From NCBI RefSeq assembly GCF_900167905.1, contig NZ_FUYZ01000003.1:248001-312000 (forward strand): 64,000 nt of DNA, in the 5' to 3' direction. The notes beneath the pieces are model-generated. The model was not told where the DNA came from. It saw only the letters and a list, made by a program, of their open reading frames with translations, and did not search any database. Origin of the DNA: Soonwooa buanensis (GTDB lineage Bacteria; Bacteroidota; Bacteroidia; Flavobacteriales; Weeksellaceae). A program made the position numbers and the translations under genes. Positions 1 to 64,000 of this stretch are shown in pieces (position 1 is the stretch's first letter; every line of letters starts with the position of its first letter).

Positions 1-522
1 AAAATCATCTTCTCCAACTTTCGCATATTCAATAAAAATATCAAAATACGCATCGTTGTCAAAAACGCCAGTATCAAAAATCTCATACTCCATTTCCTTG
101 TTAGATCGTTGGGCATTGGTCGCCACCAAATCATCGTACGGAAAGGCATTTATCGGATATTTATACACCATTTTCATATAGCTGTGCGATGGCGTATTAT
201 CAATATAGTAGAAAATCTCTTTAATATCTTCGCCGTGGTTACCTTGGTAATTGCTTAGCCCAAAGAAGCGCTCCTTAATCATTTTGTCATTTTTATTCCA
301 AAACGAAAGCGCAAAACACAACATTTGCTTATCGTCAGAAACCCCTGCAATTCCTTCTTCCGCCCAACGATAAGTCCAACTTTCGGCGCGATCATGCGTT
401 GTATAACCCCATGCATCGCCATTGCTACTATAATCTTCTCGCACATTTCCCCATTGGCGGTGGCTCACATACGGTCCCCATTTTTTCCAATTCGGATTAT
501 TGAGTTTATCTTGTTCTGTCAT
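1..522 (-). CDS. GH63-like glucosidase, N-terminal part (runs off the left edge)
   Basis: The first 174 residues of a gene read leftwards out of the window; the ATG is at 522-520 and no stop is met. The translated start has the conserved opening of the large MGH1/GH63-like glucosidases of Bacteroidota and fungi: KKWGPYVSHRQWG near residue 15, ERFFGLSNYQGNHGED near residue 88 and a SHSYMKMVYKYP stretch near residue 117. Family members are usually near 880 residues and are clan GH-G-like glycosidases acting on alpha-glucosides or mannosylglycerate; the substrate here cannot be told. There is no signal peptide, so a cytoplasmic enzyme is likely. The active-site half lies outside the window. The family call rests on remembered motifs, not an alignment. 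Confidence 0.72.
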   Translation of the reverse strand, partial: MTEQDKLNNPNWKKWGPYVSHRQWGNVREDYSSNGDAWGYTTHDRAESWTYRWAEEGIAGVSDDKQMLCFALSFWNKNDKMIKERFFGLSNYQGNHGEDIKEIFYYIDNTPSHSYMKMVYKYPINAFPYDDLVATNAQRSNKEMEYEIFDTGVFDNDAYFDIFIEYAKVGEDDF

Positions 523-554
523 ATAATTTTATTTCTGAAGCTTTTCAGATTCAT

Positions 555-670
555 TTTTAGGAGCATCGAGATTGTTGAATTCTTAGACATCAAATCCCGC
601 TGTCACTACTCGCTATTATATTTTTAAAAAAAATATAATGAGCTCAAACATGCCGTTCCATCGGGGCTAT
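555..670 (-). repeat. Dispersed intergenic repeat, copy A
   Basis: Non-coding element read on the minus strand. It opens with AGCCCCGATGGAACGGCATG, then GAGCTC, then a T-rich stretch, then GACAGCGGGAT, and closes with GCTCCTAAAA. The same blocks in the same order occur at 5775-5915 (minus) and 43457-43579 (plus), with a diverged relative at 13321-13410. It lies between the glucosidase and the SDR gene. I see no ORF or transposase in it. Confidence 0.6.
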
Positions 671-731
671 ATTTGAAGATTTTTCATTCTTTTGACTATC
701 CAAAAGAACCAATCCAAAATACTGTTTTCTC

Positions 732-1538
732 TTAACCGTTATCAGCAAAACTTTCTAAACTCGACATTCCGCCATCGATGTAGATACTTGCTCCTGTAAT
801 ATAATCTGAAAAGTCGCTTGCTAAAAATACTGCTAAATTTCCAATATCTTCTGCTTTTCCGATTCTATTATAAGGTATCAAAGTCATTAATGCATTAAAA
901 GAAGCTTCGTTATCCCAAGCCGATTTGTTAATTGGCGTTTGGATGGCACCTGGACAGATATTGTTAATTCGGATTTTATCTTTTCCATATTCCTGAGCCA
1001 AAGTTTGCATCAACATTCTCAAAGCACCTTTACTAGAAGCGTAATTAGCATGTCCCGCCCAAGGGATACTTTCGTGGACGCTACTGATGTTTATGATTTT
1101 CCCTAACGAAATAGATTTATCATTCATCCCTCTTTTCAAAAACTCTCGAATCGCTTCACGCGCACAAAGAAACTGACCAGTAAGATTAACATCAATTACC
1201 TTTTGCCATTGTGCTAAAGTCATATCAATAAATTTTGCGTCTTGTTGTAGTCCAGCATTGTTTACAAGAATATCAACTGTTCCGTATGTATCGATCGTCT
1301 TTTGAAACATCGCTTGGACTTCATCTTCTTTACTAACGTCACATTGAACTAGCATGCCTTGTCCGCCTTTAGCAATAATATCATCAAGAATGATTTGTGC
1401 AGCTTCTTTCGAGTGCTCCGAAGAATGATTAACAATGACAATGGCGCCAGAAGCCGCTAAAGATTTTACAATTCCTTCTCCTATTCCACTGCTAGAACCA
1501 GTAACGATTGCAACTTGTCCATTTAATTTTATTTCCAT
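732..1538 (-). CDS. SDR-family oxidoreductase (glucose 1-dehydrogenase-like)
   Basis: A 268-residue classical short-chain dehydrogenase. The NAD(P)-binding TGSSSGIG motif is at residues 13-20, NNAG at 93-96, the structural Asn at 118 (DVNLTG), and the catalytic Ser153, Tyr166 and Lys170 (YASSK) are all present, so it should be active. The FLASDFSDYITGASIYIDGG tail is usual for glucose 1-dehydrogenase-type SDRs, but many SDRs share it and the substrate is not predictable. I chose the ATG at 1538 rather than one ten codons upstream, because SDRs normally start a few residues before the first beta strand and the extra stretch is Lys-rich. Cytoplasmic, transcribed alone, divergent from the methionine locus. 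Confidence 0.85.
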   Translation of the reverse strand: MEIKLNGQVAIVTGSSSGIGEGIVKSLAASGAIVIVNHSSEHSKEAAQIILDDIIAKGGQGMLVQCDVSKEDEVQAMFQKTIDTYGTVDILVNNAGLQQDAKFIDMTLAQWQKVIDVNLTGQFLCAREAIREFLKRGMNDKSISLGKIINISSVHESIPWAGHANYASSKGALRMLMQTLAQEYGKDKIRINNICPGAIQTPINKSAWDNEASFNALMTLIPYNRIGKAEDIGNLAVFLASDFSDYITGASIYIDGGMSSLESFADNG

Positions 1539-1757
1539 TTTATGTTTTTTAGAATTCTTTTTTATCAAAAATCATACGAGAAAAATAAATTTCAAAAAAA
1601 ATTAAGCAAGATTAAAATAATTTAATTTTAAAAGGAAAAATCTCAAAACCCCGATAAATACTAACAATTGTTAGCTGATTATTTTAAATTATTATTGTGA
1701 AATATCATTTAATAACAATAATTTTTTCTAAAAATGGAAATATTTTAGATTATTTTA

Positions 1758-1785
1758 TTGAATTATCAAAATTTTCATATATTTG
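1758..1785 (+). promoter_or_regulatory. Promoter of the methionine locus
   Basis: TTG at 1758-1760 and TATATTTG at 1778-1785, 17 bases apart, match the Bacteroidota -33/-7 consensus. The start site would fall near 1790, about 24 bases before the riboswitch P1 stem, so the whole aptamer would be transcribed. Confidence 0.7.
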
Positions 1786-1813
1786 CACTACCGTTCATTC
1801 ACATATTGAAAAT

Positions 1814-1915
1814 GTTATCCAGAAAGGTTGAGGGATTAGACCCTATGAAACCTTAGCAACCCTTTGCAAAAGCCAAGAAGGTGCTACGTTCTACCAAGAT
1901 ATTTGGACAGATAAC
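1814..1915 (+). ncRNA. SAM-I (S-box) riboswitch
   Basis: The P1 stem pairs GTTATC (1814-1819) with GATAAC (1910-1915). Between the arms lie the S-box landmarks in order: CCAGAAAGGTTGAGGGA, ATGAAACCTTAGCAACC and AAGGTGCTA, with a P4 stem GGT/ACC. This is the aptamer that binds S-adenosylmethionine. It sits between a clear promoter and the first methionine gene, so it should shut the locus down when SAM is plentiful. No strong intrinsic terminator follows it, so control may be at translation or by a weak structure; that part is inference. Confidence 0.93.
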
Positions 1916-1976
1916 AACTGAAGTTCTTTACTCAGCCATTCTTAGAGGCATTTTCAATGAAAAAAATATTAAAGCA

Positions 1977-2915
1977 TTGAAAAAAGAACTTTTAACTACA
2001 GACATTAAGTACAAATCCTTTTCAGGACAGAATTTTGACATCCCTTTAAGCTACGAAGTATTCGGAAAAGCCCTTGGCACCGCACCTATCGTATTGGTTA
2101 ACCACGCTTTGACTGGCAACTCTACAGTGTCTGGCAGCAAAGGTTGGTGGAAAAACATTATTGGTCCACAAAAAATAATTTCTACCAAAAAGTATAGTAT
2201 TATTAGTTTTAACATCCCTGGTAACGGTTATAATGATTTCTTTATCGATAATTATGAAGATCTCACAACCAAAGATATTGCGGCGATTTTTTTGCAAGGT
2301 TTAGAAAATTTAGAAATAAAAACTTTACACAGCATTATTGGTGGCTCGTTAGGAGGATCTATCGGTTGGGAAATGCTAGCCATCAACCCTAAAATCAGCG
2401 AAAACTTTATCCCAATTGCTTCGGATTACAAAACCCACGATTGGTTACACGCGCAATGTTTGGTTCAAAAATATCTTTTAGACTCCCCCGAAAAACCACT
2501 AGAAAAAGCAAGAGCACACGCCATGCTTTGCTACAGAACGCCAGAATCGCTTAATGAAAGATTTGATGGTAAATTAACAAAAGAGAATACTAGGCGCGAG
2601 TCCGAAGATTGGTTAATCTACCACGGAGAAAGTCTCAACGAAAGATTTAGTTTAAAAGCTTACCAACTGATGAACCATCTTCTGATGACAGTTGACACTA
2701 ACGAAAAAGCTTTATCAAAAATAAAAGCAAACATTAACCTTATCGCCATTAACACAGATTTATTTTTTCCAGCTTCGGAAATCAAAAAATGTTACGAAAA
2801 AATTAAAACACATAAGAAAGATATTTTCTACGACGAAATTGTTTCTATCCACGGACACGACGCATTTTTAATGGAGTATGAACAATTACAAGAATTATTA
2901 AAACCTATTTATTAG
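1977..2915 (+). CDS. metX: Homoserine O-acyltransferase-like alpha/beta hydrolase (MetX type)
   Basis: A 312-residue alpha/beta-hydrolase-fold enzyme of the MetX group, which acylates homoserine (usually from acetyl-CoA) as the first committed step to methionine. The VLVNHALTGNS oxyanion region, the nucleophile elbow GGSLGG with Ser124, the acidic residue in INTDLFF and the catalytic His in SIHGHDAF are all visible. The start is uncertain. The longest reading frame begins at a GTG (1881) that lies inside the riboswitch core, which cannot be right. I chose the in-frame TTG at 1977; there is no in-frame ATG nearby. It is followed after 6 bases by homoserine dehydrogenase, in line with an operon. 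Acetyl rather than succinyl transfer is inferred from the family. Confidence 0.85.
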   Translation: MKKELLTTDIKYKSFSGQNFDIPLSYEVFGKALGTAPIVLVNHALTGNSTVSGSKGWWKNIIGPQKIISTKKYSIISFNIPGNGYNDFFIDNYEDLTTKDIAAIFLQGLENLEIKTLHSIIGGSLGGSIGWEMLAINPKISENFIPIASDYKTHDWLHAQCLVQKYLLDSPEKPLEKARAHAMLCYRTPESLNERFDGKLTKENTRRESEDWLIYHGESLNERFSLKAYQLMNHLLMTVDTNEKALSKIKANINLIAINTDLFFPASEIKKCYEKIKTHKKDIFYDEIVSIHGHDAFLMEYEQLQELLKPIY

Positions 2916-2921
2916 AACAAA

Positions 2922-4460
2922 ATGACAGACCAAAATCCAATCAGTATATATAGAAAGAAAGCTTTAGTCAACTTTGAAGGCAAAGACTTTCTTGGACAAA
3001 TCGGCATCGACTCTCGAATCTTTACAACACTTAACAAAGGCGGCATCAGTGTTGGGGTTATCTCTCAACAAGCCATCGAAAATGGAGTTTCAGTTTTGGT
3101 TGATGAGAAAGATGCCGAGGACGCCGTGGCATTATTGAAGAAAGAATTTCAAAATGAAAAAGCATCTGGTATTGTAAGTAATATTTACAGTATTGACAAT
3201 CTTTGCGTTCTTGGATTTGTTTCGGAACAAAATGCAAAAATTCTTTCAGAACTTCAACGCAACAAGATTTATCCTTTGCTGCTTAACCAAGTATCATCTA
3301 CTGGAAGAGTTAACATTGTTGTAACTGACAATCAAACCGAAATAACCCAAAATATTATTGAAACCGAACTTTTTGGAAAGCCTAAAGTTGTTCACTTAGC
3401 TTTAATTGGTCACGGAAACGTTGGTTCAACACTTATCGAACAGATTTTAGATTCGGCTTATGATATTTTGAACCGAAAAAGAATTGACCTTAAAGTCGTT
3501 GCGATTTCCAATTCCAAAAAAATGGCTTTAAACAAATCTGGTTTTGGAAGCGATTGGAGACAAAAAATAAATTATTCGAACACTGAAAGTAATATTTCAG
3601 ACCTCATCAATTACACGAAAGAGCACAACTTAGAAAATCTTATTGTTGTGGACAATACCGCAAGTCCAGCTTTTGTAAAAAACTATACCGAATTTGTCGA
3701 AAACGGTTTTGACGTGGTTTCCTCAAATAAAATTTTTAACACGTTGCCAATTTCGGATTATCGAAATTTCAGAACGCAACTTGCAAAAAACAATAAAAAA
3801 TATTTATACGAAACCAATGTTGGTGCAGGTTTACCATTAATTGACACGCTTAAATTATTGCATTTATCAGGCGAAGATATTACAAGAATTAAAGGCGTTT
3901 TCTCAGGAACATTAAGTTATGTTTTTAACCAGTTTTCTGTTCGTAATGAGAAATTTTCAACCATTGTAAAAGAAGCAATGGACAAAGGTTTTACGGAGCC
4001 AGATCCTCGAGAAGACCTTTCTGGAAACGATGTTGCAAGAAAACTTTTAATTCTCGCTCGCGAATTAGATTTAATCAACGAATTCGAAGACATCAACATC
4101 AAGAACTTAGTGACAGAACCGCTTCTTCCAATTTCAAAAGACGAGTTCCTTACAAGAATTGATGAGTTAGACGAAACTTTCCAAAAGATTAAAGACGAAC
4201 AAGAACCAGATCATGTTTTGCGTTATGTTGGTGATTTGCATGGGGATTTAAGTCAAGACAAAGGCGAATTGGATGTAAAATTAATTTCCGTTCCTGCCAA
4301 TTCCGCATTAGGACAATTAAAAGGGTCCGATTCTATTTTTGAAATCTACACCGAAAGTTACGGCGAAAATCCAATCGTCATTATGGGAGCCGGAGCTGGA
4401 GCAAAAGTAACTGCTCGAGGCGTTTTCGGTGATATTTTAAGAGTAAGTGAAACTAAATAA
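2922..4460 (+). CDS. hom: ACT-domain homoserine dehydrogenase (ThrA-like without aspartokinase)
   Basis: A 512-residue NAD(P)-dependent homoserine dehydrogenase that reduces aspartate semialdehyde to homoserine. Residues 1-150 resemble the paired ACT regulatory domains in the middle of bifunctional ThrA/MetL. From 160 on it follows the ThrA dehydrogenase half: GHGNVG at 163-168, the homoserine site ETNVGAGLPLID, the FSGTLSYVFNQF block, TEPDPREDLSGNDVARK and a VLRYVGDL tail. The aspartokinase catalytic domain is missing, and the ATG sits directly behind metX, so this is a natural short form and not a truncation by a frameshift. The ACT domains suggest amino-acid feedback, perhaps threonine or methionine; the ligand is unknown. 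Confidence 0.9.
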   Translation: MTDQNPISIYRKKALVNFEGKDFLGQIGIDSRIFTTLNKGGISVGVISQQAIENGVSVLVDEKDAEDAVALLKKEFQNEKASGIVSNIYSIDNLCVLGFVSEQNAKILSELQRNKIYPLLLNQVSSTGRVNIVVTDNQTEITQNIIETELFGKPKVVHLALIGHGNVGSTLIEQILDSAYDILNRKRIDLKVVAISNSKKMALNKSGFGSDWRQKINYSNTESNISDLINYTKEHNLENLIVVDNTASPAFVKNYTEFVENGFDVVSSNKIFNTLPISDYRNFRTQLAKNNKKYLYETNVGAGLPLIDTLKLLHLSGEDITRIKGVFSGTLSYVFNQFSVRNEKFSTIVKEAMDKGFTEPDPREDLSGNDVARKLLILARELDLINEFEDINIKNLVTEPLLPISKDEFLTRIDELDETFQKIKDEQEPDHVLRYVGDLHGDLSQDKGELDVKLISVPANSALGQLKGSDSIFEIYTESYGENPIVIMGAGAGAKVTARGVFGDILRVSETK

Positions 4461-4506
4461 GATTAATAGATTCTAGAGCCTAGATTCTAGATTTTAACTT
4501 TGAAAA

Positions 4507-4551
4507 GCCCCAAAGGGGCCTAATATTCATAGCACAGGGTGCAACCCTGTG
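4507..4551. repeat. REP-like double hairpin, copy 1
   Basis: A short stem GCCCC-AAA-GGGGC (4507-4519), a 13-base linker, then a perfect 8-bp stem CACAGGGT-GCA-ACCCTGTG (4533-4551). The same two-stem layout with compensated base changes recurs at 16793-16836. It sits in the 111-base gap between hom and the sulfhydrylase gene. Confidence 0.65.
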
Positions 4552-4571
4552 GTTAAATCAAAAAACGAAAA

Positions 4572-5771
4572 ATGTCAGAAAAGATACCAACAACCGACAA
4601 CCAGAAGCCAACAACCAACTTTGAAACCCTCGCCATCAGAACTCAAACCGAAAGAACGCAGTTCGATGAGCATTCAACGCCGTTATATTTAACTTCGAGC
4701 TTCGTTTTTGAAGATGCCGAAGATATGCGCGCAAGCTTCGCTGAGGAAAAAGATAAAAACTTATACAGCCGATTTTCAAACCCAAATGTTACCGAGTTCA
4801 TCGACAAAATTGCATTAATGGAAGGCGCGGAATCAGGTTATGCTTTTGCAACGGGAATAGCCGCTATTTATTCCACTTTCGCAGCTTTGTTGAGCGCTGG
4901 CGACCATATTGTAAGCTGTCAGTCGGTGTTTGGTTCCACGCATACTTTGTTCACAAAATATTTCCCAAAATGGAATATCGAAACGACCTATTTCAAAGCC
5001 GAAGGCGCAGAAAATGTCGAAAAATATATCCAACCCAACACCAAAATTTTATATTTAGAAACGCCTACCAATCCTGCGATTGAAGTTTTAGATTTAGAAT
5101 TTTTCGGTCAAATTGCGAAGAAGCATAACCTCATTTTCATTGTTGATAACTGTTTTGCGACGCCCTATTTGCAGCAGCCAATTAAGTTTGGAGCAGACAT
5201 CGTGGTGCATTCGGCGACGAAGTTAATCGACGGTCAAGGTCGAGTTTTAGGCGGCGTAGCAGTTGGTAAGGCGGACTTGATTCGTGAAATTTATCTTTTC
5301 GCGAGAAACACGGGACCTGCGATGTCGCCATTCAACGCTTGGGTTTTGAGCAAAAGTTTGGAAACTTTGGCAATTCGCGTTGAAAAACACTGCGAAAATG
5401 CCCTCAAAGTTGCCGAGTTTTTAGAGTCGCATCCAAATGTAGATTTGGTGAAATATCCGTTTTTAAAATCCCATCCAAGCTACGAAATCGCAAAAAAACA
5501 AATGAAATTAGGCGGAAATATCGTCGCTTTCGAAATCAAAGGAGGCATCGAAGGTGGTCGCAATTTCCTCAACAAAATCAAGATGTGCTCGCTTTCCGCG
5601 AACCTTGGTGATACGAGAACGATTGTCACGCATCCCGCTTCCACAACGCATTCCAAACTTTCAGACGACGAGCGCAACGAGGTCGGAATTACAGCAGGTT
5701 TGGTGCGCTGCTCGGTTGGTTTAGAAAATGTGGATGACATCATTGCGGATTTAAAACAGGCATTAGATTAG
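4572..5771 (+). CDS. metZ: O-acylhomoserine sulfhydrylase (MetZ-like, PLP enzyme)
   Basis: A 399-residue Cys/Met-metabolism PLP enzyme. The PLP-binding Asp is in VDNCFATP (Asp192) and the Schiff-base lysine in HSATKLIDGQGR (Lys217); YSRFSNPN, ETPTNP and the THPASTTHSKLSDDER block are also conserved. It replaces the acyl group of O-acylhomoserine with sulfide to give homocysteine directly. The sequence looks most like enzymes named O-succinylhomoserine sulfhydrylase (MetZ), but the partner two genes upstream is MetX-like, so O-acetylhomoserine may be the true substrate. The first 16 residues are a poorly conserved polar extension. It fits between homoserine activation and MetH. Confidence 0.87.
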   Translation: MSEKIPTTDNQKPTTNFETLAIRTQTERTQFDEHSTPLYLTSSFVFEDAEDMRASFAEEKDKNLYSRFSNPNVTEFIDKIALMEGAESGYAFATGIAAIYSTFAALLSAGDHIVSCQSVFGSTHTLFTKYFPKWNIETTYFKAEGAENVEKYIQPNTKILYLETPTNPAIEVLDLEFFGQIAKKHNLIFIVDNCFATPYLQQPIKFGADIVVHSATKLIDGQGRVLGGVAVGKADLIREIYLFARNTGPAMSPFNAWVLSKSLETLAIRVEKHCENALKVAEFLESHPNVDLVKYPFLKSHPSYEIAKKQMKLGGNIVAFEIKGGIEGGRNFLNKIKMCSLSANLGDTRTIVTHPASTTHSKLSDDERNEVGITAGLVRCSVGLENVDDIIADLKQALD

Positions 5772-5774
5772 TAT

Positions 5775-5915
5775 TTTTAGGAGCAACAAAATTTTCAGCT
5801 TCGAAAGAAAAATCCCACCCGCTTTCCGCTGTATCTTTTTTGCTTTAGAAAACGAAAACATAAAAAGAAAGAGTAATAAAAAGCAAAAAAGAATGCCGCT
5901 TCAATCGGGGCTAAA
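5775..5915 (-). repeat. Dispersed intergenic repeat, copy B
   Basis: Same order of blocks as copy A on the minus strand: AGCCCCGATTGAAGCGGCAT, a long T/A-rich middle, ACAGCGGAAAGCGGGTGGGAT, then TTGCTCCTAAAA. It fills nearly the whole gap between the sulfhydrylase gene and the first metH gene. No coding potential is seen. Confidence 0.6.
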
Positions 5916-5949
5916 TAGGAAGTTTCCCTCATAATAACAAAACAAAAAA

Positions 5950-6990
5950 ATGGATACTCAAGATAAAAACCAACTTCAAGAAACAAGAAACCAAGCTTTG
6001 TACAAAGCCCTTTCCGAACGAATTCTCGTTTTAGATGGCGCGATGGGAACTATGCTTCAGCGCTATGGTTTCGAGGAAGAAGACTATCGCGGCGAACGTT
6101 TCAAAGATTGGAAATCTCCTGTAAAAGGAAACAACGATTTACTGTCCTTAACGCAACCACAAGCTATTGAAGAGGTTCACAGACAATATTTAGAAGCTGG
6201 TGCGGACATTTTAGAAACCAATACTTTTTCAGGGACAACCATTGCGATGGCGGATTACCACATGGAAGAACTGGTTTACGAATTAAACTACGAATCAGCA
6301 AAAATTGCACGCAAAGTTTGCGACGAATTTACAGAACAAAATCCCGACAAACCAAGATTTGTAGCGGGTTCAATAGGTCCAACAAATAAAACAGCAAGTT
6401 TAAGTCCAGATGTTAATGACCCTGGATTTCGTGCGATTACATTTGATGAATTAAGAATAGCTTACAAACAACAAGCAGAAGCTTTGTTGGACGGCGGTTC
6501 AGATATTCTTTTAGTGGAAACCATCTTTGACACGCTAAATGCAAAAGCTGCACTTTTCGCATTAGATGAAATTGCAGAAGAACGTAACATCCGAATTCCA
6601 ATCATGGTTTCAGGGACAATTACAGATGCATCAGGTCGAACATTGAGTGGACAAACAGCGGAAGCATTTCTAATTTCGGTGTCGCATTTAGATTTGTTGA
6701 GTGTAGGATTTAACTGCGCCTTAGGCGCGAAACAGTTGACGCCTTATTTAGAAACCATTTCCAGCAACTCAGAATTCTTTATTTCGGCATATCCGAATGC
6801 TGGTTTGCCCAACGCTTTTGGTCAATATGACGAAACACCCGAACAAATGGCGGCTCAGGTTAAAGAATATGTAGATAAAAATCTCATCAATATTATTGGA
6901 GGTTGCTGTGGAACAACGCCACCGCACATAAAAGCCATCGCCGATTTGGTAAAAGATTATAAACCGAGAAAAATCAATGTGATAATTTGA
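5950..6990 (+). CDS. metH: Methionine synthase, homocysteine-binding half (split MetH)
   Basis: A 346-residue homocysteine S-methyltransferase domain equal to the N-terminal module of cobalamin-dependent MetH. It has [10 protein letters not shown] at 28-37, ETNTFSGT at 89-96 and the three zinc-binding cysteines: Cys256 in GFNCALG and Cys319/Cys320 in GGCCGTTP. The other modules are on the next gene, so the two proteins must work together to methylate homocysteine. Splitting at this point is usual in Flavobacteriia and is not a frameshift: the stop is followed by 72 bases of AT-rich spacer before a new ATG. The preceding gap is filled by repeat copy B rather than an obvious promoter. Confidence 0.93.
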
Positions 6991-7062
6991 TAATGAGTTA
7001 ATGCGATAATTTTTCACAACATTATCTAATTTTCAAATTACCTTATTATCTCAATTTAAAAT

Positions 7063-9729
7063 ATGAAATATTTAAAACTCAGCGGCTTAGAGCCTCTCAT
7101 CATAACACCAGAAAGCAACTTTATCAACGTTGGTGAAAGAACCAATGTTGCGGGTTCCAAGAAGTTTCTTCGTTTAATAAAGGAAGAAAAATTTGCGGAA
7201 GCTTTGGATATTGCTAGAAATCAAGTTGAAGGTGGCGCCCAGATTTTGGATGTCAATTTCGATGATGGATTATTGGACGGAAAAGCCTCGATGGTAAAAT
7301 TCCTTAATTTGATTGCTTCCGAACCGGATATTGCGAGAATTCCAATTATGATAGACTCTTCAAAATGGGAAATTTTGGAGGCTGGACTTCAAGTGGTTCA
7401 AGGGAAACCTGTCGTGAATTCTATTTCGTTGAAAGAAGGCGAAGAAGAATTCATCAAGCATGCGAAAGCGATAAAACGTTATGGCGCCGCAGCGATTATC
7501 ATGGCGTTTGACGAAGTTGGACAAGCTGATAATTATGAACGAAGAATAGAAATTTCGAAGCGTTCTTATGATATTTTGGTGAATAAAGTTGGTTTTCCTG
7601 CCGAGGATATTATTTTCGATTTGAATATTTTCCCTGTAGCAACTGGAATGGAAGAACATCGTCGCAATGCGATTGATTTCATTGAAGCAACAAAATGGGT
7701 TCGCGAAAATCTTCCACATGTTTCGGTGAGTGGCGGCGTTTCCAATGTTTCGTTTTCGTTTCGTGGGAATGATGGTGTGAGAGAGGCGATGCACTCGGTT
7801 TTCTTGTATCACGCGATCAAAAATGGGATGAATATGGGAATTGTAAATCCAACAATGTTGGAAGTTTACGACGAAATTCCGAAAGAACTCTTGGAATTGG
7901 TAGAAGACGTAATGCTCGACCGTCGCGATGATGCCACTGAAAGACTTCTCGATTATTCCGAAACGCATAAATCTACAAAGAAAGAAAAAGTCGAAGATTT
8001 ATCTTGGCGAGAACTTCCTTTGCAAGACCGAATTACACATGCTTTGGTCAAAGGAATCGACCGATTTATCGAGGAAGATGTAGAAATTGCCCGTCAACAA
8101 GCAGAAAAACCACTTCACGTTATCGAAGTCAATTTGATGACAGGAATGGGCGTTGTTGGTGACCTTTTCGGAAGTGGAAAAATGTTTTTGCCACAAGTGG
8201 TAAAATCTGCTCGTGTAATGAAGCGTGCAGTTGCGTATTTGCAACCATTTATCGAAGCTGCAAAAGATGGTAGCAAACCAACTAACGGAAAAGTTTTGAT
8301 GGCAACCGTAAAAGGTGATGTTCACGATATTGGAAAAAATATTGTGAGTGTGGTTTTGGGTTGTAACAATTACGAAATCGTGGATTTGGGTGTGATGGTT
8401 CCTGCCGAAAAGATTATTCAGACTGCGATTGATGAGAATGTTGATGTTATTGGTTTGAGTGGTTTGATTACGCCAAGCTTGGACGAAATGGTGCATATCG
8501 CCGCAGAATTGGAAAGACAAAATCTTGATTTCCCTTTGATGATTGGTGGTGCAACGACTTCTAAAGCGCACACTGCGGTAAAAATTGACCCAAAATATAA
8601 AAACACCGTTATCCATGTTAATGATGCTTCTAGAGCGGTTAACGTGGTGAGTTCTTTATTAAACAAGGAAAAATCCAATGTTTATGGTTTGGATTTGAAA
8701 AAAGAATACGAAGATTTCCGTGAAAAATTCTTGAATCGTCAAGTCGATAAAGAATATGTTTCGATTGAGGAAGCGCGGGAACAGAAGTTTAAAATTGATT
8801 GGGAAAACGAAAGTATTTCGGTTCCAAAAAAGTTGGGAATTACGATTATTGAAGACCAAAAATTGGATGATTTGATTGACTTTATCGACTGGTCACCATT
8901 TTTCAGAAGTTGGCAGCTGTTTGGGAAATTTCCAGATATTTTGACGGACGAAATAGTTGGTGAACAAGCAACAATTCTTTTTGATGAAGCGAAATTAATG
9001 CTCAAAAAAATTCTTGAAGAAAAGAGTTTTAAAGCAAAAGGTATTTTCGGAATTTTCCCCGCAAACGCTAATGAACAAGACGATATTTTGGTGTATGACG
9101 AGAATCAAAATGTGATTTCAACATTCCGAACATTGAGACAACAGCATAAAAAATCGGCTGGTAAAGAATACTTCGCATTATCGGATTTTGTGGCACCAGA
9201 AAGCATCGGTAAGCAAGATTATTTCGGGGTTTTCTGTGTTTGCACTGGTTTTGGTGCAGATGAATTAGCGAAAGAATACGAAGACCAAAATGACGATTAC
9301 AACGCAATTATGGTAAAAGCGTTGGCAGACCGTTTTGCAGAAGCTTTTGCCGAATATCTGCACAAAAAAGTGAGAACAGAATATTGGGGTTATTCGGAAG
9401 ACGAAACTTTGGACAATGAAGATTTGATTAAAGAAAAATATTTAGGAATTCGTCCAGCTCCTGGTTATCCAGCTTGTCCAGACCATTTGGAAAAATTGAC
9501 GATTTGGGATTTATTAAAAGTAGAAGAAAATATCGGCGTTAGCTTGACCGAAAGTTTGGCAATGTGGCCAACAGCAGCTGTTTCGGGATATTATTTTGGA
9601 AATCCAAAATCAAAATATTTCGGGGTTGGGAAAATTTCGGAAGACCAATTAAAAGATTACGCTGGACGAAAAAATGTAGATATAGAATTTGCGAGAAAAT
9701 GGTTAGCTCCGAATCTTTCGGAGGTGTAA
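7063..9729 (+). CDS. metH: Methionine synthase, folate/B12/activation half (split MetH)
   Basis: An 888-residue protein carrying the rest of MetH. The methyltetrahydrofolate-binding barrel opens with [16 protein letters not shown]. The cobalamin cap and B12-binding domain follow, with [10 protein letters not shown] and its cobalt-ligand His421. The C-terminal AdoMet-binding reactivation domain has [15 protein letters not shown] and [15 protein letters not shown]. Together with the preceding 346-residue protein this is a complete B12-dependent methionine synthase. The cell therefore needs cobalamin; no B12-independent metE is seen in this window, and no cobalamin riboswitch precedes either gene. 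Confidence 0.95.
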
Positions 9730-9860
9730 TGAGTTTAAAATTTAGGTTTGAAGTTTAATGTTGAAAGTTTTCTGGTTGATCTTGGGAAGAACGAAGATTT
9801 AACTTATAGCAAGAAACTTAAAACTCGAAACTTGAAAACGCGCATCTCACACCTCAAACC

Positions 9861-9985
9861 GCGTAAGCGATGGTAGCGGATATCCTTTTTTTGGTGACTG
9901 AGCGAAGCCGAAGTCACCAAAAAAAGATAGTAGCGAACGTAGCGACCCGAGCGGCTGGAAAAGCTTGGCGAGGGATACGCCCAAA
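9861..9985. repeat. Intergenic hairpin-bearing element before metF
   Basis: The 271-base gap before metF holds a perfect 14-bp stem (9886-9899 with 9912-9925, sequence TTTTTTTGGTGACT and its complement) around a 12-base loop. It is flanked by short GCGATGGTAGCGGA and AGCGAACGTAGCGACCCGAGCG blocks. The wording recalls the dispersed repeats at 555, 5775, 13321 and 43457 but does not align cleanly. The first 120 bases of the gap hold degenerate AAACTTGAAA-like runs. Confidence 0.4.
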
Positions 9986-10000
9986 TAAAAAAAAAACAAA

Positions 10001-10957
10001 ATGAAAGTAACAGAACATATTGAAAAAGCAAACGGAAAAACATTGTTTTCCTTTGAGATATTGCCGCCTTTGAAAGGGCAAAACATAAAGTCGATTTTTG
10101 ATGGAATTGATCCGTTGATGGAGTTTAATCCTTCATTTATCGACGTGACTTATCACCGTGAAGAATATGAGTACATCGAGCGCCAAGACGGACTTTTGGA
10201 AAAGCGTGTGGTAAGAAAACGCCCCGGAACGGTGGGGATTTGTGCGGCAATTCAAAATAAATACAAAGTGGATGCTGTGCCACATATTTTATGTGGTGGT
10301 TTTAGTCGTGAAGACACCGAAAATTTCTTAATTGACTTGGATTTTTTGGGTATCGAAAATGTAGTGGCACTTCGTGGCGATGCCGTGAAATCAGAGATTT
10401 ATTTTAAGCCTGAGAAAAATGGTCATGCCAATGCGAGCGACTTGGTGAAGCAGATTCAAGGTTTGAATTCTGGGGATTATCTGGATGAATCTTTGGAGAA
10501 TTCTTGTCCGACCACTTTTTGCATCGGCGTCGCTGGCTATCCCGAAAAACACATGGAAGCGGCGAGTCTTTCGCAGGATTTGCAATATTTGAAAAAGAAA
10601 GTGGAAGCTGGTGCGGATTACATTGTGACGCAAATGTTTTTTGATAACGAAAAGTATTTTGAATTCGTTGATAAATGTCGTGAGGAAGGGATAAATGTTC
10701 CGATAATTCCAGGATTAAAACCTTTGGTAACGAAAAGCCAGTTGAGTATGATTCCGCACCGTTTTAAGGTGGATATTCCGAATGATTTAGTGATTGAAGT
10801 CGCGAAAAGTAAAGACAATAAAGCTGTAAAAGAAATCGGCATCGAATGGTGCATCCAACAAAGTAAGGAACTTCTGGAAAGGGGTGCTCCTGTTTTGCAC
10901 TATTACACGATGGGGAAAAGCGAGATTACGAAGAGAATCGCATCGTCTGTTTTTTAA
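10001..10957 (+). CDS. metF: Methylenetetrahydrofolate reductase
   Basis: A 318-residue FAD-dependent TIM-barrel enzyme that reduces 5,10-methylene-THF to the 5-methyl-THF used by MetH. It has the opening FSFEILPP, SFIDVTYH, the ALRGD loop (VVALRGDA), the GYPEKH motif (VAGYPEKH) and the DYIVTQMFFDNEKYF and PIIPGLKPL blocks. It is the last gene of the methionine locus and is followed after 12 bases by an intrinsic terminator. Position and direction suggest it supplies the methyl donor for the split MetH upstream. Whether the riboswitch transcript reaches this far is not certain, as the 271-base gap holds a strong hairpin. Confidence 0.95.
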   Translation: MKVTEHIEKANGKTLFSFEILPPLKGQNIKSIFDGIDPLMEFNPSFIDVTYHREEYEYIERQDGLLEKRVVRKRPGTVGICAAIQNKYKVDAVPHILCGGFSREDTENFLIDLDFLGIENVVALRGDAVKSEIYFKPEKNGHANASDLVKQIQGLNSGDYLDESLENSCPTTFCIGVAGYPEKHMEAASLSQDLQYLKKKVEAGADYIVTQMFFDNEKYFEFVDKCREEGINVPIIPGLKPLVTKSQLSMIPHRFKVDIPNDLVIEVAKSKDNKAVKEIGIEWCIQQSKELLERGAPVLHYYTMGKSEITKRIASSVF

Positions 10958-10965
10958 AAAGATAA

Positions 10966-10992
10966 AAGACCTCTGCTATGAGGTTTTTTTTT
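10966..10992 (+). terminator. Intrinsic terminator after metF
   Basis: Stem ACCTC (10969-10973) with GAGGT (10980-10984), a 6-base loop, then nine T. It ends just at the stop of the convergent T9SS gene. Confidence 0.75.
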
Positions 10993-12194
10993 TAGTTTTT
11001 GATAAAGCGTATCGTTTCAGATTTTGTATCTGATTTTAGAACAAGATAATAAATACCAGAATTAAGTTTTTGAACATCAATTCTAAATTCGATGATGTCG
11101 CCATTAGAAACTAATCCTCCTGTTTGGTCAATGACTTCAAATCGATTGTAGTCTTTTTTAGAAATAGTAATGTAATCTTTAGTTGGGTTAGGATAGATTT
11201 TAACACTATTAATATTGTTGTCCAGTGTTCCCAAATCACCTTTTTGTGCTAACCACAATACTGAATTTACTAATAAAGGACGATGGTTGCCATTGGCATC
11301 GTCTGTGTAACCATTGTATAAAGAATCGCCGGAATCACCTGTGCCATCATCAGGCACCGAACTATCTCCTAAAGCGACGATTTTCCCAGTACCATAAGTA
11401 GAAGTAAGAAGCATAACATTTGTTGTGCTAGTCTGTGATGTATTATTTGTGAAGATAAGTGGTTGCACCGATGGATTTGCGGTTTTATTAATTTGCATCG
11501 TCGAACCATTGGAAAATTGCATTGCCGTTGGTTTTCCCATTGGCCCATTTAGGATAAGTGGATTGGTGCTAGTCGCAACAAAATTTGTACTTGTTTGGCT
11601 AACGTTGGTTTTACTAAAACTGAATCCAAAAGGATTACTTACAACACCGTTGTTGGTGAAAAGATCGTTCCAGACCATTGGGGAGTCCCAACCGTCGTTG
11701 TTTCTATCACTAATGTCATGATCTGCGATAATGTATAATCCGCCACCGTTTTTTACAAAGTTTATAATGGCTTGTTTTTCAGTCATACTAAATGGCATAT
11801 TGGGCTCATCGACAATGTATACGTCATAGTTAGAAAGATCTTGAGGATTGCTAGCATCTTGGTAGGTAATTTTCGCATTGTATGGTAGACTTTCAATGGT
11901 CATGCCTTGTCGTGCCAAGTCAATTGCCCAATAGCTAAGTGCACCATTCCAGTAGGTTTCGGAGGTGGTTGCTGTAATATTGGATTGAGCTGGTGTTGGG
12001 ACGCGTTGCGGGTTAGACTGCGTGCCACCAGTTGTTACTGTGGTTCCTGTCTTTAAGTTGTGTAGATCTGCGTCAATAACCCAATCGGCATTGCCTGCCA
12101 TTTCTGCTTTTGTAGCATCAAACAATACTTTCTTTTGTGCTTGTAGATTAAGGAAAATTCCACAAACTATTAAAAGACTGAATTTAGTTTTCAT
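10992..12194 (-). CDS. Secreted protein with T9SS type A sorting domain
   Basis: A 400-residue exported protein. Residues 1-19 are a signal peptide ending near LNLQAQ. The middle (roughly 40-310) holds a flavodoxin/GATase-like region: YDVYIVDEPN, FVKNGGGLYIIADHD and GKIVALGDSS, the pattern seen in DUF4350/ThuA-like domains that bind or cleave sugars or act as structural modules. The last 75 residues are a type IX secretion sorting domain, opening with SVKIYPNPTKDYITI and ending in YYLVLKSDTKSETIRFIKN. It should cross the outer membrane through the T9SS and be anchored or released. Function is not known. It stands alone, between terminators. Confidence 0.82.
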   Translation of the reverse strand: MKTKFSLLIVCGIFLNLQAQKKVLFDATKAEMAGNADWVIDADLHNLKTGTTVTTGGTQSNPQRVPTPAQSNITATTSETYWNGALSYWAIDLARQGMTIESLPYNAKITYQDASNPQDLSNYDVYIVDEPNMPFSMTEKQAIINFVKNGGGLYIIADHDISDRNNDGWDSPMVWNDLFTNNGVVSNPFGFSFSKTNVSQTSTNFVATSTNPLILNGPMGKPTAMQFSNGSTMQINKTANPSVQPLIFTNNTSQTSTTNVMLLTSTYGTGKIVALGDSSVPDDGTGDSGDSLYNGYTDDANGNHRPLLVNSVLWLAQKGDLGTLDNNINSVKIYPNPTKDYITISKKDYNRFEVIDQTGGLVSNGDIIEFRIDVQKLNSGIYYLVLKSDTKSETIRFIKN

Positions 12195-12292
12195 TATTTC
12201 GAAATTAAGGGCTGTAAAAGTAGAAAGTTTAATGACCGCTTTATTGAGAAATAGCTTAAAATTTAATTAATATTTCATGAATGCTAAAAAAC

Positions 12293-12321
12293 AAAAAACC
12301 CAATCTTCAGATTGGGTTTTT
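12293..12321 (-). terminator. Terminator after rpmA (possibly bidirectional)
   Basis: Stem CCCAATC (12299-12305) with GATTGGG (12310-12316), loop TTCA, with an A-run on the left (U-run for the minus strand) and a T-run on the right. Confidence 0.85.
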
Positions 12322-12342
12322 ATATTGTTCAAATGCTAAAAA

Positions 12343-12600
12343 TTAAGCATTAACTTCGATAGATACGAAAGATCTATTATTTGCTTTTTTTCTAAAAACA
12401 ACTTTACCGTCAACTAGTGCGAACAAAGTGTGATCTTTACCGATACCTACGTTTTCACCTGGGTGGTGTTGCGTACCTCTTTGTCTTACAATGATGTTAC
12501 CAGCGATAGCTTCTTGACCACCGAAGATTTTAACACCTAATCTCTTAGAGTGAGATTCTCTACCGTTTTTGGAGCTACCAACCCCTTTCTTGTGTGCCAT
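12343..12600 (-). CDS. rpmA: 50S ribosomal protein L27
   Basis: An 85-residue L27 with the usual [16 protein letters not shown] opening, [16 protein letters not shown] and [18 protein letters not shown] blocks. L27 lies near the peptidyl-transferase centre of the large subunit. The N-terminus starts directly at MAHKKG, so no cleavable leader of the Firmicutes type is present. It is the second gene of an rplU-rpmA pair with a 12-base spacer and shares its promoter. Confidence 0.98.
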
Positions 12601-12612
12601 TTCTTTGTGCTG

Positions 12613-13206
12613 TTATTTTTTAAGTTCTTTAAAATCTGCGATGTGCTTTTCGATTAACGCATCAACTTCCTCGTGAGTTAAGATTTTTTTCTCCAACTCA
12701 ACTTTCAAAGCTTTACCTAAAGTGATAAGAGTTTCTCTATTTTCTTTAGACTGAGAAAGATTGTTTTTCTTTAAGTGATAGTTCAACTCGTGATCTTCAC
12801 CAAAGTTTACAGTTTTGTTGTCAGAAAGCGCTCCTGAAGTTTCAGTTTTAGCTTCTTTCTTTACAACTTCTTTTTTAGCTGGCTTAGCGCTAGCATCAAA
12901 ACCTGTAATAGAAACAACTTGGATTTGAGTTAATTGTTGTCTATGACCGTTTTTCTTAGCATAACCTTTTCTTCTTTTCTTTTTGAAAACGATTACTTTG
13001 TCAGCCTGAACGTGGTCAAGGATTTCTACTTCTACAGCGATACCGCTTACAGCTGGGGCGCCAACAGTTACTGCTCCGTTAACAGTCATAAGAACTTTAT
13101 CAAAAGATACTTTTGATCCTTTATCTCCTGCTAGACGGTTTACAAACAACTTTTGGTCTTGCTCAACTTTATATTGAAGCCCTGCTATTTCTACAATTGC
13201 AAACAT
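12613..13206 (-). CDS. rplU: 50S ribosomal protein L21 with a C-terminal extension
   Basis: A 197-residue protein whose first ~103 residues are a normal L21 (FAIVEIAGLQYKVE, VIVFKKKRRKGYAKKNGHRQ). L21 in most bacteria stops there. Here about 90 more residues follow: a Lys/Ala/Glu-rich linker (PAKKEVVKKEAKTE) and then a predicted helical piece ending in LTHEEVDALIEKHIADFKELKK. Similar extensions are known from relatives in Bacteroidota, so this is probably lineage-specific and not a fusion error. Its role is unknown. The gene is first in the rplU-rpmA operon, with a good promoter at 13239-13269. Confidence 0.95.
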   Translation of the reverse strand: MFAIVEIAGLQYKVEQDQKLFVNRLAGDKGSKVSFDKVLMTVNGAVTVGAPAVSGIAVEVEILDHVQADKVIVFKKKRRKGYAKKNGHRQQLTQIQVVSITGFDASAKPAKKEVVKKEAKTETSGALSDNKTVNFGEDHELNYHLKKNNLSQSKENRETLITLGKALKVELEKKILTHEEVDALIEKHIADFKELKK

Positions 13207-13238
13207 TGTTTATGATTTTTATATAATTATTCGAGGTG

Positions 13239-13269
13239 CAAAAGTAGACAATTTATTTAACAAGCACAA
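13239..13269 (-). promoter_or_regulatory. Promoter of rplU-rpmA
   Basis: On the minus strand TACTTTTG (13246-13239) forms the -7 box, with TTG (13269-13267) 20 bases upstream. The start site would be near 13234, giving a leader of about 28 bases. Confidence 0.65.
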
Positions 13270-13320
13270 TATTTATTTCACTTTTTTCAAATATTTGACG
13301 CTCAGTACTTTTTATTTTTA

Positions 13321-13410
13321 TTAGGGGCAGCATTTCCGCCCTCCGTTCCCGCTATTTTTTTCCAAGCCTTAGCCAAACCAAAAAAATGAGCTCCACTCAG
13401 GTCGGGCTGC
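13321..13410 (-). repeat. Diverged copy C of the dispersed repeat
   Basis: On the minus strand it has AGCCCGACCTGAGTGGAGCTC, a T-rich run, AGCGGGAACGGAGGGCGG and GCTGCCCCTAA. These blocks parallel copies A, B and 43457-43579 in order, but the copy is shorter and more diverged. The surrounding gap 13207-13606 has no gene. Confidence 0.45.
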
Positions 13411-13432
13411 GACAGTCTCGTGGAAAAAATAC

Positions 13433-13466
13433 AAGGCTTTCAGAGTTTCAAAACTCTCGAAGCCTT
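13433..13466. other. Two-part hairpin without an upstream gene
   Basis: AGAGTTT (13442-13448) pairs perfectly with AAACTCT (13451-13457), and AAGGCT (13433-13438) pairs outside it with AGCCTT (13461-13466). It looks like a terminator stem, but no gene reads into it from either side. Confidence 0.5.
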
Positions 13467-13477
13467 ATCACCAATTA

Positions 13478-13512
13478 GAATTTCAAATTTCAAATTTCGA
13501 ATTTCGAATTTC
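13478..13512. repeat. Tandem 7-base repeat
   Basis: Five units of RAATTTC in a row (GAATTTC, AAATTTC, AAATTTC, GAATTTC, GAATTTC). Low-complexity and non-coding. Confidence 0.7.
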
Positions 13513-13606
13513 AAATAGTTGCAAAATCTCTTTCACAAAACAATTTTATATTTAATCTGATAATCTTAATTAATCTCAATAAATTTGAGCATTGAAAATT
13601 TTATCA

Positions 13607-15100
13607 ATGCTAAATTTCATCAAGAAAAATATTGCCAAAGTTTGGGCAAAAAAACATGTTGCCACAACCCAAGGTTTTAAAAATAACGCTGCAAAAGATC
13701 AAGAAGCGCTACTTTTAGATTTGGTCAAAACAGCCGAAAAAACATTATTCGGACGCGAGCATCAGTTCGAAAATATTAAGTCCATCGATGATTTTCAAAA
13801 ACTTGTTCCCATCGCAGATTACGAAGATCTGAAACCTTACATCGAAAAAGTAAAGCGTGGTCAAGCCAAAATTCTTTGGCCAGATCTTCCTGAATATTTT
13901 GCAAAAACTTCTGGCACAACGTCTGGCGCCAAATATATTCCGATTTCCAAAGAAGGAATGCCTTATCAAGTTGCTGCGGCGCAAAGTGCAATATTTCATT
14001 ACATCGCCCAAAAGGGAAATGCCGATTTCGTCAACGGAAAAATGATTTTCCTACAAGGTTCACCCGAGTTAGAAGAAGTTAATGGCGTTAAAACCGGACG
14101 TCTTTCAGGGATTGTTGCACATCATATTCCTAATTATTTACAAAAAAATCGTTTGCCAAGTTGGGAAACCAATTGCATCGAAGATTGGGAAACCAAAGTT
14201 GATAAAATTGTAGAAGAAACCGAATCTCAAAACATGACCTTAATTTCTGGGATTCCGCCTTGGTTGATTATGTATTTTGAAAAACTAACAGAAAAGCATA
14301 ATAAGAAAATTACCCAAATTTTCCCAAACCTTCAATTGATTATTACTGGCGGCGTTAACTACGAGCCTTATCGCGAAAAGATGAATGATTTGTTAGGAAA
14401 GCCAGTTGACATTGTGCAAACTTTTCCAGCTTCCGAAGGTTTTTTTGCATTTCAAGATGATTATCAAAAGGAAGGTCTTTTGCTATTGACCAATCACGGT
14501 ATTTTCTACGAATTTGTTCCTTTGGAAGAATTTGGAAAACCGGATGCACATCGTTTAACCATAAAAGATATCGAACTCAATAAAGATTATGCCATGATTT
14601 TGACGACCAATTCAGGACTTTGGGCATATTCGATTGGCGATGTTGTGAGATTTATTGACAAAAATCCGCATCGTGTTTTGGTGAGTGGAAGGACCAAACA
14701 TTTTACGTCTGCATTTGGTGAACACGTTATCGCTTTCGAAGTTGAAGAAGCGATGAAAGCAACGGTTGAGAAATTTCCTTGTCAGATTACAGAATTTCAT
14801 TTGGCGCCACAAGTTAATCCTGAAGAAGGCTTGCCTTACCACGAATGGTTTATCGAGTTTGCTAAAGAACCAAATGATTTAGAGAAATTTCGAGTAGAGT
14901 TGGATCAACAATTACGACAACGAAATACGTATTATGATGATTTAATTTCTGGAAATATTCTTCAAGTTTTAAAAATTAAAAGTTTAAAAAAGAATGCGTT
15001 CCAAGATTATGCAAAATCCGAAGGTAAGCTTGGCGGTCAGAATAAAATTCCTAGATTAGCGAATGATAGAAAAATTGCTGACTTTCTAGAAAAACTCTAA
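13607..15100 (+). CDS. GH3-family acyl-acid amido synthetase-like protein
   Basis: A 497-residue member of the GH3 (auxin-responsive) family, an adenylate-forming fold. The AMP-binding loop TSGTTSGAKYIPIS is at 101-114, ITGGVNYEPYREKM and FPASEGFFAFQ follow, and the C-terminal part has SGRTKHFTSAFGEHV. Plant GH3 enzymes join amino acids to acyl acids such as jasmonate and indole acetate; the substrates of bacterial members are mostly unknown. The ATG at 13607 is preferred over a TTG five codons earlier, because the MLNFIKKNIAKVW opening matches how relatives begin. A small lipoprotein gene follows after 4 bases, so they are probably co-transcribed. Confidence 0.85.
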   Translation: MLNFIKKNIAKVWAKKHVATTQGFKNNAAKDQEALLLDLVKTAEKTLFGREHQFENIKSIDDFQKLVPIADYEDLKPYIEKVKRGQAKILWPDLPEYFAKTSGTTSGAKYIPISKEGMPYQVAAAQSAIFHYIAQKGNADFVNGKMIFLQGSPELEEVNGVKTGRLSGIVAHHIPNYLQKNRLPSWETNCIEDWETKVDKIVEETESQNMTLISGIPPWLIMYFEKLTEKHNKKITQIFPNLQLIITGGVNYEPYREKMNDLLGKPVDIVQTFPASEGFFAFQDDYQKEGLLLLTNHGIFYEFVPLEEFGKPDAHRLTIKDIELNKDYAMILTTNSGLWAYSIGDVVRFIDKNPHRVLVSGRTKHFTSAFGEHVIAFEVEEAMKATVEKFPCQITEFHLAPQVNPEEGLPYHEWFIEFAKEPNDLEKFRVELDQQLRQRNTYYDDLISGNILQVLKIKSLKKNAFQDYAKSEGKLGGQNKIPRLANDRKIADFLEKL

Positions 15101-15104
15101 GCTT

Positions 15105-15476
15105 ATGAAAAAAATATTTCCGATTTTAGTTATGGTTTGTTTGTTGTTAAGCGCTTGTAGAACGACGAAGTATAAGCAGGAGTGGGGGAATAATTTTTTG
15201 GAAGTCAAAGCTGGATCCAAATATCATTTTAAAACTTTTTCGAATGGCGAGTTTAAAATGGCTGTGACAAGTGTTGAGAAAGACAGTATTTTCGGGATTC
15301 GCCACAAAGAAAATGTTGGAATTGCAAAAAAGGATATTAGAATTATCAAAAAAGATAGTCCTGTTGGTACAGCCGCTTTGCTGGTAGGTATTGCTGGATC
15401 GGGAACACTAATCTATTTGTTAGCAAAAGCAACAACTAATTTTGGACATGGTTTTGGACACGAATATGAAGATTAA
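15105..15476 (+). CDS. Small lipoprotein of unknown function
   Basis: A 123-residue protein with a lipoprotein signal: Lys-rich start, hydrophobic core and lipobox LLSAC at 14-18, giving Cys18 as the lipidation site. A hydrophobic Gly/Ala/Leu stretch (TAALLVGIAGSGTLIYLLAK) near residues 88-108 may be a membrane helix, and the last dozen residues are His/Gly-rich. I do not recognise the family. It follows the GH3 gene after only 4 bases, which suggests linked expression, not a shared job. Confidence 0.7.
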   Translation: MKKIFPILVMVCLLLSACRTTKYKQEWGNNFLEVKAGSKYHFKTFSNGEFKMAVTSVEKDSIFGIRHKENVGIAKKDIRIIKKDSPVGTAALLVGIAGSGTLIYLLAKATTNFGHGFGHEYED

Positions 15477-15537
15477 TTTTTTCAATTTCTTAATCTAAAT
15501 CAATTCGAGATTTAACTTAAATATTTTTCTTTGTTAA

Positions 15538-16776
15538 ATGATTTCATTTGAACCATTAAAGGTTTTAAAAAACCAAGAATACAGAAATCTTCTTTCGGGA
15601 AGATTCTTTTTGATTATAGCCTTTCGTATGTTGGCAACTTTGCTAGGTTGGTGGGTTTATCAATTGACGAAAGATCCTTTGTCTATTGGACTTATCGGGC
15701 TTTCGGAAGTTATTCCGGCGGTCGGCAGCGCATTATACGCGGGACATGTTATCGACAATAATGAAAAAAAGAAAATGCTTTTGATGTGTAATTATGCATA
15801 TGTTTTTCTGATAAGCTTTCTTTTAATTCCAGCATTTTTAGGACATCGACTACATTTTTCAGGACATGAAATCACCTATTTTATTTACGGAATTATATTT
15901 TTCACAGGGATTTGTCGCGCGTTTTTAGGACCACTTGTTCCATCGATGATTCCCAAAATCGTGAAAATGGAAAATCTTCCTTATGCAGTCACCATGAATC
16001 AGGCAACGTTTTTAACGGCTTCGGTCTCGGGACATGCTATTGGAGGATTTTTAATTGCTTTAATCACCATCAAATATACTTTGGTTGTTATAATCTGTAG
16101 TATGATTATCGCGTCGTTTTTCTTTTGGAGTTTGAACAAACAATTTCCTGTTGTTAAGCACGACGAAAAACCAGAAGTTTGGAAGAGTATCAAAGAAGGA
16201 CTTTCTTTTATTGTCCGAACTAAAGAGATTCTTGGCGCACAAATGCTCGATATGTTTGCAGTGCTGTTTGGTGGCGCAGTTGCAATGATTCCCGTTTTTG
16301 CAAGTGACATTCTCAAAGTCGGTTCCGAAGGTTTTGGATTGTTAAACGCAGCTTCTGATATCGGTTCGATGTGCATTATTATCTTTTTGTCTTTAGTTCC
16401 ATTAAAGAAAAATCAAGGCAAAATATTGTTATGCGTTGCCGCAGGATTTGGACTTTGTATCATCGGATTTGGTTTATCAAAACTCTATTGGTTAAGTTTC
16501 GGATTCTTAATGCTGAGCGGAATGCTTGATGGTATCAGCGTTGTCATCCGCGGAACCATTGTACAACTCAAAACGCCTGACGAATTGCGCGGTCGTGTGA
16601 TGAGCGTTAATTCAATTTTTATTATGTCGAGCAATGAGTTGGGACAATTCGAAAGTGGCGTTATGGCTAAGATTTTTGGTGTTGCCAGATCGGTAGTTAT
16701 CGGTGGTGCGTTGACGCTTGGTACCGCAATATTCATTGGTTCTACATCGCCAAAACTTCGAAAAATGGAATATTAG
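15538..16776 (+). CDS. MFS transporter
   Basis: A 412-residue membrane protein with about 12 hydrophobic segments. The layout follows the major facilitator superfamily in the MFS_3/enterobactin-exporter style: a first helix pair with RFFLIIAFRMLATLLGWWVYQL, LGLIGLSEVIPAVGSALYAGHVID in the second and third, and the LRGRVMSVNSIF loop between later helices. A role in efflux is likely but the substrate is unknown. Start at ATG 15538, with 61 bases after the lipoprotein gene. A REP-like double hairpin and a bidirectional terminator follow. Confidence 0.87.
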   Translation: MISFEPLKVLKNQEYRNLLSGRFFLIIAFRMLATLLGWWVYQLTKDPLSIGLIGLSEVIPAVGSALYAGHVIDNNEKKKMLLMCNYAYVFLISFLLIPAFLGHRLHFSGHEITYFIYGIIFFTGICRAFLGPLVPSMIPKIVKMENLPYAVTMNQATFLTASVSGHAIGGFLIALITIKYTLVVIICSMIIASFFFWSLNKQFPVVKHDEKPEVWKSIKEGLSFIVRTKEILGAQMLDMFAVLFGGAVAMIPVFASDILKVGSEGFGLLNAASDIGSMCIIIFLSLVPLKKNQGKILLCVAAGFGLCIIGFGLSKLYWLSFGFLMLSGMLDGISVVIRGTIVQLKTPDELRGRVMSVNSIFIMSSNELGQFESGVMAKIFGVARSVVIGGALTLGTAIFIGSTSPKLRKMEY

Positions 16777-16792
16777 TTTTTCCTCCGAGAAA

Positions 16793-16836
16793 GTTCCGAA
16801 GGAACGATTTAATTTAGCATAGGATGAAGTCCTATG
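16793..16836. repeat. REP-like double hairpin, copy 2
   Basis: Stem GTTCC-GAA-GGAAC (16793-16805), a 12-base linker, then CATAGGA-TGAAG-TCCTATG (16818-16836). Same architecture as 4507-4551, with many paired substitutions that keep the stems. Confidence 0.65.
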
Positions 16837-16871
16837 AAAACGAGGTAATGATTTAAATTAAAACATAAAAC

Positions 16872-16907
16872 AAAGGCGGACATTTCGTAGAAATGTCCGC
16901 TTTTGTT
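16872..16907. terminator. Bidirectional terminator between the MFS gene and serS
   Basis: A perfect 10-bp stem GCGGACATTT (16876-16885) with AAATGTCCGC (16891-16900), a 5-base loop, A-run left and T-run right. Confidence 0.85.
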
Positions 16908-16928
16908 TTATTTAGAAAAATTTGAAAA

Positions 16929-18197
16929 TTAGTTAATCAATTCAAATCTTGCATATTCAGCAATTTTCTTTGGAAGTTTGATGCCTTCCACAGTTTGGTT
17001 GTTTTCCAAAAGCGCTGCCATAATTCTTGGAAGAGCCATTGCAGAACCGTTTAGCGTATGTACCAATTGTGTTTTTCCATCCGCTTTATAACGACATTTA
17101 AGTCTGTTCGCTTGGAAAGTTTCAAAATTCGAAACAGAAGATACTTCTAACCATTTTTCTTGAGCTGCACTCCAAACTTCAAAATCATAAGTCATTGCTG
17201 CAGCAAAACCTGTATCGCCACCACAAAGTCTCAAAATTCTGTAAGGCAATTCAAGATCTTCAAGAATTGATTTGATGTGTTCTACCATTTCTTCAAGAAC
17301 AGCATAAGAGTTTTCTGGCTTTTCAATTCTAACGATTTCAACTTTTTCAAATTGGTGAAGACGGTTAAGACCTCTCACGTGCGCGCCATAACTTCCAGCT
17401 TCTCTTCTGTAACATTGTGAGAAAGCCGTATTTTTAATAGGAAGCTCTTTTTCATCCAAGATAACATCACGGTAGATATTTGTCACAGGAACTTCAGCTG
17501 TTGGGATAAGGTACAAATCGTCCGCACCGATATAATACATTTGACCTTCTTTATCTGGCAATTGTCCCGTTCCGTAACCAGAAGCTTCGTTAACAACATG
17601 TGGCGGATTAACTTCTAGATAACCAGCATCAGTGTTTTTGTCCAAGAAATATTGTACCAAAGCACGTTGTAGTCTCGCACCTTTTCCAAGATAAACAGGG
17701 AAGCCAGCGCCAGCGATTTTAACACCTAATTCAAAGTCGATAAGATTATATTTCTTCGCCAATTCCCAATGTGGAATCGCACCTTCTCCAAGCCCTTCAA
17801 CTGGCGTTGATTGGAAGATATTTTCGTTGTCGTCAGCAGAAATACCAGCAACAACCTTTTCGTAAGGGATGTTCGGGATTTGATACAGAATATCTAACAA
17901 AGCCTTTTCGGCATCGTTAAGTTGTTGTTGTAATTCTTTACTCGATTCTTTGTATTGCGCTGTTTGAGATTTAGCAGCTTCGGCGTCGTCTTTTCGTCCT
18001 TCTTTCATCATGATACCAATTTCTTTCGAAATTTTGTTCATTTCAGCAAGTTGGGAGTCAAGGTCGAACTGAAGTTTTTTTCTGTTGTCGTCTGCGGAAA
18101 TGGCAGCATCTACCAATTCTAGATTTTTGAAATGACGTTTCTTTAAACCTTCAATAACGCGCTCCTTTTCATCGCGTAAAAAATTAACTTGTAACAT
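16929..18197 (-). CDS. serS: Seryl-tRNA synthetase
   Basis: A 422-residue class II aminoacyl-tRNA synthetase. The first ~110 residues are the long helical arm that contacts the tRNA-Ser variable arm (heptad-rich, KSQTAQYKESSKELQQQLND). Motif 2 is seen in CYRREAGSYGAHVRGLNRLHQFEKVE, and motif 3 in TLNGSAMALPRIMAALLENNQ. Length is normal for bacterial SerRS. It charges tRNA-Ser in the cytoplasm. A -7-like TAATTTTG at 18289-18282 may be its promoter. The converging MFS gene ends on the far side of a shared terminator. Confidence 0.97.
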   Translation of the reverse strand: MLQVNFLRDEKERVIEGLKKRHFKNLELVDAAISADDNRKKLQFDLDSQLAEMNKISKEIGIMMKEGRKDDAEAAKSQTAQYKESSKELQQQLNDAEKALLDILYQIPNIPYEKVVAGISADDNENIFQSTPVEGLGEGAIPHWELAKKYNLIDFELGVKIAGAGFPVYLGKGARLQRALVQYFLDKNTDAGYLEVNPPHVVNEASGYGTGQLPDKEGQMYYIGADDLYLIPTAEVPVTNIYRDVILDEKELPIKNTAFSQCYRREAGSYGAHVRGLNRLHQFEKVEIVRIEKPENSYAVLEEMVEHIKSILEDLELPYRILRLCGGDTGFAAAMTYDFEVWSAAQEKWLEVSSVSNFETFQANRLKCRYKADGKTQLVHTLNGSAMALPRIMAALLENNQTVEGIKLPKKIAEYARFELIN

Positions 18198-18296
18198 AAT
18201 TTTGTTGTTAGTATATTGATGTTGTTGATGTTTTCTGTTTTAAAAATGATTTTAAAAAACCTAAAACATCAGTTAAGATTGCAAAATTAGTGATTT

Positions 18297-18800
18297 TTAT
18301 TTCACGATGTTGACAATATTCGGTTGAGTGTCAGTTTTTGTGAAGACTAATTTGTTAGAATGCCACATTTTGGAAACTTCAAATTTTTGTGGCGTCCAAT
18401 TGTATTCGATTCTGATGGTGTCGTCATCGACAGAATTTTGTGTTTCAGTTATTTTTTTTGTGAAACGCATAATCATACTCGAATAATAACTTTTGGAATC
18501 TGGATTGATCGAATCTTTTATCAAGCGCGTTGCACCAGCCACATATTCGACATAGCGGATGGAATCGCTGTTTATTAAAATCGAAGAAGTGACAGGTTTT
18601 TGATCCGTATCAGCCAATAAATCTAGTAAAGCAACACTCGTGTAGTTGCCTGCAATTTTTGGTTTTAACAAGTCTTTACCGTCTGCATTCTTAACATAGA
18701 TATTAAGGACTTGGTCAATCTGTTGGATAGATTCTTCATCTTGACGACAAGCCAAAAGACTAAAAACGGCGATAAGAAAAATTGAAATTTTTTGTTTCAT
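18297..18800 (-). CDS. Putative lipoprotein of unknown function
   Basis: A 167-residue protein with a lipoprotein signal, lipobox FSLLAC and Cys at about residue 18. The mature part starts RQDEESIQQIDQVLNIYVKN and ends with a beta-rich piece (DTIRIEYNWTPQKFEVSKMWHS). The pattern looks like a small immunoglobulin-like outer-membrane lipoprotein, but I recognise no family. I use the ATG at 18800 rather than the GTG one codon before. It lies 33 bases downstream of asnB in the same direction and may be the tail of that operon. Confidence 0.65.
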   Translation of the reverse strand: MKQKISIFLIAVFSLLACRQDEESIQQIDQVLNIYVKNADGKDLLKPKIAGNYTSVALLDLLADTDQKPVTSSILINSDSIRYVEYVAGATRLIKDSINPDSKSYYSSMIMRFTKKITETQNSVDDDTIRIEYNWTPQKFEVSKMWHSNKLVFTKTDTQPNIVNIVK

Positions 18801-18833
18801 CACGACAAAGATAAAAAGATATCAACGAATAAC

Positions 18834-20738
18834 TTAGTTTTCAAAATATTTTTGATACCATAATTCGAAAGTGACAAGTTGCCAAAGTCTTACATAATCC
18901 ATTGGTTCTTGCGCTTCTTGTTGCCATTTATCAATAATTTCAGATTTAAAGAAACCACGTTTTTTTAGGTTTTTTAAATTGTCCGAAACAAAATTTTTAG
19001 CTTTATCATTGGATTGAATAAAATAGGCAAGTGGAAAACTAAAACCTTTTTTTGGCATTTCTAAAACTTCTTTTGGAAGAAAATTTTGTGCTACTTTTCT
19101 TAATAAAGGTTTATTGATAATGCCGTTATAACGAATATTGGTAGGCAATTGCGAAACATAATCTATCAGTTTGTTACTTAGATATGGATAGCGAAATTCG
19201 ATGCCGTATTTCATGGCGCTAAGATCGTCTCTAAAAACGTGATGTGACGATAAAGAATAGGCGATATCGTATTCGAATAGACCTTCGTAATTTTCTTTAT
19301 CGGTTAAATGAAATTCGTTTAAATTAAAATTATTTTTGGATTTAATCTCGTTTGAAAATAGAGACATCGCTTCAGCTGGACGCATTCCGGATTGACTTTG
19401 ACGGAAGAAATCAAACATTGAATCTTGAGAAAAATAGTTTTTTACTTTTCGCGAAAATTTATCATTTGTAAAAATAAAATTCTTAACAAAGTTGAATTTT
19501 TTAAGCTTTTGCCATTTTCCTAGTTTTAAAGAATGCTCGTAACCGCCAAAAAGTTCGTCCGCGCCATTGCCACTTAATACCACTTTGTAGCCTTTTTTAT
19601 TTGCAAATTGAGTAGCATTTATTAATACTTCGAGGCTGCAATAAGGCTCTTCAAAATGTTGAATATTTTCTTTCAAATTGTTGAGAACTTCCTCGTCATC
19701 AACTTTTTTTATAAGATGAGGTATGTCTAAAGTTTTTGCAACCAAACTTGCATTTTCAACTTCTTGATCGGAGAATTTATACGAAATAGTGAACGCCGTA
19801 ATATCATTGTGAAATGCTTTCGACTTCGCAGTTATTAAAGTAGAATCGATGCCACCGCTCATCATACTTGCTACAGGAACATCTGCAAAAAGCTGTTCGT
19901 CAACGCTTTCTGCTAATAATTGGTCAACTTGTTTTTGCGCTTCTTCTAAGCTAATATTTGTGCTTTTTATATTTGGAAGTTTCCAAAAAGATTGGATTTT
20001 TGTTTCAAAATTCTCTAAGTTTATCGATAGCCAATGCGCTGGTTTTAAAGAATAAATTCCTTCAAAACAAGTGTCCGGCGCCAAGGTTGTTTGGAAAAGA
20101 AAATTAGTATAAATCCCACGCCAGTTGATTTCTGGTTTTATCCAATCAGCTTTTAATATTGCTTTTATCTCGGAAGCCCAAATAATATTTTCATCTTTTT
20201 TTAGTGAATAGAAAAGTGGTTTTAATCCCATTCTATCCCTTGCAAGTAATAATTTTTTACTTTCTAAATCAATGATGCTGATGGCGAACATACCATCTAA
20301 TTTTTCAAAAATAGCTTCTTTCCAATGTAGATAGCCGTTGAGGATAACTTCGGTGTCGGTTTGACTTAAAAATTGATAACCTAAATTTTCTAGTTCGACA
20401 CGGATTTTTTTAAAATTATAAATCTCGCCATTAAAGTTAATAATACATTTACCATCCGATGTTGACATTGGTTGATGTCCTTTTTCGGATAAATCCAAAA
20501 TTGAAAGTCTTCGGAATCCAACCGCGATATTGGAGTTTTCGACTGCAGTAAGAAGAGGTTGTTTTGATTTAATTTCTGAAATGCTATCAGTTCCCGAAAA
20601 GAAATTTCCATTGTTGAGATCGCCAAGCCAAAAACCTTCGTCATCGGGACCACGGTGCGTAATAGCTTTATTCATTTCCAAAATATTTTTGGAAGAAAGC
20701 TTTTTGTTAATTGAAAAATAACCAGTGATACCGCACAT
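18834..20738 (-). CDS. asnB: Asparagine synthase (glutamine-hydrolysing)
   Basis: A 634-residue two-domain enzyme. The mature N-terminal Cys2 of MCGITGY is the glutaminase nucleophile, which fixes the start at 20738 although the frame stays open 57 codons further upstream. Residues 1-200 are the Ntn glutaminase (RGPDDEGFW, GFRRLSILDLSEKGHQPM, NGEIYN). The synthetase domain has the ATP-pyrophosphatase loop SGGIDS at 294-299 and SGNGADELFGGYEH further on. It transfers glutamine nitrogen to an aspartyl-AMP or a similar carboxylate. Its ATG overlaps the stop of the flippase gene (TAATG), so it is translationally coupled to a polysaccharide gene set; such AsnB homologues may amidate sugar acids rather than make free asparagine. 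Confidence 0.93.
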   Translation of the reverse strand: MCGITGYFSINKKLSSKNILEMNKAITHRGPDDEGFWLGDLNNGNFFSGTDSISEIKSKQPLLTAVENSNIAVGFRRLSILDLSEKGHQPMSTSDGKCIINFNGEIYNFKKIRVELENLGYQFLSQTDTEVILNGYLHWKEAIFEKLDGMFAISIIDLESKKLLLARDRMGLKPLFYSLKKDENIIWASEIKAILKADWIKPEINWRGIYTNFLFQTTLAPDTCFEGIYSLKPAHWLSINLENFETKIQSFWKLPNIKSTNISLEEAQKQVDQLLAESVDEQLFADVPVASMMSGGIDSTLITAKSKAFHNDITAFTISYKFSDQEVENASLVAKTLDIPHLIKKVDDEEVLNNLKENIQHFEEPYCSLEVLINATQFANKKGYKVVLSGNGADELFGGYEHSLKLGKWQKLKKFNFVKNFIFTNDKFSRKVKNYFSQDSMFDFFRQSQSGMRPAEAMSLFSNEIKSKNNFNLNEFHLTDKENYEGLFEYDIAYSLSSHHVFRDDLSAMKYGIEFRYPYLSNKLIDYVSQLPTNIRYNGIINKPLLRKVAQNFLPKEVLEMPKKGFSFPLAYFIQSNDKAKNFVSDNLKNLKKRGFFKSEIIDKWQQEAQEPMDYVRLWQLVTFELWYQKYFEN

Positions 20739-21973
20739 TAGGAAAGTTTTTTTGATTCGTAAAAATAAGCAATTGCTGGTAGAATTCCGGATAATGTAAG
20801 ACAGCCAAATGTAATATATGCGACACCAATTAACCCAAATTTTGGAATTATTAAGTATAATGAAACTGAAGTCAAAAGGAGCATTAATACGGAGATTTTT
20901 AAGTTCCACATCGATTTTCCGATAGAAGCTAGCATGTACACAAACAAAACTCGGAAAATTAAGGACATAACTGCTGCCAATAGTAAAATGTTGTAAATTG
21001 TTGTATCTGCATATTGCTTTCCGAAAATTCCTAGAACTTGTTTACTGAAAAAATAGCCGACTAAATATATAGCAACACCAACAATGGTAAATAATTTCAG
21101 GTAATTAAATACAAAGTGATATTGGTACTTTTTGTCTCTGTGATGTTGACAAAGTTTTGGATATTCAGTTTGCATAAAGATAAAACCTAAAACTAAAATA
21201 TTCATTGGGATCATCGCGCTAACTTTATAATGCGCAACATCGGCATCTGTCATCAGCCAGCCAATAAAAAAAATATCAAGGATAAAAACCAATTCGCCAA
21301 CTTGCGTTGTTAATGCCGTTGTCGACGAAAAATTCCAAAATTCTTTTTTATTAAAATTCTGTAAGTGATTGCTTTTAAAACTTAAATTAAACTTTCGATC
21401 AAACAAAAGATACGAGAAAGGTGCAATAACCAAACTAATAATAAAGCCTTCGAAATGCCAAAAATAAGTAAGCACCAAACTTAAAATCAAACTTAAAACA
21501 GAAATAAAAATATCTAGTTTAGCATAAGATTCGTTATCGAGATTGGCGCGATATTCTGCTTTTTTCTGTTCAGATAAATAGAAGCCAAGAAAGCGAATGA
21601 GAAATAAAGCAATAAGATATATTTTTGAATGTTCGTTCCAATAGAGAAATCCTGCAACGAGAAACATAATTGCGGTAAGTACGAAATTGTAAATCAACCC
21701 ATAGGAAAAAGCATAAGAAAAAAAACGCTCTTTTTCTTTTTGATCATGTATGGTTGGACCGTATTTTAAAACGCCTTGTGCTGCTCCAAATCCTGAGATT
21801 GCTAAAAATATTCCTAAAAAATTTAATGCAAAAGTGGCCATCCCAAACTCGTCCATTGTCAACATTCGCGCTCCAAAAAGACTTATAAGAAACGACGAAA
21901 TTCTTGACACAAATAAGGATGCGCCAACCCAAATTCCTTTTTTTGCGACGAAATTTTGGATGAAGCTTTTCAT
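20738..21973 (-). CDS. Oligosaccharide flippase (Wzx/MOP type)
   Basis: A 411-residue membrane protein with about 12 hydrophobic helices, matching the polysaccharide-biosynthesis/MATE-like flippase family. It opens with ASLFVSRISSFLISLFGARMLTMDEFGMATFALNFLGIF, the usual first-helix pattern. Such proteins move lipid-linked sugar units across the inner membrane. Its start overlaps the glycosyltransferase stop by four bases (ATGA) and its stop overlaps the asnB start, so all three are tightly coupled. The glycan is unknown and no polymerase (Wzy) gene is near. Confidence 0.85.
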   Translation of the reverse strand: MKSFIQNFVAKKGIWVGASLFVSRISSFLISLFGARMLTMDEFGMATFALNFLGIFLAISGFGAAQGVLKYGPTIHDQKEKERFFSYAFSYGLIYNFVLTAIMFLVAGFLYWNEHSKIYLIALFLIRFLGFYLSEQKKAEYRANLDNESYAKLDIFISVLSLILSLVLTYFWHFEGFIISLVIAPFSYLLFDRKFNLSFKSNHLQNFNKKEFWNFSSTTALTTQVGELVFILDIFFIGWLMTDADVAHYKVSAMIPMNILVLGFIFMQTEYPKLCQHHRDKKYQYHFVFNYLKLFTIVGVAIYLVGYFFSKQVLGIFGKQYADTTIYNILLLAAVMSLIFRVLFVYMLASIGKSMWNLKISVLMLLLTSVSLYLIIPKFGLIGVAYITFGCLTLSGILPAIAYFYESKKLS

Positions 21974-23097
21974 GATTTTAAAACAGATTCATAAACATTG
22001 CTGTACTGCTTAGCAATATTTTTTGGACTATATTTTTCTTCAATGCCTATATGTAAATCTTGCGGATTTGCGAAGGTTTTTTCGTGCAACAGCATCGCCT
22101 TCATGGCATCATATAATTGCTCGAGATTATCACGTTCTACCAAAATGCCAGTTTGTGGCGATACAAATTCTGGCGTACCTCCAACCGCAGAAGATATAAC
22201 TGGAATACCGCAAGCATTGGCCTCAACAATGACACAACCTTGGGTTTCGTTTTCACTAAACAAAATAAAAGCATGTGACTCTTGCATTTTTTCGGCAACT
22301 TCATCTAGCTTTAATTTTCCAAAAGTCTTGATGTAAGATTCTGCTTTTAGTTTTTTTATTAAATCTTGGATCGGTCGTAAATCTCCGTCACCTCCGATTA
22401 ATAATTGGAAATTTTGATGTTGTTGATGTAGTCGATGTGCAACCTCAATTATTTTATCTGGATTTTTTCGTTCCACCAAATTGGAAATATGAACAAAGCT
22501 GAAAACATCGTGCTTCTTTTTTTGTTCATTAATTTTAAAAATATCTGTGTTAACGACATTAGAAATCACGTGGATAGGAACTTTAATCCCTAAAACCTCA
22601 AGGCCTCTTTTTAGATTTTTACTTACTGGCATCATTGTGGAAGATTGATTTCCAATGTATTTGGCGAAAAATCTCCAAACAGAACCATGTGCATCAGAGG
22701 CATTTTCTTGATAAGCCGTCCAATGTTCTGTAATAACAAAGGGGATTTTGTGTTTTTTCTTTAGATAAACAGGGAAGAACAAATTGTTATGCAAAACATT
22801 CGCGTGGACAATGTCGGGTTTTTGCATATTTTGAAAGCCTAATTTGTAAGCTTTCATTCTTCTGCTAAAATTGATAAGCGGATTCTTCGTATTTCGATAA
22901 TAAACGATCAAAGTTTTAAGACCGTTAATTACTTTTTCGTCGAATAGAAATTTTTCCTTTTGGTTAGGATCACCAATCGCATGAAGCACTTCTACATGAT
23001 GTTGCAAAGCCACGGCTTCTGCGTGGCGTTGTACGAAATTTCCGTTGGTCGGTTCCAATTTATTAGGATACCAAGAAGAAATAAAAAGAACTTTCAA
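21970..23097 (-). CDS. Glycosyltransferase family 4
   Basis: A 375-residue GT-B fold enzyme. The opening MKVLFISSWYPNKLEPTNGNFVQRHA is that of GT4 transferases; the C-terminal half has FVHISNLVERKNPDKIIEVA, LLIGGDGDLR and the catalytic/nucleotide E-x7-E motif in ENETQGCVIVEANACGIPVISSAVGGTPE. It transfers a sugar from a nucleotide-sugar to a growing glycan at the cytoplasmic face. First of three overlapping polysaccharide genes; it starts 6 bases after the stop of the upstream 161-residue protein. Donor and acceptor are unknown. Confidence 0.9.
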   Translation of the reverse strand: MKVLFISSWYPNKLEPTNGNFVQRHAEAVALQHHVEVLHAIGDPNQKEKFLFDEKVINGLKTLIVYYRNTKNPLINFSRRMKAYKLGFQNMQKPDIVHANVLHNNLFFPVYLKKKHKIPFVITEHWTAYQENASDAHGSVWRFFAKYIGNQSSTMMPVSKNLKRGLEVLGIKVPIHVISNVVNTDIFKINEQKKKHDVFSFVHISNLVERKNPDKIIEVAHRLHQQHQNFQLLIGGDGDLRPIQDLIKKLKAESYIKTFGKLKLDEVAEKMQESHAFILFSENETQGCVIVEANACGIPVISSAVGGTPEFVSPQTGILVERDNLEQLYDAMKAMLLHEKTFANPQDLHIGIEEKYSPKNIAKQYSNVYESVLKS

Positions 23098-23103
23098 ATG
23101 CTA

Positions 23104-23589
23104 CTAAATATTATGCGCCCAACTTCTGCTAAGTGGTTGTAAAAAATGACTTAGAAAATCTAAATAGGTATTTTTAGAAAAATCAAAAACTTCGATGTCA
23201 CGAGAAAGCTCACCAGATCTTATTTTGTTTTTAAAATCAAGAAGTTTCAAAGTTTTTACTTCGCCGTTTTCAACATAGCTAGCTTTCATTCTGTCGAAAA
23301 ATCCAAGCTCATATTCTTTATCAAATTCTCGCATAAGTCCTCCAAGTGCATCAATACTGCAGCCAGAAGCCATTTCTTTTTCTTCATCAACACATACAAC
23401 AATAAATTGATTTTTTTCAATCTTGAAAGACGCTTCCAGCGGTTTGCCATGCGCAGCCCAAGTTGATAAAAATTCGTACAAACGTTCTGCAATGTCTTTT
23501 GCTTCTTTTGGTGAGAAAGGACGAGATGCAGGATATATAATGACTCTGTAGTCGTTGGTTTCTACAATGCTAGATTCTTCAATTTTCAT
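23104..23589 (-). CDS. Conserved protein of unknown function (often mislabelled ABC transporter ATPase)
   Basis: A 161-residue soluble protein conserved in Bacteroidota. Relatives are commonly annotated as ABC transporter ATPase, but I see no Walker A, Walker B or signature motif, and it is far too short. Recognisable family blocks are RVIIYPASRPFS, LSTWAAHGKPLEASF and ASGCSIDALGGLMREF, the last with a conserved Cys. It is likely cytoplasmic. In other genomes, as far as I recall, it sits next to the Fe-S/MCE genes, as here (the CCG protein ends 120 bases away, after a terminator). Confidence 0.75.
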   Translation of the reverse strand: MKIEESSIVETNDYRVIIYPASRPFSPKEAKDIAERLYEFLSTWAAHGKPLEASFKIEKNQFIVVCVDEEKEMASGCSIDALGGLMREFDKEYELGFFDRMKASYVENGEVKTLKLLDFKNKIRSGELSRDIEVFDFSKNTYLDFLSHFLQPLSRSWAHNI

Positions 23590-23650
23590 ATCAGAATGGT
23601 TTTAAAATTAAAGTATAAAATTACGAATTATTATTTAGTTTTAATATTTA

Positions 23651-23682
23651 CAAAAATAAAACCCAAGCAAAGCTTGAGTTTT
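23651..23682 (-). terminator. Terminator after the CCG-domain protein gene
   Basis: On the minus strand AAAACTCAAGC-TTT-GCTTGGGTTTT (23682-23658; one G-T pair) is followed by ATTTTTG. Confidence 0.8.
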
Positions 23683-23708
23683 AATAATATTTTGAAACTT
23701 ATTAAAGT

Positions 23709-24494
23709 CTACAAATCGTCAGCTTCGGCAAGAAGTTCGACAATGTCTTTAACTTGTACTTCTTCATTTTTATTAAAATGTTTAACACCATCGGTCATCA
23801 TCGTGTTGCAGAAAGGACAACCTGTTGCAATCACTTTTGGTTCTTCTTTAAGCGCTTCTTCCGTTCTTTCGACATTGATGTCTTTATTACCTTTTTCTGG
23901 CTCTTTGAACATCTGTGCACCACCAGCACCACAACAAAGTCCGTTGGTTTTGCAACGCTTCATCTCAACCAATTCGGCATCAAGTTTTTCCAAAAGCATT
24001 CTTGGTGCTTCGTATTCATCATTTCCGCGACCTAGATAACATGGATCGTGGAAGGTAATTCTTTTCCCTTTGAATTGTCCTCCTTCAATTTTTAGACGTC
24101 CTTCTTCCATCAATTGCTTAAGGAATTGCGTATGGTGAAGCACTTCGAATTTTCCACCTAAACTTGGATATTCGTTTTTTAAAGTATTGAAACAATGCGG
24201 ACAAGCCGTCACAATTTTCTTAACATCGTAAGCGTTAAGAATTTCGATGTTGGTTAATGCCATCATTTGGAAGATAAACTCGTTACCAGCACGTTTTGCA
24301 GGATCACCAGTACAAGATTCTTCTTGGCCTAGAACAGCAAATTCTACACCTATTTTATGTAAGATTTTACAAAAAGCTTTGGTGATTTTTTTTGCACGAT
24401 CGTCAAAACTTCCTGCGCAACCAACCCAAAACAAAACTTCTGGAGATTTTCCTTCGGCAGCATATTCTGCCATTGTTTTTATAGTGAAATCCAT
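23709..24494 (-). CDS. CCG-domain Fe-S protein (HdrB/LutA-like)
   Basis: A 261-residue cysteine-rich protein with two CCG domains. The first has WVGCAGSFD, ESCTGDPAKR and TACPHCFNTL; the second has HDPCYLGRG, LCCGAGGAQMF and ATGCPFCNTM. CCG domains bind unusual [4Fe-4S] clusters and form the catalytic subunit of heterodisulfide reductase (HdrB/D) and of lactate or glycolate oxidase parts. It reads 95 bases downstream of the membrane 4Fe-4S protein, the natural electron partner. The real substrate is unknown; a membrane-bound HdrDE-like oxidoreductase is an inference from the pair. Confidence 0.85.
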   Translation of the reverse strand: MDFTIKTMAEYAAEGKSPEVLFWVGCAGSFDDRAKKITKAFCKILHKIGVEFAVLGQEESCTGDPAKRAGNEFIFQMMALTNIEILNAYDVKKIVTACPHCFNTLKNEYPSLGGKFEVLHHTQFLKQLMEEGRLKIEGGQFKGKRITFHDPCYLGRGNDEYEAPRMLLEKLDAELVEMKRCKTNGLCCGAGGAQMFKEPEKGNKDINVERTEEALKEEPKVIATGCPFCNTMMTDGVKHFNKNEEVQVKDIVELLAEADDL

Positions 24495-24589
24495 TTTTTT
24501 AATTTATCAATGTATCAGAGTAACAATTTACCAAAATCTTAAAAACCAAAATCATGATTGGTAGATCGTTAAATTATTTAATTATTACA

Positions 24590-25924
24590 TTATTCTGTTG
24601 CCCAATTCAATCTGTCGCCTTGGTTGTATTGCCATGGTGCAGCATTGTTTTCGATATTGGTCATCATTAAGTTAAGTTCTGTCGGCGCAGCAGATTGCTC
24701 CATCACCAAGAATCTTCTCATTTCAAAAATGATAGATAACGGATCGAGTAGGATAGGACATGCTTCTGTACAAGCGTTACAAGTTGTACACGCCCAAAGT
24801 TCTTCTTTAGTAATATAATCGTTTAACAACTTTTTGCCATCATCTACAAATTTGCCACCGTTTGCATCCATGTTTTTGCTCACTTCTTCTAGACGGTCAC
24901 GCGTTTTCATCATGATAAGACGTGGCGAAAGTTCTTTACCTGTAATATTTGCAGGGCAGCTCGCTGTACAACGACCACATTCGGTACACGAATAGGCATT
25001 AAGAAGCTGAACTTTATTTAAATCAAAAATATCTTCTGCACCGAATTTAGCAGGCGCTTCTTCTGCACCTTCAGCTGGCGCTGCGTAAGGATCGGCATTT
25101 GGATCCATCATCAATTTGATTTCTTTAGTTACAGATTCCAAATTATTGAATTCTCCTTTCGGGTTTAAATTAGCATACCAAGTACTTGGGAATGCTAAAA
25201 TAATATGTAAATGCTTAGAATAATAAAGATAGTTCATGAAGAATAAAATCCCCACAAAATGGAACCACCAAGCAAATTTTTCAACAAAGATTAAGAAACC
25301 GTCATCAAAACTAAACCATTCCAAAACTGGAACAATGAATGCGTTACTAATTGGGAAAGATCCCACCGTATGATAAACACCTCTAGCTTGTAGAATAGAT
25401 TCTGATGCATTCAACTTGAAGAAAGCCATCATTAGCGCAAATTCGATAATCAAAATCCAGTTAGCGTCATCTTTTGGCCAACCGAAAAGTTCTTTCATGT
25501 TAAGACGTTTAACACCGTAAAAATTTCTTCTAATAAAGAAAACAACCACGCCAATAACTACCAATAACGCCAAAACTTCTAATGTCGCCGTGAAGAAATC
25601 ATAAATCGTGTCTCCTAAAATTGAATGTAAAAAACGGTGTGTTCCGAAAATACCATCAACGATAATTTCTAAAAGTTCGATATTAATGATGACAAAACCA
25701 ACATAGACAAATAGGTGAAGAATCCCAGCAACAGGACGTTGTCCCATTTTGCTTTGTCCAAGTGCAACACGTGTCATGGTTGCCCAACGTTCGGATCTTC
25801 TGTCGGATCTGTTAATGTCTCTACCAAGGTTGATATTTCTGTAAATCTTTTGTAAGCTTTTCGCAAACATGCCAAAGCCAACGATAAGAAGAATTACAAA
25901 AATGATGTTGTCAATATACTGCAT
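24590..25924 (-). CDS. Membrane protein with two 4Fe-4S clusters (HdrE/GlpC-like)
   Basis: A 444-residue protein. The first ~270 residues hold about 5-6 transmembrane helices with His residues placed for b-type haem (GILHLFVYVGF, GTHRFLH, AWWFHFVGILFF, SKHLHIIL), as in NarI/HdrE-type cytochrome b. The C-terminal soluble part has two ferredoxin motifs, CTECGRCTASCP and CTTCNACTEACP. It should move electrons between the quinone pool and a soluble partner, most likely the CCG protein encoded next. I start at the ATG 25924 rather than a TTG three codons earlier. It follows the MCE gene by 12 bases. Confidence 0.85.
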   Translation of the reverse strand: MQYIDNIIFVILLIVGFGMFAKSLQKIYRNINLGRDINRSDRRSERWATMTRVALGQSKMGQRPVAGILHLFVYVGFVIINIELLEIIVDGIFGTHRFLHSILGDTIYDFFTATLEVLALLVVIGVVVFFIRRNFYGVKRLNMKELFGWPKDDANWILIIEFALMMAFFKLNASESILQARGVYHTVGSFPISNAFIVPVLEWFSFDDGFLIFVEKFAWWFHFVGILFFMNYLYYSKHLHIILAFPSTWYANLNPKGEFNNLESVTKEIKLMMDPNADPYAAPAEGAEEAPAKFGAEDIFDLNKVQLLNAYSCTECGRCTASCPANITGKELSPRLIMMKTRDRLEEVSKNMDANGGKFVDDGKKLLNDYITKEELWACTTCNACTEACPILLDPLSIIFEMRRFLVMEQSAAPTELNLMMTNIENNAAPWQYNQGDRLNWATE

Positions 25925-25936
25925 ATCAATCAAAAA

Positions 25937-26878
25937 TTATTTTTTACCAAATACGGAAATGTTGATATAACGCTTAGGATTTGCTTTAAGGTCTTCTATT
26001 AAAGCATTAAGGTTACTAGATGTTTTGTTGAGGTTGTTGTAAAGGTCTTCATCTTTGGTAAGTTTTCCAAGAGAACCTTCGCCATTTTGTATGCCTGCAA
26101 TAACAGAATTCAGTTTGTCAGCAGTCGTACTAAGGTTTTCGATCGCAGAGTTAAGTTTTTTAACGTCTACATTGTCTGCAACATTTCCGAATTTATCAAC
26201 TGTAGCTTTTGTTGAAACCAAAGTTTTGTTGGCATTATCAACCACAGACTTCACTCCAGCTTCGTTATTTGCTAGCATTCTATTGGTTTGGTCAGCGGTA
26301 ACTTTGAAGGCAGAAACAGTCTGGTTAAGGTTTGCTAAAAGCACTTTTATTTGTTGACGATTTTGCTCATCTACCAATTTATTAGCACTTACCATTGTCG
26401 AATCTAATTTTGACAAAACACTTGATACTTGATCTTTAACAGGACCAACTTGTGATGCCAAAGAGTTAAGCATTGACAATTGGAAGTTGCCTTTAAGCGT
26501 ATCGCCATCTTTTGCTAAAACATTTCCTTTTGCAAGATTTATTCTAAGCTCTTTTCCAGACATAAGGCCTGGTTCAAAAATTTCAACATTAGAATTTTTT
26601 GTAAATTCGAATTTGTCATCAACAGTAATCTGAACGACAAAATGTATATCGCCACTGGCGGTTGGTACTGGCTTAATCTCAGAAACTTGTCCAACACGTA
26701 AACCATTTATAGAAACTGGGTTTGACTTTGCTAATCCTTCTACATTGTCATATTTGATGTAATATTGATTGTCTGTAGAAAAGATATTTTTCCCTTTCAT
26801 GAATTGAAATAATATCGTAAAGGAAATAATTGCAAAAATTGCAATAAGACCAGCTTTTAATTCTTTACTAAACTTCAC
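25937..26878 (-). CDS. MCE/MlaD-family lipid-transport protein
   Basis: A 313-residue protein with one N-terminal membrane helix (KAGLIAIFAIISFTILFQF), an MCE domain at about 35-115 (YYIKYDNVEGLAKSNPVSINGLRVGQVSEI) and a long coiled-coil tail rich in Asn, Lys and Thr. MlaD and its relatives form hexameric rings that carry phospholipids between the inner and outer membranes. No MlaE permease or MlaF ATPase is adjacent. It is followed, in the same direction, by the two Fe-S genes, an arrangement I recall from other Bacteroidota. How lipid transport and redox chemistry are linked is not known. Confidence 0.87.
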   Translation of the reverse strand: MKFSKELKAGLIAIFAIISFTILFQFMKGKNIFSTDNQYYIKYDNVEGLAKSNPVSINGLRVGQVSEIKPVPTASGDIHFVVQITVDDKFEFTKNSNVEIFEPGLMSGKELRINLAKGNVLAKDGDTLKGNFQLSMLNSLASQVGPVKDQVSSVLSKLDSTMVSANKLVDEQNRQQIKVLLANLNQTVSAFKVTADQTNRMLANNEAGVKSVVDNANKTLVSTKATVDKFGNVADNVDVKKLNSAIENLSTTADKLNSVIAGIQNGEGSLGKLTKDEDLYNNLNKTSSNLNALIEDLKANPKRYINISVFGKK

Positions 26879-26940
26879 GTAAATAATATTTTTTAGGTTA
26901 CAAATATAAGAATATTGCAGTTAATATTCTTTCTAAATAA

Positions 26941-26977
26941 AAACAAGAAAGCGACCTGCAAATTGCAAGCCGCTTTC
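26941..26977 (-). terminator. Terminator after the PpiD-like gene
   Basis: GAAAGCG (26947-26953) pairs with CGCTTTC (26971-26977) around a smaller TGCAA stem, with a U-rich tail on the minus strand. Confidence 0.75.
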
Positions 26978-26998
26978 GTTATAATTTTAAGTAATTTC

Positions 26999-29149
26999 TT
27001 ACTGTTGATGTCCTGTTTTATCCCAAACTTCAATTCTGTAATCTTTGATGTCGGCGTTATCTTGGAGAGATTTAAGATAACCTTGTCCGAACATGTTACT
27101 GTTTTGTTGTTGGATTGCATCTACAACTTGCTTAGCATCGCCAGGCATTTTGTTGCTCTTGATCGACTTGCGTTGTACAACAAATACACCTGCCATACCT
27201 TCGATAGGTTGAGAGATTTTGTTGTTTGCAACACCGAATGCAGCACCTGCAACTTTAGCTTCCATAGATCCACCAATATTGGCATTGAAGAAGTTAATGT
27301 CAGAATTTGCTTTTGTTGTGTTAAACAATTTCGCAATTTGATCTAGGCTTCCTGCTTTAGCAGCATTTATTTTATCAATGATCTTTTTAGCTAGTAATTT
27401 ATTTTTAACAATCGGTTCGATTTGCTCTCTTACGCTTTCTGGATTAGCAAGACCAGCATCTTGTTTGCCAACTAGGTAAGCAACAATACGATCACCTGTG
27501 CCATCAACCGTGAAGATGTCGCTATCGCCAATTTCTCTTTTCTTGTCAAATGCCCAAGTTAAGATTTCGCCATCTTTATCAGTTCCTAAACCTGGTAATT
27601 GTCCTTGGAATCTTGTAACTGCTTTAGGATTTTGCATGTTGAAACCTCCTTTTTTAGCAATGTTACTAAACTCGTTAAAGCTCTTACCTTGTACTTGTTG
27701 GATGAATCTAGTTGCTTTGTTATGTACGTCGCTTTCAGTTTTGTCAGAAGCTTTGATCGCTTTTGCTAAATGCGCTACTTTGTAAGCCATAGCACCAGAT
27801 TTTTTATCATCAACTTTGATGATGTGGTAACCGAATTGCGTCTCAGCAAGACCGATTGATCCTTTGCTGTTGTTGGCTAAGAAATTAAGATATCCTGGTG
27901 CAAATTGCGATTCTGGTGTCGTCCAACCCACACTACCTTTTCTTTCTACAGCGTTCGGCTCGTCAGAGAATTTAAGATCTTTATCAAAATTAGCAGCATT
28001 AGATTTAACATCAGCTAAGATGCTATCAGCTAATTTTTTTGCTTGCTCTTTAGTTCTTGTCGCAGTTGATCTTTCGGCGCCTTTATAGCCGATTAAGATA
28101 TGGCTAGACATTGTAGAATCCGTCGGCTTCTTGTCTAGTAATTTTGAAACGATATAATAATTTTGCTCTTTGTATGGTCCAAAAGTTTGTCCAACTGTAG
28201 CGCCAGCAATTTTGTCTTTTAAAGCTGTAGGTAATTGCTCAGGCTTTAGATATTGAGGCATGTAAGGAACGTCAGAGTTCAATTCCACAAACATTGAGTC
28301 GTTCTTTGTATTTTGGAAGTTCTCAGTTCCGTTAGAAGCATCAGATCCTTTTAAGAATAACTTGTTAAGCTCGTTAAGAGACGCTGCATCATCCTGTGCG
28401 CTTGGTGTCGCTGGGAAGTATACATAACCAATGTTACGGTTAGCATCAACTTTGAATCTCGTTGGGTGCAACTTGATGTAATCTGTAAGATCTTGTGTTG
28501 TTACTTTTGTAGGATTTGTTTTTTCAAAACTTGTATAATCTACTTTTACATAGTCAACGTTTGCGATTTCGTCACGTTGTTTGATAACAAGGTCAGCTTC
28601 TTTTTTGCTAGCAGTAATACCGTTTCCTAAGTTTCCGAAAAGGATTCTTGCCATCATTCTGTACTCGATAGATTTTTTGTTTCTAATCCAAGCGTTGTAC
28701 ATTTCTGCTTGACCAGCTTCTTGTAGACCTTCGATTTGTTTCTTGATGTCTTGAAGTTTGAAGTTTCCTTTTTCGTCAAAGTTAGACGGGTTTTGTGCAA
28801 ACATTGGATCGTACTGAAGTTGACTCCAGAACATATCGTCCGTTAACTCAAGACCTAATTTTTCAAATTCTTGTTTAATCAATTTTGACTGTACCAAAAC
28901 TTGCCAAGCTTGCTCTTCAAGTCCATTTTGAGGTTGTCCTTGTTGTTGCGCTTGCTGCTGAAGTACAAATAATTGGTCGTTGAACTCGTCACGGCTAATT
29001 TCTTCACCATTAACTTTTCCTAGAATACTAGGGTTTTTACCAAAAATTTTATCGATAGAATCTGGATTTACCAAGAAAGCTAATAAAGCTAAGGCAATAA
29101 CACCCATCAATAACCAAGGTCGTTTTCTAATCTCTCCTAAAACTGCCAT
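26999..29149 (-). CDS. PpiD-like membrane-anchored peptidyl-prolyl isomerase
   Basis: A 716-residue periplasmic folding factor. One membrane helix near the N-terminus (RPWLLMGVIALALLAFLV), then a SurA_N-like helical domain with EISRDEFNDQLFVLQQQAQQQ, a parvulin-type isomerase domain around residues 345-455 (SSHILIGYKGAERS, GSVGWTTPESQFAPGYL, LAETQFGYHIIKV), and a C-terminal helical part. PpiD/SurA chaperones help outer-membrane and secreted proteins leaving the Sec channel. It is read alone, with a terminator behind. The length and layout fit the Bacteroidota form. Confidence 0.9.
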   Translation of the reverse strand: MAVLGEIRKRPWLLMGVIALALLAFLVNPDSIDKIFGKNPSILGKVNGEEISRDEFNDQLFVLQQQAQQQGQPQNGLEEQAWQVLVQSKLIKQEFEKLGLELTDDMFWSQLQYDPMFAQNPSNFDEKGNFKLQDIKKQIEGLQEAGQAEMYNAWIRNKKSIEYRMMARILFGNLGNGITASKKEADLVIKQRDEIANVDYVKVDYTSFEKTNPTKVTTQDLTDYIKLHPTRFKVDANRNIGYVYFPATPSAQDDAASLNELNKLFLKGSDASNGTENFQNTKNDSMFVELNSDVPYMPQYLKPEQLPTALKDKIAGATVGQTFGPYKEQNYYIVSKLLDKKPTDSTMSSHILIGYKGAERSTATRTKEQAKKLADSILADVKSNAANFDKDLKFSDEPNAVERKGSVGWTTPESQFAPGYLNFLANNSKGSIGLAETQFGYHIIKVDDKKSGAMAYKVAHLAKAIKASDKTESDVHNKATRFIQQVQGKSFNEFSNIAKKGGFNMQNPKAVTRFQGQLPGLGTDKDGEILTWAFDKKREIGDSDIFTVDGTGDRIVAYLVGKQDAGLANPESVREQIEPIVKNKLLAKKIIDKINAAKAGSLDQIAKLFNTTKANSDINFFNANIGGSMEAKVAGAAFGVANNKISQPIEGMAGVFVVQRKSIKSNKMPGDAKQVVDAIQQQNSNMFGQGYLKSLQDNADIKDYRIEVWDKTGHQQ

Positions 29150-29245
29150 TTTTTGTTATGTGTTTATAATCAATCCGCGAAAATACATATTTTTGAACTA
29201 AAATGAAAAATTTGTTTTAAACTTTTATCATTCTTAAAAGTCTTT

Positions 29246-29282
29246 TATGAAAAAGCCACCGAAAAAATAATTTTCGATGGCT
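29246..29282 (-). terminator. Terminator after the ECF sensor-like gene
   Basis: On the minus strand AGCCATCGAAAA pairs with TTTTCGGTGGCT (29282-29254, one G-T pair), followed by TTTTTCAT. Confidence 0.8.
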
Positions 29283-29304
29283 GATATATTTTCAATTTTA
29301 ATGC

Positions 29305-29928
29305 TTATTGACCGCCATATTTTTTGTCCATAATCTTGTCGCGCACTTTTCCTTCTGTTTGGAAGAGTTTAAGGACTTGTTGTGGTGTCAATATTTTTAA
29401 AAACTTATCGGCATATAATTTTCTGTTATCTAAAAGTTGTTTTCCAACTTCAAAACTTTCATCAAGTTTTTGCTTAGCCTCATCATTGCTAAGTTTTTCG
29501 ATGTTGACCGATCCTTTAAATTTATCTTTAATCTGTTTTTGACTATTAGTGTATTGTTCAAAAATTTCTTTAAACTCGGCTTGAGATTCTTTCGGAACAT
29601 CTAATTCGTCAAGGAAAATATCTTGTTTTACCGTTTGCATAAATTGTGACCGCTCACGAGGAGTCATGTTTTTCATCATTTCGTGACGTTCTTCTTTATT
29701 CATCCCTTGCCAGTTGGACATATTTTGCGTTTGGTTTGGTGCACTTCGGACTCTGTCATTTTGTATTGGCGAAAGGCTTGTTGTGCCAAGACTTCCTCTT
29801 TGCGAGGTGTTGCCAAGGTTTTCTGATGACGTACGATTTCTATCTGTACTTCCTCCACGGCGCTCGGTTTGCGCATTAATTTGCGCCATCGAAGAAATTA
29901 ATATTAAACTAAAAAATAATTTTTTCAT
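29305..29928 (-). CDS. Exported Spy/CnrX-like sensor protein next to an ECF system
   Basis: A 207-residue protein with a signal peptide (residues 1-19, ending INAQ). The next ~60 residues are low-complexity (Ser, Asn, Arg and Gln rich), then a helical part with MNKEERHEMMKNMTPRERSQFMQTVKQDIF and ILTPQQVLKLFQTEGKVRDKIMDKK, the pattern of Spy/CpxP/CnrX-like periplasmic proteins that bind unfolded proteins or metal. It lies 16 bases downstream of the anti-sigma gene and probably signals to it. What it senses is unknown. Confidence 0.65.
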   Translation of the reverse strand: MKKLFFSLILISSMAQINAQTERRGGSTDRNRTSSENLGNTSQRGSLGTTSLSPIQNDRVRSAPNQTQNMSNWQGMNKEERHEMMKNMTPRERSQFMQTVKQDIFLDELDVPKESQAEFKEIFEQYTNSQKQIKDKFKGSVNIEKLSNDEAKQKLDESFEVGKQLLDNRKLYADKFLKILTPQQVLKLFQTEGKVRDKIMDKKYGGQ

Positions 29929-29944
29929 AACTCTCTTTTTTCAA

Positions 29945-30523
29945 CTAATTGTAAAGGTCAAGATAAACATCTTGATCAACAGTTTTATCAAGGTCGCTGA
30001 CTTGGTCAGGCGTCATAACCGCAAGAACTTGTGTAATTTTCGCATCCGATTTATTAGCTTTTGCAAAAGTAGCTTTTGGCGTTGTCGCATTAACTTTAGT
30101 GTAAGCTAGATCTTGACGTTCAATTGGTTTATTTGTAATCCTATTGTTGTGTTCAGTTGCAGTAGGATGTTTGCTTTCTGTTTTAAGGTTTTCTTGTGGA
30201 GCAGATTTAGCTTGTGGCACATTATATACAGCCAAAGCTTCATCATTTTTTATTGTATAACTGCTGTCAACAATGTCTTTGTTTTTTGCAATAGTTGTCT
30301 GTTGATCAGTGTTTTGATTGCTAATGCTCCAGATGCCAAGACCTCCGATAGCTGCTATTGCCGCTGCGGCTGCCCATTTAAAATTAAGTGGAATTATTTT
30401 AGCTTCTTTCTTTTGAGGAATGGTCTTGTTCAAAACATTATTCTGCATTTCCGCAAAGAAATCTGGCGGTGTTGCAAAACTGTTCTTACGTTCAAGATTT
30501 TCTATATCAAAATTTTTCATCAT
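29945..30523 (-). CDS. Probable anti-sigma factor
   Basis: A 192-residue protein with a short cytoplasmic N-terminus, one membrane helix (FKWAAAAAIAAIGGLGIWSI, about residues 48-67) and an extracytoplasmic tail of about 125 residues ending in TPDQVSDLDKTVDQDVYLDLYN. The topology and place directly after an ECF sigma gene are typical of membrane anti-sigma factors. No zinc-binding ASD HxxxCxxC motif is visible, so this would be a non-ZAS type. Two consecutive ATGs at 30523 and 30520 are both possible starts. Confidence 0.7.
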   Translation of the reverse strand: MMKNFDIENLERKNSFATPPDFFAEMQNNVLNKTIPQKKEAKIIPLNFKWAAAAAIAAIGGLGIWSISNQNTDQQTTIAKNKDIVDSSYTIKNDEALAVYNVPQAKSAPQENLKTESKHPTATEHNNRITNKPIERQDLAYTKVNATTPKATFAKANKSDAKITQVLAVMTPDQVSDLDKTVDQDVYLDLYN

Positions 30524-30535
30524 CTATTTATTTTA

Positions 30536-31093
30536 CTAAAATTCGCTAGAATAGTTGTCTTTAATAAAAGTTTCAATTTTTTCTTTCGCGTAGTGATAGT
30601 TAGTTTTTAGCGTGCCAACAGACATATCAACAATTTTTGAAATCTCTTCGTATGGCAAATCATCATAATATCGCATCGTGAAAACCAATTTTTGTTTCTC
30701 AGGAAGACTTTGTATGGCTTTCTGTAACAAAAGTTGAATCTCGTCTGCGTCTTTTTCTGCGTTATCAGCTACCAAATTCTGCATGTAGTAATCTGCATCT
30801 TCATCCGCTTTTTTCATCTTTTTCATTTTATTAAGTTGTTGAAGCGCTTCGTTGGTTGCAATCCTATAAAGCCAAGTGTACAACTTACTATCTTGTTTGA
30901 ATTGATGAAAATTCTGGTAAGCTTTAATAAACGTTTCCTGCAATACATCTTGCGCTAGATCATGATCCACAATAAGTCGTCGGATATGCCAATACAATCG
31001 ACTTTGGTGTGCATCCATCAATGCGCGAAGCCCCTTTTCTACAGTTTTTGGCTGTAACATTAGCTTGATAATGTCGTCGTCGTTGAGCTTCAT
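30536..31093 (-). CDS. RNA polymerase sigma factor, ECF type
   Basis: A 185-residue sigma-70 ECF factor. Region 2 has HDLAQDVLQETFIKAYQNFHQFKQDSKLYTWLYRIATNEA; region 4 has LPEKQKLVFTMRYYDDLPYEEISKIVDMSVGTLKTNYHYAKEKIE, with the helix-turn-helix. There is no region 3. It would redirect RNA polymerase to a small regulon, probably including this operon. It is the first of three genes (sigma, anti-sigma, exported sensor), a set repeated many times in Bacteroidota genomes. Confidence 0.93.
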   Translation of the reverse strand: MKLNDDDIIKLMLQPKTVEKGLRALMDAHQSRLYWHIRRLIVDHDLAQDVLQETFIKAYQNFHQFKQDSKLYTWLYRIATNEALQQLNKMKKMKKADEDADYYMQNLVADNAEKDADEIQLLLQKAIQSLPEKQKLVFTMRYYDDLPYEEISKIVDMSVGTLKTNYHYAKEKIETFIKDNYSSEF

Positions 31094-31220
31094 TGAGATG
31101 TTTCGTTAGTTGGATAATTTTAATAAGCCAAAGTTAAAATTGTTTTTCAAATTTTTGATTCTGTGTCTCGAAATTGTCTTTAAATTCTACTAAATTGCAA
31201 CAAATATTAAATCCAATATC

Positions 31221-31976
31221 GTGAAAATCGCTATCATCGGCTCCGGAAATGTGGCTTATCATCTCGCAAAAGCCTTAAAACAAACTGAACAAAATTTAGT
31301 CCAAATTTTCGGAAGAAACCAAGAAGTTTTAAATTCTATTTCTAAAGAATTAGATATTCCTGTGTCGATTAACGAGTTGGCGGAGGCAGATTTGTACATT
31401 ATTTCGGTGAGCGATTCTTCGGTTGAGGACGTTTCAAAAATCATTAAAAATCCTAATGCAATTGTTGCTCACACGTCGGGTTCTTTACCAAAAAAAATAT
31501 TAAAAGGTGATTATAAAAAAGCAAGTTTTTATCCACTGCAAACTTTTTCGAAGTCAAAAGATTTAGATTATGCAGATATTCCGTTTTTTATTGAGGCGGA
31601 AGAGAAAGAAGTGGAAAATGTTTTAATTGATGTTGCTTCAAAAATTTCCAAACATGTTGAAATTGCAAATTTTGAAAAGAGAAAATACATCCATCTAACG
31701 GCGGTTTTTGCATGTAATTTTGTGAATCATCTTTTTGCTCGAGCTAAAGAAATTTCTGATTCGCAACAGATTTCGTTTGATTATTTTATGCCTTTAATAG
31801 AAGAAACTTTTGATAAAATTAAATCTGTAAATCCAAAAGGCGCGCAAACTGGACCTGCGGTTAGAAATGATAAAAGGATTTTGGAAGCACATAAAGAACT
31901 TATCAAAAACCCCGAGCAATTGGCGATTTATAAAGTTATGAATGCCTCGATCCAAAAAATGTACAATTTGGATTAA
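31221..31976 (+). CDS. Rossmann-like and DUF2520 protein
   Basis: A 251-residue protein. Residues 1-120 are a Rossmann-like NAD(P)-binding fold (IAIIGSGNVAYHLAKAL); the rest is the helical DUF2520 domain, as in ketopantoate or proline reductase-like proteins of unknown reaction (NPKGAQTGPAVRNDKRILEAH is typical). The start codon is a GTG at 31221. No neighbouring gene shares its direction closely. The reaction is not known. Confidence 0.85.
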   Translation: MKIAIIGSGNVAYHLAKALKQTEQNLVQIFGRNQEVLNSISKELDIPVSINELAEADLYIISVSDSSVEDVSKIIKNPNAIVAHTSGSLPKKILKGDYKKASFYPLQTFSKSKDLDYADIPFFIEAEEKEVENVLIDVASKISKHVEIANFEKRKYIHLTAVFACNFVNHLFARAKEISDSQQISFDYFMPLIEETFDKIKSVNPKGAQTGPAVRNDKRILEAHKELIKNPEQLAIYKVMNASIQKMYNLD

Positions 31977-32040
31977 AATATTTTGTAACAAAATTCGAGA
32001 CTCGATACTAATTAGATATTACATTTAAAAACAATGCAAA

Positions 32041-32937
32041 ATGAATATTAAAAAATTAATCAGTCTTAGTTTTATCTTGTTTGTAGGATTACTTTCGGCG
32101 CAAGAAAATGCGAATCGTTTTTTCTACGAATTAAGTTTTAAACCTAAAAAAGATTCTGCAAAAATTGACAAAGTCATGACGATTTTGGATATTACAAGTA
32201 CAAAGTCTCAATACGAAGATTTTACTGGTCCTGCACAAGATTCAATTTTAAAAGTGAAAGTCGAAGGCATGCAAAAATCTGGAATTTTTGAAGATATTTC
32301 TAAAAGTATGAAGATGCCAAAGTTTTCTTATAAAATCCAAAAAGCTTATCCTGATATGAAAATTACAGTGTCGGATATGATTAGTAACAGAAATGCTTTT
32401 GGTTACGAAGAACCTGTGAAATTCGATTGGAAAATTTCTAATGACAAGCAAATGATTGGGAAATACAATACTCAAAAAGCAACCACAGAATTCGGAGGAA
32501 GAAAGTGGACGGCTTGGTTTAGTACAGATTTGCCTTTCCAAGATGGACCATATAAATTTTACGGACTTCCTGGTTTAATTGTTAAAATAGAAGATGATGC
32601 TAAAAATTATTCTTGGGAATTAAAAGGGAATAAGCAAATCAAGGATTGGAAAGAGTTGTCTTATGGTGAAGAAATGCGTCGTACAATGGGATATAATCCT
32701 AAAGTGACAATTATTTCTAAAGATAAATTTGATGCTACTGCAAAAGTATTTAGACAAGATCCTTTTGGCGAATTTCGTCAATATATGACGCCAGAGGCTA
32801 TGAAAATGACAATGCCAGGGACGCAAATGACGATGGGAGAGTTTATTAAAAATCAAGAAAAACTAATCAAGGATTTTTTAGCTGCTAACGACAATCCTAT
32901 AGAGATTACAGAAACCGCAGCGGAGAAGAAAAAATAG
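32041..32937 (+). CDS. GLPGLI-family exported protein
   Basis: A 298-residue secreted protein with a signal peptide (ending LLSAQ) and the family signature YKFYGLPGLIVKIED at about 175-190. The GLPGLI family is abundant in Chryseobacterium, Elizabethkingia and relatives; its function is unknown, and many members sit next to TonB receptors or carboxypeptidase-like proteins. The C-terminal part is Met-rich (MKMTMPGTQMTMGEF), perhaps a copper or other metal contact, though this is only a composition note. A terminator follows at 32961. Confidence 0.88.
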   Translation: MNIKKLISLSFILFVGLLSAQENANRFFYELSFKPKKDSAKIDKVMTILDITSTKSQYEDFTGPAQDSILKVKVEGMQKSGIFEDISKSMKMPKFSYKIQKAYPDMKITVSDMISNRNAFGYEEPVKFDWKISNDKQMIGKYNTQKATTEFGGRKWTAWFSTDLPFQDGPYKFYGLPGLIVKIEDDAKNYSWELKGNKQIKDWKELSYGEEMRRTMGYNPKVTIISKDKFDATAKVFRQDPFGEFRQYMTPEAMKMTMPGTQMTMGEFIKNQEKLIKDFLAANDNPIEITETAAEKKK

Positions 32938-32960
32938 TCTTATATTATTGATAACATGAT

Positions 32961-32990
32961 AAAAGTCGGGTGGTAGCTCGGCTTTTCTGT
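32961..32990 (+). terminator. Terminator after the GLPGLI gene
   Basis: AAAAGTCGGG (32961-32970) pairs with CTCGGCTTTT (32977-32986, two G-T pairs), loop TGGTAG, then a TCTGTTTT tail. Confidence 0.7.
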
Positions 32991-32995
32991 TTTAG

Positions 32996-33032
32996 TTTGT
33001 TATTTAGATTTAATTAAAATAAGCTATCTTTG
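32996..33032 (+). promoter_or_regulatory. Promoter of the feo operon
   Basis: TTTG (32996-32999) and TATCTTTG (33025-33032). The 25-base gap is longer than usual, so the -33 assignment is uncertain. No Fur-box-like palindrome is obvious. Confidence 0.45.
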
Positions 33033-33051
33033 CAATTCTAAATTACTCGTT

Positions 33052-33300
33052 TTGATAAAAAAAATATCTGGAACATTATGTTGTTTCCCTAAAAATACAT
33101 TAGGGAAAATTCGTGGGTTTAATGATGAATTGAAAATGCCAACCAAAATTTTGGAAATGGGATTGTTGCCAAAAACGAGTTTTAAGATTTTGTATCAAGC
33201 GCCTTTTGATGGGCCTTTGTACATCGAATATGGAGAGGAGCGATCTAGACTTGCGTTAAGAATTGAAGAAGCAAGATTTATTGAGGTAGAGATGATGTAG
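33052..33300 (+). CDS. feoA: FeoA-domain protein
   Basis: An 82-residue SH3-like FeoA domain (ILEMGLLPKTSFKILYQAPFDGPLYIEYGEERSRLALRIEEARFIEV). FeoA supports the FeoB ferrous-iron transporter in the cytoplasm. The start is a TTG at 33052; no in-frame ATG lies before the domain. It is followed after 2 bases by feoB. Confidence 0.85.
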   Translation: MIKKISGTLCCFPKNTLGKIRGFNDELKMPTKILEMGLLPKTSFKILYQAPFDGPLYIEYGEERSRLALRIEEARFIEVEMM

Positions 33301-33302
33301 TT

Positions 33303-35342
33303 ATGGAAAATCAAAAAAATCCGAGCAAAAAAGTCCTTTTAGTCGGAAATCCAAATGTTGGAAAATCAACTATTTTTAATGGTCTTTCTAAGAAAAAGCA
33401 AAAAACGGGTAATTACGCTGGTGTAACAGTTGCTAGTCACTCTGGACAATACGAATACGAAGGCGAAAACGTCGAGATTGTCGATCTTCCTGGTTCTTAC
33501 AGTATTTATCCAACTTCTGAGGATGAAGCTATTTTTTCAAAATATTTGGTAGAAGAGCGCGATACTTACGAAGGTGTTATATACGTTGCTGATGCGATTA
33601 ATTTGCGACGAAGTTTGCTGCTTTTTCAACAGATTCGCGATTACGGTATTCCTGCAATTATGGTGGTTAACCAAATTGACGAAGCCGAAAAAAGAGAAAT
33701 AAATATCGATGTAAAAAAACTGTCAGAACTTCTCAATGTTCCTGTTTTTAAATCGAATGCTAAAAAAAATATTGGTCTCGAAGAAATTAAAAAAGCGGTT
33801 AAAAATTCTGCGTTTACAACCACCGAAAAAATTAGTTTTGAAATCCCAATCGAGCAAAAAGAGATTGTAACTCGAATTTCTGACCAAACGCATGAGGCAA
33901 ATCAATATCGAGTATGGACGCTTTTGGCGGCTAACAATTATATCGGGAAACTTAATAACATCAACGAGATTCTTAAAAAAGAAGATGTAAGTTGCCATGT
34001 TCCGAAGCGTTTGCAAGTCCAAGAGACCATTAGACGCTATCAAGTTATTGATGAAGTGTTATCTCAAATTGTACAGAAAAAACCTGCGTTTAAAGAGCTT
34101 TTAACAGAGAAATTAGATAAAGTTTTAGTGCATAAAGTTTGGGGTTATATTTTCTTTTTCTTGATTTTGATGTTGGTTTTCGAAAGCGTATTTTTCCTAG
34201 CAGAATTCCCAATGGCGTGGATCGAAGATGGATTTACGTGGTTGACAGATTGGGCTGCGACAACTATTCCTCCTGGACCAATTAATAGTCTTATAACCAC
34301 GGGAATTATTCCTGGTGTTGGCGGGATTTTGGTTTTCGCACCTCAAATTGGTATTATGCTATATTTCCTTTATTTGTTAGAGGATTCGGGTTATATGGCG
34401 CGCGTTGTATTTTTAATGGATAAATTTTTGCGACCTTTTGGCTTGAACGGAAAAAGTATTGTGCCTTTGGTTTCTGGAGTTGCTTGTGCGATTCCCGCAA
34501 TTATGTCTACAAGAAACATCGAAAATACAAAAGAAAGATTAATTACTATTTTGGCGACACCTTTTATGACTTGTGCTGCTAGAATACCTGTATATAGCAT
34601 TTTGATAACCTTGGTTATTCCAGATAAGACATTTTTAGGTTTCGGATATCACGCATTGGCTTTGATGGCTATGTATTTATTAGGTTTTGTTTTGGCGCTT
34701 TTAGCGGCTTTAGTTTCGAAATTTTTTATTAAATCTAAAACTAAAAGTTTTTTGGTTATGGATTTGCCAACATACAAAATGCCGCTTTGGGGTTACAATG
34801 TTAAGTTGATGTTGGAGAAAGTTTGGGGATTTGTGACTGGTGCTGGTAAAGTTATTTTTGCAGTTAGTGTTATCTTGTGGGTTCTGAGTTATTTTGGACC
34901 AAAACAGCAACCAAATCAATTTGTAGCAAGTGAAGTGAGTCTTCAGGATTCATATCTTGGTAAAGTTGGACATTTTATAGAGCCAGCTATTCGACCTTTG
35001 GGTTACGATTGGAAAATGGGAATCGGCTTGTTATCAAGTTTTGCAGCAAGGGAGGTTTTTGTTGGTACGATGTCAACTTTATATAGTCTAGATGACGAAG
35101 CGCCAGAAGGGAAGTTGCTCGACAAAATGCATCACGATACTTATCCTAATGGTGAGAAGGTTTTCACCTTAGCAACAGGTATTTCACTACTTATGTTTTA
35201 CGCATTTGCGATGCAATGTTTCACAACTATTGCGGTTGTATATCGTGAGACAGGAAGTTGGAAGTTAACAGTAACACAAACTGTTGTCATGTGTGTATTG
35301 GCATACTTTGTGTCGTTACTTACATATCAGATTTTAAAATAA
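33303..35342 (+). CDS. feoB: Ferrous iron transporter FeoB
   Basis: A 679-residue membrane GTPase. The N-terminal G domain has G1 GNPNVGKS (15-22), G2 GNYAGVTV, G3 DLPG and G4 NQID. The membrane part has the two Gate motifs (FAPQIGIMLYFLYLLEDSGYMARVVFLMD and the SGVACAIPAIMSTR region) and FAAREVFVGTMSTLY. It takes up Fe2+ across the inner membrane and is used mainly when oxygen is low. It runs with feoA before it and a Cys-rich membrane peptide after it. Confidence 0.96.
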   Translation: MENQKNPSKKVLLVGNPNVGKSTIFNGLSKKKQKTGNYAGVTVASHSGQYEYEGENVEIVDLPGSYSIYPTSEDEAIFSKYLVEERDTYEGVIYVADAINLRRSLLLFQQIRDYGIPAIMVVNQIDEAEKREINIDVKKLSELLNVPVFKSNAKKNIGLEEIKKAVKNSAFTTTEKISFEIPIEQKEIVTRISDQTHEANQYRVWTLLAANNYIGKLNNINEILKKEDVSCHVPKRLQVQETIRRYQVIDEVLSQIVQKKPAFKELLTEKLDKVLVHKVWGYIFFFLILMLVFESVFFLAEFPMAWIEDGFTWLTDWAATTIPPGPINSLITTGIIPGVGGILVFAPQIGIMLYFLYLLEDSGYMARVVFLMDKFLRPFGLNGKSIVPLVSGVACAIPAIMSTRNIENTKERLITILATPFMTCAARIPVYSILITLVIPDKTFLGFGYHALALMAMYLLGFVLALLAALVSKFFIKSKTKSFLVMDLPTYKMPLWGYNVKLMLEKVWGFVTGAGKVIFAVSVILWVLSYFGPKQQPNQFVASEVSLQDSYLGKVGHFIEPAIRPLGYDWKMGIGLLSSFAAREVFVGTMSTLYSLDDEAPEGKLLDKMHHDTYPNGEKVFTLATGISLLMFYAFAMQCFTTIAVVYRETGSWKLTVTQTVVMCVLAYFVSLLTYQILK

Positions 35343-35362
35343 CTTCTAAAAATTTAAACAAA

Positions 35363-35503
35363 ATGGATTCTCTTGTATTTCAATATGTATTGATTGGTGT
35401 TTTGATTTTTGCTATTGGTTATGCACTTTTCAGAAATTTACGAAACGCTTTTAGAAAATCAAAAAAAGGCGGTGGCTGCGATACCAACTGTGGTTGTTCG
35501 TAA
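35363..35503 (+). CDS. Small FeoB-associated Cys-rich membrane protein
   Basis: A 46-residue peptide: one membrane helix (FQYVLIGVLIFAIGYALF) and a basic, Cys-containing tail (KKGGGCDTNCGCS) carrying three cysteines. Small Cys-rich membrane proteins of this build are often found behind feoB in Bacteroidota and Firmicutes, as partners of FeoB. The frame is open further upstream into feoB, but the ATG at 35363, 20 bases after the feoB stop, gives the expected short product. Confidence 0.75.
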   Translation: MDSLVFQYVLIGVLIFAIGYALFRNLRNAFRKSKKGGGCDTNCGCS

Positions 35504-35521
35504 TATCATTTTTGATTAACA

Positions 35522-35549
35522 TTTGGCAGTTATTTTTTATGTAATTTTG
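35522..35549 (+). promoter_or_regulatory. Promoter of glmM
   Basis: TTTG (35522-35525) and TAATTTTG (35542-35549), 16 bases apart. The start site would be near 35554, close to the ATG at 35566. Confidence 0.55.
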
Positions 35550-35565
35550 CATAAAAATTTATTTA

Positions 35566-36948
35566 ATGTCATTAATAAAAAGTATCTCTGGTATTCGCGG
35601 AACGATAGGTGGACAAGTCAATGATAATTTAACACCTTTAGACATCGTAAAATTCGCTTCCGCATTCGGAACTTGGCTTCAAAATACTAAAAACAAAAAA
35701 AATCTAAAACTCGTAATCGGTCGCGATGCTCGTATTTCTGGGCAAATGTGTTCGTCTTTGGTGACGGCAACTTTGCAAGGTTTGGGTATCGATGTTGTCG
35801 ATTTAGGCTTGTCAACAACGCCAACGGTTGAGGTGATGGTGCCAGAATTAAATGCTGATGGCGGAATTATCTTAACGGCTTCTCACAATCCTAAACAATG
35901 GAATGCGCTAAAACTTCTTAATGACAAAGGCGAATTCATCAATGCTGAGGAAGGTGCTAAAGTTTTAGAATTGGCGGAGAAAGAGGATTTTAACTATGCT
36001 GAAGTTGATGATTTAGGAAATTACGAAGTTAACACAGATGCTTTCGATATTCATATTCAAAAGATTTTGGCTTTGCCAATGGTTGACGCAGAAGCTATTA
36101 AAGCTAAAAAATTCAAAGTTGTTTTGGACGCTGTTAATTCGACTGGAGGTTTAGCAATTCCGATGTTATTAGAAAAACTGGGTTGTGACGTTGTTAAACT
36201 TTATTGTGAGCCAAACGGCCATTTTCCGCACAATCCAGAACCTTTGAAGGAGCATCTTGGTGATATTTGCGAATTGATGATTAAAGAAAAAGCCGATGTT
36301 GGCGTCGTGGTAGATCCGGATGTTGACAGATTAGCTTTAATTGATGAGAAAGGCGAAATGTTTGGTGAAGAATATACTTTGGTTGCGGTTGCAGATTATC
36401 TTTTGAAACATAAAAAAGGTGCAGCGATTTCTAACTTGTCATCGAGTAGAGCGCTTCGTGATGTGGCGCAAAGTCACGGTTCAGACTATTTTGCAAGTGC
36501 AGTAGGAGAGGTTAATGTGGTTAACTTGATGAAGGAAAAAGATGCTGTAATTGGTGGTGAAGGTAATGGCGGAATTATCTATCCAGATTTGCATTACGGA
36601 AGAGATTCTTTAGTTGGTGTTGCGTTGTTTTTAACACATTTAGCGAAGGAAAACAAAACAGTTTCTGAACTTAGAGCCACTTATCCAGCTTACTTCATGG
36701 GGAAAAAGAAAATCGAATTAACGCCAGAAATTAATGTTGATGCTCTTTTAACTAAAATGGAAAAAGAATATCAAAACGAAGAGGTTTCTACTGTTGACGG
36801 TGTTAAAATAGATTTTGCTGAAAATTGGGTTCACCTTAGAAAGTCAAATACAGAGCCGATTATCAGAATTTATACAGAAGCTAAATCTCAGGAGGAAGCT
36901 GATAAATTGGGTGATGATATCATCGCTAAAATTAAAAGTTTGATTTAA
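35566..36948 (+). CDS. glmM: Phosphoglucosamine mutase
   Basis: A 460-residue alpha-D-phosphohexomutase. The active phosphoserine is Ser106 in TASHNPKQW, the metal loop is DPDVDR (Asp250, Asp252, Asp254) and the sugar-binding loop GEGNGGI follows. The C-terminal SNTEPIIRIYTEA binds phosphate. It turns glucosamine-6-phosphate into glucosamine-1-phosphate for peptidoglycan and LPS. The Bacteroidota form is close to phosphomannomutases, so the substrate cannot be fixed from sequence alone. Confidence 0.88.
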   Translation: MSLIKSISGIRGTIGGQVNDNLTPLDIVKFASAFGTWLQNTKNKKNLKLVIGRDARISGQMCSSLVTATLQGLGIDVVDLGLSTTPTVEVMVPELNADGGIILTASHNPKQWNALKLLNDKGEFINAEEGAKVLELAEKEDFNYAEVDDLGNYEVNTDAFDIHIQKILALPMVDAEAIKAKKFKVVLDAVNSTGGLAIPMLLEKLGCDVVKLYCEPNGHFPHNPEPLKEHLGDICELMIKEKADVGVVVDPDVDRLALIDEKGEMFGEEYTLVAVADYLLKHKKGAAISNLSSSRALRDVAQSHGSDYFASAVGEVNVVNLMKEKDAVIGGEGNGGIIYPDLHYGRDSLVGVALFLTHLAKENKTVSELRATYPAYFMGKKKIELTPEINVDALLTKMEKEYQNEEVSTVDGVKIDFAENWVHLRKSNTEPIIRIYTEAKSQEEADKLGDDIIAKIKSLI

Positions 36949-37062
36949 TTTTTTTTTATTAAATTTAATAGTCGGTTTTAGACAGACTATGTGTTTTATT
37001 AATTAAAGTCTATCGAAGTTTGTAAAACTTTTTCTCAGTTCGATAGTACGTTTATAAATATA

Positions 37063-38433
37063 TTGGAAGAATTTTTTGAAAACGAACTTGCTAAAAAGTT
37101 CGAAGACATGATTGAAAATAATGAAGAACTCTACTTCGATACCGAAGAATACGAGGATATCATTATTTATTATTTGGAACTTGGCGACATTTCTTACGCA
37201 GAATTGGCAACAAAATATGCGCTGAAACTCCATCCAACTTCAATCGAATTAAAAACAAAACAACTAGAGGTTTTCCTTGAGTTAGAGCGCTATACAAAGG
37301 CTAAAGAACTTATCGATGAGTTAAAGCCATCTTGTATGGAAATGACAGACTTTTTAGTGTGTTGTGCTAAATATTATTCTAACCTTGGGAATCCAAAACG
37401 CTCTATTGAATATTGCGAAAAGGCTTTGGAGTTGGAAGAAGAAGAGAACTTCTTACACAATTTTATCGCGGATGAATATGTGAATCTTGACGATCCATTC
37501 AATGCTTTGAAACATTATTCTAAAGCTTTGCAATTTGATCCGCAAGACGAATATTCTTTGGAAAATGCGATGGCTTGTTATACGAAGCTTAATCGTTTCC
37601 AAGAGGCTTTAGGCTTTATTAACCAATATTTGGATAAGTATCCGTTCTCGGAAATGGCTTGGTTTGAGTATGGACAATTGCATTTTAACAAAAAGAATTA
37701 TCTAGAAGCTATCAAAGGTTTCGATTATCTTTTGGCGATTAATCCAAATTCGGTGGGAGTTTACGCTAACAAAGCAGCTTGTTATGAGGCTTTGGGAGAT
37801 TGGGCACGCGCTATCGAAGTCTATGAAGAGATGTTGGATTTGGAATACACCAAGGCTTTCACTTATTACAAAATAGGACTTTGTTATAAAGAAAACAAAA
37901 TGCCGATTCAGGCGTTGGCTTATTTTCAAAAGTCGTTAATAGAAGATCCTCAGTTTTATTTGTCGATGATGGAGCAATCTTATATCTACGAAGATATGGG
38001 CAAATTAAAAGAAGCACTGCATTTTGCTAAAGAAAGTGTTTTGTTAAACGAAAACAATATTGAATATCAAAAACGTTTAGCATTTCTTTATATCGAATCT
38101 GGTAAGTTTGAAGAAAGTTTAGCTTGTTTTAAAAAATTGATTGCTGTTGAGCCTTCAAGATTTTATAATTGGTACGCTTATTCGGAAGTTTTGATGCTGA
38201 TTGGCGAATACGAAGATGCTTTAGCGCTTTTAGCAAAGGCAATTCAGTTGCATAACCGCGCAGAATTGCATTATCAAAAGAGTAACTGTTATTTCCATCT
38301 TAATTTAAATAAAGAAGGAAATGAAGCCTTGAAACAAGCTTTAGAAATGGATCCCGAAATCTCCGAAGATATGGGACAAAAGTATCCGTTTATAAAAGAA
38401 GCAGTCAAAAAAGTTAAAACTAAAAAGAAATAG
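37063..38433 (+). CDS. Tetratricopeptide repeat protein
   Basis: A 456-residue soluble protein made of about ten TPR units from residue 30 on (for example GNPKRSIEYCEKALELE, LDDPFNALKHYSKALQFDP, KEALHFAKESVLLNENN). No signal peptide, so probably cytoplasmic. TPR proteins are scaffolds; the partner is unknown. The gene begins with a TTG (37063), the MEEFF opening that relatives share. The upstream 114 bases hold an ATAGTC/GACTAT inverted repeat near 36969-36990 that could be a weak glmM terminator. A bidirectional terminator follows the gene. Confidence 0.85.
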   Translation: MEEFFENELAKKFEDMIENNEELYFDTEEYEDIIIYYLELGDISYAELATKYALKLHPTSIELKTKQLEVFLELERYTKAKELIDELKPSCMEMTDFLVCCAKYYSNLGNPKRSIEYCEKALELEEEENFLHNFIADEYVNLDDPFNALKHYSKALQFDPQDEYSLENAMACYTKLNRFQEALGFINQYLDKYPFSEMAWFEYGQLHFNKKNYLEAIKGFDYLLAINPNSVGVYANKAACYEALGDWARAIEVYEEMLDLEYTKAFTYYKIGLCYKENKMPIQALAYFQKSLIEDPQFYLSMMEQSYIYEDMGKLKEALHFAKESVLLNENNIEYQKRLAFLYIESGKFEESLACFKKLIAVEPSRFYNWYAYSEVLMLIGEYEDALALLAKAIQLHNRAELHYQKSNCYFHLNLNKEGNEALKQALEMDPEISEDMGQKYPFIKEAVKKVKTKKK

Positions 38434-38435
38434 AA

Positions 38436-38469
38436 TTAAAAATCATCTCAATCTGAGATGATTTTTTTT
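38436..38469. terminator. Bidirectional terminator, TPR gene and DMT gene
   Basis: ATCATCTCA (38442-38450) with TGAGATGAT (38454-38462), loop ATC and a T-run. The stop codon of the DMT gene lies in its left arm. Confidence 0.85.
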
Positions 38470-39344
38470 GTCGGTGCACTTCTCAAAAATATTAATCCGC
38501 CTAATATTAAAGCTGCCCCGAAATATTGTATCCATGTTAAATGTTCGCCATCTAATAATCCCCAAATAACTGCAACTATCGGCATAACCAGTGTTGTTGT
38601 AGAGGCGAATAACGGTGTCGAAATATGTAATAATTTGTAGTTGAGCATCATTGCAAGTCCAGTTCCAACAATCGATAATGTCCCAACGTACATAAAGCCG
38701 TGCCACGGAATTTCTACGCCAGAATTTAATTTAGTAAAAAATCCAGAGAAAATTAAGGACAAAAATGACGGAATTAGCAGCACAATCGAAAATACAAACG
38801 CTGATAATATTTTGGGTTCGACATTATGTAATTTTGCTTTGACTGTTGTTGTGCTGACTGCGTACATTAAAGTTGCTAAAAGAAGCAGTAAAATTGGATA
38901 GAGTTTGAATTCTCCAAAGTTTAAATTTCCGAATGCTAAAATACAAGCGCCTGTAAAACTTATAAGAATCCCGTAAAGCTGCGATTTCGTGGTCGCAATT
39001 CCCCAAGCCAAACTTCCAACAATAATCACAAAAATCGGCATCATAGAGTTGATAATCCCCGCAATACTGCTGCTAATATGTTCTTCGGCCATCGGGAATA
39101 AGAACATCGGGAAAAAGTTACCACACAATGCAGCGATAATTAACCATTTTACTCTGTCTTTCGGGAATTTTTTGATCTCTTTAATTGCAAAAGGTAACAA
39201 AACCAAACCCGAAATCAGAACTCTTAAACCTCCAACTTGATAAGGATTAAAGTAGATAAGAGATTTTTTTATTAAAATAAATGAAGAACCCCAGATTAAG
39301 GAAAGTACGATGAGTAGAATCCATTTTAGTTTATCATTCGACAT
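38448..39344 (-). CDS. DMT-family (EamA) transporter
   Basis: A 298-residue membrane protein with about ten helices and two EamA halves. It opens with WILLIVLSLIWGSSFILIKKSLIYF and has FTGACILAFG and the LVMPIVAVIWGLLDGEHLTWIQYFGAALILGGLIFLR end, as in drug/metabolite exporters. The substrate is unknown. Its start overlaps the aat stop by 11 bases, so the two are translated from one message. The gene ends inside a terminator hairpin shared with the converging TPR gene. Confidence 0.87.
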   Translation of the reverse strand: MSNDKLKWILLIVLSLIWGSSFILIKKSLIYFNPYQVGGLRVLISGLVLLPFAIKEIKKFPKDRVKWLIIAALCGNFFPMFLFPMAEEHISSSIAGIINSMMPIFVIIVGSLAWGIATTKSQLYGILISFTGACILAFGNLNFGEFKLYPILLLLLATLMYAVSTTTVKAKLHNVEPKILSAFVFSIVLLIPSFLSLIFSGFFTKLNSGVEIPWHGFMYVGTLSIVGTGLAMMLNYKLLHISTPLFASTTTLVMPIVAVIWGLLDGEHLTWIQYFGAALILGGLIFLRSAPTKKIISD

Positions 39345-39987
39345 TTGATGATTGGTATAGAATTGTTAAATACTCTTTTTTCGAAATCATTTTGGCACCC
39401 AAACTTTCCAAATGCTCGCTATGGACTTGACAATCGATTAAATCAAATTCGTCAACATGTGTTTTACAAAAATTAATAAAACCAGCTTTGGACGCATTGC
39501 TAACTTTAGAAAACATACTTTCGCCACAAAAAACACGCCCGATTTTAATACCGTAAAATCCGCCAACCAACTCTTCGTTTTGCCAAACCTCAATGCTGTG
39601 GGCAATACCATGTTTATGGAGCTCAATAAAAGATTTTATTAAATCATCATTAAGCCAAGTTCCGTCCTGGTCTGGTCGATAAGTTGTTTGACAAGCCTTT
39701 ATCACTGCTTCGAAGTTTTTGTTTTCAGTAAAACTAAAAACATTTCGATTTAGGATTTTTGACATCGACTTTGAGATTTTTAACTCATTCGGAACTAAAA
39801 TAAATCTCGGATCTGGGCACCACCACAATATTTCCGAATCGTCGTTGTACCAAGGAAAAATCCCTAGTTGATATGCAAAATACAGCCGTTCTGGACGTAG
39901 ATCTCCGCCAATAGCAATAACGCCTTGGTCAGGATTATACAACATCGGATCAGGAAACGAAATATCGTCGGCGTCTAGTCTAATCAT
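39334..39987 (-). CDS. aat: Leucyl/phenylalanyl-tRNA-protein transferase
   Basis: A 217-residue L/F-transferase. It has FPDPMLYNPDQGVIAIGGDLRPERLYFAYQLGIFPWYND, IL WWCPDPRFIL, GTWLNDDLIKSFIELHKHGIAHSIEVW and GGFYGIKIGRVFCGESMFS, all family landmarks. It adds Leu or Phe to N-terminal Arg/Lys of proteins and marks them for ClpS-ClpAP (N-end rule). It is the first of a pair with the DMT exporter. No sharp promoter was identified. Confidence 0.93.
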   Translation of the reverse strand: MIRLDADDISFPDPMLYNPDQGVIAIGGDLRPERLYFAYQLGIFPWYNDDSEILWWCPDPRFILVPNELKISKSMSKILNRNVFSFTENKNFEAVIKACQTTYRPDQDGTWLNDDLIKSFIELHKHGIAHSIEVWQNEELVGGFYGIKIGRVFCGESMFSKVSNASKAGFINFCKTHVDEFDLIDCQVHSEHLESLGAKMISKKEYLTILYQSSNVE

Positions 39988-39991
39988 TGGG

Positions 39992-40024
39992 ATAAAAAAA
40001 TCCTACTTGTTAGCAGGATTTTAT
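39992..40024 (-). terminator. Terminator after the DUF3127 gene
   Basis: On the minus strand AAATCCT pairs with AGGATTT (40021-40015 with 40004-39998) plus one inner pair; a U-run follows. Confidence 0.75.
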
Positions 40025-40043
40025 TTTAGTTGTTTTCTTTTGT

Positions 40044-40418
40044 TTAGAAAGGAAGGTCGTCTTCTTCGTCTGCGAAAACATTTGTGTTTTGGCTAGAGCT
40101 TGCAGGAGCGCCAGCCGCAGATGTAGGCTCATTAGAGCTACCACCGTCTAGTTTTTCGATTCTCCAACCGTTAATAGAGTTGAAATATTTAACTTCTCCT
40201 TGTGGCGAAGTCCATTCGCGTCCTCTTATGTTGATAGAAACTTTCACTTTATCTCCTTCGTTGTAGGCATTAAGTAAGTCAACTTTTTCTGAAAGAAATT
40301 CGATGTTAATCGGCTGTGGATACTGTTCCTCAGTTAATAATACCATTTCTTTTTTTTGAAAACCACTTGCAAATGTCTGTAAATCAGAAAGTTTTTTAAT
40401 AGTGCCTTGTAACTCCAT
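40044..40418 (-). CDS. DUF3127 protein (OB-fold-like) with an SSB-like acidic tail
   Basis: A 124-residue protein. Residues 1-85 match DUF3127 (MELQGTIKKL, FQKKEMVLLTEEQYPQPINIEFL, VKVSINIRGREWTSPQGEVKYFNSINGWRIEKL). The family looks like an OB fold. The rest is a Ser/Ala-rich linker and an acidic end, DEEDDLPF, very like the DDxxPF tip by which SSB recruits repair and replication proteins. This suggests a single-strand nucleic-acid binder, but there is no direct proof. Confidence 0.85.
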   Translation of the reverse strand: MELQGTIKKLSDLQTFASGFQKKEMVLLTEEQYPQPINIEFLSEKVDLLNAYNEGDKVKVSINIRGREWTSPQGEVKYFNSINGWRIEKLDGGSSNEPTSAAGAPASSSQNTNVFADEEDDLPF

Positions 40419-40525
40419 GTTAAAATAAATTTATGTGGGTAAAGGTAATAAAAACGAAAATAGATTAAAAATTTTTGGGTCTAAAAAAGGTGAAGAAAAA
40501 AAATATTAAAAAGTTTTAAAAAATA

Positions 40526-40558
40526 TTTGGTTGGTAAAATAAAAAGTCTCTATATTTG
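40526..40558 (+). promoter_or_regulatory. Promoter of the tRNA cluster
   Basis: TTTG (40526-40529) and TATATTTG (40551-40558), 21 bases apart. The start site would be near 40563, 34 bases before the first tRNA. Confidence 0.75.
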
Positions 40559-40596
40559 CAACCACAAAACAACAGGTAAGAAGTTCTTTAAATAAA

Positions 40597-40678
40597 GCGG
40601 ATGTGGTGTAATTGGTAGCCACGCCAGACTTAGGATCTGGTGCTTCACGGCGTGGGGGTTCGAGTCCCTTCATCCGCA
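40597..40678 (+). tRNA. tRNA-Leu (anticodon TAG)
   Basis: Acceptor GCGGATG (40597-40603) pairs with CATCCGC (40671-40677). The anticodon stem CCAGA/TCTGG carries loop CTTAGGA, giving TAG, which reads CTA Leu codons. The long variable arm and GGTTCGAGTCC T-arm fit a class II tRNA-Leu. The CCA end is not encoded. Confidence 0.95.
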
Positions 40679-40682
40679 CTAT

Positions 40683-40755
40683 GCGAAAATAGCTCAGCTG
40701 GTAGAGCACAACCTTGCCAAGGTTGGGGTCGCGGGTTCGAATCCCGTTTTTCGCT
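40683..40755 (+). tRNA. tRNA-Gly (anticodon GCC)
   Basis: Acceptor GCGAAAA (40683-40689) pairs with TTTTCGC (40748-40754). The anticodon stem CAACC/GGTTG holds loop TTGCCAA, giving GCC for Gly. The T-arm has GGTTCGAATCC. CCA follows directly at 40756-40758 and is encoded. Confidence 0.96.
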
Positions 40756-40764
40756 CCACACCAT

Positions 40765-40848
40765 GCCCTGGTGGTGGAACTGGTAGACACGCAGGACTTA
40801 AAATCCTGTGCCTCTTTTGGCGTACGGGTTCAAGTCCCGTCTGGGGTA
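40765..40848 (+). tRNA. tRNA-Leu (anticodon TAA)
   Basis: Anticodon stem CAGGA/TCCTG with loop CTTAAAA, giving TAA for TTA codons. Long variable arm (TGCCTCTTTTGGCGT) and T-arm GGTTCAAGTCC. The acceptor stem GCCCTGG/CTGGGGT uses three G-T pairs, so the exact ends could shift by a base. Confidence 0.93.
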
Positions 40849-40854
40849 CATAAG

Positions 40855-40889
40855 AAGACTGATAATCATTGATTATCGGTCTTTTTTGT
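40855..40889 (+). terminator. Terminator of the tRNA cluster
   Basis: A 13-bp stem AAGACTGATAATC (40855-40867) with GATTATCGGTCTT (40871-40883, one G-T pair), then a T-run. Confidence 0.88.
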
Positions 40890-41004
40890 TTTAGGATAAG
40901 ATGTTTTTTTTAAAGCTTATATTTTGTAAACCTATTGGCTCTTTCAGTTATTAAAATTCACGATTTTGAGGAATGATTAACTAGCTATTACCTTATATTT
41001 TAAA

Positions 41005-41032
41005 ACAAAAAAAAGCCCTCAAAAGAGGACTT
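41005..41032 (-). terminator. Terminator of the histone H1-like gene
   Basis: On the minus strand AAGTCCTC-TTTT-GAGGGCTT (41032-41013, one G-T pair), followed by eight U. Confidence 0.8.
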
Positions 41033-41055
41033 TTATAACTTGAACGATTCAAAAA

Positions 41056-41232
41056 TTACTTTTTAGATTCTTCTACAGAAACTTTTCTGAATTCTTTGAA
41101 TAATTTTGTTAATTCTAAAGCTGATTTTCTAGCTCTTGCTCCAGCAGCTTTGTTTCCTTTTTCTTCTTGTAAGCTAGCATCAGTTTTGAAAGCTTCGATT
41201 TCAGCATTGATCTTTTCAATAAGTTCTTTCAT
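41056..41232 (-). CDS. Histone H1-like protein
   Basis: A 58-residue basic, Lys/Ala/Glu-rich protein: MKELIEKINAEIEAFKTD, GNKAAGARARKSALELTKLF and KVSVEESKK. Proteins of this length and pattern are annotated as histone H1 (Hc1-like) in Flavobacteriia and are thought to bind DNA. It should be mostly alpha-helical; there is no signal peptide. It lies alone with its own promoter at 41257-41287 and its own terminator. DNA-binding is inferred from the family. Confidence 0.85.
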   Translation of the reverse strand: MKELIEKINAEIEAFKTDASLQEEKGNKAAGARARKSALELTKLFKEFRKVSVEESKK

Positions 41233-41256
41233 TGTAAATTATTTTAATTTGAGCGT

Positions 41257-41287
41257 CAAATATAGAATTTTGTTTGATTGCACCCAA
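41257..41287 (-). promoter_or_regulatory. Promoter of the histone H1-like gene
   Basis: On the minus strand TATATTTG (41264-41257) with TTG (41287-41285) 20 bases upstream. The start site would be near 41252. The rest of the gap 41233-41547 is AT-rich with no clear element for the gene to the right. Confidence 0.68.
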
Positions 41288-41547
41288 TTTTTTTTCAATA
41301 AAAATGATGCTTTAACGCTTTATTTATGGGATTTTCTAATAAAAAACCTCTTTTTATTTTGTGTTTTAACTTTTGATTTCATATTTCATACGTTTTATTT
41401 ATTGTTTTTTGAAATCTTCATGAATAGTGTGCTTATATTATATTTGATGTAGATGTTGTTAAAAGTTTGTAAAATATTTAATAAAACTGATGTATTGTTA
41501 AATATTTATTACGATATTAGATGAGATACTAATAAACTATAACTAAC

Positions 41548-42420
41548 ATGAGATGCTTCGCTTTTGCTGAGTATGTGTTTTCATCGCCTCAGCTTTTCTA
41601 TAAAGACTTTTCTTTTTTGTCGAGTGTCAAATTCTTAGTGGCGCTACCACAAAATACAAGCATCACAAATTCGATTGCTGTTTTTTTTCGTGATATTTCG
41701 TATAGAAATCAGCATATTGATGTGTTTTTTGGTATTTTTCTGCTAGGTGCTTTTATGTTTTTATTCTTTTTTAAAAAACACAGACGTCATAGAAAAAGTG
41801 CAACTGCTGAGATTATTAAATTAAAAACTGAAAATGAATTTTTAAATAAGAATGTAGATTTACGATTTAGTTATCAACATTCGCTAATACAATCACTATT
41901 TGACGCAGAAGGCGTTGGTTGTTCTCCAGAGGTTAATACTGCCTTACTAGCTATTAAAAATAGGGTTTCAAGTTTAGGAAAGATTCATAATGAGTTAACA
42001 AGACGATCTAACCAAAGTCAACTTCACATGAGAGATTATATGTCGATATTCGAAGGTTTTATTAATGAGAAGTCAAATCATGCTGATCTAAGATTTAGTA
42101 TCAATCATAATCCAAAACTGGAGGTTGAAAAACTTGCCTTTATTGGGCTTATTGTTCATGAGTTGATGTCAAGTGCTTTTGCGCATCAGCCAGTCGGAGA
42201 GGAGCGCTTAAAAGTTAATGTTAATGTAAAGCAAGAGGCAGGTAAGTTAGCTATTGATGTTAAAGATAATGGACTTAAAAATTTTTCGGAGATTGATTTT
42301 AAAAATTCTCCTTCTTTGGGATTGAAATTGGCGATGGAGCTTAGTAAACAGATAGAGGCTTCCGTCTACTACGTGCATTCAAAAATAGGGACTCATTATC
42401 AATTGCAAATCCCAAATTAG
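41548..42420 (+). CDS. Degenerate sensor histidine kinase-like protein (HisKA_2 type)
   Basis: A 290-residue protein with one membrane helix (about 60-75), a short coiled coil (85-103), a HisKA_2-like region (104-170, with NRVSSLGKIHNEL at 138-150) and a HATPase_c-like domain to the C-terminus (SPSLGLKLAMELSKQI, KIGTHYQLQIP). The expected phospho-acceptor block, EhHRVKNNLQ-like, reads DLRFSYQHSLI here, with Arg106/Phe107 where the His should be. The N-box reads HELMSSAFAH, with Ser209 instead of the Mg-binding Asn, and the G1 box is DNGLKN without its second Gly. It is probably catalytically inactive. No response regulator gene is near. Confidence 0.7.
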   Translation: MRCFAFAEYVFSSPQLFYKDFSFLSSVKFLVALPQNTSITNSIAVFFRDISYRNQHIDVFFGIFLLGAFMFLFFFKKHRRHRKSATAEIIKLKTENEFLNKNVDLRFSYQHSLIQSLFDAEGVGCSPEVNTALLAIKNRVSSLGKIHNELTRRSNQSQLHMRDYMSIFEGFINEKSNHADLRFSINHNPKLEVEKLAFIGLIVHELMSSAFAHQPVGEERLKVNVNVKQEAGKLAIDVKDNGLKNFSEIDFKNSPSLGLKLAMELSKQIEASVYYVHSKIGTHYQLQIPN

Positions 42421-42444
42421 TTTATTTTTTCATATTAGTAAAGA

Positions 42445-42480
42445 AAGCCGCGCGGAACGAAGTTCCGCGCGGCTTGTTTT
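42445..42480. terminator. Strong bidirectional terminator
   Basis: A perfect 14-bp stem AAGCCGCGCGGAAC (42445-42458) with its complement (42462-42475), loop GAA, then a T-rich tail. It separates the converging kinase-like and metalloprotease genes. Confidence 0.9.
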
Positions 42481-42506
42481 TGTTACATTATTTTTTGTAG
42501 ACTTTT

Positions 42507-43364
42507 CTATTTCAAAAGAGCGTTAAAAGTATCACCTTGCCGAATGTCGCCTGTGTTATAACCTTTCATAAACCATTCTTTACGTTGAGCGGAAGAACCA
42601 TGTGTAAAAGCTTCTTGATTAACATAGCCGCTTGATCTTTTCTGGATATTGTCATCACCAACAGCTTCTGCTGCACTAATTGCAGACTCAATGTCGCCAG
42701 GTTCTAATATCTTTTCACGATTGTCGGTTTGTCTTGCCCAGACACCAGCATAGAAATCCGCTTGTAGTTCGGTTGCAACCGATACACGATTCATTTCAGC
42801 TTCGGAGTAACGTCCACTTTGTCTAAGTTGATCTACTTTTTGTGTCGTCCCTAGCAAAGTCTGTACGTGGTGACCAACTTCATGTGCCATAACATAAGCG
42901 ATAGAAAATTCGGTTACTTTTGCGCCAAAGCGTTGTTGTAACTCGTTGAAGAAGCTCATGTCCATATAGACGGTTTCGTCAGCTGGACAATAGAAAGGTC
43001 CCATCGCTGCTTGCGCTGTACCGCAACCAGAGCGCGTTACGTCTTCGAAAAGTACAACATGCGGTTTTCTATAAGTCATTCCGTTTTGTTGGAAGATCTG
43101 TGTCCACGTTTTTTCGGTCTCGGCAGTTACCATCTGTACAAACTCACGAACTTGAAGTTCTTGTTGGTTAAGTTGTCGTTGTTCGGTCTGTTGTCCGCCA
43201 GAATTAACTGCAGTTCCTAAAATTGCTGATGGATCGCCTCCTAAAAAGAAAACAATGGCAGCAATAATTAAAGTACCCAATCCACCGCCAACAAGCATTC
43301 CGCCACCTCCGCCAGAGCCGCGTCTGTCGTCAACGTTGTCACTTCTATCGTTAGTCCATTTCAT
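42507..43364 (-). CDS. Neutral zinc metallopeptidase (YpfJ type)
   Basis: A 285-residue protein with one membrane helix (about 29-43) after a short charged N-terminus (MKWTNDRSDNVDDRRGSGGG) and a peptidase domain outside. The zinc motif HEVGHH is at 161-166 (His161, Glu162, His165), and SGCGTAQAAMGPFYCPAD and GVWARQ are family landmarks. Targets are unknown. I start at the ATG 43364, because the 10-codon upstream extension is not conserved in style and the charged MKW opening is typical. Confidence 0.9.
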   Translation of the reverse strand: MKWTNDRSDNVDDRRGSGGGGGMLVGGGLGTLIIAAIVFFLGGDPSAILGTAVNSGGQQTEQRQLNQQELQVREFVQMVTAETEKTWTQIFQQNGMTYRKPHVVLFEDVTRSGCGTAQAAMGPFYCPADETVYMDMSFFNELQQRFGAKVTEFSIAYVMAHEVGHHVQTLLGTTQKVDQLRQSGRYSEAEMNRVSVATELQADFYAGVWARQTDNREKILEPGDIESAISAAEAVGDDNIQKRSSGYVNQEAFTHGSSAQRKEWFMKGYNTGDIRQGDTFNALLK

Positions 43365-43456
43365 AGTTTGAAAATTTATGTGATAAAAATACAAAAAAAA
43401 TGTAGGTGAGAAACCTACATTTAATTTTATTCTAAGAATGTGGAAAATCGTCTAAA

Positions 43457-43579
43457 ATAGCCCCGATGGGAGCGATTGTTTGAGCTCGTTGTAAAGCTTG
43501 GATTTGCTTTGGCTACAACAGCGAGTGCGGACAGCGGGATCAATAGTCAAAAGCAAGGCTAATCGTCCAGCTCCTAAAA
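43457..43579 (+). repeat. Dispersed intergenic repeat, plus-strand copy
   Basis: ATAGCCCCGATGGGAGCG, then TTTGAGCTCGTT, a T/G-rich middle, AGCGAGTGCGGACAGCGGGAT and GCTCCTAAAA. Same blocks and order as copies at 555-670 and 5775-5915, but in opposite orientation. It lies in the gap between the metalloprotease and ribH. Confidence 0.6.
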
Positions 43580-44062
43580 TTATACTTTGTTGTTAAACTG
43601 TATCATTTTGATAGCTGTAACGGCTGCTTCGATACCTTTGTTGCCCAATTCGCCACCGCTTCTTGCAATAGATTGCTCTTTGGTGTCGTCTGTTAAAACG
43701 CAGAAAATAGTCGGCGTTTTGGTAAGGACGTTACAGTCTTTGATGCCGTGCGCCACCGCCGAACAAACGAAGTCAAAATGTGGTGTCTCGCCACGAATAA
43801 CGCATCCAATAGCGATAACGGCTGCAAAACGGTTGGATTTGCACATTTGCATTGCAGCAAAACTAAGTTCGAAAGCGCCAGGAACGTAGAATATTTTGAT
43901 GTTTTCTTTACGAATGCCTTCTTTGTGAAGTACTTCTATCGCGCCATCGCGCATGTTGAATGTTACAAAATCATTCCACTCAGAAACAACAATGCCGATA
44001 GAATATTCATCGGCATTTGATAGGCTGAGTGGCTTGTAATCGGAAAGATTAACCGTTGCCAT
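43580..44062 (-). CDS. ribH: 6,7-dimethyl-8-ribityllumazine synthase
   Basis: A 160-residue lumazine synthase, the next-to-last step of riboflavin synthesis: it joins 5-amino-6-ribitylaminouracil and dihydroxybutanone phosphate. It has IGIVVSEWNDFVTFNMRDGA, FYVPGAFELSFAA, AVIAIGCVIRGETPHFDFVCSAVAHG with the catalytic His, and ARSGGELGNKGIEAAV. It usually forms a pentamer or 60-mer. It begins 3 bases after the stop of the TPR membrane protein and is read with it. Confidence 0.96.
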   Translation of the reverse strand: MATVNLSDYKPLSLSNADEYSIGIVVSEWNDFVTFNMRDGAIEVLHKEGIRKENIKIFYVPGAFELSFAAMQMCKSNRFAAVIAIGCVIRGETPHFDFVCSAVAHGIKDCNVLTKTPTIFCVLTDDTKEQSIARSGGELGNKGIEAAVTAIKMIQFNNKV

Positions 44063-44065
44063 GTT

Positions 44066-44767
44066 TTAGTAATATTTAGTCATTTCAATATAAGCATCTG
44101 ACTGACCATTGTCGTAGTCTTGATACTTCTCATCGATTGTTGCAAAGTATTTTTTAGCTTCTGCCTTTTTGTTAAGAGACAATGCTAACATACCTGCTTT
44201 TTTAGTAAAATAATAAGTTGTATAAGCATCCTTTGACGCCGTTGCTGCTTTGTCCATATTAGCCAATGCATCGTCGCTACGGTTAAGGTTGGCAGAGCAA
44301 TCTGCCATTGCGCCGTACTTCATCGCCATTAAAGTCTTATTGTCACTGCTGAATTTGTCCAACATGTCATAAGCTTTTTGGAAATTTCCTTTTTTGAATT
44401 CGATAAGTCCTGCGTTATAAGCCGCTAACTTACCAGCATCGGTAGCAGAATACTCGTTGTAAGTCCCAACAAAACCAGGATTAGCAGCGCTTTTTCCTCC
44501 TAAGGCTAAGTCGTTATCACCTTTGGAAAGGTTAGCTTGTGCTGTTAAGAATGATTTAGTCGCTTCTTCGTTTTGAGGTCCAACGATAAATTGTTTGTAA
44601 CCAAAGAATCCTAAAACTGCAAGGATAAGAACTCCGAAAACAATACCAATTGTTTTAGAATGCTTCTCTAAGCCTTGTTCTACATTGAAAGCTTTTTGGT
44701 CTAAGTCTTTAAAAAACTCTACGGTTTCTTTACCTTCCTCGATTTGTTTTTTATTTAAGTCTGCCAT
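44066..44767 (-). CDS. Tetratricopeptide-repeat membrane protein (YfgM-like)
   Basis: A 233-residue protein with a charged N-terminus (MADLNKKQIEEGKETVEFFKDLDQKAF), one membrane helix (IGIVFGVLILAVLGFFGYKQFIV, about 45-65) and 3-4 TPR-like helices outside (GNFQKAYDMLDKFSSDNKT, NRSDDALANMDKAATASKDA). This is the build of YfgM/BamD-type periplasmic helper proteins. The ATG at 44767 fits better than one 17 codons upstream. It is followed 3 bases later by ribH, an arrangement common in Flavobacteriia, as I recall. Confidence 0.8.
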   Translation of the reverse strand: MADLNKKQIEEGKETVEFFKDLDQKAFNVEQGLEKHSKTIGIVFGVLILAVLGFFGYKQFIVGPQNEEATKSFLTAQANLSKGDNDLALGGKSAANPGFVGTYNEYSATDAGKLAAYNAGLIEFKKGNFQKAYDMLDKFSSDNKTLMAMKYGAMADCSANLNRSDDALANMDKAATASKDAYTTYYFTKKAGMLALSLNKKAEAKKYFATIDEKYQDYDNGQSDAYIEMTKYY

Positions 44768-44837
44768 ATTTTTTATATAATCGAAATGCAAATTTAATGC
44801 TTTCTGTGTGATATGCAAAAAAACTGCGTTTTATAGA

Positions 44838-45374
44838 TTAATATTTTAAAATTGAATATATATCTGCGTTGAATTTTTCAAGTTTTTTGGAGCCGTTAAG
44901 CTCTTCCAAAGAAATTAAAAAACTGAATTGTGCTGGGACGCCACCTTGTTTTTCTACCAATTTGGCTGCGGCTTCTGTTGTGCCTCCAGTTGCTAAAAGA
45001 TCATCGTGAATTAATACGCGTTGTCCTTTTTGTAGTTGGTCGGTTTTCATCTCAATTTCCGAGGTGCCATATTCTAGGTCATAAACTTGCCCAATAAATG
45101 GTGGTGGAAGTTTTCCTTTTTTACGAATTAAAATAAATGGAACTTCTAACGCAACCGCAATCGCAATCCCAAAAAGATAACCGCGACTTTCGATACCACA
45201 AACGACATCGATTTTTCCTTTGCTAAATTCTACAAAGTCTTTAATAACCGCTTCGTAAAGTTTTGGTTGTAAAAATATTGGTGAAATATCCTTAAACTGA
45301 ATCCCTTCAATAGGAAAGTCAGGGATATTGGTTATTGTTTTTTCTAAATCGTGGATAAGCTCCGAAGATGCCAT
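44838..45374 (-). CDS. apt: Adenine phosphoribosyltransferase
   Basis: A 178-residue type I PRTase. It has the PRPP loop VLIHDDLLATGGTTEAA, KDISPIF, GIESRGYLFGIAIAVALEVPFILIRKKGKLP and YDLEYGTSEIEMKTDQL. It salvages adenine to AMP with PRPP in the cytoplasm. It begins 4 bases after the stop of the upstream lipoprotein gene, so the two share a transcript, with no obvious functional link. Confidence 0.95.
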   Translation of the reverse strand: MASSELIHDLEKTITNIPDFPIEGIQFKDISPIFLQPKLYEAVIKDFVEFSKGKIDVVCGIESRGYLFGIAIAVALEVPFILIRKKGKLPPPFIGQVYDLEYGTSEIEMKTDQLQKGQRVLIHDDLLATGGTTEAAAKLVEKQGGVPAQFSFLISLEELNGSKKLEKFNADIYSILKY

Positions 45375-45378
45375 TTAA

Positions 45379-46587
45379 TTATTGTTTTTTAGATGAATTG
45401 ATTTTGTAGCTTGTGATTTTCCAACCGTTAGAAGTTGACTTAAGACCATAAGTTACATTAAGCGAAGTCACGTTACCATCTTTGTCGGTCACATCGTAAT
45501 TTGCGTTGATGGTTGATGTATTATCTTTTGTAACTGGCGCAGAAACCGAATTAACCTTCACACTTTTAACAGAACCAAAGCCAGAATTTGGATTTGAAAA
45601 CTTATCATAACTTCCCCAAGCTGGGTTGTCTGCGTTGTCAAAAGCGGCTTTATAGTTTTGAGAATTAAGACTACTCAAGAATTTTGAAACCGTTGTCTTT
45701 GGATCTCCCGCTGGTTTAGTTGGCGTTGTAGGCGAGGTTGGTGTTGTTCCTGTTGTTGGGTTTTCTGTTCCAGTTGTTGGGTTTTCTGGATTGTTTGGAT
45801 CTGCTAAAGTTGGATCTGTTGGTTCAGGGATATTTGTAGAAGGCGCTGCTTGTACAATTGCACGAGGATTAAATTCAATTCCAGATTTAATCATTTGATA
45901 GACTTTCTTAGCAGTTTTTACACTGACCTTAACTTCTAATTTATTGTCAACAATACTTGCAACAGGAAGAGAAGAAAATTTAATAGTAAAACCTTTGAAG
46001 TTGTTGTCCTGCATCATGTTTTTAGCAGTTTGCAATTTGTTTCCGTTACTGAAAACTTCAAGTGTCGTTTCTAGACCAGCGCCTGTAAAACTTATTTTTT
46101 CACCGTTCTGATCAACCAATTGTGGAATAACAACAATCGCTTTTGGGCCAGTGATGCTATCTGACATCGCAGGACGAACAACAATGTTAAGTCCGCTAGC
46201 TGTTACGTCGTTCGGGTCAACTTCTGATGCTTTTTCATCACCAAAGATATTCATGGTTCCTAATGAGGGTGGAGCAGTACTAGACCAAGTAATATTATTT
46301 TTTTGAGCCACTTCGTCCGCCATTTTCAAAATGTCAGGAACTTTTTTTCCGTTAAGAAGTTTTCCTAAAGCTTCAATTTCTGCAATGTCGCCATCGGCTT
46401 CTACACCAAAAGTTTTGAGAATATATAAAGCTTCATTGAATTTTATTTGCTTAAGCGTTGGTAACGATGAGGTCATATCGTTGATACTTTCTTGGAAAGC
46501 CTTTCTGTTGGCACCATCTACACTTGTTTTTTTACAAGACATCACAAGGACTAAACTTGCAAATAAAAGGTAACGGAAGAATTTCAT
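45379..46587 (-). CDS. Lipoprotein with a Thr/Pro linker and a C-terminal beta domain
   Basis: A 402-residue lipoprotein: signal with lipobox LVMSC (Cys18) and KK after it. Residues 20-105 are helical (SINDMTSSLPTLKQIKFNEALYIL, with an acidic GEAEADGDIAEIEAL-like stretch); 110-245 look like a beta domain. Residues 250-300 form a Thr/Pro/Asn linker with near repeats of ENPTTGT, and the last ~100 resemble an NTF2/DUF-type domain (SKFLSSLNSQNYKAAFDNADNPAWGS). I recognise no named family. It is divergent from the RapZ-C gene. Confidence 0.65.
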   Translation of the reverse strand: MKFFRYLLFASLVLVMSCKKTSVDGANRKAFQESINDMTSSLPTLKQIKFNEALYILKTFGVEADGDIAEIEALGKLLNGKKVPDILKMADEVAQKNNITWSSTAPPSLGTMNIFGDEKASEVDPNDVTASGLNIVVRPAMSDSITGPKAIVVIPQLVDQNGEKISFTGAGLETTLEVFSNGNKLQTAKNMMQDNNFKGFTIKFSSLPVASIVDNKLEVKVSVKTAKKVYQMIKSGIEFNPRAIVQAAPSTNIPEPTDPTLADPNNPENPTTGTENPTTGTTPTSPTTPTKPAGDPKTTVSKFLSSLNSQNYKAAFDNADNPAWGSYDKFSNPNSGFGSVKSVKVNSVSAPVTKDNTSTINANYDVTDKDGNVTSLNVTYGLKSTSNGWKITSYKINSSKKQ

Positions 46588-46746
46588 ATCTATGTTTTTT
46601 TAGTTAGAAATCTAATATACAAAAATTGTTGTTAATCTACTATATTGCAATGTTTTGCATAGTATAGAAGCTTTGATGCTGCAAAATTACATCATTTCTT
46701 TTTGCGTTAAGCATATTAAAAAAACTATTTTTACAAAAATTAAAAA

Positions 46747-47163
46747 ATGATGTCCAATACTTTGAAAGTTGAAATACATAGTTTCTCTTATAAAAAAGGA
46801 GGAATCCCAAAAGATAATTCTGGGAATGGTGGCGGATTTGTCTTTGATTGTCGTGGAATTCTTAATCCGGGACGTATAGAAGAATACAAAATCCAAACAG
46901 GTAATGATGTTGCAGTACAAGATTATTTGGAAGAGAAAACGCAAATGCCAGATTTTTTAAAGGCGATTAAATCTATTGTTTCCATTAACATTGAAGATTA
47001 TTTAGCACGAGGTTTCGAGAATTTACAAATCAATTTTGGTTGTACAGGTGGACAACATCGTTCGGTATATTCGGCGATAAAAATTGCAGAATTTATTAAA
47101 GAAAAATATCCTGAAGTCGAAGTGGTGATTAATCATGATGAGCAACCACAACTTAATAAATAA
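46747..47163 (+). CDS. RapZ C-terminal domain protein (standalone)
   Basis: A 138-residue protein equal to the C-terminal domain of RapZ, with FDCRGILNPGRIEEY, FGCTGGQHRSVYSAIKIAEF and the VVINHDEQP tail. In E. coli RapZ this domain binds sRNA and glucosamine-6-phosphate. The N-terminal P-loop ATPase domain is missing and no such domain is in the window. In many Bacteroidota this piece is fused to, or sits beside, an aminoglycoside-phosphotransferase-like kinase (AmgK) with a MurU-type transferase; here only the transferase is adjacent. The starts ATG ATG at 46747 and 46750 are both possible. Confidence 0.83.
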   Translation: MMSNTLKVEIHSFSYKKGGIPKDNSGNGGGFVFDCRGILNPGRIEEYKIQTGNDVAVQDYLEEKTQMPDFLKAIKSIVSINIEDYLARGFENLQINFGCTGGQHRSVYSAIKIAEFIKEKYPEVEVVINHDEQPQLNK

Positions 47164-47171
47164 ATTGATTA

Positions 47172-47885
47172 ATGAAAGCTCTAATTTTTGCGGCAGGAAA
47201 GGGGACACGTTTGCAACCTTTCACCAATTCGCATCCGAAAGCTTTAGCCGAAGTTAACGGAATCCCGTTGTTAGAACGTAACATCAAGTATTTACAATCT
47301 TACGGTATCAACGATTTTGTTATTAATATTCATCATTTTGGAGAACAAATTGTTGATTTTTTAAAACTTAAAAATAATTTCGGAGCCAATATTGAAATTT
47401 CTGACGAGCGAAATGAACTCTTGGAAACTGGTGGTGGTTTGATTTTTGCAAAAGAATTTTTATCATCAGAAGAAGATTTCCTCATTATGAATGCGGACAT
47501 CCTTACCGATCTTAATATTTCGGATTTTGTTAAGTCACATCTCGAATCTCAAAATTTTGTTACTTTAGCGGTTTCGGATAGAAAAAGTTCTCGAAAATTA
47601 TTTTTCGACGATCAAATGATTTTGAAAGGATGGAAGAATGTTGGGACTGGCGAAACCAGAATGGCAAGCACAAATGTAGGTTTTAAAGAATTGGCTTTTA
47701 GCGGAATCCATTGCATTAATTCAGCGATTTTTAATAAAATTAAAAGAACTGGCAAATTCTCCATCATGGAGGAATATCTCGATATGATGATGATAGAACG
47801 GATTGTTGGTTACGAGCATCACGCGAATCTTATTGATGTTGGAAGACCAGAATCTATTACAGAAGCAGAAAAAATATTTTTATGA
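47172..47885 (+). CDS. Nucleotidyltransferase (MurU-like)
   Basis: A 237-residue NTP-transferase with the signature AAGKGTRLQPFTNSHPKAL at the N-terminus, GIPLLERNIKYL, LLETGGGLIFAKEFL and FLIMNADILTDL. In this setting it most resembles MurU, the MurNAc-1-phosphate uridylyltransferase of the peptidoglycan recycling route of Pseudomonas; a glucose-1-phosphate or mannose-1-phosphate transferase is possible. It lies 8 bases after the RapZ-C gene, and its stop overlaps the next start by four bases (ATGA). Confidence 0.8.
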   Translation: MKALIFAAGKGTRLQPFTNSHPKALAEVNGIPLLERNIKYLQSYGINDFVINIHHFGEQIVDFLKLKNNFGANIEISDERNELLETGGGLIFAKEFLSSEEDFLIMNADILTDLNISDFVKSHLESQNFVTLAVSDRKSSRKLFFDDQMILKGWKNVGTGETRMASTNVGFKELAFSGIHCINSAIFNKIKRTGKFSIMEEYLDMMMIERIVGYEHHANLIDVGRPESITEAEKIFL

Positions 47886-48598
47886 TTGACGATAATCAAG
47901 ACTTAGATAAAAAGTTACACGACAGTTTTCGTAGAAAAACTTGGGACGAAACCATTACCAAAGACAGCTGGATGGTTTTTAAAGTCATGTCAGAATTCGT
48001 AGATGGTTACGAAAAAATGGGCAGAATAGGACCTTGTGTGTCTATTTTTGGATCTGCTCGTCTAAAGGAAGATGACTATTTTTACAAAATGGCTAGCGAG
48101 ATTGCTAAGAAAATCACCGAAATAGGATTTGGTGTGATAACTGGCGGTGGTCCTGGTATTATGGAAGCTGGTAACAGAGGCGCTTTCGGACACGGTAGTT
48201 CGATTGGTTTAAATATCGAATTGCCTTTTGAACAACATTTTAATCCGTATATTGACAAAGGTTACAATTTGGACTTCGATTATTTCTTTGTTCGAAAAGT
48301 GATGTTTGTAAAGTATTCTCAAGGTTTTATTGTGATGCCTGGCGGTTTTGGGACTTTGGACGAGTTGATGGAAGCATTAACTTTAATTCAGACTAAAAAA
48401 ATTGGACGTTTTCCGATTGTTTTGGTAGGATCAGATTTTTGGAGTGGACTTTTGGATTGGTTCAAAAATACACTTCTTGAGAATAAATTAATAAATGAAG
48501 AAGATCTATTATTGTTCCGAGTTGTAGATACGGCAGATGAAGCGGTTGCTCACATTAAAGCCTTCTATGATAAATATTCTGTAAACGTGAATTTTTAA
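47882..48598 (+). CDS. LOG/TIGR00730-family Rossmann-fold protein
   Basis: A 238-residue protein of the LOG-like (lysine decarboxylase-like) family, TIGR00730. GPCVSIFGSARLKEDDYFYKMA, TGGGPGIMEAGNRGAFG and the catalytic PGGFGTLDELMEALTLIQT are seen. LOG proteins cleave nucleoside 5'-monophosphates such as cytokinin ribotides to base and ribose-5-phosphate. The first ~55 residues are an extra helical piece. It is translationally coupled to the nucleotidyltransferase; the reason is unknown. Confidence 0.87.
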   Translation: MIDDNQDLDKKLHDSFRRKTWDETITKDSWMVFKVMSEFVDGYEKMGRIGPCVSIFGSARLKEDDYFYKMASEIAKKITEIGFGVITGGGPGIMEAGNRGAFGHGSSIGLNIELPFEQHFNPYIDKGYNLDFDYFFVRKVMFVKYSQGFIVMPGGFGTLDELMEALTLIQTKKIGRFPIVLVGSDFWSGLLDWFKNTLLENKLINEEDLLLFRVVDTADEAVAHIKAFYDKYSVNVNF

Positions 48599-48647
48599 AT
48601 ACTGCCGCATGGCATGTTATTTGAGCTAAATATAAAAATCAATTGTT

Positions 48648-49118
48648 ATGAAAAAGTATTTCAACATTTTTGGGGTTTTATTCTTGCTTATTGCAATGAG
48701 TTTTACTGGATTGGAGATGTTTTCTTCGATGACGAAGGTTGAGTTTGTGGAAGGTAGTAAAACCTTAAAATTTACAACCAAACTTAACACATCTCATATT
48801 TCTAAAGCAGTAGGTATTGACCCAAATACAGCAGGTTTTGATGCTGAGGTTAAAAAGTATGTTAATGCCAACGTTGCGGTAGCTGTTAATGGAGCTAACA
48901 AGACTTTAACTTTTACAGGGAGTCAGGTTAATGGAGAGTCGGTTTTCGTGTATTATGAAGCAACTGGCGTTAGTGATGTATCAAGTCTTAGAATTAAGAA
49001 TTCAATTTTGACCAATGTTTATCCTAAACAAGTTAATATTGTAAATGTTTCTTATAAAGGAAATCTAAAAACAGTTAACTTCCAAAAAGGAAAAGAAACT
49101 GCAGATGTCGATTTTTAA
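48648..49118 (+). CDS. Small exported protein (DUF6702-like)
   Basis: A 156-residue protein with a hydrophobic N-terminal signal or anchor (MKKYFNIFGVLFLLIAMSFTGLE) and a beta-rich mature part (SMTKVEFVEGSKTLKFTTKLNTSHISKAV, TLTFTGSQVNGESVFVYYEATGV, NVYPKQVNIVNVSYKGNLKTVNF). The pattern fits the DUF6702 family of Bacteroidota, whose function is unknown. It follows the LOG gene after 49 bases, and ends before a bidirectional terminator. Confidence 0.65.
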   Translation: MKKYFNIFGVLFLLIAMSFTGLEMFSSMTKVEFVEGSKTLKFTTKLNTSHISKAVGIDPNTAGFDAEVKKYVNANVAVAVNGANKTLTFTGSQVNGESVFVYYEATGVSDVSSLRIKNSILTNVYPKQVNIVNVSYKGNLKTVNFQKGKETADVDF

Positions 49119-49137
49119 TTAAATTGAATAATAAAAA

Positions 49138-49170
49138 TAAAACCTCTCGATTTTTTCGGAAGGTTTTTTT
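49138..49170. terminator. Terminator between the DUF6702-like and SafE genes
   Basis: AACCT (49141-49145) pairs with AGGTT (49161-49165), with an inner CGA/TCG stem and a T-run on the right. The left A-run also allows action on the minus strand. Confidence 0.6.
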
Positions 49171-49172
49171 AT

Positions 49173-49913
49173 TTAATGACACATTGTATGATCGTTAGGA
49201 TCAGCACTATGATTGTGATGTTTAATCTGTAAAGCTTCTTTTTTCGGTGATAAATAAGGAATGCCCAATTCTAAACCTCTAAGTATAAAAAGTCCACCAA
49301 GGAGTATCATAACAATTGGGACGATTTTTACAATTTTAAGACGCATATTTTGATTAAGAAAATTACCAATTAGTACGATAGCGAACATAAAAGGAAAAGT
49401 CCCCAATCCGAAAAATAGCATATACAGCGCACTTTGCCAGATTCCGCCAGCAGCGATGGATGCTGTTAACGCCATATAGACCATTCCGCATGGTAAAAGA
49501 CCATTCAGTAATCCAGTCGTAAAACGTGAGCTGAGATCAGCTTTGGTAAGGAGTTTTGACAGTTTTAATTTAACTTGTAATAAAGCTTTATTAATGAATG
49601 GGATTTTGGTTGCGAAGTCTTTTCCTCCAAATGAAAATAACGCCATTAAGATTAATAAAATCCCAACAACAATACTTAAAGTTGTTTGTAATCCTGCAAA
49701 TTGAAAACTTTCGCCAACAATACCGATAATAGCGCCAAGGATAGAGTAGGTGATAATTCGGCCAAAATTGTAGGTTAAATTCTGAAGATAGAAATTAATC
49801 TTTTGTTCGCGCGTTAATCCCATGGAAAGGGCAATCGGGCCACACATACCAATGCAGTGAAAGCCCGACGCAAATCCTAGAAATAATGCTGAAAAAAGCA
49901 AGGCTATTTCCAT
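49173..49913 (-). CDS. Sulfite exporter TauE/SafE-family membrane protein
   Basis: A 246-residue protein with about six helices in the TauE/SafE pattern (LFLGFASGFHCIGMCGPIALSM, LLNGLLPCGMVYMALTASIAAGG) and a His-rich end (KHHNHSADPNDHTMCH). The paired Cys-containing GMCGP and LPCGMVY helices are shared with CcdA/CcoH-type cytochrome assembly proteins and copper proteins. It lies at the end of the cbb3 cluster, overlapping fixH by 10 bases, so a role in copper delivery or cytochrome maturation is more likely than sulfite export. That is inference from context. Confidence 0.82.
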   Translation of the reverse strand: MEIALLFSALFLGFASGFHCIGMCGPIALSMGLTREQKINFYLQNLTYNFGRIITYSILGAIIGIVGESFQFAGLQTTLSIVVGILLILMALFSFGGKDFATKIPFINKALLQVKLKLSKLLTKADLSSRFTTGLLNGLLPCGMVYMALTASIAAGGIWQSALYMLFFGLGTFPFMFAIVLIGNFLNQNMRLKIVKIVPIVMILLGGLFILRGLELGIPYLSPKKEALQIKHHNHSADPNDHTMCH

Positions 49914-50359
49914 AATACATCATAATCAATTTGGTACAATTGATTATTTTCTTTCCATTTAGTTTTTAATGTATAAGAACCAGGAACCAAAACTCTAGCA
50001 GGAATTAGCATCGAGTTAGTTCCATCCAAAAATTCTACTTTTTTTAAATCCAAAGTCGAATCATCTGTACGGAAAAGTACAAAGTCAATCTCTTTTTTGT
50101 CAACTTTTCTGTCCGTTGGGAAATGAAGTTTGATCCCGTTTTTGTCTTGAGAATAGACTGGATGCACTTCGAGTTCCATCGCTCTCTTTTTAGCATCGAT
50201 AACATCTTGATAGACTAATTCTTCTTCGTAATAGTTACTAGATATCATTTCTGCATTTTGTTTTCCCATTGGGAAGATGAGAATTAAGTATAAAATAAAT
50301 GCAATAAAACTACCTAAAGCTATAACCACTGCATGTCCCCACGATAATTTCTTGAACAT
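49904..50359 (-). CDS. FixH-family (CcoH) assembly protein
   Basis: A 151-residue protein with an N-terminal membrane helix (WGHAVVIALGSFIAFILYLILIF, about residues 7-28) and a periplasmic beta-rich domain. YYEEELVYQDVIDAKKRAMEL, LHFPTDRKV, and VPGSYTLKTKW are typical of FixH. It helps assemble the cbb3 oxidase. It follows ccoG after 9 bases and overlaps the SafE gene by 10. Confidence 0.88.
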   Translation of the reverse strand: MFKKLSWGHAVVIALGSFIAFILYLILIFPMGKQNAEMISSNYYEEELVYQDVIDAKKRAMELEVHPVYSQDKNGIKLHFPTDRKVDKKEIDFVLFRTDDSTLDLKKVEFLDGTNSMLIPARVLVPGSYTLKTKWKENNQLYQIDYDVLWK

Positions 50360-50368
50360 ATTTAATTT

Positions 50369-51829
50369 TTAAAATTGAAACTTAAACGGCCCTTCAAAAT
50401 AGGTTTGGAAAGAATCTAGAAGCTCTCCATTCATATCATAAACGCCAATTGTAACATTTTCTTTCGAGTGTGTAATTTGCTTTTCTGGGAAGCTAACATT
50501 AATTGTCCCTTTCTGCATTGCATCTCTCTTAAGAACAATTTTGTTACCACCACTTATACTAACCGCACCATTTTTAGGTTCTAGCACCTTAATAGTAACT
50601 GTCATTGTCTTGTTGGACTTATTAAGGAAGGTGTAATTGTAAGTGTTTGTAATTTGACCATCTCTAACAAAGAAAGTTGATCCTGGAGGTTTTAGGAATT
50701 TAGCTTCCATTGTTCCTCGATTATTTAATAAAAAGCCTAAAAATACCATTAATAAAGCTAAAATTACAGTCGAAGCTTTCATTCTGTTGGTAAATTTGAA
50801 ACTTTCCTTCTTCTCGATTTGGTTGATAGACGCATAACGGATAAGGCCTTTTGGTAAACCAACTTTCTCCATTACTTCGTCACAAGCGTCGATACATGCG
50901 GTACAGTTAATACATTCTAATTGTTGACCATTACGGATGTCGATACCTGTTGGACACACAACAACACATTGATGACAATCGATACAATCTCCTTTGCCAG
51001 CTGCAGATCGATCTTCTCCTTTTCTCCATTTAGATCGGTTTTCACCACGTTGATAATCGTAGAAAACATTAATGGTTTCTTTGTCGATAAGTACGCCTTG
51101 TAGACGACCGTAAGGACATACTAGCGTACAAACTTGTTCTCTAAACCACGCAAATACAAAGTAGAATGCCGCCGTGAACATTATCATTACTAAGAAGTTG
51201 GTTGGTCGTGCAAATGGACCCTCTTTCATGATTCTGAAAACCTCTTCATAACCTACAATATACATGAACATAAAGTGTGTTATGATAAGCGATATTAAAA
51301 GGAAAATGCTCCATTTAAGACCTCTTTTCCATATTTTTTCGGAATTCCAAGGTTGCTGGTCTAGTCGTATTTGCTTGTTTCTATCGCCTTCGATAGCGTA
51401 TTCAATTTTTCTAAAAATCATTTCAAGAAAAATAGTTTGGGGACAAATCCATCCACAAAATATTCTACCAAAAACAACTGTAAAAAGAATAATGAATACT
51501 AAAGAAGCGATGGCTCCTAATGCAAGTATGAAAAAATCTTGTGGATAAAAAGGTTGCCCAATGATAAAGAATTGACGATCTATAATATTAATCATCAAAA
51601 ATGGGTTGCCATTAATTTTAATAAAAGGAATAGCAAAAAGAATAATTAAAAGGATAACGCTAACAATATTTCTATAGTTGGTGTATTTTCCTTTTGGTTT
51701 GCGCGGGAAGACCCATTTACGCTTCCCTGTATTGTCCATTGTCCCGACAGAATCTCTAAATGTTTCTGCCTCTATTATTTGGCCTTGGCCTCCAATGTCA
51801 GGTTTGTTAGAGTTGCTCATATCATTCAT
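50369..51829 (-). CDS. ccoG: Cytochrome oxidase accessory protein CcoG
   Basis: A 486-residue membrane protein with several helices and two [4Fe-4S] motifs: CIDCHQCVVVCPTGIDIRNGQQLECINCTACIDACDEVM spans both, at about 265-310. The helices carry FGRIFCGWICPQTIFLEMIFRKIEYAIEGDR and FREQVCTLVCPYGRLQGVLIDKET, both with cysteines. CcoG reduces Cu2+ for insertion of copper into cbb3 oxidase. A C-terminal IG-like domain ends the protein. It is read with the cco genes, 121 bases after ccoP, with an unusual inverted repeat between. Confidence 0.95.
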   Translation of the reverse strand: MNDMSNSNKPDIGGQGQIIEAETFRDSVGTMDNTGKRKWVFPRKPKGKYTNYRNIVSVILLIILFAIPFIKINGNPFLMINIIDRQFFIIGQPFYPQDFFILALGAIASLVFIILFTVVFGRIFCGWICPQTIFLEMIFRKIEYAIEGDRNKQIRLDQQPWNSEKIWKRGLKWSIFLLISLIITHFMFMYIVGYEEVFRIMKEGPFARPTNFLVMIMFTAAFYFVFAWFREQVCTLVCPYGRLQGVLIDKETINVFYDYQRGENRSKWRKGEDRSAAGKGDCIDCHQCVVVCPTGIDIRNGQQLECINCTACIDACDEVMEKVGLPKGLIRYASINQIEKKESFKFTNRMKASTVILALLMVFLGFLLNNRGTMEAKFLKPPGSTFFVRDGQITNTYNYTFLNKSNKTMTVTIKVLEPKNGAVSISGGNKIVLKRDAMQKGTINVSFPEKQITHSKENVTIGVYDMNGELLDSFQTYFEGPFKFQF

Positions 51830-51840
51830 TTATAAATAGA

Positions 51841-51931
51841 AAAAGAGATTGCCCTGAAAAAAAACGAAGTTTCTTTTCGCATATCAGCTCATTTGCAATA
51901 ATTGAACCGATACATCTTGACAATCTCTTTT
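51841..51931 (-). repeat. Long-range inverted repeat between ccoP and ccoG
   Basis: AAAAGAGATTG (51841-51851) is a perfect inverted repeat of CAATCTCTTTT (51921-51931), 69 bases apart, filling almost the whole 121-base gap. It would fold as an 11-bp stem with a large internal loop in the cco transcript. It is not followed by a good U-run on the minus strand. Confidence 0.6.
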
Positions 51932-51950
51932 AGTATGTTTTGTTAAAAAT

Positions 51951-52829
51951 CTATTTCTCCCAATGCGCTTCAGTACCTTGAGGTGCTGCTCCGCCTTGTG
52001 CTGGTGTAATAGGTGCTTGTTCTTGGTTAATGTGATATACGTAAGCCGCAACTTTTTCGATATCTTTCCCTGTTAATACACCATTTTTACCCCAAGCCTG
52101 CATCGTTGGGTTGTGTGGACTACCGTTGTAAACCACGTGGAATATATTTTTGAACAATGTTTTTTCTGGTTGATTGATCCAGAAATTGTCAGTTAAGTTA
52201 GGACCAATACCACCTTTACCAGCGTCCATGTGACAAGCTGTACAGTTAGTATTAAAGATCTGTTGTCCTTCTGCTACATTATCTTCTGAGAATACTGCCG
52301 TCTCGATAGTTACTGGAGGTACACTCTTGTTGTACTCGTCGATAGCAGCAATTTGCGCTTTATGCTCATTTTCATATTCAACATATGGATGTGCAAAGTC
52401 TGTAAAGCTATATGAAGCAATGTAAAGGATACAATATGCAACACCAAAGTAGAAAAGACCTAACCACCACTTTGGAAGTTGATTGTCTAGCTCCATAATA
52501 CCGTCGAAACCGTGGTCAATAAGGATGTCTTCTTCTTCTTTAGCTGTTTGCTTTTTAGAAGCTGAGTTCCATAAATATTGGAAATAAGGAACTTTCGTTT
52601 CTGCTAAGTATAGCTTTTTCTCTTCGTCTGTTAACTTTTTGAATTTTTCATTTTCAATTAAGTCACCAATCGCTGCTTGGATAAATACAACGATGATACT
52701 TACTAATGCTGCAGCCCAGAAATACTTTGTTTTAAAGAAATCTGAAGATTGTGCAAACATGTAAAATACGACAAGCAATAATCCTAAAACAATAAGGATA
52801 TTAATATATACGGGTGTTCTTCTTTTCAT
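51951..52829 (-). CDS. ccoP: cbb3 oxidase cytochrome c subunit CcoP (one haem)
   Basis: A 292-residue protein with two N-terminal membrane helices (about 9-25 and 36-52), a soluble helical piece, another helix (WWLGLFYFGVAYCILYIASYSF) and one cytochrome c domain (NTNCTACHMDAGKGG, with the distal Met in TMQAWGK). Proteobacterial CcoP has two c-haems; here only one CxxCH occurs. It passes electrons to the CcoNO core. It is followed on the same strand by ccoG. Confidence 0.93.
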   Translation of the reverse strand: MKRRTPVYINILIVLGLLLVVFYMFAQSSDFFKTKYFWAAALVSIIVVFIQAAIGDLIENEKFKKLTDEEKKLYLAETKVPYFQYLWNSASKKQTAKEEEDILIDHGFDGIMELDNQLPKWWLGLFYFGVAYCILYIASYSFTDFAHPYVEYENEHKAQIAAIDEYNKSVPPVTIETAVFSEDNVAEGQQIFNTNCTACHMDAGKGGIGPNLTDNFWINQPEKTLFKNIFHVVYNGSPHNPTMQAWGKNGVLTGKDIEKVAAYVYHINQEQAPITPAQGGAAPQGTEAHWEK

Positions 52830-52844
52830 GATTTTAAAAATGTT

Positions 52845-53054
52845 TTAGTGCGAAGTTTTATTGTCATCATCATCCATGTCTAGGTCATCATTAAGAGGAG
52901 CATTTTCTTCTTCCTCGTAATATTTTTTAGGTCTATTAAACACATACAATGTTATACCTACAAAAACTATGATGAACAGGATTAGCGAAAGGGTATTCAG
53001 TAATCCTGCATACTGTACATTAGAAATAATATCTTTAAAACTTTGCGGAATCAT
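52845..53054 (-). CDS. CcoQ-like small cbb3 subunit
   Basis: A 69-residue protein with one membrane helix (LLNTLSLILFIIVFVGITLYVF, about 17-38) followed by a Tyr/Arg/Lys patch (NRPKKYYEEE) and an acidic tail (DDLDMDDDDNK). Position between ccoNO and ccoP and this build are as for CcoQ/FixQ. CcoQ stabilises the oxidase complex. Confidence 0.85.
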   Translation of the reverse strand: MIPQSFKDIISNVQYAGLLNTLSLILFIIVFVGITLYVFNRPKKYYEEEENAPLNDDLDMDDDDNKTSH

Positions 53055-53066
53055 TCGTAATTATTA

Positions 53067-55337
53067 TTAGTTGCTCGCGGTTTTAACTTCAGTTGTCTTA
53101 ATGTCTGTACCTAATCTTTGTAGGTAAGAAATAAGTGCTGTAATCTCTCTCTTCTCAAGCGGTACAAAGTTTGCGCCTTGTGCTTGTTGTTGCTTCGCAA
53201 ATTGATCTTTAACGTCAGCTGCTTCAGAATAGATATTCTTAACGATAGCTGCTGCTTGGTTGTTCATCCAAGAATCTGCTGAATCGATTTGTGCTTTAGT
53301 GTAAGGTACATCTAGAGCATTTTTCATCAATTCTAATTTAGCTTTAGTTAATGATCTGTCTAGCGTACTTGTAATTAACCAAGGGTAACGAGGCATGATA
53401 GATCCTGCAGACGTCGATCTCGGGTTGTACATGTGCTTAAAGTGCCAAGAATCTGGTCTTACACCACCTTCTCTCTGTAAGTCTGGACCTGTTCTCTTAG
53501 ATCCCCATAAGAATGGGTGATCATATACAAATTCTCCAGCTTTTGAGTATTGACCATTTTTACCGTTGAATCTTACAACTTCATCACGGAAAGGTCTAAT
53601 CATTTGAGAGTGACATGCATTACATCCTTCTCTAATATAGATATCTCTACCTTCTAATTCTAACGGGCTATAAGGCTTAACCGCTGAAATTGTAGGTACG
53701 TTATTCTTAACAAATATTGTAGGTAGAATCTCAATAGCACCACCAATTGCAACAGCGATAAATGCACCAACTGTTAAATATAATGGTGTTCTTTCTAACC
53801 ATAAGTGGAAAGATTCACCTTGTTTTCTTCCTTTAATAGTTTTTGCTAATGCAGGTGCTTCAGCAGGTACTTCTTTAAGGAATGAACCTTGTTTTGCAGT
53901 TTTAACTAAGTTAATAACCATCAAGATTGCACCAGCGATATAGAATAGACCTCCTACAAATCTCATCTTATAATAAGGAAGAATTGCTGTAACAGTATCT
54001 AACCAGTTTTTATAAACTAGCGTACCATCTGGGTTGAATTGTTTCCACATCAAACCTTGTGTGAATCCTGAAATGTATAATGGCACAGCGTAGAAAATGA
54101 TACCAAATGTACCTAACCAGAAATGCCAGTTAGCCATTTTAGTAGACCATAATTTTGTTCTCCACATAACTGGTACCAAGTAATAGATAACCCCGAATGC
54201 CATGAAACCATTCCATCCAAGAGCTCCTAAGTGTACGTGACCAATAACCCAGTCTGTAAAGTGACCAATTTTATTTAAAGTTTTTGTTGCCAAAAGTGGA
54301 CCTTCAAAAGTTGCCATACCATAACAAGTTACAGCTACAACGAAGAATTTAAGAACAGGATTCTCTCTTACTTTATCCCAAGATCCTCTTAATGTCAATA
54401 GACCATTAAGCATACCACCCCAAGATGGCGCAATTAGCATAATTGAGAAACCAGTACCTACAGCCTGAGCCCAAGCTGGTAGTGCAGTATATTGTAAGTG
54501 GTGTGGACCAGCCCAGATATATACGAAGATTAATGACCAGAAGTGGATAATCGAAAGTTTGTATGAGAATACTGGTCTGTCAGCAGCTTTTGGTAAGAAG
54601 TAATACATCAAACCTAATACTGGCGTTGTTAAGAAGAATGCTACGGCGTTGTGACCATACCACCATTGTACTAATGCATCTTTAACCCCAGCATAGATAG
54701 AGTAAGATTTCCACATTGTTAATGGAACTTCTAAGTTATTGAAGATATGTAACATTGCTACTGCAACCCACGTTCCTAGATAGAACCAAATTGCAACATA
54801 CAAGTGTCTAACTCTTCTCTTAGCGATTGTTCCGAACATATTAATCCCGAAAATCACCCAGATTACTGTTGTTAAAATGTCTATTGGCCACTCATGCTCA
54901 GCATATTCTTTTGATGAGTTAAGACCCATGAAGAATGTGATAATTGACGTAACAATCATCAATTGCCATCCCCAGAAATGAACCCAAGACAAAGTGTCGC
55001 TCCACATTCTTGTTTTCAATAATCTCTGCATAGAGTAATACGCTCCAGCAAAGAAACTATTACCAACAAACGCAAAAATTACCGTGTTGGTATGAATCAT
55101 CCTGATTCTACCAAAACCGAAAGCACCATGCGAGTTGATTAGTCCCTGCATATCACCACTCTTAAGACTCATGATAGTTGTATCATCAGTTCCTAAAAAT
55201 AATTCTGGTAATTCAGGATAAAAAAGTAATAACGCAGCAGTCAAACCCGCCAAGAAGCCAAGCAATCCGAAGATTACTGTAGCAATCAAAAAGGCTTTAA
55301 CTATGCCATTATCATAACTAAATTTCTGTGTTTCCAT
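53067..55337 (-). CDS. ccoN: cbb3 oxidase fused catalytic subunit CcoNO
   Basis: A 756-residue fusion of CcoN (about 1-490) and CcoO (about 520-756). The CcoN part has 12 or more helices with the haem and CuB ligands (GYNAVAFFLTTPVLG-like WWYGHNAVAFFL, WAGPHHLQYTALP, HVHLGALGWNGFM). The CcoO part begins with a membrane helix and has one c-type haem at C572-x-x-C575-H576, with MPRYPWL as the distal region. It is the O2-reducing core of a high-affinity proton pump. Bacteroidota commonly have this fusion. It is followed after 12 bases by ccoQ. Confidence 0.95.
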   Translation of the reverse strand: METQKFSYDNGIVKAFLIATVIFGLLGFLAGLTAALLLFYPELPELFLGTDDTTIMSLKSGDMQGLINSHGAFGFGRIRMIHTNTVIFAFVGNSFFAGAYYSMQRLLKTRMWSDTLSWVHFWGWQLMIVTSIITFFMGLNSSKEYAEHEWPIDILTTVIWVIFGINMFGTIAKRRVRHLYVAIWFYLGTWVAVAMLHIFNNLEVPLTMWKSYSIYAGVKDALVQWWYGHNAVAFFLTTPVLGLMYYFLPKAADRPVFSYKLSIIHFWSLIFVYIWAGPHHLQYTALPAWAQAVGTGFSIMLIAPSWGGMLNGLLTLRGSWDKVRENPVLKFFVVAVTCYGMATFEGPLLATKTLNKIGHFTDWVIGHVHLGALGWNGFMAFGVIYYLVPVMWRTKLWSTKMANWHFWLGTFGIIFYAVPLYISGFTQGLMWKQFNPDGTLVYKNWLDTVTAILPYYKMRFVGGLFYIAGAILMVINLVKTAKQGSFLKEVPAEAPALAKTIKGRKQGESFHLWLERTPLYLTVGAFIAVAIGGAIEILPTIFVKNNVPTISAVKPYSPLELEGRDIYIREGCNACHSQMIRPFRDEVVRFNGKNGQYSKAGEFVYDHPFLWGSKRTGPDLQREGGVRPDSWHFKHMYNPRSTSAGSIMPRYPWLITSTLDRSLTKAKLELMKNALDVPYTKAQIDSADSWMNNQAAAIVKNIYSEAADVKDQFAKQQQAQGANFVPLEKREITALISYLQRLGTDIKTTEVKTASN

Positions 55338-55339
55338 AT

Positions 55340-55537
55340 CTACAAATCACTATTATCTTTTTCTTCTTGTTTGTTATCGTCGGGTTTCTCTTCCCTTATT
55401 TCATCATCCATTAGGATACGTACAGCTGGACTTTCGTCGTCCTCGAAGTGTCCTTTTTTAGCTCCAATAATAAAAATTATTAAGAAAACCACAGCTAAAG
55501 ACACGCTGCATATGATCATTAAATAGAGAATCTCCAT
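55340..55537 (-). CDS. ccoS: cbb3 oxidase assembly protein CcoS
   Basis: A 65-residue protein: one membrane helix (MEILYLMIICSVSLAVVFLIIFIIGAKKG) and then an acidic tail with DDESPAVRILMDDE, the CcoS hallmark. CcoS is needed for haem and copper insertion into CcoN. It starts right after a promoter at 55546-55573 and its stop is 2 bases before ccoN. Confidence 0.9.
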   Translation of the reverse strand: MEILYLMIICSVSLAVVFLIIFIIGAKKGHFEDDESPAVRILMDDEIREEKPDDNKQEEKDNSDL

Positions 55538-55545
55538 AACTGAGA

Positions 55546-55573
55546 CAAATTTACACTAATTAAAGTTCCCAAA
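55546..55573 (-). promoter_or_regulatory. Promoter of the ccoS-ccoNO operon
   Basis: On the minus strand TAAATTTG (55553-55546) is the -7 box, with TTTG (55573-55570) 16 bases upstream. The start site would be near 55541, almost at the ccoS ATG (55537), so the leader is very short. Confidence 0.6.
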
Positions 55574-55588
55574 TTTAGTTAAAATTAA

Positions 55589-55600
55589 TGACTTTAGTCA
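55589..55600. promoter_or_regulatory. Palindrome TGACTTTAGTCA upstream of the cco promoter
   Basis: A perfect 12-base palindrome about 54 bases before the predicted start site, a fitting spot for an activator of the Crp/Fnr family, such as the one encoded at 58119. The link is inference. Confidence 0.35.
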
Positions 55601-55647
55601 GAATGAATTTAAATTAATTAATTTATAATTTATCTAAATAGGTGATT

Positions 55648-58026
55648 CTATTTTAACAGCTTGAAATACTTTGTACTACGGTACCACGTTGATAAAGTCG
55701 TAAAAGCAACAACACTTATCGAGCTTATCGGCATTATTATAGCCGCAAACAATGGCGAAACCTTGCCCATAACCGCAAACGTAACCCCAATAACATTGTA
55801 AAATAAACTGATTGCAAATGTTAATTTTACTATGCTAATCGCATCTTTTGAGAATTTTAGATATTTATCCAATTCTGGGATTTTGCTACCATCCATAATA
55901 ACGTCGGATGATGGCGTAAAGGCATTCGTGTCGTCTGCAATTGCAATCCCAACATCACTTTGCTTTAGAGCACCAGCATCGTTAAGACCGTCGCCAAGCA
56001 TCGCTACTTTATGGTTTTGGTTTTGAAGCTCTTGGATAAATTCTAGTTTGTCTTCTGGGCTTTGATTAAAACGCATCTGCGAAACATTCGGAATCATCGT
56101 TTTAAGTTGTTGCTCTTCCGATGCGTTGTCGCCACTTAAGATGTTGACTTGGTAAGATTTAAGATGTTTGAAAAGTGTTATTAAATCTTTTCTGTACTCG
56201 TTTTTGAAAATATATTTTCCTAAAAATTCGTCACCAACTTGTACAAAAACAGCGGTTTCTAAGTTCTCGGATTTTTGACCAGTAAAACTAGCTGAACCAA
56301 TTTTGTAAAGTTTCCCTCTAACGCTCGCTGAATAACCTTTCCCTGAGATTTCTACAAAATTTTCGATGGGCAGATATTCGTCTTCAGCATCGATATAATC
56401 ATACAAAGATTTCGAAAGCGGATGATTGGAGTTTTTAAGTAAAGATTTAATGTTTTTTAAATCAAATTCCGAAATATTTTGACCTAAGTAATTGATATTT
56501 GATTTTTTACTTTCGGTGATAGTTCCTGTTTTATCAAAAACTAAACTGTCAATTTTTGAAAGTCTTTCGATCGTCAAAGTATCTTTAACATAGAATTTGT
56601 TTCTGCCTAAAATTCGCATAATGTGCCCAAATGTAAACGGCGCCGAAAGTGCTAAGGCACAAGGACATGCAATAATTAAAATCGCAGCAACCACTTGGAA
56701 CATTTTTTCAAAATTCTCTTGTGACCAATATATTGCAGCAATCGCAGTAATCGTCAAAATAACAATCGTGAAATATTTACTGATTTTATTGGTAATCGTG
56801 TCGAGTCCAGTTTCAGTTTTTTTGAAAGCTTCCTTGTTCCAAAGTTGTGTCAAATAACTTTGATCCACGTTTTTAATAACTTCCAACTCCAAGATTGGTC
56901 CACTTTGTTTACCGCCTGCAAAGATTTTGTCACCAGCTTTTTTCGGTACCAATGCCGCTTCTCCAGTGATGAAACTATTGTCAATATTGGCTTCACCTTT
57001 TATTAAAATCGAATCAACAGGAATAATTTCTTGATTTCTAACCATGATTCTGTCGCCGACTTTTAGGTCAGAAAGTAGAATGTTGTCTTGCTTACCATTA
57101 AAATCAATTTTGGTAACTGCAATCGGGTAGAATGATTTGTAATCGCGGTCGTAAGATAAGCTGTTGTAGGTTCTTTTCTGGAAGGTTTTTCCTAAAAGCA
57201 TGAAGAACAAAAGTCCACAAAGTGTGTCGAAATATCCGCCGCCGTAGTCTGTCGCAATTTCGTAAATCGAACGTCCGTACAACATGATAATCCCGATAAC
57301 AATGGGAACGTCGATGTTGATGATTTTATTTTTAAGGCCGTACCAAGCCGATTTGTAATAATCTAAAGCAGAATAGAAAACAACTGGCGTTGCCAAAATC
57401 AACAAGGTGATTCTGAAAAGATGCTTGTAATTTTCCATCCAAACGTCATTGCCACCAACATATTCAGGGAAACTTAAAAACATACTATTTCCGAATGCAA
57501 AGCCTGCAATAGCCAATTTTATTAAAAGGCTTTTGTCAAGTGTTTCTTTCTTTTTGTCCGCAGTTTCGAGGTTAATAACAGGTTTGTAACCAAAATTTGT
57601 TAAAAATTTAGCTAGTTCGCTGAGTTTCAGTTCGTCGCTCTTATAAGCGATTTGTACCGTTTTTCTCGTGAAGTTAACTTGCGAATATTTTATTTTAGGA
57701 TTAATTGTGTTCAAGCTTTCCAAAAGCCAAATGCATGACGAACAATGGATTACAGGTATTTTGAAAGTAACCAATGTCGTCCCACCTTCATGGAAATCTA
57801 CCACTTTGTTGAAGACATCCTCAGCATCTAAATAGTCGAACTGCGTTGTGTCGTCGCTATTTGGTCGTATCCCTGAACTCTTATTAAATTCATAAAAGTT
57901 ACCAAGATTATGTAGGTTTAGGATTTCGTAAACGGACTGACAACCATTGCAACAGAAGACTTTTTCATCAAATTCAATGCGCTCATTTTCAATAGGCTGA
58001 CCGCAATGGAAACAATTTTCTGACAT
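55648..58026 (-). CDS. ccoI: Copper-transporting P-type ATPase (CcoI/FixI)
   Basis: A 792-residue heavy-metal P1B-type ATPase. The N-terminus has a Cys-rich zinc-ribbon (CFHCGQPIENERIEFDEKVFCCNGCQSVYEIL) and an HMA-like domain with VIHCSSCIWLLESL. The translocation motif is CPCAL and the phosphorylation site DKTGTITE, followed by GDGLNDAGALKQSDVGIAI. It exports Cu+ to load the cbb3 oxidase; placed here it should be CcoI. It is divergent from the Crp/Fnr gene and precedes ccoS after 110 bases. Confidence 0.92.
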   Translation of the reverse strand: MSENCFHCGQPIENERIEFDEKVFCCNGCQSVYEILNLHNLGNFYEFNKSSGIRPNSDDTTQFDYLDAEDVFNKVVDFHEGGTTLVTFKIPVIHCSSCIWLLESLNTINPKIKYSQVNFTRKTVQIAYKSDELKLSELAKFLTNFGYKPVINLETADKKKETLDKSLLIKLAIAGFAFGNSMFLSFPEYVGGNDVWMENYKHLFRITLLILATPVVFYSALDYYKSAWYGLKNKIINIDVPIVIGIIMLYGRSIYEIATDYGGGYFDTLCGLLFFMLLGKTFQKRTYNSLSYDRDYKSFYPIAVTKIDFNGKQDNILLSDLKVGDRIMVRNQEIIPVDSILIKGEANIDNSFITGEAALVPKKAGDKIFAGGKQSGPILELEVIKNVDQSYLTQLWNKEAFKKTETGLDTITNKISKYFTIVILTITAIAAIYWSQENFEKMFQVVAAILIIACPCALALSAPFTFGHIMRILGRNKFYVKDTLTIERLSKIDSLVFDKTGTITESKKSNINYLGQNISEFDLKNIKSLLKNSNHPLSKSLYDYIDAEDEYLPIENFVEISGKGYSASVRGKLYKIGSASFTGQKSENLETAVFVQVGDEFLGKYIFKNEYRKDLITLFKHLKSYQVNILSGDNASEEQQLKTMIPNVSQMRFNQSPEDKLEFIQELQNQNHKVAMLGDGLNDAGALKQSDVGIAIADDTNAFTPSSDVIMDGSKIPELDKYLKFSKDAISIVKLTFAISLFYNVIGVTFAVMGKVSPLFAAIIMPISSISVVAFTTLSTWYRSTKYFKLLK

Positions 58027-58067
58027 GTGGTTTGTTGGGTTTAGCTTACAAAATTACGCCAAAAAAC

Positions 58068-58099
58068 TTTGCTTTTAGGAGTAGAAAGTCTTATTTTTG
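58068..58099 (+). promoter_or_regulatory. Promoter of the Crp/Fnr-family regulator
   Basis: TTTG (58068-58071) and TATTTTTG (58092-58099), 20 bases apart, a near-ideal Bacteroidota match. The start site is near 58104, which makes the ATG at 58119 much better than the one at 58107. Confidence 0.7.
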
Positions 58100-58118
58100 C
58101 TGATAAATGTCATTACAT

Positions 58119-58832
58119 ATGTCACTTGAACTACAGCAAGTTATCGAACAGAATTTTATTCAAGCCTTTAATAGAGAGTCTTTTAAGAAAAGTTTATCAC
58201 CTGAAGATTATGATAAATTAGTAGCAGAACTGCAGGATATGGAGTTCGCAAAAGGCGAAACTGTTTTCGAAGATGGAGAATCTCCGCAAGGTGTTTATTT
58301 CATAAAAGAAGGAACTGCAAAGCTTTCAAAATCTGGTGTTTACGGTAAAGATCAAATTCTTAGATTTTGTAAAGAAGGTGATCTTATCGGTTATCGCTCT
58401 TTATTGTGTGGAGAAAATTTTCAAGCAAAAGCTGAAGCGATGACGCCACTAAAAGTCGTTTTTTTACCAGCTGATTTCTTCATTCATTTATTAGAAGTTG
58501 ATGCTAAATTGTCTTACGCAATGTTGCAAAAAATTGCTTACGAATTGGGCGAATCGTCTAACACAGTGACCTTTTTAGCACAGAAAACAGTAAGAGAAAG
58601 ATTGGCTGAGATCTTAATTTTGCTTGAACAAAAACTTGGCACAGATCCAGAAGGATTTATCAATATTTCTTTAACAAGAGAAGAAATCGCTAACCTTATT
58701 GGGACTGCAACAGAAAGTGCAATCCGATTAATATCAGAATTCAAACAAGATGAATTGATCCTTGTCGAGGGACGGAACATCAAAATCATCAATCACGAAA
58801 AACTTATAAAACTTGGTCATGTGGTTATCTAA
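58119..58832 (+). CDS. Crp/Fnr-family transcription regulator
   Basis: A 237-residue regulator with a cyclic-nucleotide-like beta-roll domain (FAKGETVFEDGESPQGVYFIKEGTAKLSK, RFCKEGDLIGYRSLLCGENFQAKAEA), a long dimer helix (AYELGESSNTVTFLAQKTVRERLAEILILLEQK) and a winged helix with TREEIANLIGTATESAIRLISEF. There is no N-terminal Cys cluster, so it is not a classical oxygen-sensing FNR with Fe-S. Its place next to the cbb3 locus suggests it controls oxygen or redox genes. ATG 58119 is chosen from the promoter position. A good terminator follows. Confidence 0.87.
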   Translation: MSLELQQVIEQNFIQAFNRESFKKSLSPEDYDKLVAELQDMEFAKGETVFEDGESPQGVYFIKEGTAKLSKSGVYGKDQILRFCKEGDLIGYRSLLCGENFQAKAEAMTPLKVVFLPADFFIHLLEVDAKLSYAMLQKIAYELGESSNTVTFLAQKTVRERLAEILILLEQKLGTDPEGFINISLTREEIANLIGTATESAIRLISEFKQDELILVEGRNIKIINHEKLIKLGHVVI

Positions 58833-58860
58833 TTTTAGATAACCATTTGTTTCTTTAATA
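58822..58860 (+). terminator. Terminator after the Crp/Fnr gene
   Basis: A perfect 10-bp stem TGGTTATCTA (58822-58831) with TAGATAACCA (58836-58845), loop ATTT, then a T-rich tail. It overlaps the stop codon. Confidence 0.78.
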
Positions 58861-58879
58861 CATCCTAAAAATTAAGCCC

Positions 58880-59695
58880 ATGTCGGTACATTCAGAAATA
58901 AAAAAGATTACAACGGAGACACTTCGTAAGATGAAGTTCGATAATGATAAAATCTCGATGATTACTGCTTATGATTTCACAACTGCAAAGATGGTTGATG
59001 CTGGCGGTATAGATGCGGTGTTGGTTGGTGATTCTGCGGCTAATGTTATGGCAGGATTCGAAACGACGCTTCCGATTACTTTGGACCAAATGATTTACCA
59101 CACGCAATGCGTTGTTCGTGGGATTGACAGAGCTTTGGTGGTGGCAGATTTGCCTTTCGGAACTTACCAAAGTAATCCAGAGAAAGCTTTGGAATCGGCG
59201 GTAAGGATGATGAAGGAAGGTGGCGCACACGCAGTGAAAATTGAAGGCGGAAAAGAAATCGAAGAATCTATCCGTAAAATTGTAAATGCAGGAATTCCTG
59301 TGATGGGACATTTGGGATTAACGCCGCAATCGATTTATCAATTCGGAACTTATAAAGTAAGAGCTAAGGAAGATGCAGAAGCAGAAAAATTAATTTCTGA
59401 TGCTAAACTTTTGGAAGAACTAGGATGTTTTGCAGTGGTTTTAGAAAAAATTCCTGCAGATTTGGCTAAAAAAGTTACCGAAGCGATTACAATTCCAACA
59501 ATCGGAATTGGAGCTGGCGCAAATTGCGACGGACAAGTTTTGGTGTATCACGATATGGTTGGGATGAACAAAGGTTTTTCGCCTAAGTTCTTAAGAAGAT
59601 ATTTAGATTTATATACCGAAATTACTGGTGCTGTGGCGCAATATGTAAAAGATGTAAAATCTGTAGATTTTCCGAATGAGTCAGAAAGTTATTAA
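58880..59695 (+). CDS. panB: 3-methyl-2-oxobutanoate hydroxymethyltransferase
   Basis: A 271-residue ketopantoate hydroxymethyltransferase. It has [65 protein letters not shown] and [19 protein letters not shown]. It adds a hydroxymethyl group from methylene-THF to ketoisovalerate, the first step of pantothenate/CoA synthesis. Three genes follow in the same direction with short gaps, but no other pan gene is near. Confidence 0.96.
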
Positions 59696-59704
59696 AATTT
59701 ATAC

Positions 59705-60031
59705 ATGAAAAACCTTATGGCAATACAAGCTGGCGTATCTTTCGCGGCTTTAGCTTGTTTATTAGTTGGTTGGATTCAGCCATTTTCTCCAGAGCTTAAC
59801 AATATTATTTATAATAAATTATTTTACATTTTGGTAGGTGCAAGTTTTGTATTACAAGCGCCAACTTTAGCGAATCCAAAATTCAAAATCCCAATGTACA
59901 TCGCAGCTGGACTTTGTATCGTCGGTGCGTTTTTACCAGTTGAGACAAGACTTTCAGGTATTAAAACCATCGGATTAATTGCTGGTGTTATCATGTCATT
60001 GTTTGGACGAAATAGAAACGCACAACAATAA
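59705..60031 (+). CDS. Small membrane protein of unknown function
   Basis: A 108-residue protein with about three to four hydrophobic helices (AGVSFAALACLLVGWIQPF, LFYILVGASFVLQAP, MYIAAGLCIVGAFLPV, IGLIAGVIMSLFGR) and a short polar end. No family is recognised; it is probably an inner-membrane protein. Its stop overlaps the ATG of the next gene by one base (TAATG), and it begins 9 bases after panB. Confidence 0.75.
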   Translation: MKNLMAIQAGVSFAALACLLVGWIQPFSPELNNIIYNKLFYILVGASFVLQAPTLANPKFKIPMYIAAGLCIVGAFLPVETRLSGIKTIGLIAGVIMSLFGRNRNAQQ

Positions 60032-60729
60032 TGTCGGAACAAGTATTTTCTGCATCGCAAATCGTCTACGAGGATAATCACATGATGGTGATTAATAAAA
60101 AAGTTGGTCAGCTTGTGCAAGGTGACAAAACTGGCGATTCGTCGTTGTTAGAATTGATTAAAGATTTTATTAAAAAAAGAGATGACAAGCCTGGAAACGT
60201 TTTTTTAGGTTTGGTGCATCGTATCGATCGACCAACTTCGGGTTTGGTGATTTATGCTAAAACCTCTAAAGCGCTTTCTCGTTTAACACAAATGGTAGCA
60301 AATCGAGAAATAAAAAAAACTTATTGGGCTTTGGTGGCAAAAGAAATGATTCCCACGTCACAGCGTTTGGTGAATTATCTTAAAAAGAATGAAAAAAATA
60401 ACAAAGCAATTGTTTTCTCCAAACCGACTGATGGTGCAAAAGAAGCGATTCTTACTTATCATTTGCTTCAAACTTTGGACAATTATTTGTTGTTAGAAAT
60501 CGATTTAGAAACTGGTCGTCATCACCAAATCCGAGCACAACTATCAAAAAACGGAACGCCAATAAAAGGAGATCTCAAATATGGTTCGCCACGTTCTAAT
60601 CCCGACGGCGGCATTAATCTTCACGCACGACAACTGAATTTTGTACATCCCGTAACAAAAGAAGACATCGAAATCATCGCGCCTTTGCCGAAAAATGATA
60701 AGGTTTGGCAGGCTTGTGCGAATTTGTAA
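60031..60729 (+). CDS. RluA-family pseudouridine synthase
   Basis: A 232-residue RNA pseudouridine synthase. The catalytic Asp is in LVHRIDRPTSGLVIYAKT (HRIDRPTSG), and ETGRHHQIRAQLSKNGTPIKGDLKYG is another family block. It lacks the N-terminal S4 domain, so it is of the short RluA/RluC-like class. It modifies uridines in rRNA or tRNA; the exact target is unknown. Confidence 0.9.
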   Translation: MSEQVFSASQIVYEDNHMMVINKKVGQLVQGDKTGDSSLLELIKDFIKKRDDKPGNVFLGLVHRIDRPTSGLVIYAKTSKALSRLTQMVANREIKKTYWALVAKEMIPTSQRLVNYLKKNEKNNKAIVFSKPTDGAKEAILTYHLLQTLDNYLLLEIDLETGRHHQIRAQLSKNGTPIKGDLKYGSPRSNPDGGINLHARQLNFVHPVTKEDIEIIAPLPKNDKVWQACANL

Positions 60730-60771
60730 GTCAGTGTTTGTAAGTTGTTTGATATATTAAAAAAGACTCCT

Positions 60772-61299
60772 ATGAAATTTTATTTGTCAATATTTTTATT
60801 CCTTTACTCCATTATAGCTTTTTCGCAAAAAACGGTTGATACACAAATCGTCTTAAAAAATAAAGATACACTAAACACTAAATTAATTATCCCATTTAAT
60901 CCTGGAGATAGTCATTTTATTATACTAAATAATAAAAATAAAAGAGAAGTAATAGATAGGAATTTAATAAATTCATTATCGTACATCTTTGACGGTAAAA
61001 AAATCAATTTTGATACATCTGAAGACGGAATTTTTAGACGAATTGTTTTTAAAGGAAAAAAAACTAGTTGGTATAGAATGACATCAAATAATATTTATAG
61101 TGGCGCATTGAGTAATCAAGAAATAATAACAAATTTTAAAGGAAATTCTGTCAAAATTAAAGTATATAAAAAAAGTAAGGATGCTTTAAAGACTATAACA
61201 GAAAACATCCCTGAACTAAACTCTTACATTGATAGTGTTGAAAAGCTTGATGAAGAAAAGATTATTTCTGTGTTAGAAAAATATGATGATATTAATTGA
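60772..61299 (+). CDS. Exported protein of unknown function
   Basis: A 175-residue protein with a signal peptide (MKFYLSIFLFLYSIIAFSQ). The mature part is Lys/Asn/Ile-rich and AT-biased, with QIVLKNKDTLNTKLIIPFNP and KINFDTSEDGIFRRIVFKGKKTSWYRM. I recognise no family. The ATG at 60772 is chosen because the upstream TTG at 60745 would put nine residues before a perfect signal peptide. A terminator follows at 61423. Confidence 0.65.
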   Translation: MKFYLSIFLFLYSIIAFSQKTVDTQIVLKNKDTLNTKLIIPFNPGDSHFIILNNKNKREVIDRNLINSLSYIFDGKKINFDTSEDGIFRRIVFKGKKTSWYRMTSNNIYSGALSNQEIITNFKGNSVKIKVYKKSKDALKTITENIPELNSYIDSVEKLDEEKIISVLEKYDDIN

Positions 61300-61422
61300 T
61301 ATTTCCAGTTAAAATTATTTTCATAAAACTTTACAAATTATTTTCATGATGTTTAAAAAAAGATAACCAATAGCGAAACTTAAATATTTCCACTAATATT
61401 CTTCAACGAAAATACCCCAACC

Positions 61423-61457
61423 AAAAAGGCATCCGAAATTTTCAGGTGCCTTTTTTA
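61423..61457. terminator. Bidirectional terminator between the exported protein and TonB-receptor genes
   Basis: AAAAAGGCA (61423-61431) pairs with TGCCTTTTT (61447-61455), with an inner CC/GG pairing and T/A-runs on both sides. Confidence 0.78.
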
Positions 61458-61484
61458 GTAATATAAATGTGTGTGATTGAGTGT

Positions 61485-63680
61485 CTATTTTTGGTTCATC
61501 AATCCGCCATTATCTTCTTTTGGCGTATCTTGATTTAAGAGATTTTGATCAACTTTAGCTAACTTATTTTTAGTCGGTATTTTATAGTTGATCGAGAAAC
61601 CAAAGTTTCGGCTGTCCCAACGGTTTTGCAAATAAATCGGCGTTGCAGTATTAACCGTTTTGAAATTCATTCTCGAGCTGTTGAAAATATCATTCGCAAA
61701 CAAGCTTACAGTAATTCTATCTTTATTAAATTTCTTGCTGAAATTAAGGTCAACACGATTCATAATTGGTTGTGTCGATTGGAAGAAATAGTAATTTCCT
61801 TTTGTTGAATAAGAGAAATTTGGTGCGAATTTAATGTTATAAGGAAGGATAAATTGTCCTGCCACGTTGAAGAACCACATGCCTTTTTTATCCGTAATTT
61901 CTTTGATATCTTGGAATTGATAACCTGCGTACAAGTACAAGAAATTAATTTTATCAGGATTAAAATTAAACTTCATAATCTCGCTAAACGGTTTCGAGAA
62001 AATCATAAACGGAACGGGAAGTCCCACATTAAAGCTGTGTTGTGTCAAACTGTGGATGTTGACATTGGTCTGCGAAATACTGTAGCCATCGCGTTCCACA
62101 TACATCATCACTTGGTCTTTCACGCTGCTCACGTTATAGCTGATAAAGGCATAATCGAAAGCGCTAATTTTAGCTTCGAAGTTGTTGTAAATCGTCGGTT
62201 GCACATTTGGGTTACCAGAAATACTAACGTTCGGATTTTGGAAAGTCGTGTTGTTCGGGTTCAATTGACCAGTTGATGGCAAACTTATTTTTCGGTTGTA
62301 GTTTAAATTAAAATACAAGCTTTTTGCAAAATCATATTGCATGCTAGCATTTGGGAACAATTCAAATTTTTTGAAAGGCGTTAAATCATCCCATTGGTTT
62401 TTTCTTAAATTCAAAGATTTACCAGAAATGTCGTAATCTTCAGCTCTAAGACCAGCGATAAAACTAAATTTTTTAATCTTCGTATTCAATTCGGCGTAAG
62501 TTGCAGCTGTTTGTCTTTGATAATCTAAATTTTTAATGCCAAGGAAATCTGTCGTGAAATCCGTTTTCTCATACAAACCTCCAAAACTAATTTTACTTTC
62601 ATCCAATAATTTTATCGGTTGCGAATAGTCGACGCGAAGATTGTAGTAGTTTTGATCGGATGCATTGTCCATATCAGCTCCAAAAATCTGCGTGCCACTT
62701 GGTGTGAAAAATGAATTTTGTCCAGTTTGGTCAAAAGTTGATTTGAAACTCGAATAATTAGCTTTGATGTCTAATTTTTGGTTTTTATCATCAAATCTTT
62801 TCTGATAAGTTGCTGTTATTTCGTTTCGGTCGCTTTTGGTTTTGCTTTTTCCGATGTTTAGATAATTAGCAACAACATTATTTCCTGATCCGATCGGTGA
62901 TTCGATCATAGATGTTCCATCCGAATTGTTGTAAGAATCGTTGTTTGCATTGTAGTAATCGTAGTTTAACAATAATCTATCTTTTCCTAAATCGAAAGTC
63001 AAAGCGGCTTTTGCAAAATATCCGCGAGAATATTTGTCGCCAAAACCTCTCGATAAATCGTCCATTTGGTTGCTAGAAAAAGATTCTCCGTAGGTTTGTC
63101 CCGCGCTTAATTGCCATCCAAAAATTTTATTTCTAGAATTTAAAACAATACTATTATTAAATCTATTTCTGAACTTATCATAATCCGAAAATCTATAACC
63201 TCCAGAATAAGTTGCTGTTAAATAATTTTTCGCAGATTTTGAAGTAATGATATTTAAAATTGCGCCACCAGAAGTTGCAGGAAATTCTGCGCCAGGTTGC
63301 GTCACAACTTCCACACGTTCAATCGCTGAAGCGGGCATGCCTTCTAGGAAAGCTGTTAAGTCGTTGGTGGAAATATTCAACGGTCGTCCGTCCATGTAGA
63401 CATCAAGCGGTTTTCCTTGATACATCATTCCTGCGATGTCGGTAACCACCATTCCTGGAAGTTTTTTAATGCCTTCTAAAGATGATCCTGAGTTAAGGCT
63501 TGCTTGTTCGGAAAAATCGAAAATTGTTCTGTCAGCCTTTTGCTCGACAGCTTTTTTAGTTTTGGTTATTGTAACCTCTTCAATTTGTTTTTCCTTTGAG
63601 TTCTCTTTTTTAGATTCTTGCGCAAACGCAACTTGAACGCTCAAAAATAAACTCGCTGCTAAAATAATTCTTTTGTTCAT
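61485..63680 (-). CDS. TonB-dependent-receptor-like outer membrane protein
   Basis: A 731-residue outer-membrane protein. The signal peptide ends near residue 20 (LSVQVAFAQ). The plug domain (about 35-175) has IEEVTITKTKKAVEQKADRTIFDFS, SLEGIKKLPGMVV, MDGRPLNISTNDLTAFLEGMPASAIERVEVVTQPGAEFPATSGGAILNIITSK. The rest is a beta-barrel. Unlike many Bacteroidota receptors there is no N-terminal carboxypeptidase-like domain. A His/ligand-binding partner of the SusD type is not adjacent. The ATG at 63680 is chosen over a start six codons upstream, because it opens a clean signal sequence. The cargo is unknown. Confidence 0.88.
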   Translation of the reverse strand: MNKRIILAASLFLSVQVAFAQESKKENSKEKQIEEVTITKTKKAVEQKADRTIFDFSEQASLNSGSSLEGIKKLPGMVVTDIAGMMYQGKPLDVYMDGRPLNISTNDLTAFLEGMPASAIERVEVVTQPGAEFPATSGGAILNIITSKSAKNYLTATYSGGYRFSDYDKFRNRFNNSIVLNSRNKIFGWQLSAGQTYGESFSSNQMDDLSRGFGDKYSRGYFAKAALTFDLGKDRLLLNYDYYNANNDSYNNSDGTSMIESPIGSGNNVVANYLNIGKSKTKSDRNEITATYQKRFDDKNQKLDIKANYSSFKSTFDQTGQNSFFTPSGTQIFGADMDNASDQNYYNLRVDYSQPIKLLDESKISFGGLYEKTDFTTDFLGIKNLDYQRQTAATYAELNTKIKKFSFIAGLRAEDYDISGKSLNLRKNQWDDLTPFKKFELFPNASMQYDFAKSLYFNLNYNRKISLPSTGQLNPNNTTFQNPNVSISGNPNVQPTIYNNFEAKISAFDYAFISYNVSSVKDQVMMYVERDGYSISQTNVNIHSLTQHSFNVGLPVPFMIFSKPFSEIMKFNFNPDKINFLYLYAGYQFQDIKEITDKKGMWFFNVAGQFILPYNIKFAPNFSYSTKGNYYFFQSTQPIMNRVDLNFSKKFNKDRITVSLFANDIFNSSRMNFKTVNTATPIYLQNRWDSRNFGFSINYKIPTKNKLAKVDQNLLNQDTPKEDNGGLMNQK

Positions 63681-63721
63681 AAATGCTTGTCTACGCAATT
63701 AGACAAACAATTTTTGCATTT
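63681..63721 (-). promoter_or_regulatory. Hairpin directly before the receptor start codon
   Basis: On the minus strand AAATGC pairs with GCATTT and TTGTCTA with TAGACAA (63721-63681; a 6-bp and a 7-bp stem with a 9-base bulge), ending at the ATG. A structured 5' leader could affect ribosome access. Confidence 0.5.
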
Positions 63722-63752
63722 GTTACAAACAATATTATTTAACATTTAAAAT

Positions 63753-63834
63753 AAAAAAACACCAAGACAATTTTTAAAGATTCTTTTTCATCATTTGTGA
63801 TTTTAGAAACTATCCTCCTTTTATTGTCTTAGTG
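63753..63834 (-). terminator. Terminator-like hairpin in the receptor leader
   Basis: On the minus strand CACTAAGACAAT (63834-63823) pairs with ATTGTCTTGGTG (63771-63760, one mismatch) around a 51-base loop, followed by seven U (63759-63753). It would stop transcription before the receptor gene. Confidence 0.45.
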
Positions 63835-63849
63835 CTTGTAAATCCTTAA

Positions 63850-63884
63850 CAAATGTATATTTTTATAAATATATACACTAACAA
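63850..63884 (-). promoter_or_regulatory. Possible promoter of the receptor leader
   Basis: On the minus strand TACATTTG (63857-63850) with TTG (63884-63882). The 24-base gap is long. The start site would be near 63845, just before the hairpin above. The remaining bases to 64000 show no gene. Confidence 0.4.
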
Positions 63885-64000
63885 TTACCTGTCGTGAATC
63901 AAGAATTTTGACAGCGTTTTTATTGTTTAATTGATTGATTTTTAGGTGTTAAAATTTGTAAAATACTTATTCTATAAATATAAATTTAATAAACGTTTAT

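Follow-up and report, generated by a model that had tools for sequence, protein, structure and literature searches.

EMO/DUF224 proteins are ETF-linked membrane proteins carrying CCG domains. The closest described counterpart of the locus reported here is EtfD of Mycobacterium smegmatis (Rv0338c; 9ojn), which, like this locus, combines a NarI-like cytochrome b domain, two [4Fe-4S] sites and two CCG domains (PMC13083937, PMC8593149). Thr539 and His583 set EtfD apart from catalytic heterodisulfide reductases (PMC13083937, which cites Agne et al. 2021 for EtfD homologues). According to PMC8593149, the MCE1 and MCE4 systems of M. tuberculosis take up fatty acids and cholesterol, and the use of these compounds requires EtfD, as PMC13083937 also states. 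A survey in PMC8593149 assigned 98% of EtfD/EtfBA homologues to actinobacteria at cut-offs of >30% identity and >75% coverage; an EtfD divided over two genes would be expected to miss the coverage cut-off given there. Among the open-licence papers that we searched, none was recognised as describing EtfD in Bacteroidota or an operon that joins MCE to EtfD.

Locus layout

The window, a 64,000-nucleotide stretch of the Soonwooa buanensis genome, contains four consecutive minus-strand genes with coordinates that we confirmed; the first-pass annotation had read the first three as one strand-wise block. They encode an MCE/MlaD-type protein (25937-26878; 313 aa, GTG start), a protein whose NarI-like cytochrome b membrane domain precedes two [4Fe-4S] sites (24590-25924; 444 aa from ATG; hereafter EtfD-N), a protein with two CCG domains (23709-24494; 261 aa; EtfD-C) and a conserved 161-aa protein that is a frequent neighbour of the pair (23104-23589). 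The mechanical open reading frame of the cytochrome gene begins at TTG 25933, and with the ATG start at 25924 the gaps reported earlier, 12 bases between the MCE and cytochrome genes and 95 bases between the cytochrome and CCG genes, are correct. Two hairpins resembling intrinsic terminators lie on the same strand: one 5' of the operon, after a peptidylprolyl isomerase gene (26947-26977; 14-pair stem and T run, folded region z -5.05), and one 3' of the CCG gene (23657-23683; 12-pair stem and T run, folded region z -4.05). A repeat finder run at its own settings returned zero inverted repeats, although a separate hairpin listing gives both structures. The MCE gene is probably the first gene of the transcription unit, in which it would be co-transcribed with EtfD-N and EtfD-C.

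Cofactor sites and fold of the redox pair

Both proteins of the pair have M. smegmatis EtfD (9ojn_A) as their best PDB sequence match by a wide margin, EtfD-N with an E value of 7.7e-36 and EtfD-C with 5.5e-75 (129/254 aligned residues identical). The Pfam scan places PF02754 in two stretches of EtfD-C (113 bits), bearing out the earlier reading of two CCG domains. Of the 26 residues that PMC13083937 lists for the cofactor sites, the pair shares 25 with EtfD, among them the equivalents of Thr539 and His583. In EtfD-C, these comprise all 5 residues of the linear [3Fe-4S] D1 site (Cys 26, 61, 98 and 101, and Thr62) and all 6 of the noncubane [4Fe-4S] D2 site (His100 and Cys 152, 187, 188, 226 and 229). 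In EtfD-N, numbered from the TTG, His 73 and 243 align to the heme ligands of EtfD, Cys 316, 319, 322, 326, 382, 385, 388 and 392 account for 8/8 ligands of the cubane clusters, and both menaquinone Phe are identical, as are 2 of the 3 heme-propionate Arg; the third, EtfD Arg150, aligns to Leu, which speaks against an EtfD identity. Fourteen ligand positions of EtfD-N, a set that does not include Arg150, are identical in 47/47 split homologues scoring above 300 bits, a limit that left out the match at locus L070 (431 aa, 84 bits), and both heme His are likewise identical in 47/47. Hydropathy analysis of EtfD-N gives six segments, two of them overlapping and hence about five, and a search with its AlphaFold model finds 9ojn alone among PDB entries at E below 0.001 (E 1.1e-12, TMq 0.75). 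EtfD-N is thus predicted from sequence and model to have a membrane domain of five helices that holds a bis-His heme b, as EtfD does.

We consider it highly probable (about 0.92) that the cytochrome and CCG genes encode a split, two-gene EtfD-type ETF:menaquinone oxidoreductase, a reading to which homology, cofactor ligands, the fold of the membrane half, the operons that link relatives to ETF and the phyletic complementarity of ETF acceptors all contribute computationally. The earlier expectation of quinone-linked redox chemistry at the membrane is supported. The proposal of an undescribed HdrDE-like system, by contrast, gives way, because with 25/26 cofactor-site residues in common the pair is EtfD divided over two genes, a variant of a known enzyme; the electron donor, for which the first-pass annotation had not named ETF, would follow from this identity. 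In the scheme that we propose, acyl-CoA dehydrogenases would reduce ETF (EtfBA), reduced ETF would dock at the CCG subunit, and electrons would pass from the D2 (and D1) clusters to the cubane pair of [4Fe-4S] clusters, then to heme b and on to menaquinone at the inner membrane, with the two halves presumably assembling into one enzyme.

Gene order, ETF linkage and distribution of ETF acceptors

Among 49 sampled genomes of the class, the window's included, the CCG half is present in all 49, which makes the split EtfD a likely route from acyl-CoA and branched-chain amino acid oxidation to the quinone pool in Flavobacteria and their allies. The cytochrome gene lies upstream of the CCG gene, on the same strand and within about 3.1 kb, in 45/49 and was not found near it in the other 4, whereas the MCE gene precedes the cytochrome gene in 23/49, namely in 23/23 genomes of families f1, f2, f6 and f7 and in 0/26 of other families. 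The 161-aa gene follows within about 2 kb downstream of the CCG gene in 41/49. The idea that the order is kept in relatives stands, with conservation that is uneven. The named loci, among them Flavobacterium, Chryseobacterium and Pedobacter, are the 80 top-ranked out of at least 589, so that near relatives weigh heavily in them.

In family f17, split orthologues (CCG 66-67% identical) lie directly 3' of etfB-etfA in 3/3 genomes, in operon-like order, and locus L056 has an acyl-CoA dehydrogenase gene upstream on the same strand. Fused relatives adjoin etfBA in 6/6 loci read from f16 and 2/2 from f14. ETF linkage is carried by these three families and by single loci: ETF is not close in 17 of the 28 fused loci read, and etfBA falls inside the stretch in only 1 (L043) of 48 other class loci.

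Across 198 genomes of the phylum, which are mutually related and do not represent 198 independent events, exactly one ETF acceptor (EtfD, ETF-QO or FixC) occurs in 191 of the 195 genomes with ETF alpha; 3 carry two and 1 (G181) none, and all 3 genomes without ETF alpha also lack EtfD, ETF-QO and FixC. Four matches of the FixC search (E 1e-31 to 1e-36) were removed before counting as ETF-QO cross-hits, since ETF-QO is matched in the same 4 genomes. In ten genomes a single acceptor type goes with two ETF alpha matches; these, like G181, speak against the reading. In the window's genome ETF alpha is matched next to an EtfB-like gene, on a contig other than that of EtfD, and there are five acyl-CoA dehydrogenase matches; neither ETF-QO (PF05187, the Fer4_ETF_QO domain) nor FixC was matched there, and the split EtfD would be its only ETF acceptor among the three kinds searched.

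In one related genus, g4, all four Cys of the linear D1 cluster are missing in 29/29 sequences. This genus offers a natural test, between close orthologues, of the site at which ETF electrons enter.

The 161-residue protein

The invariant-looking Cys noted earlier in the 161-aa protein is indeed invariant: C77 is conserved in 35 aligned sequences, together with W44, H47, G76, S78 and D80. The window's protein has no Pfam or NCBIfam match and no PDB sequence match at E<=1, and searching the 35 family members against Pfam gave stray matches only, in 1-2 members (best E 0.003). Its structure model has a pLDDT of 90.3; a PDB structure search with it returned no match at E<=0.001, and the best VIA-align Z, 7.3 (9d85_P, rmsd 2.7, 73 aligned), stands amid many similar scores and shows no function. 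The gene neighbours the CCG gene, but the hairpin at 23683-23657 separates the two, for which reason the gene probably lies outside the transcription unit here, and it occurs in genomes without EtfD and in 3/3 genomes without ETF alpha. That the protein is a subunit of EtfD or a factor for D1 was rejected on this distribution and because in f17 EtfD has D1 while the 161-aa gene sits on another contig. The notion that the D1-less genus had lost the gene proved wrong, G029 and G088 having two copies elsewhere.

The MCE gene and lipid coupling

The MlaD domain of the MCE protein is clear (PF02470, E 1.5e-10; 41.6 bits against a cut-off of 25.1). The gene ends 12 bases before EtfD-N, against a median gap of 7-8 bases in relatives (5 gaps exceed 50), and MCE is upstream in 61 of the 70 named loci with room, a set drawn from the 80 top-ranked out of at least 589. 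MCE is a true operon partner of EtfD that, in the sampled genomes, is confined to the order and two allied families. For the coupling to lipid movement put forward earlier, this operon is the sole support.

The arrangement is probably a frozen accident, in which an envelope cluster (LptD, amidase and MCE) came to adjoin the EtfD pair and is co-transcribed with it while sharing no common function. Thirteen genomes outside f1, f2, f6 and f7 were searched for MCE, and one with weak matches only (G076) was left out; in the remaining 12 loci, amidase is upstream of MCE in 8 and the cytochrome in 0. In the scanned loci of f2 and f7, LptD lies next to the amidase in divergent orientation, and the older partner of the Flavobacteriales MCE is the cell-wall amidase. 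This explanation sits less easily with the 7-8 base gap, maintained over many genera, and with the persistence of the MCE-EtfD pair at loci that have no amidase adjoining MCE (G000, G012 and six named ones that are Chryseobacterium-like).

The same persistence and short gap, and the presence of MCE 5' of EtfD in every f1, f2, f6 and f7 genome, would suit MCE and EtfD forming one unit, in which lipids delivered by MCE to the inner membrane would be oxidised and EtfD would drain the electrons so released, or in which EtfD would power a lipid modification; lipid import by MCE1 and MCE4 of M. tuberculosis, as described in PMC8593149 and PMC13083937, is a parallel. We nevertheless regard such a unit as unlikely: the MCE-EtfD order is absent from the 26 class genomes of other families, where, in the loci examined, the gene upstream of MCE is usually the amidase and never the cytochrome, and the genome's single MlaE match is on another contig (C17), in keeping with the earlier remark that no MlaE partner is nearby. 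A joint version is similarly doubtful, in which one Flavobacteriales transcript would join an MCE-based supply of membrane-derived lipids or fatty acids to a split EtfD draining beta-oxidation electrons to menaquinone, a counterpart, arisen in a Gram-negative phylum, of mycobacterial MCE1/MCE4 plus EtfD, and D2, not D1, would be the entry point for ETF because one genus dropped the linear [3Fe-4S] cluster.

Comparison with known systems

An alternative identity as an oxidoreductase of the HdrDE, lactate, glycolate or glycerol-3-phosphate type, acting on a small-molecule substrate of its own, is very improbable: these enzymes share the CCG and NarI-like folds, NCBIfam matches to TfrB (145.5 bits, cut-off 385) and LdhH (112.3 bits, cut-off 800) are sizeable though far below cut-off, those to GlpC and GlcF are below cut-off too, and ETF genes do not adjoin the block in the window, but Thr62 replaces the catalytic Hdr Cys, His100 occupies the D2 position, a phmmer search in which the EtfD stretch scores 258.6 bits finds none of E. 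coli YkgE, GlcF and GlpC at E<=10, the tree places these three outside, on very long branches, and ETF linkage and acceptor complementarity point elsewhere. The HdrDE, lactate and glycolate identities were accordingly rejected on cofactor residues, phmmer and tree, and the earlier view that this is not a lactate or glycolate enzyme is upheld.

HdrDE and HdrBC nonetheless have the fold and cluster arrangement in common with the split EtfD, and HdrDE is likewise two-subunit (PMC13083937); the Hdr Cys at D1 corresponds to Thr62 in the window, which has His at D2. FadF and DgcB, like the window's pair, are ETF-linked CCG membrane proteins, but without the D1 Cys (PMC13083937), which the window's protein retains and genus g4 does not. 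With the MlaD/MCE systems the locus shares the MlaD domain, the window's MCE gene having no adjoining MlaE. EtfD of 9ojn agrees with the pair in the D1 Thr, the D2 His and an ETF in the genome; it is one chain with a long C-terminal disordered region, whereas the window has two genes and no room for that region, Leu in place of Arg150, and an MCE gene ahead of the pair. The two-subunit form sets the soluble half apart from the membrane half, easing biochemistry. ETF-QO (PF05187) and FixC (7koe) are unrelated flavoproteins that would do the equivalent job, from ETF to quinone. In mycobacteria EtfD hands electrons released in fat oxidation to the respiratory chain; the split EtfD would explain this step in a large group of Bacteroidota that do without the mitochondrial enzyme.

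A probable two-gene EtfD behind an MCE gene

The first-pass annotation had described four open reading frames, and all four were recovered at the positions it gave, on the minus strand: an MCE protein with an MlaD match in Pfam (25937-26878), a cytochrome protein with 4Fe-4S dicluster domains (24590-25924), a protein with two CCG stretches (23709-24494) and a 161-residue protein without a Pfam match (23104-23589). Against the sequences of all solved structures, the top match of both the CCG protein (E 5.5e-75; runner-up, 1.3e-5) and the cytochrome protein (E 7.7e-36; runner-up, 2.8e-6) was EtfD, the ETF:menaquinone oxidoreductase of M. smegmatis (PDB 9ojn), and we read the pair as an EtfD divided between two genes. 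We compared 26 EtfD residues named in PMC13083937, namely two His and three Arg of the heme site, two Phe at the menaquinone, eight Cys of the cubane clusters, four Cys of the linear [3Fe-4S] cluster site (D1), Thr539, His583 and five Cys of the noncubane [4Fe-4S] site (D2). The window pair is identical at 25 of these, the exception being Arg150, which is replaced by Leu; the 14 checked positions of the membrane half (Arg150 excluded) are identical in all 47 split homologues. For the membrane half, an AlphaFold model with a mean pLDDT of 79.8 matched 9ojn with an E value of 1.1e-12 and a TM score of 0.75 by query length, and no other chain fell below E 0.001.

A lactate or glycolate identity was rejected. 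A phmmer search with the window's CCG protein, under default filters, returned no match at E≤10 to E. coli YkgE, GlcF or GlpC, whereas the EtfD stretch scored 258.6 bits. The 3 proteins also lie outside the 22 remaining rows of the tree, on very long branches and with unsure placement.

Terminator-like hairpins are found 5' of the MCE gene and 3' of the CCG gene. Terminator-like sites number 5, compared with a mean of 2.6 in shuffles, and the 2 hairpins flanking MCE-CCG have the longest stems by far. The transcript is therefore likely to comprise the MCE, cytochrome and CCG genes, with the 161-residue gene outside. The region adjoining the block (18834-23097) carries GT4-type glycosyltransferase and polysaccharide flippase genes (Pfam) and, by eye, an asparagine-synthase-like ORF, looking like a surface polysaccharide cluster.

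The 161-residue family has no Pfam entry, but its predicted structure model is confident and W44, H47, GCS at 76-78 and D80 are invariant. In a profile search, it was present in 68 of 198 genomes sampled across the phylum, including all 49 of the window's class, genomes with FixC and all 3 genomes without ETF alpha. The gene lies within about 2 kb downstream of the CCG gene in 41 of the 49 class genomes and is a frequent neighbour rather than a marker of EtfD. Two genomes of genus g4 (G029 and G088) have 2 copies, and in a close relative (L037, 7886-9034) a 382-residue ORF without a Pfam match separates it from the CCG gene.

Distribution of the split form and of ETF acceptors

Homologues of the CCG protein (E≤1e-20) were found in 124 of the 198 phylum genomes, including all 49 of the class (the window genome among them) and 3 from family f17. 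The open frame spans 256-341 residues in these 52 genomes, whereas most other positive genomes have a single frame of approximately 660-730 residues, with both halves in one frame for most of the 28 such loci read. In a small tree, the split forms group with one another, moderately supported (80/96). Among the named loci (best 80 of at least 589), the closest are from Chryseobacterium (91-93% identity) and other Flavobacteriales.

ETF alpha is encoded by 195 of the 198 genomes, classical ETF-QO by 34 (none of the class) and FixC (E below 1e-180) by 39. EtfD is the only acceptor in 121 genomes, FixC in 38 and ETF-QO in 32; EtfD co-occurs with ETF-QO in 2 genomes and with FixC in 1, and 3 genomes have neither ETF nor an acceptor, although the genomes are related and these counts do not represent independent events. 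Genomes with ETF that are negative for EtfD and ETF-QO carry a FixC-type gene, and a single genome (G181) has ETF and none of the 3 acceptors. In 5 scanned loci (L286-L290), a FixC-like gene encoding approximately 441 residues lies 3' of etfA, one of them matching the PDB FixC 7koe with 240.5 bits; in a sixth stretch fetched (from G030), the FixC match is just 3' of ETF alpha. All 3 genomes with 2 acceptors have 2 ETF alpha matches, but this pairing is no strict rule, because 10 more genomes with 2 such matches have a single acceptor type each. Two genera of family f16 differ in their acceptor: ETF-QO occurs in 28 of 29 genomes of g40 and EtfD in none of them, whereas all 14 genomes of g45 have EtfD and none has ETF-QO.

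Linkage to ETF genes was assessed in 79 loci outside the window. All 3 split forms of f17 lie in the row etfB, etfA, cytochrome, CCG, and in one locus (L056) an acyl-CoA dehydrogenase gene of the same orientation precedes this row, separated from it by a single 158-residue ORF. Only 1 of 48 class loci has etfBA in the stretch (L043 of family f4, approximately 6 kb downstream), and in the window genome an ETF alpha gene and an adjoining EtfB-like gene are on a different contig (L096). Of the non-split loci, 11 of 28 have ETF genes in the stretch and 17 do not; the 11 are 6 of 6 in f16, 2 of 2 in f14 and one locus each from f28 (with EtfB alone), f31 and f39.

Origin of the MCE gene

The MCE gene precedes the cytochrome gene in all 23 genomes of families f1, f2, f6 and f7 (window included) and in none of the 26 class genomes from other families. 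The median gap is 7-8 bases over all loci having MCE, with 5 gaps exceeding 50 bases and a maximum of 618. Of the named loci (best 80 of at least 589), 77 have the cytochrome gene and 70 have at least 1.6 kb upstream; MCE is present in 61 of these 70, the other 9 being from Pedobacter, Mucilaginibacter, other Sphingobacteriaceae and unnamed bins. It is also found at L205, a locus from a bin that carries the label Chitinophaga.

The MCE orthologue was searched for in 18 genomes. In 12 loci of families f3, f4, f5, f8, f9, f10 and f17, no cytochrome gene lies beside it within 1.5 kb flanks, and in 8 of the 12 an N-acetylmuramoyl-L-alanine amidase gene is 5' of MCE. The order amidase-MCE-cytochrome is found in G084 (f2), G041 (f6) and G045 (f7), whereas G000 and G012 (f1) have MCE-cytochrome with a flank lacking the amidase; in the scanned f2 and f7 loci, a divergent LptD gene adjoins the amidase. 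Given these neighbours and the branch-limited linkage to the cytochrome gene, MCE seems to come from an older envelope cluster that became linked to EtfD in one branch and has remained there. LptD also neighbours the amidase and MCE genes in several families (L038, L051, L248 and L255), suggesting that MCE here serves the envelope.

Loss of the D1 site

In genus g4 (family f2), the CCG protein was matched in 29 of 30 genomes searched, the missing one being 53% complete. In all 29 sequences (L212-L240), the 4 D1 cysteines are replaced by Ala/Ser, Ser, Asp and Ser, with the D2 ligands intact. Locus L039 (6967-7746) is of this type, and the same loss is found in L083, from a g4 genome outside the 30-genome draw (G088). 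All 80 named loci (best 80 of at least 589) retain the 4 cysteines. A second D1-less set, from f14, f28 and one f31 locus, is separate in the tree (96/97), and D1 therefore seems to have been lost at least twice. All D1-less sequences examined carry Asp in place of the first CPHC-motif Cys; in the second set, f28 excepted, the last D2 Cys is Glu or Asp. According to PMC13083937, FadF and DgcB are without D1, and D2 is suggested there as a possible first acceptor.

Three loci (L075, L114 and L115) encode a second CCG protein of 405-428 residues near etfBA and a D1-less EtfD; in the L114 protein, which was scanned, a 4Fe-4S dicluster domain accompanies a CCG domain. This second protein is possibly the partner of a second ETF system. 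Separately, the EtfD of f16 has Cys at the Thr539 position in 6 of 6 loci (L074 and L109-L113), so its D1 could be an Hdr-like noncubane cluster.

Relation to known EtfD

According to PMC8593149, EtfD homologues are 98% actinobacterial at a 75% coverage cut-off. PMC13083937 names 4 further phyla for the linear-cluster motif, and a search of its main text found no word beginning with "bacteroid". As a literature search of open-licence papers recognised no EtfD from Bacteroidota, we take the split Bacteroidota form as new to that literature in its phylum, and we regard it as a variant of the known EtfD, not a separate kind of enzyme.
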